Shown here piece by piece: positions 1 to 20,957 of a DNA stretch of 20,957 bases. The stretch is from the IMG/VR virus record IMGVR_UViG_3300042293_000738, positions 1 to 20,957 of that record. One strand, written 5' to 3'. The DNA is from a virus. The stretch's first letter is position 1, and each line of letters starts with the position of its first letter. A program made the translations under genes and the position numbers. Under the pieces are notes generated by a model. The model was not told the origin of the DNA. It saw nothing but the letters and a program-made list of their open reading frames with translations, and did not search any database.

Positions 1-896
1 TCAATTGGATTAATAATATTACCATTTAAAACAGTACCTCTATCAATTCCGGCTACTGTTAAATATGTTTCATTTCTATTTTTGGCTCTAGTAAAGAATC
101 CACCTACATCGGATACAGCCGGTATCGTGTATGTTAGCTTACTATTTGATAGTAGTGTGGTTGTGTCAACGGCTGTGACCGTTTTTAATCCATATACGTT
201 AAACAATCTATTAGCAACTGTTGATCCTGTAGTTAAAGATGAACTACCCAATAAGGTCGTATAATTTGCTAGAGTATATCCATTACCAGTTATACCACTA
301 GCATCTGCATCAGATGGAAAAACACCCGCTGTATATGGTTGATTAATCATCCATTGACATAGTTGAGTAGTTCCTGCTTGCCCAATAATGACATCTAATA
401 TATTTTCTTTATCTGCTTGATATTGATTAAATCCAGCGGGACTGCCGGTAACAATTAAAGTTCCACCATATGCCAAATAATTTATCGCAAAGAGAAAATC
501 ATTACCGTTAGTTAATGCCTTTAATTTTATAAAAAGACCGTCTGTTCCATCTGTTTGAAATAATCCAAACGTTCCACCAGAATTTGGTGCAGTAATAAGA
601 CAACTGGTAACTCCACTCAAGGCATTTAAATCTCCAACAAAATCTTGTGGGTTAGTATAAACAATATATGTATCTGTAGTATTACCTTTTGCAAGGGTAG
701 ATGGAGGCCATACCGTTGAACGAGAGTAAACAAGCCAACCAAATAGTCCACCAGGATTGTTTCCTGCCGCTCCAGAAACACCATTAAATACTGGAGCAAC
801 ATATGGGGAACCCAATTGCATACCAGCCAATAAAGGGTTGGTTGTACTTTCTAGCGAATATTGACTTGAGTTTATGAAGGAGCTGAGTGATGGCAT
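1..896 (-). CDS. 18: Tail sheath protein, gp18-like (C-terminal part beyond left edge)
   Basis: The frame is open from an ATG at 896 to the window edge (298 codons seen, no stop), so the gene is partial. AAGGA lies 6 bases before the ATG. Sheath subunits polymerise around the tail tube and contract at infection. The call rests on three things. First, position: it follows the large terminase, as gene 18 follows 17 in T4. Second, a stretch near residue 145 (NDFLFAINYLAYGGTLIV) resembles the sheath segment where a Gly-rich turn precedes a beta strand. Third, near residues 260-290 there is IPAVSDVGGFFTRAKNR followed by VAGIDRGTV, like the conserved sheath core (IPAS-DVAG-ART, then AGxxRG). The N-terminus is Ser/Thr/Gly-rich and unlike T4 gp18. 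A gp18-like family member is likely but the identity is not certain from the N-terminal half alone. Confidence 0.66.
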   Translation of the reverse strand, partial: MPSLSSFINSSQYSLESTTNPLLAGMQLGSPYVAPVFNGVSGAAGNNPGGLFGWLVYSRSTVWPPSTLAKGNTTDTYIVYTNPQDFVGDLNALSGVTSCLITAPNSGGTFGLFQTDGTDGLFIKLKALTNGNDFLFAINYLAYGGTLIVTGSPAGFNQYQADKENILDVIIGQAGTTQLCQWMINQPYTAGVFPSDADASGITGNGYTLANYTTLLGSSSLTTGSTVANRLFNVYGLKTVTAVDTTTLLSNSKLTYTIPAVSDVGGFFTRAKNRNETYLTVAGIDRGTVLNGNIINPI

Positions 897-919
897 TTAA
901 TTTCCTTATGGTGTCCAAA

Positions 920-927
920 TATTTAGC
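920..927 (-). promoter_or_regulatory. Late-type promoter box before the sheath gene
   Basis: The minus strand reads GCTAAATA in the 34-base gap between the terminase stop and the sheath ATG, followed by a 23-base leader containing AAGGA. It matches the T4 late -10 element TATAAATA at 6 of 8 positions and recurs as CTAAATA elsewhere in the window. It would give the abundant sheath mRNA its own start. Confidence 0.5.
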
Positions 928-930
928 ATT

Positions 931-2586
931 TTATGTGGGATACCAGATAACGCCCCCTTGAGAAAATTCTTCACCATCATCTCCATTTTTTTCTTGAGCT
1001 ACAAATAAAACATTGTCATCTTCGGGTTTTGCCGCTTCTTCATAATTAAATTTCGATTGTTCTACTAAATCACTAAAGTACTCTTGTCTTGTCAACCAAG
1101 CAAAAAATACTAAAGACATGACCAAATCATCATGTTGTCCGTCTTCGGCTTTATAGGTATTTGATTTTGATATAAATGACATCAACTCAGTAATAATACG
1201 GTCATCATTTATTAGAAGTTTATCTTCTTCAATCAATCGCTTTAAAATTGCACAACCAATCTTCTTTGTTTGTGCAGTTGTCCTGATACCCATCTCATTT
1301 TTACCAACACCGCCAAATCCTTGAGACAAAACTTGACCTTTACGTCCCAATACTTTGGTCATTAATACATTATCATATTCAAGATCGGAATGTAAAATGT
1401 GTGATACTTGCCCACCCAAATCATTGGTTTCAATGAGAACATAAGCATTATTGTACGTTTTTCCAGCATCTCTAATAACAGTTGGGAAACTAAATGGACT
1501 TATAGTATTATTTCTATAGGATGCTACGATCTTATATGGTGTTGTAGAGCCCTCAATTATTGTAAATGCAGAATAATCAGCACCCTGACCCCGAGATACG
1601 TCTGCCTGTAAAAAATAAGTTTTATCTTTATCAGGCAATTCAAATATTCTATAACCTTCTGCATTTTCTGTTAAAAATTCTTCAGAAGCTAGAACATTTA
1701 ACTTTGTAGATGAAATTAGGGTATTAGATGAACCCAAGAAACTACAACCATACTCCTGGTTAAACTGTTCTTGGCTTGTATTGGCAATCTGTTCTTCTGC
1801 CCATTCTTCATTGCGTCTAGGTCCACCTGGGGTTATTGGAACTTGAGTCCAGTCAACTTCTACAGGTACAAATCTATTTTTGAGTTTGTGCCCCATTGGA
1901 CGATTAGCATCTACCCAAAGTTTATGAAAGTGATTCATACCATTTGGAGTAGAAACAATGATAAGTTTGGTAGTCAAACCTGCCGAAATGGTTGGGTAGG
2001 TGGAAGAATAAAATTCTTCGGCAATATGCGAAGGTAAGAACGCATACTCATCCAACAACAATAGGTTATAAGAGCCACCACGGATCGCTGAAGACGAAGT
2101 TGCGTCACAGACCACTCTAGACCCGTTTTCCAATTTAAAACTCGTCTTGTTCCATTCTACTACTCCTTGTTGTAGAAAGTGTGGTAGATTTTCATATGCT
2201 AATTGAAGTTTAGCAAATAATTCATCTTTTGCTGTCTTTAACTTATTGGCAAGAATAGCAACATTTACGCTTTGATTAAAGGTTACATAATGACAAATAT
2301 AACCAATAACAGATGTAGATTTACCAGATTGACGAGGCCATTTTGAAATAACAAATCTATTTTGGTGGATTTGTTTTACAAATTCTTCTTGATAATCATA
2401 CAACTTGAAAGGCATAATACCTTTATCAAGAGTTTTTACTTTTACATATTTACTACAAAAATATACTGGATCATTAGCACACTTAACATATTCTTCCAGT
2501 TGCTCCTTAGTATACTGAATATCAATGCCAGGTGGCTTTAGTTTTGGGTTATTTCTATATCCTTGATTACCGTTGTTCAGACTCAT
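931..2586 (-). CDS. 17: Terminase large subunit (packaging ATPase/nuclease), gp17
   Basis: This is the motor that pumps DNA into the prohead and cuts concatemers. The 551-aa protein (T4 gp17 is 610 aa) shows both domains. The ATPase half has Walker A WPRQSGKST at about 83-91, Walker B LLLLDE at 175-180 (catalytic Glu180), and the coupling motif STPNG at 212-216. The RNase H-like nuclease half has acidic residues at the expected places: DVSRGQGADYSAF (Asp329), LIETND (Glu386) and DGQHDD (Asp486/487). The start is ATG at 2586 with AGAGG about 10 bases upstream. The gene overlaps the small terminase gene by 20 bases, so translation is probably coupled. All key residues are present and the gene looks intact. 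The assignment is secure. Confidence 0.97.
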   Translation of the reverse strand: MSLNNGNQGYRNNPKLKPPGIDIQYTKEQLEEYVKCANDPVYFCSKYVKVKTLDKGIMPFKLYDYQEEFVKQIHQNRFVISKWPRQSGKSTSVIGYICHYVTFNQSVNVAILANKLKTAKDELFAKLQLAYENLPHFLQQGVVEWNKTSFKLENGSRVVCDATSSSAIRGGSYNLLLLDEYAFLPSHIAEEFYSSTYPTISAGLTTKLIIVSTPNGMNHFHKLWVDANRPMGHKLKNRFVPVEVDWTQVPITPGGPRRNEEWAEEQIANTSQEQFNQEYGCSFLGSSNTLISSTKLNVLASEEFLTENAEGYRIFELPDKDKTYFLQADVSRGQGADYSAFTIIEGSTTPYKIVASYRNNTISPFSFPTVIRDAGKTYNNAYVLIETNDLGGQVSHILHSDLEYDNVLMTKVLGRKGQVLSQGFGGVGKNEMGIRTTAQTKKIGCAILKRLIEEDKLLINDDRIITELMSFISKSNTYKAEDGQHDDLVMSLVFFAWLTRQEYFSDLVEQSKFNYEEAAKPEDDNVLFVAQEKNGDDGEEFSQGGVIWYPT

Positions 2587-3010
2587 TATTCACAACCTCT
2601 GCTTCGATTATTTTATCGGTGCTTCTATCTTTATTTAAGAGGTTTTGAAGATCCTTGGTTGACCCAACAAAAACTGAATTATTTGTTTGTGAAATTTTTG
2701 TTGTTGATGCTGTAGTATCTTTGGCTTTCTTATGAACGTCTAAAACAGTATTGTTTAGATCTGCCATTGTTTTTAATAAAATCGCAACTACTTCAAATGC
2801 TCTTGGACTATCGGATTCAGTAGCAACCTTTAATGCACTCTCAAGTGCTATATTTCCATTACCAAGCAAATCTTTTAAATTAGATTGAACAAATTCATAA
2901 TCTTTTTGAAAATTATTATTGTCAAATGTGCCACCTGCAGATGGTTTTACAGTAATTTCTTTTGGTTCATTCACATTAAACAATTTTGCTAAATTTTTAT
3001 TAATATTCAT
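2567..3010 (-). CDS. 16: Terminase small subunit, gp16
   Basis: The small terminase recognises viral DNA and stimulates gp17. The 147-aa product carries the T4 gp16-like core: DYEFVQSNLKDLLGNG at about 38-53, then ALESALKVATESDSPRAFEVVA, a helical pair with the characteristic SPRA(F/Y)EV turn. The C-terminal tail is charged and probably flexible. The chosen start is ATG at 3010. An in-frame TTG at 3019 would overlap the gp15 stop (TTGA) and add three residues (MSL), so it is a possible alternative. The gene lies between gp15 and gp17 as in T4 and overlaps gp17 by 20 bases. T4 gp16 is 164 aa, so the length is ordinary. Confidence 0.88.
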   Translation of the reverse strand: MNINKNLAKLFNVNEPKEITVKPSAGGTFDNNNFQKDYEFVQSNLKDLLGNGNIALESALKVATESDSPRAFEVVAILLKTMADLNNTVLDVHKKAKDTTASTTKISQTNNSVFVGSTKDLQNLLNKDRSTDKIIEAEVVNNESEQR

Positions 3011-3015
3011 AAGAC

Positions 3016-3669
3016 TCAATCAAAGTCAATAATTGGATTGGTTACAGTATTACTTATGGCGGTAACAGGTTCAATTTCACCAAAGATCCATGATTTGGCT
3101 AAAAATTGAAAAGAGGCAATATTTAATCTACGGCTATTAAAATCACCATCATATCTTTCACTCAAATTATTACTCACCATAGTTATAGGAATATTTAAGT
3201 TAGTTTGAACACTGTTCATATCTAATTGAATTATATGCTCTGGAAGAAAATTTGGAATAATTTGTTCAATAATTTGTAACATATCATCTGTATGTCGGGT
3301 ATATACAAACAAATTAAACGATACATTTACTGGTGTTTGTATAGAAATTTTACTACCAGTTGACTGACATCCATTTAAATTACTATTATTTGAAAATCTT
3401 CCTAATCTTCGTGATGGGTCTGGAGATATAGTATTCATCATAAAACTAATAATTGGAAGTTGTGTTTCAATACGAGTTCCAGGAGTTATAGATGATGGCT
3501 GTAATAAACGTTGAATAAATTTTTCTTGTGATGCATAATGAATAGGAACTCTTATTTTTATAGGAGTTCCACCATCGGGATCAGTATGAGCAACGTCAAT
3601 ATCGCTGAACAGTGCTCCAAATGCTACAACTAATTTTCTTAAATTTTGATTATAAAAATAGTTAAACAT
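3016..3669 (-). CDS. 15: Tail terminator / sheath stabiliser, gp15
   Basis: gp15 caps the finished tail and joins it to the neck. The N-terminus MFNYFYNQNLRKLVVAFGAL, then LFSDIDV and IRVPIHYASQEKFIQRL, follows the T4 gp15 pattern (MFGYFYN..., LFSNI, IRVPITYASKEHF). A later ETQLPIISFMM segment matches the family's LPRI strand. At 217 aa it is shorter than T4 gp15 (272 aa), with the loss mainly in the C-terminal half. AAGGAA precedes the ATG by about 5 bases. It sits between gp14 and gp16, the T4 order, and is probably translated from the same late message. Confidence 0.87.
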   Translation of the reverse strand: MFNYFYNQNLRKLVVAFGALFSDIDVAHTDPDGGTPIKIRVPIHYASQEKFIQRLLQPSSITPGTRIETQLPIISFMMNTISPDPSRRLGRFSNNSNLNGCQSTGSKISIQTPVNVSFNLFVYTRHTDDMLQIIEQIIPNFLPEHIIQLDMNSVQTNLNIPITMVSNNLSERYDGDFNSRRLNIASFQFLAKSWIFGEIEPVTAISNTVTNPIIDFD

Positions 3670-3683
3670 AAAATTCCTTAAAG

Positions 3684-4370
3684 TTAATTACATCCTTCAG
3701 TTCCACTGGTAGATCCACAATCATCAAATGGATTGTTTGGATCAAATCCATAACTATTTCCTTCAGTTTTAAGAACATCATTGATTCCAAGAGTAGTTCC
3801 CAGATTATTAGCCAATGGAATAAGTATAGATCCAGAAAATCCTTGCGTTGAAGTATATGGACTGTTTATTGCGGAAATATTGGTATCTATTTTTTCATAA
3901 CTGTAAGTGAATAGTTCTGCAGTTATTTGATATGAATATAGTTTACCTAATGGGTATAACGGGTTTTCATGTTCTACAAAATTAATTTCAAAAAGAGATT
4001 TAGATAAAGGAAAGTATATTAAATCTCCTTCTCTGGGTCGTGTGATCGTAGAATCTAAATTAGTAATTTCTTGTTTAAATCTGCGTCTAGCAAATAATAA
4101 TGTAATTTTATCTTTAATTTCTAAACCAAATTGTGTAATAACATCAGTACCATCAAAACCTTTATATGACTGAACATACATCTCTAGGGTGTATGCTTTT
4201 TCAAAAGACGATGCTGGATCTTCACCAAATATTTTATCAATATTAAAATATTTTCTAGGAACATACGAACAATCTTGTCCCATACCTTGAATCAATTCTA
4301 CAGTAAGATCTTCAATAAGATTTTGTTCTGGACCATACGAAGTTAAATTTAAATATGGATTTGTTGCCAT
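3684..4370 (-). CDS. 14: Neck protein gp14
   Basis: gp14 forms the neck ring with gp13 and completes filled heads for tail attachment. The 228-aa product matches T4 gp14 (256 aa) throughout: NPYLNL near the start, YVPRKYFNIDKIFGEDPAS at about 37-55, a YVQSYKGFDG segment, then EGDLIYFPLSKSLFEINFVE and a YPLGKLYSYQITAELFTYS strand. The C-terminus is Gly/Asn/Cys-rich and not conserved. ATG at 4370 lies one base after the gp13 stop. A TTG at 4379 is in frame and overlaps that stop, but it adds only VKM-type residues before the natural MATNPY start. No clear Shine-Dalgarno is visible, so coupling to gp13 is likely. Confidence 0.93.
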   Translation of the reverse strand: MATNPYLNLTSYGPEQNLIEDLTVELIQGMGQDCSYVPRKYFNIDKIFGEDPASSFEKAYTLEMYVQSYKGFDGTDVITQFGLEIKDKITLLFARRRFKQEITNLDSTITRPREGDLIYFPLSKSLFEINFVEHENPLYPLGKLYSYQITAELFTYSYEKIDTNISAINSPYTSTQGFSGSILIPLANNLGTTLGINDVLKTEGNSYGFDPNNPFDDCGSTSGTEGCN

Positions 4371-4371
4371 T

Positions 4372-5202
4372 TTAACCAATCATTGGATCTACTGGGAGTT
4401 CTTGTGTTTTCAACAACATAGCTTCAATAGCATCTAATTCTCTAATAGCATCAGCCATCATTGCACCAGCATTTAGTTGAGCCCCACCCGGAAGCGGCAT
4501 ACCAGCATATTTCATTAAGTTTTGTGCCCATTGTTTTTTTAACATGGCAGAATAATGTCGTTGAAATATACGATCTCCCCAGATTTTTGAGTAATAGTCT
4601 GGATTAACCTGAACATATGCTTCAACCATCATATAAGATCCAGCTACAAGTTTTGCATATTCTGTTTCTAAAAATAGTCTATTAGTTGTTCGTGTATAAG
4701 TGTATGATACCGGATAATTAAACACATCGTTAATTAACTGTAGGTATGACATACTTTCCATATATGATGCCATAGGCCCTTGAGCTAATCCACCTTGATT
4801 AAAATATAAACCAAAGAAATCAAATAGTGTCATTTGATATCTAAGATCAAACATATAATCTCCAACTTGATTACCTGGTTTATAAACTTTGGTAATAGTT
4901 CTGATATCTGATGCTGCAGGCCAATATCCAGTTATACCTGTACTTGCTGATGTTACTCCCTGAGCACCTACTGCAAAACCAAAATTACTAGTATCAAAAT
5001 ATTTATTTAAAATATTTGTAGGACTTACAGGCACAATAAATTGAGCACGTTCATTAAAATCAAAATGGCGTTCGTGCATATATTCTAAAGATTCGTCTAA
5101 ACGATCTTCAGCCTGTTCTGCATCAATATTTATTTGAATTACAGGAGCACCAAGACGGCGGTATGTGTAATCAATAAATTCTTGTCGGGTAGTAATAGAC
5201 AT
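4372..5202 (-). CDS. 13: Neck protein gp13
   Basis: This is the neck/connector adaptor that binds the packaged portal end together with gp14. The 276-aa protein begins with the gp13 signature RQEFIDYTYRRLGAPVIQIN, followed by EQAEDRLDESLEYMHERHFD (T4: LKDVILRRLGAPIINVELT, then a YGEYHFDG turn). An aromatic region follows near LFDFFGLYFNQGG and SYTYTRTTNRLFLE. The start is ATG at 5202, with a late-promoter-like CATAAATA only 5 bases before it. That box overlaps the stop of the upstream Cys-rich gene. gp14 starts one base after its stop. Confidence 0.92.
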   Translation of the reverse strand: MSITTRQEFIDYTYRRLGAPVIQINIDAEQAEDRLDESLEYMHERHFDFNERAQFIVPVSPTNILNKYFDTSNFGFAVGAQGVTSASTGITGYWPAASDIRTITKVYKPGNQVGDYMFDLRYQMTLFDFFGLYFNQGGLAQGPMASYMESMSYLQLINDVFNYPVSYTYTRTTNRLFLETEYAKLVAGSYMMVEAYVQVNPDYYSKIWGDRIFQRHYSAMLKKQWAQNLMKYAGMPLPGGAQLNAGAMMADAIRELDAIEAMLLKTQELPVDPMIG

Positions 5203-5207
5203 AGAAA

Positions 5208-5215
5208 TATTTATG
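5208..5215 (-). promoter_or_regulatory. Late-type promoter box directly before gp13
   Basis: The minus strand reads CATAAATA then TTTCT and ATG. It differs from the T4 late consensus TATAAATA at one base. Only five bases separate it from the gp13 start codon, leaving no room for a Shine-Dalgarno on a transcript begun here. The box includes the stop codon of the upstream gene. Confidence 0.5.
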
Positions 5216-5663
5216 AATTCTCAACAATTTTGTTTATTTTATCTATCAACTGTTCTTTTTCTTCACTGGATCCTATTGTTACTTGAATCAATTCCAATTC
5301 TTTTGGATCAATTTCTTCAATCATTTCTTTTCGTAATTTTACTTCTATTGGTTTAAAATTTGGATCATAATTACTAAATCCAGGCATCTGCATTGGGCAA
5401 TTTAAAACCGGATAATCCAATTTTGAATATTCCTCAGAACTTTGAAGTAACCATGTATGTGGTTTGTCACCACAGCCACAACCCCCACAATAACTTTTAG
5501 TTGAATCTACTGAACTAGTTTTTAAAAACACACAAGGTGTGTTAATAGTACTGCCACCAAAACACGATAAAACCCTAAGTTGTTTTGTTTGAACATCGGT
5601 TTTTGTATTGCTTATTCCTCTAGAAGCTAAAGAAGCAGCAAACATCATCATTTTTTTAAACAT
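5211..5663 (-). CDS. Small Cys-rich protein of unknown function (CxxCxC)
   Basis: I do not recognise this 150-aa protein. Cysteines lie at about 34, 44, 59, 62, 64 and 89. The CGGCGCGDKPH cluster at 59-69 gives C-x2-C-x-C plus a nearby His, which would suit a zinc or iron-sulphur site. That is inference. The C-terminal third is charged and helical (EVKLRKEMIEEIDPKELELI, then EEKEQLIDKINKIVENS). The N-terminus MFKKMMMFAASLASRG could be a weak signal or amphipathic helix. It is placed between the baseplate wedge genes and gp13, four bases after the upstream stop, so it probably belongs to virion assembly. There is no clear Shine-Dalgarno. It may be a virion component or an assembly factor. Confidence 0.7.
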   Translation of the reverse strand: MFKKMMMFAASLASRGISNTKTDVQTKQLRVLSCFGGSTINTPCVFLKTSSVDSTKSYCGGCGCGDKPHTWLLQSSEEYSKLDYPVLNCPMQMPGFSNYDPNFKPIEVKLRKEMIEEIDPKELELIQVTIGSSEEKEQLIDKINKIVENS

Positions 5664-5667
5664 AAGA

Positions 5668-6303
5668 TTATATAGTAGTATAGTTTACAGAAATTCCTGC
5701 CGGAATTACATACTTGGATAAAAATGGTTTGAAAGTTTCAAATGATGCCTCTTGTGCTGTTGCAATTTTTATTTCCATTGTAACATAACTTCCTGTAAAT
5801 ACAGAGACATCAGACAAATTAAAACCTAATAACGAACAAATTATATATTTTATTGCTGTTGGTGTTCCTTTAACATTAAAATAATTTTGATCAGACCTAA
5901 TTAAAAATCTTCTAATATTAGGTAATATTGATTTTAATGGTTCTTGTGAAAAATCGGCTCCAGGAAAATAAAAATCCGCTAATGCTTCTAAAAATATAGA
6001 ATTAATGTATAAAGGAACTCTAATATTTTCCCAGTTTAACTGTGCTCCATACCCATATTCTTGGCTTAACAGCCATCTCATATAATTTTTTACTATAGGT
6101 ATTACAGCAATATTTGTAGTATTATTTTCATATGCTTTTATAATCCACTGTGGAAATAAAGAAGAAATAGTAAGTTTATCTCCCAACCATGGTTCTGTTA
6201 TGAAGCTTTTATAATCACTTCCAAGCAATTCAGCTGCTCTTTGAGAAGTTAAAAGCATTTTAGTATCAATTGTTACAGGTTGTCCATTGAAAACTGTAAT
6301 CAT
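5668..6303 (-). CDS. Baseplate wedge protein, gp7 / P2 gpI-like
   Basis: The protein has 211 aa from ATG at 6303. A TTG at 6336 would extend it into gp6 and is rejected, because ATG overlaps the gp6 stop in an ATGA pair typical of coupling. Near residues 125-165 it has ILPNIRRFLIRSDQNYFNVK followed by GTPTAIKYIICSLLGF, resembling the tail-protein-I family. In that family a helix pair and a K-G-T step link the fibre protein to the wedge. In P2 the gene after J (gp6-like) is I, and in T4 it is gene 7. Position and the motif together suggest the third member of the wedge core. It is far smaller than T4 gp7 (1032 aa) and near P2 gpI (about 176 aa). Whether it should be called gp7 or gpI-like is uncertain. 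Confidence 0.62.
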   Translation of the reverse strand: MITVFNGQPVTIDTKMLLTSQRAAELLGSDYKSFITEPWLGDKLTISSLFPQWIIKAYENNTTNIAVIPIVKNYMRWLLSQEYGYGAQLNWENIRVPLYINSIFLEALADFYFPGADFSQEPLKSILPNIRRFLIRSDQNYFNVKGTPTAIKYIICSLLGFNLSDVSVFTGSYVTMEIKIATAQEASFETFKPFLSKYVIPAGISVNYTTI

Positions 6304-7379
6304 AGTTGATACACCAATCTGATACCAGCCACACAACGTGTGGTCAAATATTCCATTAAACCACTTTGATTGCTTGCCGATAAACCACTTACATATATAT
6401 CAATTATACCTGGAACACAACAATTATTTTTAACAGTTATTAAACTTTCATCATTGGTTCCAGAAATTCCAGAACTTAAAATTGCATTAATATAATCATT
6501 TATTGTTACACATCTGTCTTGACCTGTGGCATTAAACAATAAACTATATCGTGCTTCAGATACTGATAGTTCATCATATCCTCCAGTAGGAACCTGGAAT
6601 GTAACAAAAACAGCATCACTTCTATTTGATATAGAAGAATTATTTGCATCAGCACCATTTGAAGAAATGGCTTTAATTAATACTGTACTGGATGTGGTTA
6701 TTTCTTTGGATGTAACAAACTTATTAGTTACAATATATCCCTTTGGACCATTAATAACTGTAAATGTTTTGTCATTTCCAGTACTTGTGGGTGAAAACTT
6801 ATCAACACGTGTCCACTTTGTAACTATTCCGGAATTGGTTACAGATTCATAAAAACTAATTGTTCGTGGATCAATAGAATATGGTAGTTGACATGATTGA
6901 GTTACATAATCATAATTTGTATAACTTATAACATCATATCCAGAATATAAAGTAATAGAACTACTTTTATTGGATGGTATTGAATCAATATTAAAAAAGA
7001 ATGCACCAGATGCTTTTGTTGTTGATGCACTAAAAGTTGTATAATCTTGTAAAGTTGCACCTATTGTTGTAATAGTTCTATTTGTAGTCGCACTGAGCGA
7101 TGGGGCTATTAAAATAGAATTGTTAGATGCTATTCCTAATAAACTTTGCATTAAAGTGGTAGTCGTAGCAAACGAATTTATATATCCAAATTGTGCATAT
7201 ACTCCATTATATGCTGTTACTGTTGCTAAAATATTTACCAACAAATTTGCAGCACTTGCATCATTTTTAAAATCTACATCAGCTAAATCAGGTTGTTGAT
7301 TAAAAAAGTTAACTAATGATAATTTAATATCATCAAAGTCCAAAGAAGCTACATTAAGATTTTTTAGTTGATATGTCAT
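6300..7379 (-). CDS. 6: Baseplate wedge protein gp6 (baseplate J family), short form
   Basis: gp6 forms the continuous wedge ring that closes around the hub. The N-terminus shows the family pattern: SLVNFFNQQPDLADVDFKND then ASAANLLVNILATVTAYN (T4: LIEWLNGQ, DYDFEGS-LNVLCDLLAYNT), followed by a helix with TTTLMQSLLGIASNN. The C-terminus has the J/gp6 end: RCVTINDYINAIL, then PGIIDIYVSGLS and RCVAGIRLVYQL. It is 359 aa, close to P2 gpJ (302) and much shorter than T4 gp6 (660), so the mid-region arms are largely missing. The ATG at 7379 shares its A with the gp25 stop (TAATG), and the gene's own TGA overlaps the next ATG, so three wedge genes are tightly coupled. Confidence 0.83.
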   Translation of the reverse strand: MTYQLKNLNVASLDFDDIKLSLVNFFNQQPDLADVDFKNDASAANLLVNILATVTAYNGVYAQFGYINSFATTTTLMQSLLGIASNNSILIAPSLSATTNRTITTIGATLQDYTTFSASTTKASGAFFFNIDSIPSNKSSSITLYSGYDVISYTNYDYVTQSCQLPYSIDPRTISFYESVTNSGIVTKWTRVDKFSPTSTGNDKTFTVINGPKGYIVTNKFVTSKEITTSSTVLIKAISSNGADANNSSISNRSDAVFVTFQVPTGGYDELSVSEARYSLLFNATGQDRCVTINDYINAILSSGISGTNDESLITVKNNCCVPGIIDIYVSGLSASNQSGLMEYLTTRCVAGIRLVYQL

Positions 7380-7759
7380 TATAGGTATACCTCGATAAAT
7401 GTAGATGCATCAGATTGGCTATTGATTCCATTTGAAATTGAATATGTAATTAAAAATTGAAACACCGTTTCAGATGAAAATTGTAATTTTACCTTTACCT
7501 TGTTTATAGAAGGTATTGCGGTTTGAATATATGCAGCCATTACACTTTCTAGTGATCCAACATCTGCTTTACCATTAAAGATAAAATTAAAATAATTGGA
7601 ACCTAAATCCATATTAGATACCAATTCTCCTTTTTGTGTTTTACACACATTTTCAATATATTGTGAATATGCATTAAAACCACTAACTACGCCAATATCT
7701 TTTTTATTAGTATTGGTAGTTATCTTTTCAAACAATATTGAAAAATCTTTAATAGGCAT
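7379..7759 (-). CDS. 25: Baseplate wedge protein gp25
   Basis: gp25 is the small lysozyme-like-fold wedge protein that nucleates sheath assembly with gp53 and gp6. The 126-aa product (T4 gp25 132 aa, P2 gpW 115 aa) has the diagnostic central stretch YIENVCKTQKGELVSNMDLG then SNYFNFIF (T4: LLGIITTRKGSRPFDPEFGC). It also has MAAYIQTAIPSINKVKVKLQ, equivalent to the conserved helix and R-I strand of the family. The EPR core motif of typical gp25 reads IPSINKV here, so the Arg is lost. A perfect TATAAATA lies five bases before its ATG. It is first in a coupled set with gp6 and the gp7/gpI-like gene. Confidence 0.8.
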   Translation of the reverse strand: MPIKDFSILFEKITTNTNKKDIGVVSGFNAYSQYIENVCKTQKGELVSNMDLGSNYFNFIFNGKADVGSLESVMAAYIQTAIPSINKVKVKLQFSSETVFQFLITYSISNGINSQSDASTFIEVYL

Positions 7760-7764
7760 TACAA

Positions 7765-7772
7765 TATTTATA
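7765..7772 (-). promoter_or_regulatory. Canonical T4-type late promoter before gp25
   Basis: The minus strand reads exactly TATAAATA, followed by TTGTA and the gp25 ATG. In T4 this element is read by the gp55/gp33-modified polymerase, and transcripts begin a few bases downstream. Here that would be at or next to the AUG. It would start a message for gp25, gp6 and the downstream wedge and neck genes. Confidence 0.65.
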
Positions 7773-7791
7773 CTAAAAATAATATGAAATA

Positions 7792-8586
7792 TTAAAAGGT
7801 TCCACCAGCAAGCGGAGCCAGCTGAGTTAATGCCAATGCACTTTCATGTGTACCAGAATTTGTAATAACGTGTTTAATACCCGTAATATAATATGATCCA
7901 TTTGCTGATGGAGTTACAGCAGAATATGGTCTACTACTAATTCCATTTATGCGTAAATTTACAATAGATCCTACTTTGAGATTAAAATCACCTGCAATGG
8001 TTACATCAATTTTTGACCCATATTTTAATGCATCAATAAATTCTGCTCTTTTTACTGGTGTTTCAACAGGAGTATTCCAAAAAGATGCTACATTTAATCT
8101 AAGTTTAATATATGCCTCGTAATTAGGATTTACTTCAGGACATATACAACTATATGGTGCGGAAGGAGTTCCCCAAAGACAACCCAACCAGTCCGTACCT
8201 AAGACACTATTAATTTTAGTACACTCTTCATTGGGAGTATCAAAATATATATCTACCGGTTCAGATGAAGTAAATCTATTATTTGTTGGTGGACAACCAG
8301 TTGGGCCTTCCCATAGTGTAAATCCACCTGAACTCCCAGATGTACCAGCTGCACCACCAGGACTTCCAGATGTTCCGTCTACTGCACCCTTATAAAACCC
8401 AACGGCTTCAGCAATCTCCTGAACGCTAGGAAATTTTTCAAAACATTCTTCTATAGATCCAGGTGTACTTGTTACACCACGTGTAATAGATGAATTTGCA
8501 CACTCATATGTGTGTCTGCTTATAACAGGATAAAATGCTTCTTGTCCGTGATTTGTACCGTATGTATATATTTGTTTTGATGACAT
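7792..8586 (-). CDS. Baseplate hub, C-terminal-domain protein (gp27 C-half-like) with collagen-like linker
   Basis: This 264-aa protein has three parts. Residues 1-65 form a Cys-containing head. A Gly-rich collagen-like linker runs from 67 to 88, with GTSGSPGGAAGTSGSSGG within it. The C-terminal domain begins near 125. Its end (IAGDFNLKVGSIVNLRI, then SYYITGIKHVITNSGTHESA and LALTQL) resembles the last domain of T4 gp27 ([34 protein letters not shown]) and of late-control-D hub proteins. I infer that it supplies the outer domain of the hub ring, with the preceding gene supplying the rest. Eight or so cysteines are unusual for such a protein. AGGA precedes the ATG at 8586. It ends 32 bases before the gp25 start. 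The hub relationship is moderately sure, the split is inference. Confidence 0.55.
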   Translation of the reverse strand: MSSKQIYTYGTNHGQEAFYPVISRHTYECANSSITRGVTSTPGSIEECFEKFPSVQEIAEAVGFYKGAVDGTSGSPGGAAGTSGSSGGFTLWEGPTGCPPTNNRFTSSEPVDIYFDTPNEECTKINSVLGTDWLGCLWGTPSAPYSCICPEVNPNYEAYIKLRLNVASFWNTPVETPVKRAEFIDALKYGSKIDVTIAGDFNLKVGSIVNLRINGISSRPYSAVTPSANGSYYITGIKHVITNSGTHESALALTQLAPLAGGTF

Positions 8587-8600
8587 TTAATATCCTACTT

Positions 8601-10559
8601 TTAACATGTCCCATCTAATACATTTTCAATCCAGAATGAAGTTACTCGTGTTTTTGCATCAATCTGTTCAATACAGATTCTAGCAATGTGCGAAATATCT
8701 CCACCATCAGATCCAAATGTAGAGTTTATTGTTGATCCGATTGGTCTAAATTTGAATGATGCTAATGATGGGCTAACCCACCCAGGTGGTAAATACGCAC
8801 CAGATAAACCACGTTCATTTAAATTAATAGCCCAAGTATCATCTTGTTTCTCACTTGATTTGGTTGTTGGGTCTAAACACCATTTTTCTAATTGATGACT
8901 ATATGATGTGGCACCAGATACACCAGCAGATGCTCCAGAACTTCCACACGTTCCACACGTTACACCTTCATAACCCGGTTCAAATAATATTTTATTCCAT
9001 TTATACCTATAAAATTTAGCAGAACCTGGAAATATTGGATCAGATGCACCCGTTACACCATAGTAAGTGTTATCTGGTTCATATCTTTGTAATACAGCAA
9101 AGAAACAATCTTCTTTTTTCCCCATACAACATAAAGAATACATTACAAAATTTTGCGCTTCAATTTTTCTAATTTCTTCTAATCTACTTGCAGCAGCAGA
9201 TGCTCCTGATGGTCCAGATGCCCCAGCAAATACCTCATATCTAATATCCATAACTTTTTGTAAATGTGTTGCATCTCCACTTAAAAGAGAACCAGGAGTC
9301 ACACTATCTTGCTCCGGATAGTGTGGATGTATTGGAGTCAAATCAAACATATTTTTCCACATATCTGGACTATCTAAAAATGGCATAACTTCTTTTAATC
9401 CCATAAAATTTAAATTTTTATAGTTTAAATCGGTTCCATATTGATTGGACAACATGTTGGGAATTGATTTATCATTTGTTGGTATAGTTGGATCATAATA
9501 TCCCCAAGCATTTTCGGAAAGAATATGATCACCGCCATCTGGTGCCTGAGTTCCACGACCATCTATACTAACTATATCAATATTATATTTTTGACCGTCA
9601 TCTTGAAATTGAAACGTTAAATTTTTTAATGTAGTACTTTGTTGAGCTATTGCTAAATCACTTCCAGTAAAACCAGATGCACCAGAATCTAAAATAATAG
9701 AATCTAAGTATTTTGGTGTTTTACGAATATAATAATAATTTTTAGAAATCCATTGTAATGCTGGATTTGATGCAACAAAATAGGCTTTACGATATACTTT
9801 ACCATCAGATAATTTTTGTATTACGGAATCACCATCATAGACTGCTATGTTATTTGCATTTCCATACTCCGCATCTGATGTAATATCTCTTTTAAATGAC
9901 TTAAAGTTCACTGCTCCACCAAAAGAAGTCCAAAAAAGAAAATTAGGATCTCCATTTTTATCAATGGCTGATGTACTCAAATAATTCATCATTTCAATGG
10001 CATTATCTGGGGTAGTTTCATCTCCACTTCCATAGGGGGTCAGAGGTTTATATAAAAAGTAATTTGTCGCACTATCTTGATATCCTCTGGCTACTGAACC
10101 AAAAGTAAATTTTAATTGTGTTACAAATTCATCTACTGTATAAACTATAGGCTTTTTATATGTAAGTAATGCACTTAAAGATTTGGTAGAAAAGTACTTA
10201 TAATATGAATTAGTAAAATTAATTGCAACAATAGTATCATCGCTATCAGAAGCCGCATTATTGATATAAGATATACTTGTAATTGAACCTAAAATTGGAT
10301 CACCAGAAAAAAAACTAATTGAAATATACGAAAATCCATTTATAAACGTTACAATATCTTGTAAGTCAGTAACAATTAAACAACCGGTTGGTAAAACATC
10401 ATTAATATTTTCTACAAGTTCTAATCGTTCATATCTACATTGAGTATTTTGTCTAACAACATCAAATCCAGAATCTGGATTAGAATCTCGTGTTGCCAAT
10501 AAACTTATAGATTTTATTGTAGAATACGCAGGATTAAAACGTGAGTCAGTATTTGTCAT
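8601..10559 (-). CDS. Baseplate hub, gp27 N-terminal-half-like, enlarged
   Basis: This is a 652-aa probable hub protein. The first 230 residues follow the hub plan: beta strands with LVENINDVLPTGCLIVTDLQ, then FSYISISFFSGDPILGSITS, a VDEFVTQLKFTFG helix, and NFLFWTSFGGAVNFKSFKR at 206-224. The last is like the gp27 FVFVWQDIMGVNMMDYD strand pair. The remaining 400 residues hold no domain I can name. They carry short Gly-x-y inserts at about 292-299, 446-455, 501-506 and 532-550, and a Cys-rich patch (CCMGKKEDC near 477-485, CGTCG near 535-539). It lacks the usual hub C-terminal strand, which appears in the next gene. The ATG lies one base after the gp53-like stop (TGATATG), and the next gene follows after 14 bases. 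Confidence 0.55.
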   Translation of the reverse strand: MTNTDSRFNPAYSTIKSISLLATRDSNPDSGFDVVRQNTQCRYERLELVENINDVLPTGCLIVTDLQDIVTFINGFSYISISFFSGDPILGSITSISYINNAASDSDDTIVAINFTNSYYKYFSTKSLSALLTYKKPIVYTVDEFVTQLKFTFGSVARGYQDSATNYFLYKPLTPYGSGDETTPDNAIEMMNYLSTSAIDKNGDPNFLFWTSFGGAVNFKSFKRDITSDAEYGNANNIAVYDGDSVIQKLSDGKVYRKAYFVASNPALQWISKNYYYIRKTPKYLDSIILDSGASGFTGSDLAIAQQSTTLKNLTFQFQDDGQKYNIDIVSIDGRGTQAPDGGDHILSENAWGYYDPTIPTNDKSIPNMLSNQYGTDLNYKNLNFMGLKEVMPFLDSPDMWKNMFDLTPIHPHYPEQDSVTPGSLLSGDATHLQKVMDIRYEVFAGASGPSGASAAASRLEEIRKIEAQNFVMYSLCCMGKKEDCFFAVLQRYEPDNTYYGVTGASDPIFPGSAKFYRYKWNKILFEPGYEGVTCGTCGSSGASAGVSGATSYSHQLEKWCLDPTTKSSEKQDDTWAINLNERGLSGAYLPPGWVSPSLASFKFRPIGSTINSTFGSDGGDISHIARICIEQIDAKTRVTSFWIENVLDGTC

Positions 10560-10560
10560 A

Positions 10561-11409
10561 TCAATTATACTTAGTAGTCACAAATGAGGATTGAATTAGC
10601 CCAAGTTCACTTGGTGTATATGCTTGAATTATTTTAGATGTGTCAGCAACTGTTTGTGATACTGTAGAAGTGGTAGTGGTGGTTGCTGCAGCACCTTTAA
10701 CTGGAGGTGATTTTGGTAACAATTCATCAATGGTAACCTTGCTAGATGTACTGCCTTTAATGATTATCTTACCATCAGTACTTTCAACAATTTTAATAAC
10801 TTTTTGACCCAAAGTTGTTTTATTACCTGTATACCATCCCAACCGATTTGTAAAAGATCCATCTGTATTTTTTTGAAGAGCAATTACTTTTTCTGTTGGT
10901 GCCCCTACAACAATAAATGCAGGTCCACCTACTTGACTACCTATGACCATGTTGCCATCATAAAAAGATGATTCTTCAACTACAGCTAATGCACCATACA
11001 AATTATAATTACCAGTAAATCCATAACTGTATGATGGACCTATATTCCCAATACTAGGTAATAGTATACTCCCAACTGGCAACGCTATACCACCCGTAAC
11101 ATCATCTGGGTCATCAAATAAAGTTAAATTAATTTTACCTACAATACTTTTTTGAAATGTTATAGTATTTGGGGCTAATAGGTCAAATGGGTTAATAACA
11201 TTATTAGCTGCAACAAATGCCCATAAAGTATTAGTATCATTATAAAATTTATATGATGCTTCAATTAATGTTGTTTTATCATCAATATTAATTGTACCTT
11301 CATTTATAGGAGCATGCTCTACATCCAGATAAGTAAAAAAATCAGAAATACTATAAGTTCCAATAGAACTGGTAAAATTAATTTTAGGTAAGTTTTTAAA
11401 AAATTTCAT
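10561..11409 (-). CDS. 53: Baseplate wedge protein gp53-like
   Basis: gp53 clamps neighbouring wedges to the hub through a LysM-like domain. In the N-terminal third, DDKTTLIEASYKFYNDTNTL then WAFVAANNVINPFDLLAPNT (about 43-82) matches the gp53 core, in which a short helix and a W-(V/A)-(I/L)-x-x-NN-I-x-(N/D)-P-(F/Y) motif recur (T4: LYWVLLMCNDNYDPYYG). At 282 aa it is longer than T4 gp53 (196). The extra C-terminal part is beta-rich, with a Thr-rich linker near 240-250, and has no identified domain. Its ATG overlaps the gp48-like stop (ATGA), and its stop is one base before the hub gene. Length and extra domain make this a diverged member. Confidence 0.7.
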   Translation of the reverse strand: MKFFKNLPKINFTSSIGTYSISDFFTYLDVEHAPINEGTINIDDKTTLIEASYKFYNDTNTLWAFVAANNVINPFDLLAPNTITFQKSIVGKINLTLFDDPDDVTGGIALPVGSILLPSIGNIGPSYSYGFTGNYNLYGALAVVEESSFYDGNMVIGSQVGGPAFIVVGAPTEKVIALQKNTDGSFTNRLGWYTGNKTTLGQKVIKIVESTDGKIIIKGSTSSKVTIDELLPKSPPVKGAAATTTTTSTVSQTVADTSKIIQAYTPSELGLIQSSFVTTKYN

Positions 11410-12227
11410 GAGGAGGTACCAAAATAGGCGGTAGATATTTCAGATTTGGATCTAAGTGCATTTACGGATTCATCATATGTTCCAGTTTCAAATTCAGAAA
11501 AGACAAGACCCAGTAAAGTCATAGAAGAACCACCATTAGGAAGATATCGAACAACAGGATCGCTGGCATCATTTTTTTCTACTTTTACAGTTTCTAGAAC
11601 ACATACCATAGGTTCTCCTAACCAGTTTGCTGTTAAGTTTGCTTCTCCACCAAAGGCATCTACATTACCCTTTGTAACTTGTAGTGACCATAAATTTTGT
11701 GGATATGATCGTTCTGGTAATCCAGAAGCAACTGTTGGATATGAAGACTTTCTAAAGGTACCAACAATTTCTTCAATAGCGACACTATCTTCTTCATTTT
11801 TTGGTACAAGTAAATATTGAAAGAAATACTTTTTTCTTCCTTCAGATACCATAGTAGCTTCAGCAATATTACTAAATCTACGATATGTTGATGTAGCAAA
11901 CATACGTTCCCAATAAAATGTAGCCGGTTGAGCTGCACGTGCTAATACATTCATTGCACCCCCAGCACCACCCCCAGCATTTGCGATACCAGATCTAGTT
12001 AACATTGGTCCAACAGGATTGTTGTTACTTTGACCAAATTCATGTGCAATTAAATAGCCCGGTTCTTTGGGCATTGGTAACTGAAGGTGTGCAAAAGCTC
12101 TATTAATAACACCCCATCTTGTTCGTTCATTATTTTTTAAAGAATAATTTGCTGCAAAAAAGTTTAAAAATAATGGTTGTTCAGCTGCAGGAAGACCAGT
12201 GGGATATTTAAAAGAATATTTAGCCAT
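11406..12227 (-). CDS. 48: Baseplate tail-tube cap, gp48-like
   Basis: gp48 sits on the hub and forms the platform on which gp54 and the tail tube grow. The diagnostic part of this 273-aa protein is near 116-160: YRRFSNIAEATMVSEGRKKY, FFQYLLVPKNEEDSVAIEEI and GTFRKSSYPT. This is the R-(R/Y)-x-F-x-x-x-L-x-P-(R/K)-x-E-x-x-x-I block, with an F-(R/K) and YP end, seen in gp48-type proteins. NLWSLQV and VRYLPNGGSSMTLLGLVFSE follow the later strands. A Gly/Ala-rich stretch at about 84-95 is probably flexible. It is the first gene of the long leftward operon. A late-type box precedes it by seven bases, facing the gp4 promoter. A gp54 identity is the main alternative. Confidence 0.68.
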   Translation of the reverse strand: MAKYSFKYPTGLPAAEQPLFLNFFAANYSLKNNERTRWGVINRAFAHLQLPMPKEPGYLIAHEFGQSNNNPVGPMLTRSGIANAGGGAGGAMNVLARAAQPATFYWERMFATSTYRRFSNIAEATMVSEGRKKYFFQYLLVPKNEEDSVAIEEIVGTFRKSSYPTVASGLPERSYPQNLWSLQVTKGNVDAFGGEANLTANWLGEPMVCVLETVKVEKNDASDPVVRYLPNGGSSMTLLGLVFSEFETGTYDESVNALRSKSEISTAYFGTSS

Positions 12228-12234
12228 ATAGTAA

Positions 12235-12242
12235 TATTTAGA
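12235..12242 (-). promoter_or_regulatory. Late-type promoter for the leftward gp48 operon
   Basis: The minus strand reads TCTAAATA, then TTACTAT and ATG, matching the late consensus at 7 of 8 positions. It is the leftward half of a mirror-image promoter pair in the 35-base gap between gp48 and gp4. Confidence 0.5.
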
Positions 12243-12250
12243 GAAATTAC

Positions 12251-12257
12251 CTAAATA
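12251..12257 (+). promoter_or_regulatory. Late-type promoter for the rightward gp4 operon
   Basis: The plus strand reads CTAAATA, TTATT, ATG. It is the mirror of the leftward box (TAATATTTAG at 12232-12241 against CTAAATATTA at 12251-12260, 9 bases between). No Shine-Dalgarno fits between box and start. Confidence 0.5.
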
Positions 12258-12262
12258 TTATT

Positions 12263-12691
12263 ATGGCATATAGATCGGTTTTTAATCCAAAGAATATTAA
12301 AAAATATGCAGGAGATTCCTCTAAGATTGTCTGTAGATCTATGTGGGAAAGGAATGTCTGCAAATTTTGTGATGATCATCCAAGTATTCTTAAATGGTCT
12401 TCAGAAGAAATTGCAATCCCATATATCAATCCAATAGATAAGAAGATACACAACTATTTTCCAGATTTTTTAATTCAATTTAAAAACCACGAGGGGTTAC
12501 AAAATTGGATGATAGAAGTAAAACCAAAAAAACAAACCTTTTTAAAAGAAAATGCTTCTAAAAAAGAAAAAATTACATGGGTTATTAATAGTGCCAAATG
12601 GGATGCGGCTAATACCTATTGTTTAAAAAATAATATTGTTTTTAAAATAATTACAGAAAAAGATTTATTTACAAATGCCAACTCCAAATAA
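12263..12691 (+). CDS. 4: Head completion nuclease-like protein gp4
   Basis: The 142-aa protein (T4 gp4 150 aa) is needed to finish DNA-filled heads before tail joining and has a TnsA/restriction-nuclease-like fold. Family features are clear: NPKNIKKYAGDSSKIVCRSM then WER (T4: NPSKYAGDPSKILYRSSWE), ILKWSSEEIAIPYINPIDKK at about 42-61, then NYFPDFLIQF and MIEVKP. Candidate metal-binding residues are Glu48 or Glu49, Asp68 (PDF) and Glu85-x-Lys87 (EVK), a complete PD-(D/E)xK set. The ATG at 12263 is five bases after a late box. The 3' end overlaps the next gene by 17 bases. It is a confident assignment. It carries four cysteines in the first half, more than usual. Confidence 0.92.
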   Translation: MAYRSVFNPKNIKKYAGDSSKIVCRSMWERNVCKFCDDHPSILKWSSEEIAIPYINPIDKKIHNYFPDFLIQFKNHEGLQNWMIEVKPKKQTFLKENASKKEKITWVINSAKWDAANTYCLKNNIVFKIITEKDLFTNANSK

Positions 12692-13253
12692 TAATTCCAT
12701 CTTAACCATTAAAGACTTTTTTGATAGACACAAAGGACTTCAAAGAAATAATAGATTTTCTATGTCCTTTTTTAATTTACCGGAGGGACTTCCTGCTGTT
12801 CCTAATAATGATTTAAATCCAATTGCTATAACAATTGGATCCAGAGCAATTGATGGTATCGCTGATAACTTAGCTGGTTATGGTCCAGGTCGTACTGTAC
12901 CAAGATCACAAAAATTTCCACAGGGTATTATGTTATCGTTTCCGGTTACTAATGATAATTTTATTACTGATTTTTATGATGCATGGTTTAATAGAATATA
13001 TTCGGGTGGTAGACAACAAGGTGATTATAGTAAACCCTTTCAATTGTCTTTTTATGATGATATAATTGCAAATTCACAAATGAAAATAGATTTATTAGAT
13101 CCCAATGGAAATATAAATCGAAGTTTTACTTTCTTTGAAGTTTATCCAATTGAATCTTTACCATTGGAACTTAATATGTTAGATACAAATAGATATTTGG
13201 TTTATCAAGTGTTAATGATGTTTAGAGATTTTACTATTACAAAGGCGACATAA
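12675..13253 (+). CDS. Tail-tube-fold protein, baseplate tube initiator gp54-like (or gp19-like)
   Basis: The 192-aa protein has the tube-fold pattern. An N-terminal RNNRFSMSF strand is followed by LP-rich loops, ITIGSRAIDGIADNLAGYGP near 55-74, and VPRSQKFPQGIMLSFPVTND. The helix NFITDFYDAWFNRI precedes ...FQLSFYDDII, MKIDLLDPNG and FEVYPIESLPLELNM. It ends with the YQVLMMFRDF strand. The order (strand, F-P-x-x-x-x-x-F-P, helix with FYDAW, then Y-P-x-x-(I/L)-x-x-(L/I) and a final beta strand) is shared by T4 gp19 (163 aa) and gp54 (320 aa). Being beside gp48, gp4 and gp26 rather than downstream of the sheath favours gp54. It starts inside gp4, with weak AAAAGA upstream. It could instead be a second tube protein. 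Confidence 0.6.
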   Translation: MPTPNNNSILTIKDFFDRHKGLQRNNRFSMSFFNLPEGLPAVPNNDLNPIAITIGSRAIDGIADNLAGYGPGRTVPRSQKFPQGIMLSFPVTNDNFITDFYDAWFNRIYSGGRQQGDYSKPFQLSFYDDIIANSQMKIDLLDPNGNINRSFTFFEVYPIESLPLELNMLDTNRYLVYQVLMMFRDFTITKAT

Positions 13254-13256
13254 TTT

Positions 13257-13919
13257 ATGGATTTGTTTAATTCTTTAGAAAATTTATTACCAAAATATGA
13301 AACAGTATTACCTTTTTCAAAAGAAAAGGTATCCTTTACTCCATTTAGAGTAAAAGACGCTAAAAATATTTCTATTATTTTACAAGAAGATAATAAAAAA
13401 TTAGCATTAACTTCTTTAGTAGATTTGCTTAATACAAATATTAAAGGAACCAATATAATGAATTTATGTATTGGTGACGCAGAGTATTTGTTTTTACAAA
13501 TTAGATCTAAGAGTGTAGATGAACGACTAAATTTAATCTACAATAAAGAAAAACTACAAGTTTTTATTTCTGATATTAAAACAAGAAACAGTATTACCAG
13601 TGAAACAATACAATTAACTGATGATGTGAATATAATGGTAGAAACTCCTACCATACAAGATTTGCTTAAATTAAATACATTGGAAAAAGATGAATTAATT
13701 AAAGCATCTATTAAAAAAATAAGTGTAGGTGGAGAAATTTATTATGTTAATAAATTTGTAACAGAAAATTTACAAAAATTAATAGATAATCTTCCAATGA
13801 CCGTACTTCCAAAATTAGATGAGTTTATATTAAAACAACCTGAATTGTTTGTTACTCTACAAACACAAGAAGGTGATAAGGAGGTCAGTGGATTTTTAAG
13901 TTTTTTTACTTGTCGGTAA
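13257..13919 (+). CDS. 26: gp26-like baseplate/tail assembly protein (probable tail-assembly-chaperone first frame)
   Basis: The 220-aa protein resembles the T4 gp26 family (T4 base plate protein family, T4 gp26 208 aa). Evidence is VSFTPFRVKDAKNISIILQE near 25-44 and GDAEYLFLQIRSKSVDER at 73-90, with the D-(A/L)-E-Y-L-F-x-x-(L/I)-R-S-K-S-(V/I) signature. The remainder is alpha/beta with a helical C-terminus. T4 gp26 is needed for hub assembly. By position and family it may act as a chaperone for the tape measure, which is inference. It begins three bases after the gp54-like stop. Its last codons carry a candidate -1 frameshift signal (13878-13960) leading into the following ORF, giving a predicted fusion of about 285 aa. 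ATG is preceded by AAAGG about 10 bases upstream. Confidence 0.78.
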   Translation: MDLFNSLENLLPKYETVLPFSKEKVSFTPFRVKDAKNISIILQEDNKKLALTSLVDLLNTNIKGTNIMNLCIGDAEYLFLQIRSKSVDERLNLIYNKEKLQVFISDIKTRNSITSETIQLTDDVNIMVETPTIQDLLKLNTLEKDELIKASIKKISVGGEIYYVNKFVTENLQKLIDNLPMTVLPKLDEFILKQPELFVTLQTQEGDKEVSGFLSFFTCR

Positions 13920-13960
13920 AGTTTTTTGATCTTAAAGACTATTTTACTACAAACTTTACC
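13878..13960 (+). promoter_or_regulatory. Candidate programmed -1 ribosomal frameshift site
   Basis: Seen directly: AAGGAGGT at 13878-13885, a Shine-Dalgarno perfect for a typical 16S tail but followed by no usable start codon; T-TTT-TTT at 13901-13907, in the right phase (codons TTT TTT, residues 216-217 of the gp26-like protein); a 7-base spacer; then a perfect 10-bp inverted repeat GGTAAAGTTT (13915-13924) / AAACTTTACC (13951-13960) with a 26-base loop. The gp26 stop (13917-13919) lies in the stem. The -1 frame has its own stop at 13877-13879, so slipping must occur between there and 13916. Confidence 0.68.
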
Positions 13961-14113
13961 TTAATAAATAACTTTAATTGGAATTTAACTAATCTTGATA
14001 ACATGATATGGTGGGAAAGAGAAATTTATATTAAACTATTAATAGATTATCAGGATCAAAAAAAGCAAGAACATATGAATAACAGATTTGATATGGGAGG
14101 TATAAACCTATGA
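13910..14113 (+). CDS. Short overlapping -1-frame ORF, gp51 position (likely made as a gp26 fusion)
   Basis: Up to 67 codons lie in the -1 frame relative to the gp26-like gene and overlap its end. The first possible starts are TTG at 13910 and rare codons. There is no ATG until residue 32 (NM-IWWEREIY). The sequence has FNWNLTNLDNMIWWEREIYI then KLLIDYQDQKKQEHMNNRFD. This W-(N/S)-L-(T)-x-(L/I)-(D/E)-x-M-x-x-x-E-R-(E/D)-(I/V)-Y pattern is seen in small phage proteins at this place (gp51 in T4, GT-extensions elsewhere). I cannot place it firmly in the gp51 family. Two routes are possible: a free protein from TTG by coupling, or a C-terminal extension of the gp26-like protein by -1 frameshift, which the local signals favour. 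Its TGA overlaps the next ATG (ATGA). Confidence 0.6.
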   Translation: MSVKFFDLKDYFTTNFTLINNFNWNLTNLDNMIWWEREIYIKLLIDYQDQKKQEHMNNRFDMGGINL

Positions 14114-14529
14114 TAGACGATACAAATGGATTTTCAATTGATGTTGGAGCAGAACAACAAGCTTTTTCTGCTGCTCTAACACCATCTAGTATAGAATCAC
14201 CGGCAATAGTATCTTCAGCTGCCAACCAACCATTACCAGAATCTATAATTTATCAACCTACTAATGTAAATATATCGGAACAAACCAAAGCTGAAGTTTC
14301 TGTAGTTGCTTTAGATTTAAGAGTTAAATTTGATGCAGAGGATAGCTACAATAAACTCAAAGATGTTGTTGAGGGGGTTCAACAATCGGTATCAAATTCT
14401 AATGACAATCTAGGTATACCATACCCAAAAGCATCTAATGATTTTGAAGAACGACCTTCTTTAGAACAAACAAATTTAATTTTTGATAATCGAAAAGAAC
14501 GATTTTCTCAATATCCTAAGTGGGCATAA
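14110..14529 (+). CDS. Unknown 139-aa protein, last gene of the rightward tail operon
   Basis: I do not recognise it. The sequence is Ser/Asn/Gln-rich and low in cysteine. It contains TPSSIESPAIVSSAANQPLP at about 24-43, a possible helical stretch EDSYNKLKDVVEGVQQSVSN near 78-97, and a charged C-terminus ending RKERFSQYPKWA. No signal peptide or membrane segment is visible. ATG overlaps the stop of the gp51-position ORF (ATGA), indicating coupled translation, and GGAGGT lies about 10 bases upstream. In many phages the gene after the assembly-chaperone pair is the tape measure, but this one is much too short and not coiled, so the tape measure must be elsewhere. It could be a small hub or tail assembly factor. 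A perfect terminator follows two bases after its stop. Confidence 0.72.
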   Translation: MIDDTNGFSIDVGAEQQAFSAALTPSSIESPAIVSSAANQPLPESIIYQPTNVNISEQTKAEVSVVALDLRVKFDAEDSYNKLKDVVEGVQQSVSNSNDNLGIPYPKASNDFEERPSLEQTNLIFDNRKERFSQYPKWA

Positions 14530-14530
14530 A

Positions 14531-14552
14531 AAAAGCCCCTTACGGGGCTTTT
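14531..14552. terminator. Bidirectional rho-independent terminator between convergent operons
   Basis: A perfect 9-bp stem AAAAGCCCC / GGGGCTTTT has a TTAC loop and flanking A and T runs on each side. It lies in the 24-base gap between the rightward tail operon (stop 14529) and the leftward gp32 gene (stop 14554), so it can end both transcripts. Confidence 0.93.
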
Positions 14553-14553
14553 C

Positions 14554-15411
14554 TCACTCATTCTCCATTTCGGAAAAGTACTTTAGAGGATCCTTTTCCT
14601 CAATGTCTTCACTGACTACATTATCAGTGACATCATCTTCAATACTCTTTGACTCAGTAAACTGAGCACGAATATCGTCTCCAGTTGCCTTCTTGAGTCG
14701 TGCCTTAAGTTCATCATAACTCTTGAATTGACTCTTGTCAGTAAACTCCTTGAGTGCATATTGCTTCTTCCAGAGTTCCTCTAACTTCTTATCATCCCCA
14801 CCAAGCAGAGGAGCAGCAGCAGCAAACTCTGAACGATCATAGTTTACATATCCACCGACATTGCGAATCTTGATCTTAAAGTCTGCACCAGTCCAGAAGT
14901 TGAATGGATCGACTGCAGTCTCATCCTGGTACTCTGGATGAGCAAGTCCCTGAATCTTCTGGAAGATCTTGGTACCATACTGATAAAGAAAAACCTTTCC
15001 CTTATTCTCTGGGTTTGCAGGATCTTCAAGAACAAGAATGTTAGAGATGTAAGTCAACTTACGCTTACGGTTTCGTGCAATATTCTTGTCATCCTCAATT
15101 CCACTATTCCATAGTTCTGTGTTTGCTTCACAAACAGGGCACTTTTCTCCAAGAGTAGTTGGGCAGTTTTCAAACAACCAACCACCCTTACCCTTGAAGG
15201 CATGACTGTAAACTGAAACAAAGGGAGTATCTTCTCCTGCAATCTCAGGAAGAAAGCGAATTACAGCATAACCGTTTCCAGCCTTGTCAATACCAGGCTT
15301 CCAAATACGGTCATCTTTGTAACTCTCCTTTGACGTGAGCTTATCCATGCGCTCGGTTAGTGATGCGACTGAGTTCTTACTCTTCTTCTTAAAATCTGAA
15401 AAATTTGCCAT
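14554..15411 (-). CDS. 32: Single-strand DNA-binding protein gp32
   Basis: gp32 coats single-stranded DNA in replication, recombination and repair, and in T4 regulates its own mRNA. The 285-aa protein (T4 gp32 301 aa) has the basic N-terminal cooperativity segment FKKKSKNSVASLTERMDKL and the OB-fold core. It keeps the zinc site: His70 (SHAF), Cys83, Cys91 and Cys94 (ENCP...KCPVC), with the His-Cys spacing of 13 seen in T4. Later come KGKVFLYQYGTKIFQKI, AVDPFNFWTGADFKIKI and a strongly acidic C-terminus (SIEDDVTDNVVSEDIEEKD). Base use is richer in G+C than its neighbours (one 60-base row at 14881 counts 31 G+C). A sigma70-like promoter and a leader hairpin lie upstream. gp33 is directly upstream. 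Confidence 0.97.
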   Translation of the reverse strand: MANFSDFKKKSKNSVASLTERMDKLTSKESYKDDRIWKPGIDKAGNGYAVIRFLPEIAGEDTPFVSVYSHAFKGKGGWLFENCPTTLGEKCPVCEANTELWNSGIEDDKNIARNRKRKLTYISNILVLEDPANPENKGKVFLYQYGTKIFQKIQGLAHPEYQDETAVDPFNFWTGADFKIKIRNVGGYVNYDRSEFAAAAPLLGGDDKKLEELWKKQYALKEFTDKSQFKSYDELKARLKKATGDDIRAQFTESKSIEDDVTDNVVSEDIEEKDPLKYFSEMENE

Positions 15412-15427
15412 ATGTGTCTTTCTTTCC

Positions 15428-15444
15428 CCAAGGATCTACCTTGG
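15428..15444 (-). promoter_or_regulatory. Leader hairpin upstream of gp32
   Basis: A perfect 6-bp stem CCAAGG / CCTTGG has a 5-base loop, ending 16 bases before the gp32 ATG. The presumed ribosome site GGGGAAAG overlaps or adjoins its 3' arm. In T4 the gp32 mRNA leader contains a folded structure to which gp32 binds to shut off its own translation. This stem may be the equivalent, which is inference. Confidence 0.5.
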
Positions 15445-15461
15445 CCTAACAGTTCTCTGAT

Positions 15462-15489
15462 ACTATACACCACGATTTACATTAGTCAA
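15462..15489 (-). promoter_or_regulatory. Sigma70-like promoter for gp32
   Basis: The minus strand reads TTGACT (15489-15484), a 16-base spacer, then TATAGT (15467-15462). The -35 overlaps the gp33 stop codon. Expected start is near 15455, giving about a 45-base leader that includes the hairpin. It closely resembles the promoter at 18743-18770. Confidence 0.65.
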
Positions 15490-15715
15490 TTGGTAGTTTC
15501 TTGGATTTAGACTTTTTCATTAAATGAAGATTTTGAGCTTCTTGTTGAATTTTTTCAATAATTGGCTTGGTTAAAAGTTTACCAGAAGCACTTGGATCTA
15601 AACCCATTTCTTCTGTAATTTCTAAAACACAATCCATAAAACTCATATTAGTAGATTTTACTCTTCCTATTACTTTATTTGAAAATTGTTCTTTGGCAGA
15701 GTCATCTATGTACAT
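15482..15715 (-). CDS. 33: Late transcription coactivator gp33, short form
   Basis: In T4, gp33 bridges RNA polymerase (beta flap) and the sliding clamp so that late promoters fire. The 77-aa protein here aligns with the core of T4 gp33 (112 aa): MSFMDCVLEITEEMGLDPSA at 24-43, then GKLLTKPIIEKIQQEAQNLH. T4 has MSYLEATTAFLEENSIPETQ, then FIPSGIIEKIQSEAIDENLL. Both the N-terminal arm and the C-terminal clamp-binding tail (T4 ends TLDFLL) are missing or changed. This one ends KSKSKKLPID. It is adjacent to gp32, as in T4 where 33-59-32 lie together, but no gene 59 lies between. The start is ATG at 15715, with a TATAAT six bases upstream and no Shine-Dalgarno. Confidence 0.8.
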   Translation of the reverse strand: MYIDDSAKEQFSNKVIGRVKSTNMSFMDCVLEITEEMGLDPSASGKLLTKPIIEKIQQEAQNLHLMKKSKSKKLPID

Positions 15716-15721
15716 AATGTT

Positions 15722-15750
15722 ATTATATCATGGGTTTTTATTAAATCCAA
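15722..15750 (-). promoter_or_regulatory. Possible sigma70-like promoter for gp33
   Basis: The minus strand reads TTGGAT (15750-15745), 17 bases, TATAAT (15727-15722). The -10 is perfect and the -35 weak. The expected start coincides with the gp33 ATG (15715), implying a leaderless message or use of another start upstream. Confidence 0.35.
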
Positions 15751-15762
15751 TAAATATAAGAG

Positions 15763-15770
15763 TATAAATA
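15763..15770 (+). promoter_or_regulatory. Canonical T4-type late promoter for the 15800-18122 operon
   Basis: TATAAATA is exact, with a further ATAAATA at 15750-15756 just upstream. The ATG lies 29 bases downstream, with AAGGATACATT as ribosome site, so this promoter yields a normal leader. Confidence 0.7.
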
Positions 15771-15799
15771 TTGAAGACTAAGGAATCTAAGGATACATT

Positions 15800-16813
15800 A
15801 TGCCAATACCTTCACCATTTTACGGAAGTGATTATGTTGTAATTAATAGCGGAGCTACATTTGCAATTGGAGCTGATTCAATTTTAAATATTTCCGGTGG
15901 TTATACAACATATGTTCAATATTATAAGTTGGGTTTTGGTGCAACTGGAGCATTTTCTCCTGTAACTGCATCAAATCCATTTCCGGTAACTATGTCTGCT
16001 GGACTGACTGCTACGATTTCTGGATTTTCTGGACCTATAGCAGTAACCGGTGTTGCTGGTGGTGCTGTTAATGTTTTAGGAACAGTTGTGGTATCGGGTT
16101 TAACTGCAGCCCCTGTATACGTTCAAACGGCTCCAAATTGCCGAGTAGAAGTTACTGGGGGAAGATATTTAAATAAATTAACAGATAACGTTTCTGTATT
16201 TGGTCCATCTGGGAGTACATGGCTATATTCTAATATGGTTGATAGTAGTGGTGTTGCTATTGGAACCACTGCAAATCCAATGCAAGTAAGTTTTAGTGGT
16301 GTCACAATAACTGCAAATATTGCATCAACAGTTGGAGTAACAAACTCTCCTACGGGTATGGGTCTAATAATTCAAGGTATGTCTGGTGGTTCTAGTGTTG
16401 CAACAACTGTTGGAAATACAGTTGGTATCAATGATACCGCAATATTATATGGAATGACCGCAATGTATTCACGAATGGGATCTATGGGTGTTACTCTTGA
16501 TGCCATCTATCAAGCTCTGTCAGTATTCGGTTTAGTAAGACCAACTACAGTCCGTTCAGGGTTACTCTCAATAACAACAGGTGCTACTGGAATATCTCCA
16601 ATAGGATCAGGATTTACGTGTGCCGGTGGTGTAAATTTAAAGGCTCTTGGAACAAATACAGATTTAATTTATCTGGGTGGGTCTTTAGTTGGAGTAAGTT
16701 ATGGTTATCAATTAGAACCAGGCGAAAATGTGTTTTTTAATGTTTCAAATCTAAGTATGGTTTATGCAATGGCGAAAAGTGGAACACAAACATTAAGTTA
16801 TTTTGCATCATAA
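15800..16813 (+). CDS. Probable virion structural protein, Gly/Ser/Thr-rich beta-repeat
   Basis: The 337-aa protein has no name I can give. It is almost free of charged residues and rich in Gly, Thr, Val, Ser and Ala, with beta-strand repeats such as ASNPFPVTMSAGLTATISG and VAGGAVNVLGTVVVSG near 55-105. NPMQVSFSGVTITANI is a second copy of the NP-(F/M)-x-V-(T/S) strand. The last 90 residues (VRSGLLSITTG, NLKALGTNTDLIYLGGSLVG, GYQLEPGENVFF) have the I-G-x-x-L-K-A-x-x-x-N-T-x-x-(I/V)-Y-(L/V)-G ... L-x-P-G-E pattern found at the ends of several phage virion proteins. That suggests a capsid-surface or fibre-like beta domain. A canonical late promoter and AAGGA lie upstream. A fibre, whisker or head-decoration role is equally possible. 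Confidence 0.72.
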   Translation: MPIPSPFYGSDYVVINSGATFAIGADSILNISGGYTTYVQYYKLGFGATGAFSPVTASNPFPVTMSAGLTATISGFSGPIAVTGVAGGAVNVLGTVVVSGLTAAPVYVQTAPNCRVEVTGGRYLNKLTDNVSVFGPSGSTWLYSNMVDSSGVAIGTTANPMQVSFSGVTITANIASTVGVTNSPTGMGLIIQGMSGGSSVATTVGNTVGINDTAILYGMTAMYSRMGSMGVTLDAIYQALSVFGLVRPTTVRSGLLSITTGATGISPIGSGFTCAGGVNLKALGTNTDLIYLGGSLVGVSYGYQLEPGENVFFNVSNLSMVYAMAKSGTQTLSYFAS

Positions 16814-16814
16814 T

Positions 16815-18122
16815 ATGTCAAGTACCGATACATTTTTAACATTAGTAAAATCCACAAATGCATATATTTCTCAATTTATAGGAACTACTGCAGACCCGTG
16901 TTTTACTAAAGGACTTGTTGAGAGTTCTCCAACAATATATAAAACTGGAAATAGTTTTTTTATTGATTATTCACAAACATCAAATAGTTCTGATTTAAAA
17001 TTTATAAAAAGGTTTTTTGGATCGATAACTCCTGGAAATACATTTAATGTATCAGGTGGTACTTATTATGTTCAAAGTAGTGGCACCCAATATAACTTTT
17101 CCGGAACATATCAATTAATTGGTATTACTGGTACATACAACCAATATATAAATTTAAGTGGAATTACATACTCTTCATCGTTACTAAATGGAACATATAA
17201 TACTAACAATTTTGTAACTCCATTAAATTATAGCGCAGTAGTAGGAAATACTGCACAATATTTTGTTTCACAATTAAATAAAGATGATCCGAATAATATT
17301 GAATTTCTTGGAATATATGGTAATGATTATAACTATGAAGAATATATACAGGTTGTTGGATCATCAGCAAACAATGCTAGATATAAAATAAATTCATCTT
17401 TAAAATTAAATGATGGAAGTCAAATAATTTATATCAATAGCGCATCAGGTATTAGTAGTGAAAATTTTTATTTTATTCCCGTCACAGTAAATATATACAT
17501 GAGAGGTGTACCAGATTTAGTTACATTATCTCAAAATAAAAATATTAATGGATTATTAAAAATAGTAAATTCAAATGGAACTACTACTAAAATATTAAAT
17601 AATCAAAATCTACATCAAAGATATTGCAGATCAATTATTGATAAAACAAACTATTATGATTGGTATGCTGCACACAGAATATCAAATTATGACAATATTT
17701 ACAATCCGGTTGCATGGGATGGTTTATCACTGTCAATAAATTATTATTCTTTTATTAAAATTGGAACATCTGTTGAGTTTATTAGTACCGAAGCATCAAC
17801 AGAAACTATTCTATCACAAACTAATACCAATGTTTTAATTGTAGATGGCGTTCAAACAAATTATGCTAGTTATAATAGCCAAATGGTTATACCAAACCCA
17901 GTATTAAAAATAGATTTTTCTGATTCATCATTATATAATGCATTTGTTGAACCATACCTAGATTATAACTGCACAGTTCCTCTTACATCTTCATATTTTT
18001 TGAATGGTGTTCCAGGATTTGATGGTGCATCATTTATATATTTAAAAAATGTAACATCACCGTCAACAATCTTTTTAAAAATAAAAAGAGAAACTGAGAT
18101 GATTCTACAGATTGTTATTTAA
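16815..18122 (+). CDS. Probable virion structural protein of unknown type
   Basis: The 435-aa protein starts at ATG 16815, one base after the previous stop. An in-frame TTG at 16803 is less likely. I do not recognise a family. It is Asn/Tyr/Ser/Thr-rich and has few Lys/Glu clusters. YNFSGTYQLIGITGTYNQYI then NLSGITYSSSLLNGTYN near 99-136 looks like a short internal beta repeat (G-T-Y). Later, SIIDKTNYYDWYAAHRISNY at about 275 is aromatic-rich. Another segment, VNIYMRGVPDLVTLSQNKNI, could be a beta-sandwich edge. Composition and coupling to the preceding protein suggest a fibre, tail-surface or capsid-associated component expressed late. It runs tail-to-tail into the minus-strand gene, with a 4-base overlap of stop codons and no visible terminator. 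Confidence 0.72.
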   Translation: MSSTDTFLTLVKSTNAYISQFIGTTADPCFTKGLVESSPTIYKTGNSFFIDYSQTSNSSDLKFIKRFFGSITPGNTFNVSGGTYYVQSSGTQYNFSGTYQLIGITGTYNQYINLSGITYSSSLLNGTYNTNNFVTPLNYSAVVGNTAQYFVSQLNKDDPNNIEFLGIYGNDYNYEEYIQVVGSSANNARYKINSSLKLNDGSQIIYINSASGISSENFYFIPVTVNIYMRGVPDLVTLSQNKNINGLLKIVNSNGTTTKILNNQNLHQRYCRSIIDKTNYYDWYAAHRISNYDNIYNPVAWDGLSLSINYYSFIKIGTSVEFISTEASTETILSQTNTNVLIVDGVQTNYASYNSQMVIPNPVLKIDFSDSSLYNAFVEPYLDYNCTVPLTSSYFLNGVPGFDGASFIYLKNVTSPSTIFLKIKRETEMILQIVI

Positions 18123-18400
18123 AGCTCAACCCAAGTGTAACTATTACCATCATAGTAATAAGTATACAATTTTCCACTGTTTTCCCACTGTTGTCCAATC
18201 TGTGGATTTATTGGTGGAAATGAGGAAGAGAAAATTGAACTAACACCAATATATTGCCAGTCTTTTTCATTTTGAAAAGGCGATACTGAAGTTGAAAAAA
18301 GAGCTTTGTATATAACACCTTCATATACAATAGTATCACCACCAATATAACCTACTGGTGTACCATCTGAATTTTTTTCTTTATATTTACCTTTAAACAT
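18119..18400 (-). CDS. Small carbohydrate-binding/fibre-like protein (93 aa)
   Basis: Two parts are visible. Residues 15-52 (GTPVGYIGGDTIVYEGVIYK then ALFSTSVSPFQNEKDWQYIG) follow the pattern of small chitin-/carbohydrate-binding modules (Y-x-x-G-D-x-V-x-Y-x-G-x-x-Y-x-A ... W). Residues 63-93 (PINPQIGQQWENSGKLYTYY, then YDGNSYTWVEL) follow the P-x-x-G-x-x-W-x-x-x-x-x-x-x-Y-Y-x-D-G-x-x-x-W-V-E/Q motif common near phage fibre ends. I infer a virion-associated, probably tail-fibre or host-contact protein. A canonical TATAAATA seven bases before the ATG and an inverted repeat over the start codon suggest late-only translation. Its end overlaps the convergent gene by 4 bases. Confidence 0.66.
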   Translation of the reverse strand: MFKGKYKEKNSDGTPVGYIGGDTIVYEGVIYKALFSTSVSPFQNEKDWQYIGVSSIFSSSFPPINPQIGQQWENSGKLYTYYYDGNSYTWVEL

Positions 18401-18424
18401 CTAACAATATTTATATGTTTAAAG
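18391..18424 (-). repeat. Inverted repeat over the start of the 93-aa gene with a late promoter in the loop
   Basis: CTTTAAACAT (18391-18400) and ATGTTTAAAG (18415-18424) are perfect 10-bp complementary arms around a 14-base loop. On the minus strand the start codon AUG and following codons lie in the 3' arm. Most of the TATAAATA box (18415-18408) lies in the loop, with its first base in the 5' arm. A read-through RNA would pair both arms, whereas an RNA begun at the late promoter would lack the 5' arm. Confidence 0.85.
18408..18415 (-). promoter_or_regulatory. Canonical T4-type late promoter before the 93-aa gene
   Basis: The minus strand reads exactly TATAAATA, then TTGTTAG and ATG at 18400. 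No Shine-Dalgarno fits between. It lies between the arms of the start-codon inverted repeat. Confidence 0.62.
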
Positions 18425-18437
18425 AATTTATTAAAAA

Positions 18438-18725
18438 TTATTGCTTTAAATCAACATTCTTAATACCGTTTTCCAAAGCAGTTTTCCAATTGTAGTAATA
18501 TGTTTTCATATCATCACTTAATTCTGTAACAAACCATATTTCTGATTTAGGTAATTTATGACCATTTCTAACATTTGTATATGGTAGCCAAGTCATCAAC
18601 TGCCAATGAAAATCTTCTGTTGCCATCAGACCAGCTGTGTTTTTAACAAAATAATAATCATCGTGTTCAGTATATTCTGCAACAATTTCTTCACCATATT
18701 TAAATTTAAATAATCCTAGATTCAT
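18438..18725 (-). CDS. Small Sm/LSm-like candidate protein (95 aa)
   Basis: The sequence begins LGLFKFKYGEEIVAEYTEHD then DYYFVKNTAGL (3-34), a beta-strand pattern with the G-E-E-I-V-A-x-(V/Y) turn. WLPYTNVRNGHKLPKSEIWF near 46-65 and DDMKTYYYNWKTALENG follow. Small proteins with K-(L/F)-x-x-G-E-E-I-(V/I)-(A/G)-x-(V/Y) starts, a W-x-P centre and an I-x-x-S-x-(V/I)-x-x strand occur in several T4-like marine phages and look like Sm-fold proteins. This is from memory and the RNA-binding role is inference. AGGAG lies 7 bases before the ATG and a strong sigma70-like promoter is directly upstream, so it is likely expressed before the late phase, unlike its neighbours. Its stop is 37 bases from the next gene. 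Confidence 0.6.
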   Translation of the reverse strand: MNLGLFKFKYGEEIVAEYTEHDDYYFVKNTAGLMATEDFHWQLMTWLPYTNVRNGHKLPKSEIWFVTELSDDMKTYYYNWKTALENGIKNVDLKQ

Positions 18726-18742
18726 ATATATTCTCCTATTTT

Positions 18743-18770
18743 ATTATACATCACAATTACAATAAGTCAA
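18743..18770 (-). promoter_or_regulatory. Sigma70-like promoter before the Sm-like gene
   Basis: The minus strand reads TTGACT (18770-18765), 16 bases, TATAAT (18748-18743). It lies immediately after the stop of the upstream gene. Expected start is near 18736, so the message would begin at the AGGAG ribosome site. Spacing and -35 are identical to the gp32 promoter. Confidence 0.68.
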
Positions 18771-19316
18771 TTATCTTTTCTTAGAACATCCACACGGTTT
18801 TTTAAATTCTACTGGAGTTACTGGGTTTTGTAGAGGAACTGTTGGAGGATTGACAGCGGATGTCTGTGTTGGTTGTGGGATTGGTTGTTCTTGTGATTCT
18901 TCAAACATTTTTAGTTTCCTTTTTGATTTTTTCAATTGTTTAATTTTAAAGACAACATCATCATCTTGAACATACAAATCTCGCATTTTAAACGAATACC
19001 AAAAAATATAAAATTTATTGTATTTAATTCTACGTTGTTCGCATCCACAGTTACCATTAGTAAGATATATTACCAATTTTTTAATATATAAAATTTTAGT
19101 TATAAAATCAATAATGTCTCCAAAACCCAATTTATGCAATTTAATTAAAAATAATTTATTATATTCTATTTTTATAATTTTATTATAAATTCCATATTCT
19201 AATTGACGTTTGTCAATAATATTACCACTGTTATCTAAAAATAATTTAAAATTATCTTTAGTGTGCATAGATCCAGAACTATTAAATGTAAAGTGTGCAT
19301 CAAATAAATTTGCCAT
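18771..19316 (-). CDS. Unknown protein with two Cys-Gly-Cys motifs (181 aa)
   Basis: I do not recognise a function. Residues 66-100 have a notable motif: GDIIDFITKILYIKKLVIYL, then NGNCGCEQRRIKYN. This is a helix ending in C-G-C (Cys90, Cys92) followed by a basic R-R-x-x-x-N, which I recall as a small motif in other phage proteins of unknown role. A proline-rich linker (PIPQPTQTSAVNPPTVP, about 145-161) leads to a second cluster at the C-terminus, PCGCSKKR (Cys175, Cys177). Between them is a Lys-rich helix (KIKQLKKSKRKLKMFEE). The repeated C-G-C next to basic residues could bind metal or nucleic acid, which is inference. A late-type CTAAATA lies 13 bases before its ATG, with GGAA in between. 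The codons are extremely AT-rich. Confidence 0.7.
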   Translation of the reverse strand: MANLFDAHFTFNSSGSMHTKDNFKLFLDNSGNIIDKRQLEYGIYNKIIKIEYNKLFLIKLHKLGFGDIIDFITKILYIKKLVIYLTNGNCGCEQRRIKYNKFYIFWYSFKMRDLYVQDDDVVFKIKQLKKSKRKLKMFEESQEQPIPQPTQTSAVNPPTVPLQNPVTPVEFKKPCGCSKKR

Positions 19317-19329
19317 ATAAATTCCAATA

Positions 19330-19336
19330 TATTTAG
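19330..19336 (-). promoter_or_regulatory. Late-type promoter box before the 181-aa gene
   Basis: The minus strand reads CTAAATA, 13 bases before the ATG, with GGAA as a weak ribosome site in the leader. It lies in the 35-base gap after the large Cys-rich gene. Confidence 0.42.
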
Positions 19337-19351
19337 TTTAATTAAGCTCCA

Positions 19352-20957
19352 TCATTCACCCGGACAACACGCTACCAAACCACATTGAACTGGACTTGTA
19401 TAAAAATTAGGACCAGTCCCTGAACATAAATATAGTAACTCATTATTTAAACCATTTGTTGGTTCACTACTACCAGCAAAACAAATAGCATCATAACTTG
19501 AACTAGATACTCCACATATATTTCCAATATAATTTTTAGATTCCCAACACAAAGGTATCCATTTTTGAGATGTTCCATGAAGCCATGGTTCTATGGTTTC
19601 TGTATATTCAGTATTTTTGAGTACGTCTATAAAAGAATATTTTATAAAATTAGGATCGGTTGATGGGGGCATAGTTAAACCAATATAACTACAAGTACCC
19701 TTTAACAATTGTTCTGGTGGCAGATATGTTTTTATATAAGGAATATAATAATATGGTGCCCACATAGTATTAATATTTTCACCTGTATTATCACCGGTAC
19801 CTTCACATTGGCTTCGCCAAGCAAAAGAAGCATATCCACCAAAATATCTAATTGCATCTGCAATGTTTCTAGCATTGCCACCACAACTATAACAACTTTC
19901 CTCGGGAAGTAATATATTACAAAAAGCAGCTTGAAGATTTTCAAGAATTTCTGGATTATTAGGAAAATTTACTGGTAAATTTTGATATTTTTCTAATGCA
20001 TAGTTTGGTCCAGTCATTGGATAATTAAATAAACTATAATATCCACATAATCCAGCTTGAGTTCCACCATCTGGTCCAGTACCACCACCAAAACCAATAC
20101 CGGGATTTGGAGAAATAAAGGTTGCACCAGTTAAACCGCGATCAAGCGCATTTGTAGTATTTACATGTAAAAAATCTGGATTTAGATATATATCATACGT
20201 ATCCAATTCTCTATCATATCCAAAATAATAATGTCTTTCTGAATATCTAAAATAAGGATTATATGTCTGAACATGTTTTGCACATGGTGCGGTATCACTA
20301 GTAAAATTAGCTGACCCATATCTATCTATTCTCATTTGAAATATATCTTTAGTAGATTTAAATGATACAGTTGGGCCTATATCAAATGCTCGGGAGATAC
20401 TTCGAGCATCACTTGGTAAAACTCCTTTAGTAAAAGTATTTTCTTCACCCGTACATGGATCTGCTCTTTCACATGGTGGTAGAATTGGTCGTTGTCTATT
20501 ATAGAGCATCTGTTCACCCATAGGTCTGGCTTCACCCCATACAGATTGTGTTGATTGTCCACACCAACCATACAATCCAGACGCAGTATCATCACCATCA
20601 TTATCAACAATCATACCACCATCTACTTGATCACAGTTTTCCCCAATAGAATCATTTGTTCCAGGTGTTTGTGGTTTAAATGACGAATCAAAGGCTTGTT
20701 TTGTTAACCTTCTCCAATCAGATCGCATCCAGAAATATTGTGGATATCCACTATATGATAAATTTATATTAAATTCTAATCCACCACCAGAATTACCAGT
20801 ATAAATGTTGTATGCTAAAGCGGAACATGGATCTGGTTGAACAACTGGATGATCATTTTCAGTTATTGCTCCACAGCACAAATCACCATATAACCATTTT
20901 GAAAAATCCCATGATCCAGGAATGGCTTCAAAAAATGCATCACGTTTAAAATATTGT
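19352..20957 (-). CDS. Large Cys-rich protein, probable virion surface component (N-terminal part beyond right edge)
   Basis: The frame stays open from the stop at 19352 to the window edge, so the true start lies beyond 20957. A TTG at 20881 is internal. At least 535 residues are seen. The part I added reads RDAFFEAIPGSWDFSKWLYG then DLCCGAI. About 21 cysteines are spread along the seen sequence (CC, PPCERADPC, ESCYSCGG, and VQCGLVACCPGE at the end), many followed by Gly. Aromatic, Pro- and Gly-rich loops (NPGIGFGGGTGPDGGTQ, YYYIPYIKTYLPPEQLL) suggest a beta-rich, disulphide- or metal-stabilised surface protein. No domain could be named. Late expression and a place near fibre-like genes point to a virion component, perhaps an adhesin. 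The stop is followed by a 35-base gap with a late box for the next gene. Confidence 0.72.
   Translation of the reverse strand, partial: QYFKRDAFFEAIPGSWDFSKWLYGDLCCGAITENDHPVVQPDPCSALAYNIYTGNSGGGLEFNINLSYSGYPQYFWMRSDWRRLTKQAFDSSFKPQTPGTNDSIGENCDQVDGGMIVDNDGDDTASGLYGWCGQSTQSVWGEARPMGEQMLYNRQRPILPPCERADPCTGEENTFTKGVLPSDARSISRAFDIGPTVSFKSTKDIFQMRIDRYGSANFTSDTAPCAKHVQTYNPYFRYSERHYYFGYDRELDTYDIYLNPDFLHVNTTNALDRGLTGATFISPNPGIGFGGGTGPDGGTQAGLCGYYSLFNYPMTGPNYALEKYQNLPVNFPNNPEILENLQAAFCNILLPEESCYSCGGNARNIADAIRYFGGYASFAWRSQCEGTGDNTGENINTMWAPYYYIPYIKTYLPPEQLLKGTCSYIGLTMPPSTDPNFIKYSFIDVLKNTEYTETIEPWLHGTSQKWIPLCWESKNYIGNICGVSSSSYDAICFAGSSEPTNGLNNELLYLCSGTGPNFYTSPVQCGLVACCPGE

Follow-up and report, generated by a model that had tools for sequence, protein, structure and literature searches.

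The window, by which we mean the whole stretch of 20,957 bases analysed here (virus record IMGVR_UViG_3300042293_000738, positions 1 to 20,957), belongs to a T4-like virus that infects bacteria. Its + strand carries, in this order, a gp4-like head completion gene, a tail-tube-like gene (phrog_45, E 4.7e-7) just 5' of a gp26-like gene, the gp26-like gene itself, an ORF in the −1 frame and a 139-aa ORF, after which gp32 follows on the opposite strand. The gp26-like ORF (13257..13919, + strand), listed here as tail assembly chaperone N, the putative short form, encodes 220 aa and ends in the zero-frame stop TAA at 13917..13919 (+ strand). It belongs to the Pfam family T4_baseplate (PF12322), which it matches above the curated cut-off and across the span of the protein (E 2.9e-23, 83.2 bits against a cut-off of 24.5, profile positions 2-218 of 219), and it also matches the PHROGs profile phrog_150 (E 9.4e-24). 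A nucleotide similarity search of positions 13000-14700 against phage records gave no match; protein searches were therefore used instead.

The first-pass annotation had proposed that a −1 slip fuses the gp26-like protein to the ORF in the position of gp51, and the parts it named are in place. The slippery heptamer T TTT TTT lies at 13901..13907 (+ strand) in the correct phase (AGT TTT TTT ACT) and is separated by a spacer of 7 bases (13908-13914, + strand) from a possible stimulatory stem-loop (13915..13960, + strand), whose 10-bp stem is formed by the arms GGTAAAGTTT (13915-13924) and AAACTTTACC (13951-13960) on either side of a 26-nt loop and encloses the zero-frame TAA. Upstream, 15 bases before the T run, lies an internal Shine-Dalgarno-like (SD-like) element, AAGGAGGT (13878..13885, + strand; in frame AAG GAG GTC). 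Read after the slip, the −1 frame would add a gp51-like C-terminal extension of 68 aa (13907..14113, + strand), hereafter the tail. Conceptual translation gives 220 aa for the zero-frame product and 285 aa for the fusion, as had been estimated from the letters alone. The tail ends in an ATGA (14110-14113) and thereby overlaps the 139-aa ORF (14110-14529, + strand), to which it is coupled as described before and whose family matches are weak (Pfam 0.063, PHROGs 0.048). No tape measure gene was identified beside the gp26-like/tail pair among the Pfam and PHROGs family matches of the window; in the phages Cr30 and HTVC008M, a tape measure gene is annotated beyond the gp51-position gene, with one ORF intervening.

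Taken singly, the T7, AAGGAGGT and the stem are no more than chance would provide, and it is sequence conservation across relatives that lifts them above it. The window contains 15 copies of T7 where shuffles predict 27, which is fewer than by chance. AAGGAGGT is present in a single copy, and 42 of 100 shuffles contain at least one. For the window alone, the stem fold has −8.7 kcal/mol (z −1.69), and 13 of 200 shuffles are as good.

Conservation of the proposed slip site and its flanking elements

A first scan of viral contigs yielded 38 relatives at 47-100% identity, all 38 confirmed matches being used. From three further scans we took the best 80 of at least 590, the best 80 of at least 587 and the best 80 of 91 confirmed matches. 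The set examined comprised 276 loci, among them six named phages, and the window, with some contigs repeated, and gave 208 distinct 120-nt junctions, in five of which the contig ends before the −1 stop. With six further ones, the named phages fetched number 12, all hand-picked from match lists of 336 and 622 records. Where two T runs were in phase, the upstream one was taken; in a few rows this displaces the tail by three codons. All P values treat representatives at 70% protein identity as independent and, as these are not fully so, overstate certainty.

In all 38 relatives of the first scan, T TTT TTT is in phase and 16 bases before the stop. Among the matches listed, 207 of the 208 distinct junctions carry T TTT TTT or T TTT TTC in phase no more than 40 bases from the stop; the sole other one (L147) has TTTTTTA, which is also of the form X XXY YYZ. 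The T run at these same listed junctions is 6 bases long in 118, 7 in 86 and 8 in 4, and the seventh base is a C in 115 of the 208, with the X XXY YYZ phase kept. All 12 named phages fetched (S-RIM8, Cr30, phiN3, P-SSM4, P-SSM5, AG-345-E15, HTVC008M, DLP6, P-HM2, S-PM2, P-RSM4 and Sf-FP1) likewise have T TTT TTT or T TTT TTC in phase. The gp26 of HTVC008M (L279) ends in T TTT TTT TAA, with the stop abutting the heptamer, an arrangement shorter than that of the remaining named phages. Beyond the zero-frame stop, the −1 frame stays open for at least 158 nt in 203 of 203 listed junctions with enough contig. A conserved in-phase X XXY YYZ with an open −1 frame, by which −1 programmed frameshifting is recognised, is thus what these loci present.

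At the codon level, T TTT TTN is present in 88 of 88 representatives at 70% protein identity among the matches listed, so that the first codon is TTT and the preceding codon ends in T in each of them. As the heptamer served to define the groups, a representative without it would have biased the phenylalanine counts, but no such case occurred among the 88. A T-ending preceding codon in all 88 listed representatives has a log10 P of −21 under independence. In contrast to the fixed first codon, the second is TTT in 61 and TTC in 26 of the 87 listed representatives with T6T or T6C. A fixed TTT, a T-ending codon before it and a free second codon are, as codon usage goes, the X XXY YYZ pattern and not a Phe-Phe motif alone. 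In the window's clade, TTT makes up 92% of phenylalanine codons, and the poly-T is therefore only weakly informative there; in the −10 clade, the first codon is TTT in 42 of 42 against a baseline of 0.73 (P 2e-6).

The tail itself varies like a coding sequence read in the −1 frame, judged by its diversity at the three codon positions over 60 clade sequences (0.229, 0.175, 0.411). In tails that have no start codon near their beginning, the corresponding values are 0.477, 0.382 and 0.528, with a small third-position excess.

The SD-like element was analysed through the Glu, Lys and Phe columns of 32 representatives of the window's clade. Its GAG codon is kept in 31 of 32 against a baseline of 0.17 (P 1.5e-23) and its AAG codon in 21 of 22 against 0.15 (P 1e-16); these two are the only outliers among 44 testable columns, the next having a P of 0.08. 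Such codon choice indicates that AAGGAGGT is under nucleotide-level selection in the window's clade. It had been noted at the outset that no start codon can use the element, and indeed none of the 32 clade representatives has a −1-frame ATG, GTG or TTG 0-21 nt downstream of it; it is therefore not positioned for a start of the tail. A putative upstream SD stimulator is thus present as a sequence feature, selected in the window's clade and less strongly marked in the −10 clade, where the corresponding GAG is found in 26 of 36 (baseline 29%). No SD-like core was found in 11 of the 43 representatives whose spacing is −16, a set that includes other lineages. In dnaX the SD spacing is about 10, shorter than the 15 of the window, a mismatch to which attention had been drawn before; 15 also exceeds the commonest spacing in the −10 clade, which is 10 (26 of 42).

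For the stem, 65 distinct 66-nt regions with −16 spacing were available, from which 13 of other lineages (L127-L198) were excluded and 52 used, with the window representing L237, which is identical to it. In these 52 clade sequences, 90.8% of cells form standard pairs, as against at most 66.2% for slid versions of the stem, and 17 cells are changed on both sides, as against 7.2 in shuffles. Three of five measures exceed every shuffle and the other two do not (108 and 157 of 500); the pairing is in part due to conserved amino acids in the −1 frame. All ten pairs form in 26 of the 52 sequences, with the remainder descending to runs of 4 (L277) and 2 (L276). All 13 distant sequences with the same slip spacing are without the stem, their longest runs being of 4 to 6 pairs. 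Given the clade alignment, RNAalifold favours a different 7-pair hairpin that includes the slip site and is incompatible with a ribosome there, for which reason we keep the 10-bp stem as possible and not as established. In a comparison of junctions such as the first-pass annotation had suggested, slip site and phase are kept in the listed matches; the stem, which it had counted as a part of the frameshift signal, is present in the window and may be a clade-specific stimulator with moderate support, but is not general.

Relationship to T4 gp26 and gp51

Both T4 proteins match PF12322 (gp26 with E 8.8e-64, gp51 with 3.9e-52), which makes them paralogues. In T4 gp51, the match to phrog_150 spans residues 3-248 of 249 and that to phrog_634 residues 147-246. 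The −1 tail of the window matches the latter profile as well (E 6.4e-15), and the 285-aa fusion covers its positions 51-113 of 121. Against phrog_150, the short form scores 85.3 bits over profile positions 12-232 of 282, and the fusion 101.3 bits over positions 12-276. The predicted fusion thus combines, in silico, a gp26-like domain with the C-terminal extension of gp51, as expected of a long form.

When aligned, the fusions from the window, from two relatives and from five named phages continue past the slip point into the C-terminus of T4 gp51, whereas T4 gp26 stops at the slip position, ending in KEFFELL. By this alignment, T4 gp51 is the in-frame counterpart of the window's fusion. Genes 26 and 51 of T4 are separate and lie on opposite strands; T4 thus holds as two genes what is one locus in the window and in the cyanophages examined. 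A T4-type gp26/gp51 frameshift, as it had been called, would therefore apply to the window and its relatives, but not to T4 itself.

T4 gp26 (L045:3803-4429) also has a weak match to phrog_1140, the baseplate hub distal subunit (E 9.4e-4), which may point to one more relative in the group of hub genes.

The predicted fold of the short form has a mean pLDDT of 87.3. We realigned 995 Foldseek-ranked chains to it with VIA-align, in which the N-terminal domain was closest to the uncharacterised 3fgx (Z 7.0) and to the HK97 chaperone 2ob9 (Z 6.3), the next value being 3.0; all of these Z values are below the tool's caution level of 8. The Foldseek comparison of the short form with the HK97 chaperone is not significant (E 1.2), and we therefore count an HK97 gp13-like fold as suggestive only. 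Among predicted viral structures, 50 match the short form with E ≤0.001, many of them named baseplate hub subunit or hub assembly chaperone. A search of the gp26 profile against the sequences of solved structures gave a single match with E 0.15, which is not usable.

Interpretation of the junction

We put the probability that one gene here gives rise to two tail assembly chaperones, through a −1 slip by a minority of ribosomes, at roughly 93%. The slip is supported by the conservation of the heptamer, by the selection on the codons of the SD-like element and by the in-frame counterpart in T4 gp51. Most ribosomes would read the gp26-like ORF through to the TAA and produce the short form of 220 aa. 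The others, a minority retained through pairing of their anti-Shine-Dalgarno with AAGGAGGT and perhaps delayed at the stem, would move back by one base on U UUU UUU and read the −1 frame to 14113, yielding the 285-aa long form with its gp51-like extension. That ribosomes slip, how efficiently they do so and what the SD-like element and the stem contribute are what we infer from the sequences. On the model of lambda G/GT, the short form may coat the tape measure protein while the tail of the long form recruits the tube protein; it is this analogy that suggests binding of the chaperones to both partners. As T4 gp26 and gp51 are of one family, with gp51 in frame and gp26 ending at the slip position, they would be a short and a long chaperone of the lambda G/GT kind.

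The alternative that survives best, though we give it only a slight chance, is that gp51 is a separate small gene translated by restart near the gp26 stop, from TTG 13910 in the window or from an ATG in relatives, with AAGGAGGT retaining the ribosome. A Shine-Dalgarno sequence before the ends of genes could aid re-initiation, according to a passage in PMC5009743, and GenBank records do annotate a distinct gene at the tail position: gp26 and the tail appear as separate genes, none of them joined, in all 11 annotated named phages fetched. Yet the annotated starts are scattered, from a 1-base overlap with the gp26 stop in Cr30 to 89 nt past the stop in P-HM2. The annotated gp51 genes measure 93 nt in P-HM2 (L281), 138 in HTVC008M (L279), 174 in S-PM2 (L282) and 186 in P-SSM4 (L042). 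Such scattered-start genes in cyanophages and the pelagiphage are probably fragments of the frameshift tail; given the separate annotation, the tail starts of the 11 named phages are probably wrong, and those of other records may be too.

Start codons within the tail bear on restart in both directions. The tail of the window had been described as having no ATG in its first 31 codons, and the absence holds, with the first ATG at the 33rd codon after the slip, one later than claimed; owing to the TTG at 13910, which could start most of it, the tail is not wholly start-less. Among the matches listed, 42 of 85 complete-tail representatives, the window not being one of them, have neither ATG, GTG nor TTG in the first 13 codons of the tail. 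Homologues with an ATG-started gp51 and without a slippery sequence, which the first-pass annotation had set against its own proposal, are found in the first respect only: L034-L038 have such an ATG, yet no representative of the 88 among the matches listed is without the heptamer. In L034-L038, the ATG of the −1 tail overlaps the gp26 stop (ATGA), and coupled restart could there add free tail protein. Restart is further at odds with an SD-like element that no −1-frame start follows at 0-21 nt in 32 of 32 clade representatives, and it leaves the invariant heptamer and the in-frame T4 gp51 unexplained.

Less probable still is slippage of RNA polymerase on the T run, by which mRNAs lacking one base or gaining two would encode the fusion. 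This is a known alternative route of recoding (mentioned in PMC5009743), and every junction among the matches listed has a T run, but the runs are short (6 to 8), a C stands at the seventh position in more than half of these listed junctions (115 of 208) with phase kept, and the selection on the SD-like codons would be unexplained. Like restart, it is disfavoured against the ribosomal slip. Chance, with Phe-Phe kept for the sake of the protein and the poly-T and overlapping ORF as by-products of AT-richness, can draw on the invariance of Phe216 and Phe217 across 30 aligned proteins, on the TTT bias of the clade and on T7 being common in the window, but has next to no probability in view of the constant first TTT of the −10 clade, the T-ending preceding codon in 88 of 88 and the homology of the tail to the C-terminal end of T4 gp51.

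Returning to the ribosomal slip, a broader reading seems to us evenly poised between right and wrong: that an internal SD-stimulated −1 slip on U UUU UUY would be the general and probably ancestral route to gp26/gp51 outside the T4 group, that T4 would later have split it into two paralogous genes, that the gp51 genes of cyanophages and pelagiphages would be fragments, and that the SD-like element and the stem would be undescribed tuning parts.

Comparison with known systems

The principle of −1 frameshifting in phage tail chaperones is already known. We take gp26 and gp51 to be the T4-like chaperone genes of Vladimirov et al. 2022, going by the title of that work and the passages that cite it. 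A passage in PMC12846349 credits this work with poly-T slip signals in T4-like chaperone genes, and a passage in PMC10885494, which also cites it, describes some T4-like phages as having a short gene and a fusion gene in place of frameshifting. In light of these two passages, the statement of the first-pass annotation that it knew of no description for gp26/gp51 fails as a claim of novelty. In the literature searched, to which the text of Vladimirov et al. 2022 does not belong, we found neither the SD-like element nor the stem described for this locus.

T4 and the window share the protein family, both matching PF12322 and phrog_150, and differ in that T4 has two paralogous genes on opposite strands and the window has both parts at one locus in two frames. 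Viewed together with the window, gp51 would be the long and gp26 the short tail assembly chaperone, which makes the function of gp51 testable against the model of lambda G/GT.

The slip heptamer of lambda G/GT is GGGAAAG, in contrast to the T TTT TTT of the window. Lambda also differs in its surroundings, since the genes that come next in the window are the 139-aa ORF and then gp32 on the opposite strand; what the two would share is that a −1 slip, close to where the upstream gene ends, gives short and long forms (for lambda, PMC5009743). In lambda, as summarised in PMC5009743, gpG binds the tape measure protein and the extension of gpGT brings the tube protein. In the chaperone locus of the Pakpunavirus Adele and of Andersonviridae, conservation of a poly-T motif together with an unbroken −1 frame has led others to infer a −1 frameshift (PMC12846349), and the window shares both features; the motif there is GTTTTT and the phages are of other families.

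The E. coli dnaX cassette consists of an upstream SD stimulator, a slippery heptamer and a downstream stem-loop (as outlined in PMC5009743), and the window has, in the same order, an SD-like element, a heptamer and a possible stem-loop. It differs from dnaX in the heptamer (U UUU UUU as against A AAA AAG), in the SD spacing of 15, in a weaker stem and in an unrelated protein, and its SD-like element may offer a natural case for asking in what way slip rates depend on an internal Shine-Dalgarno sequence.
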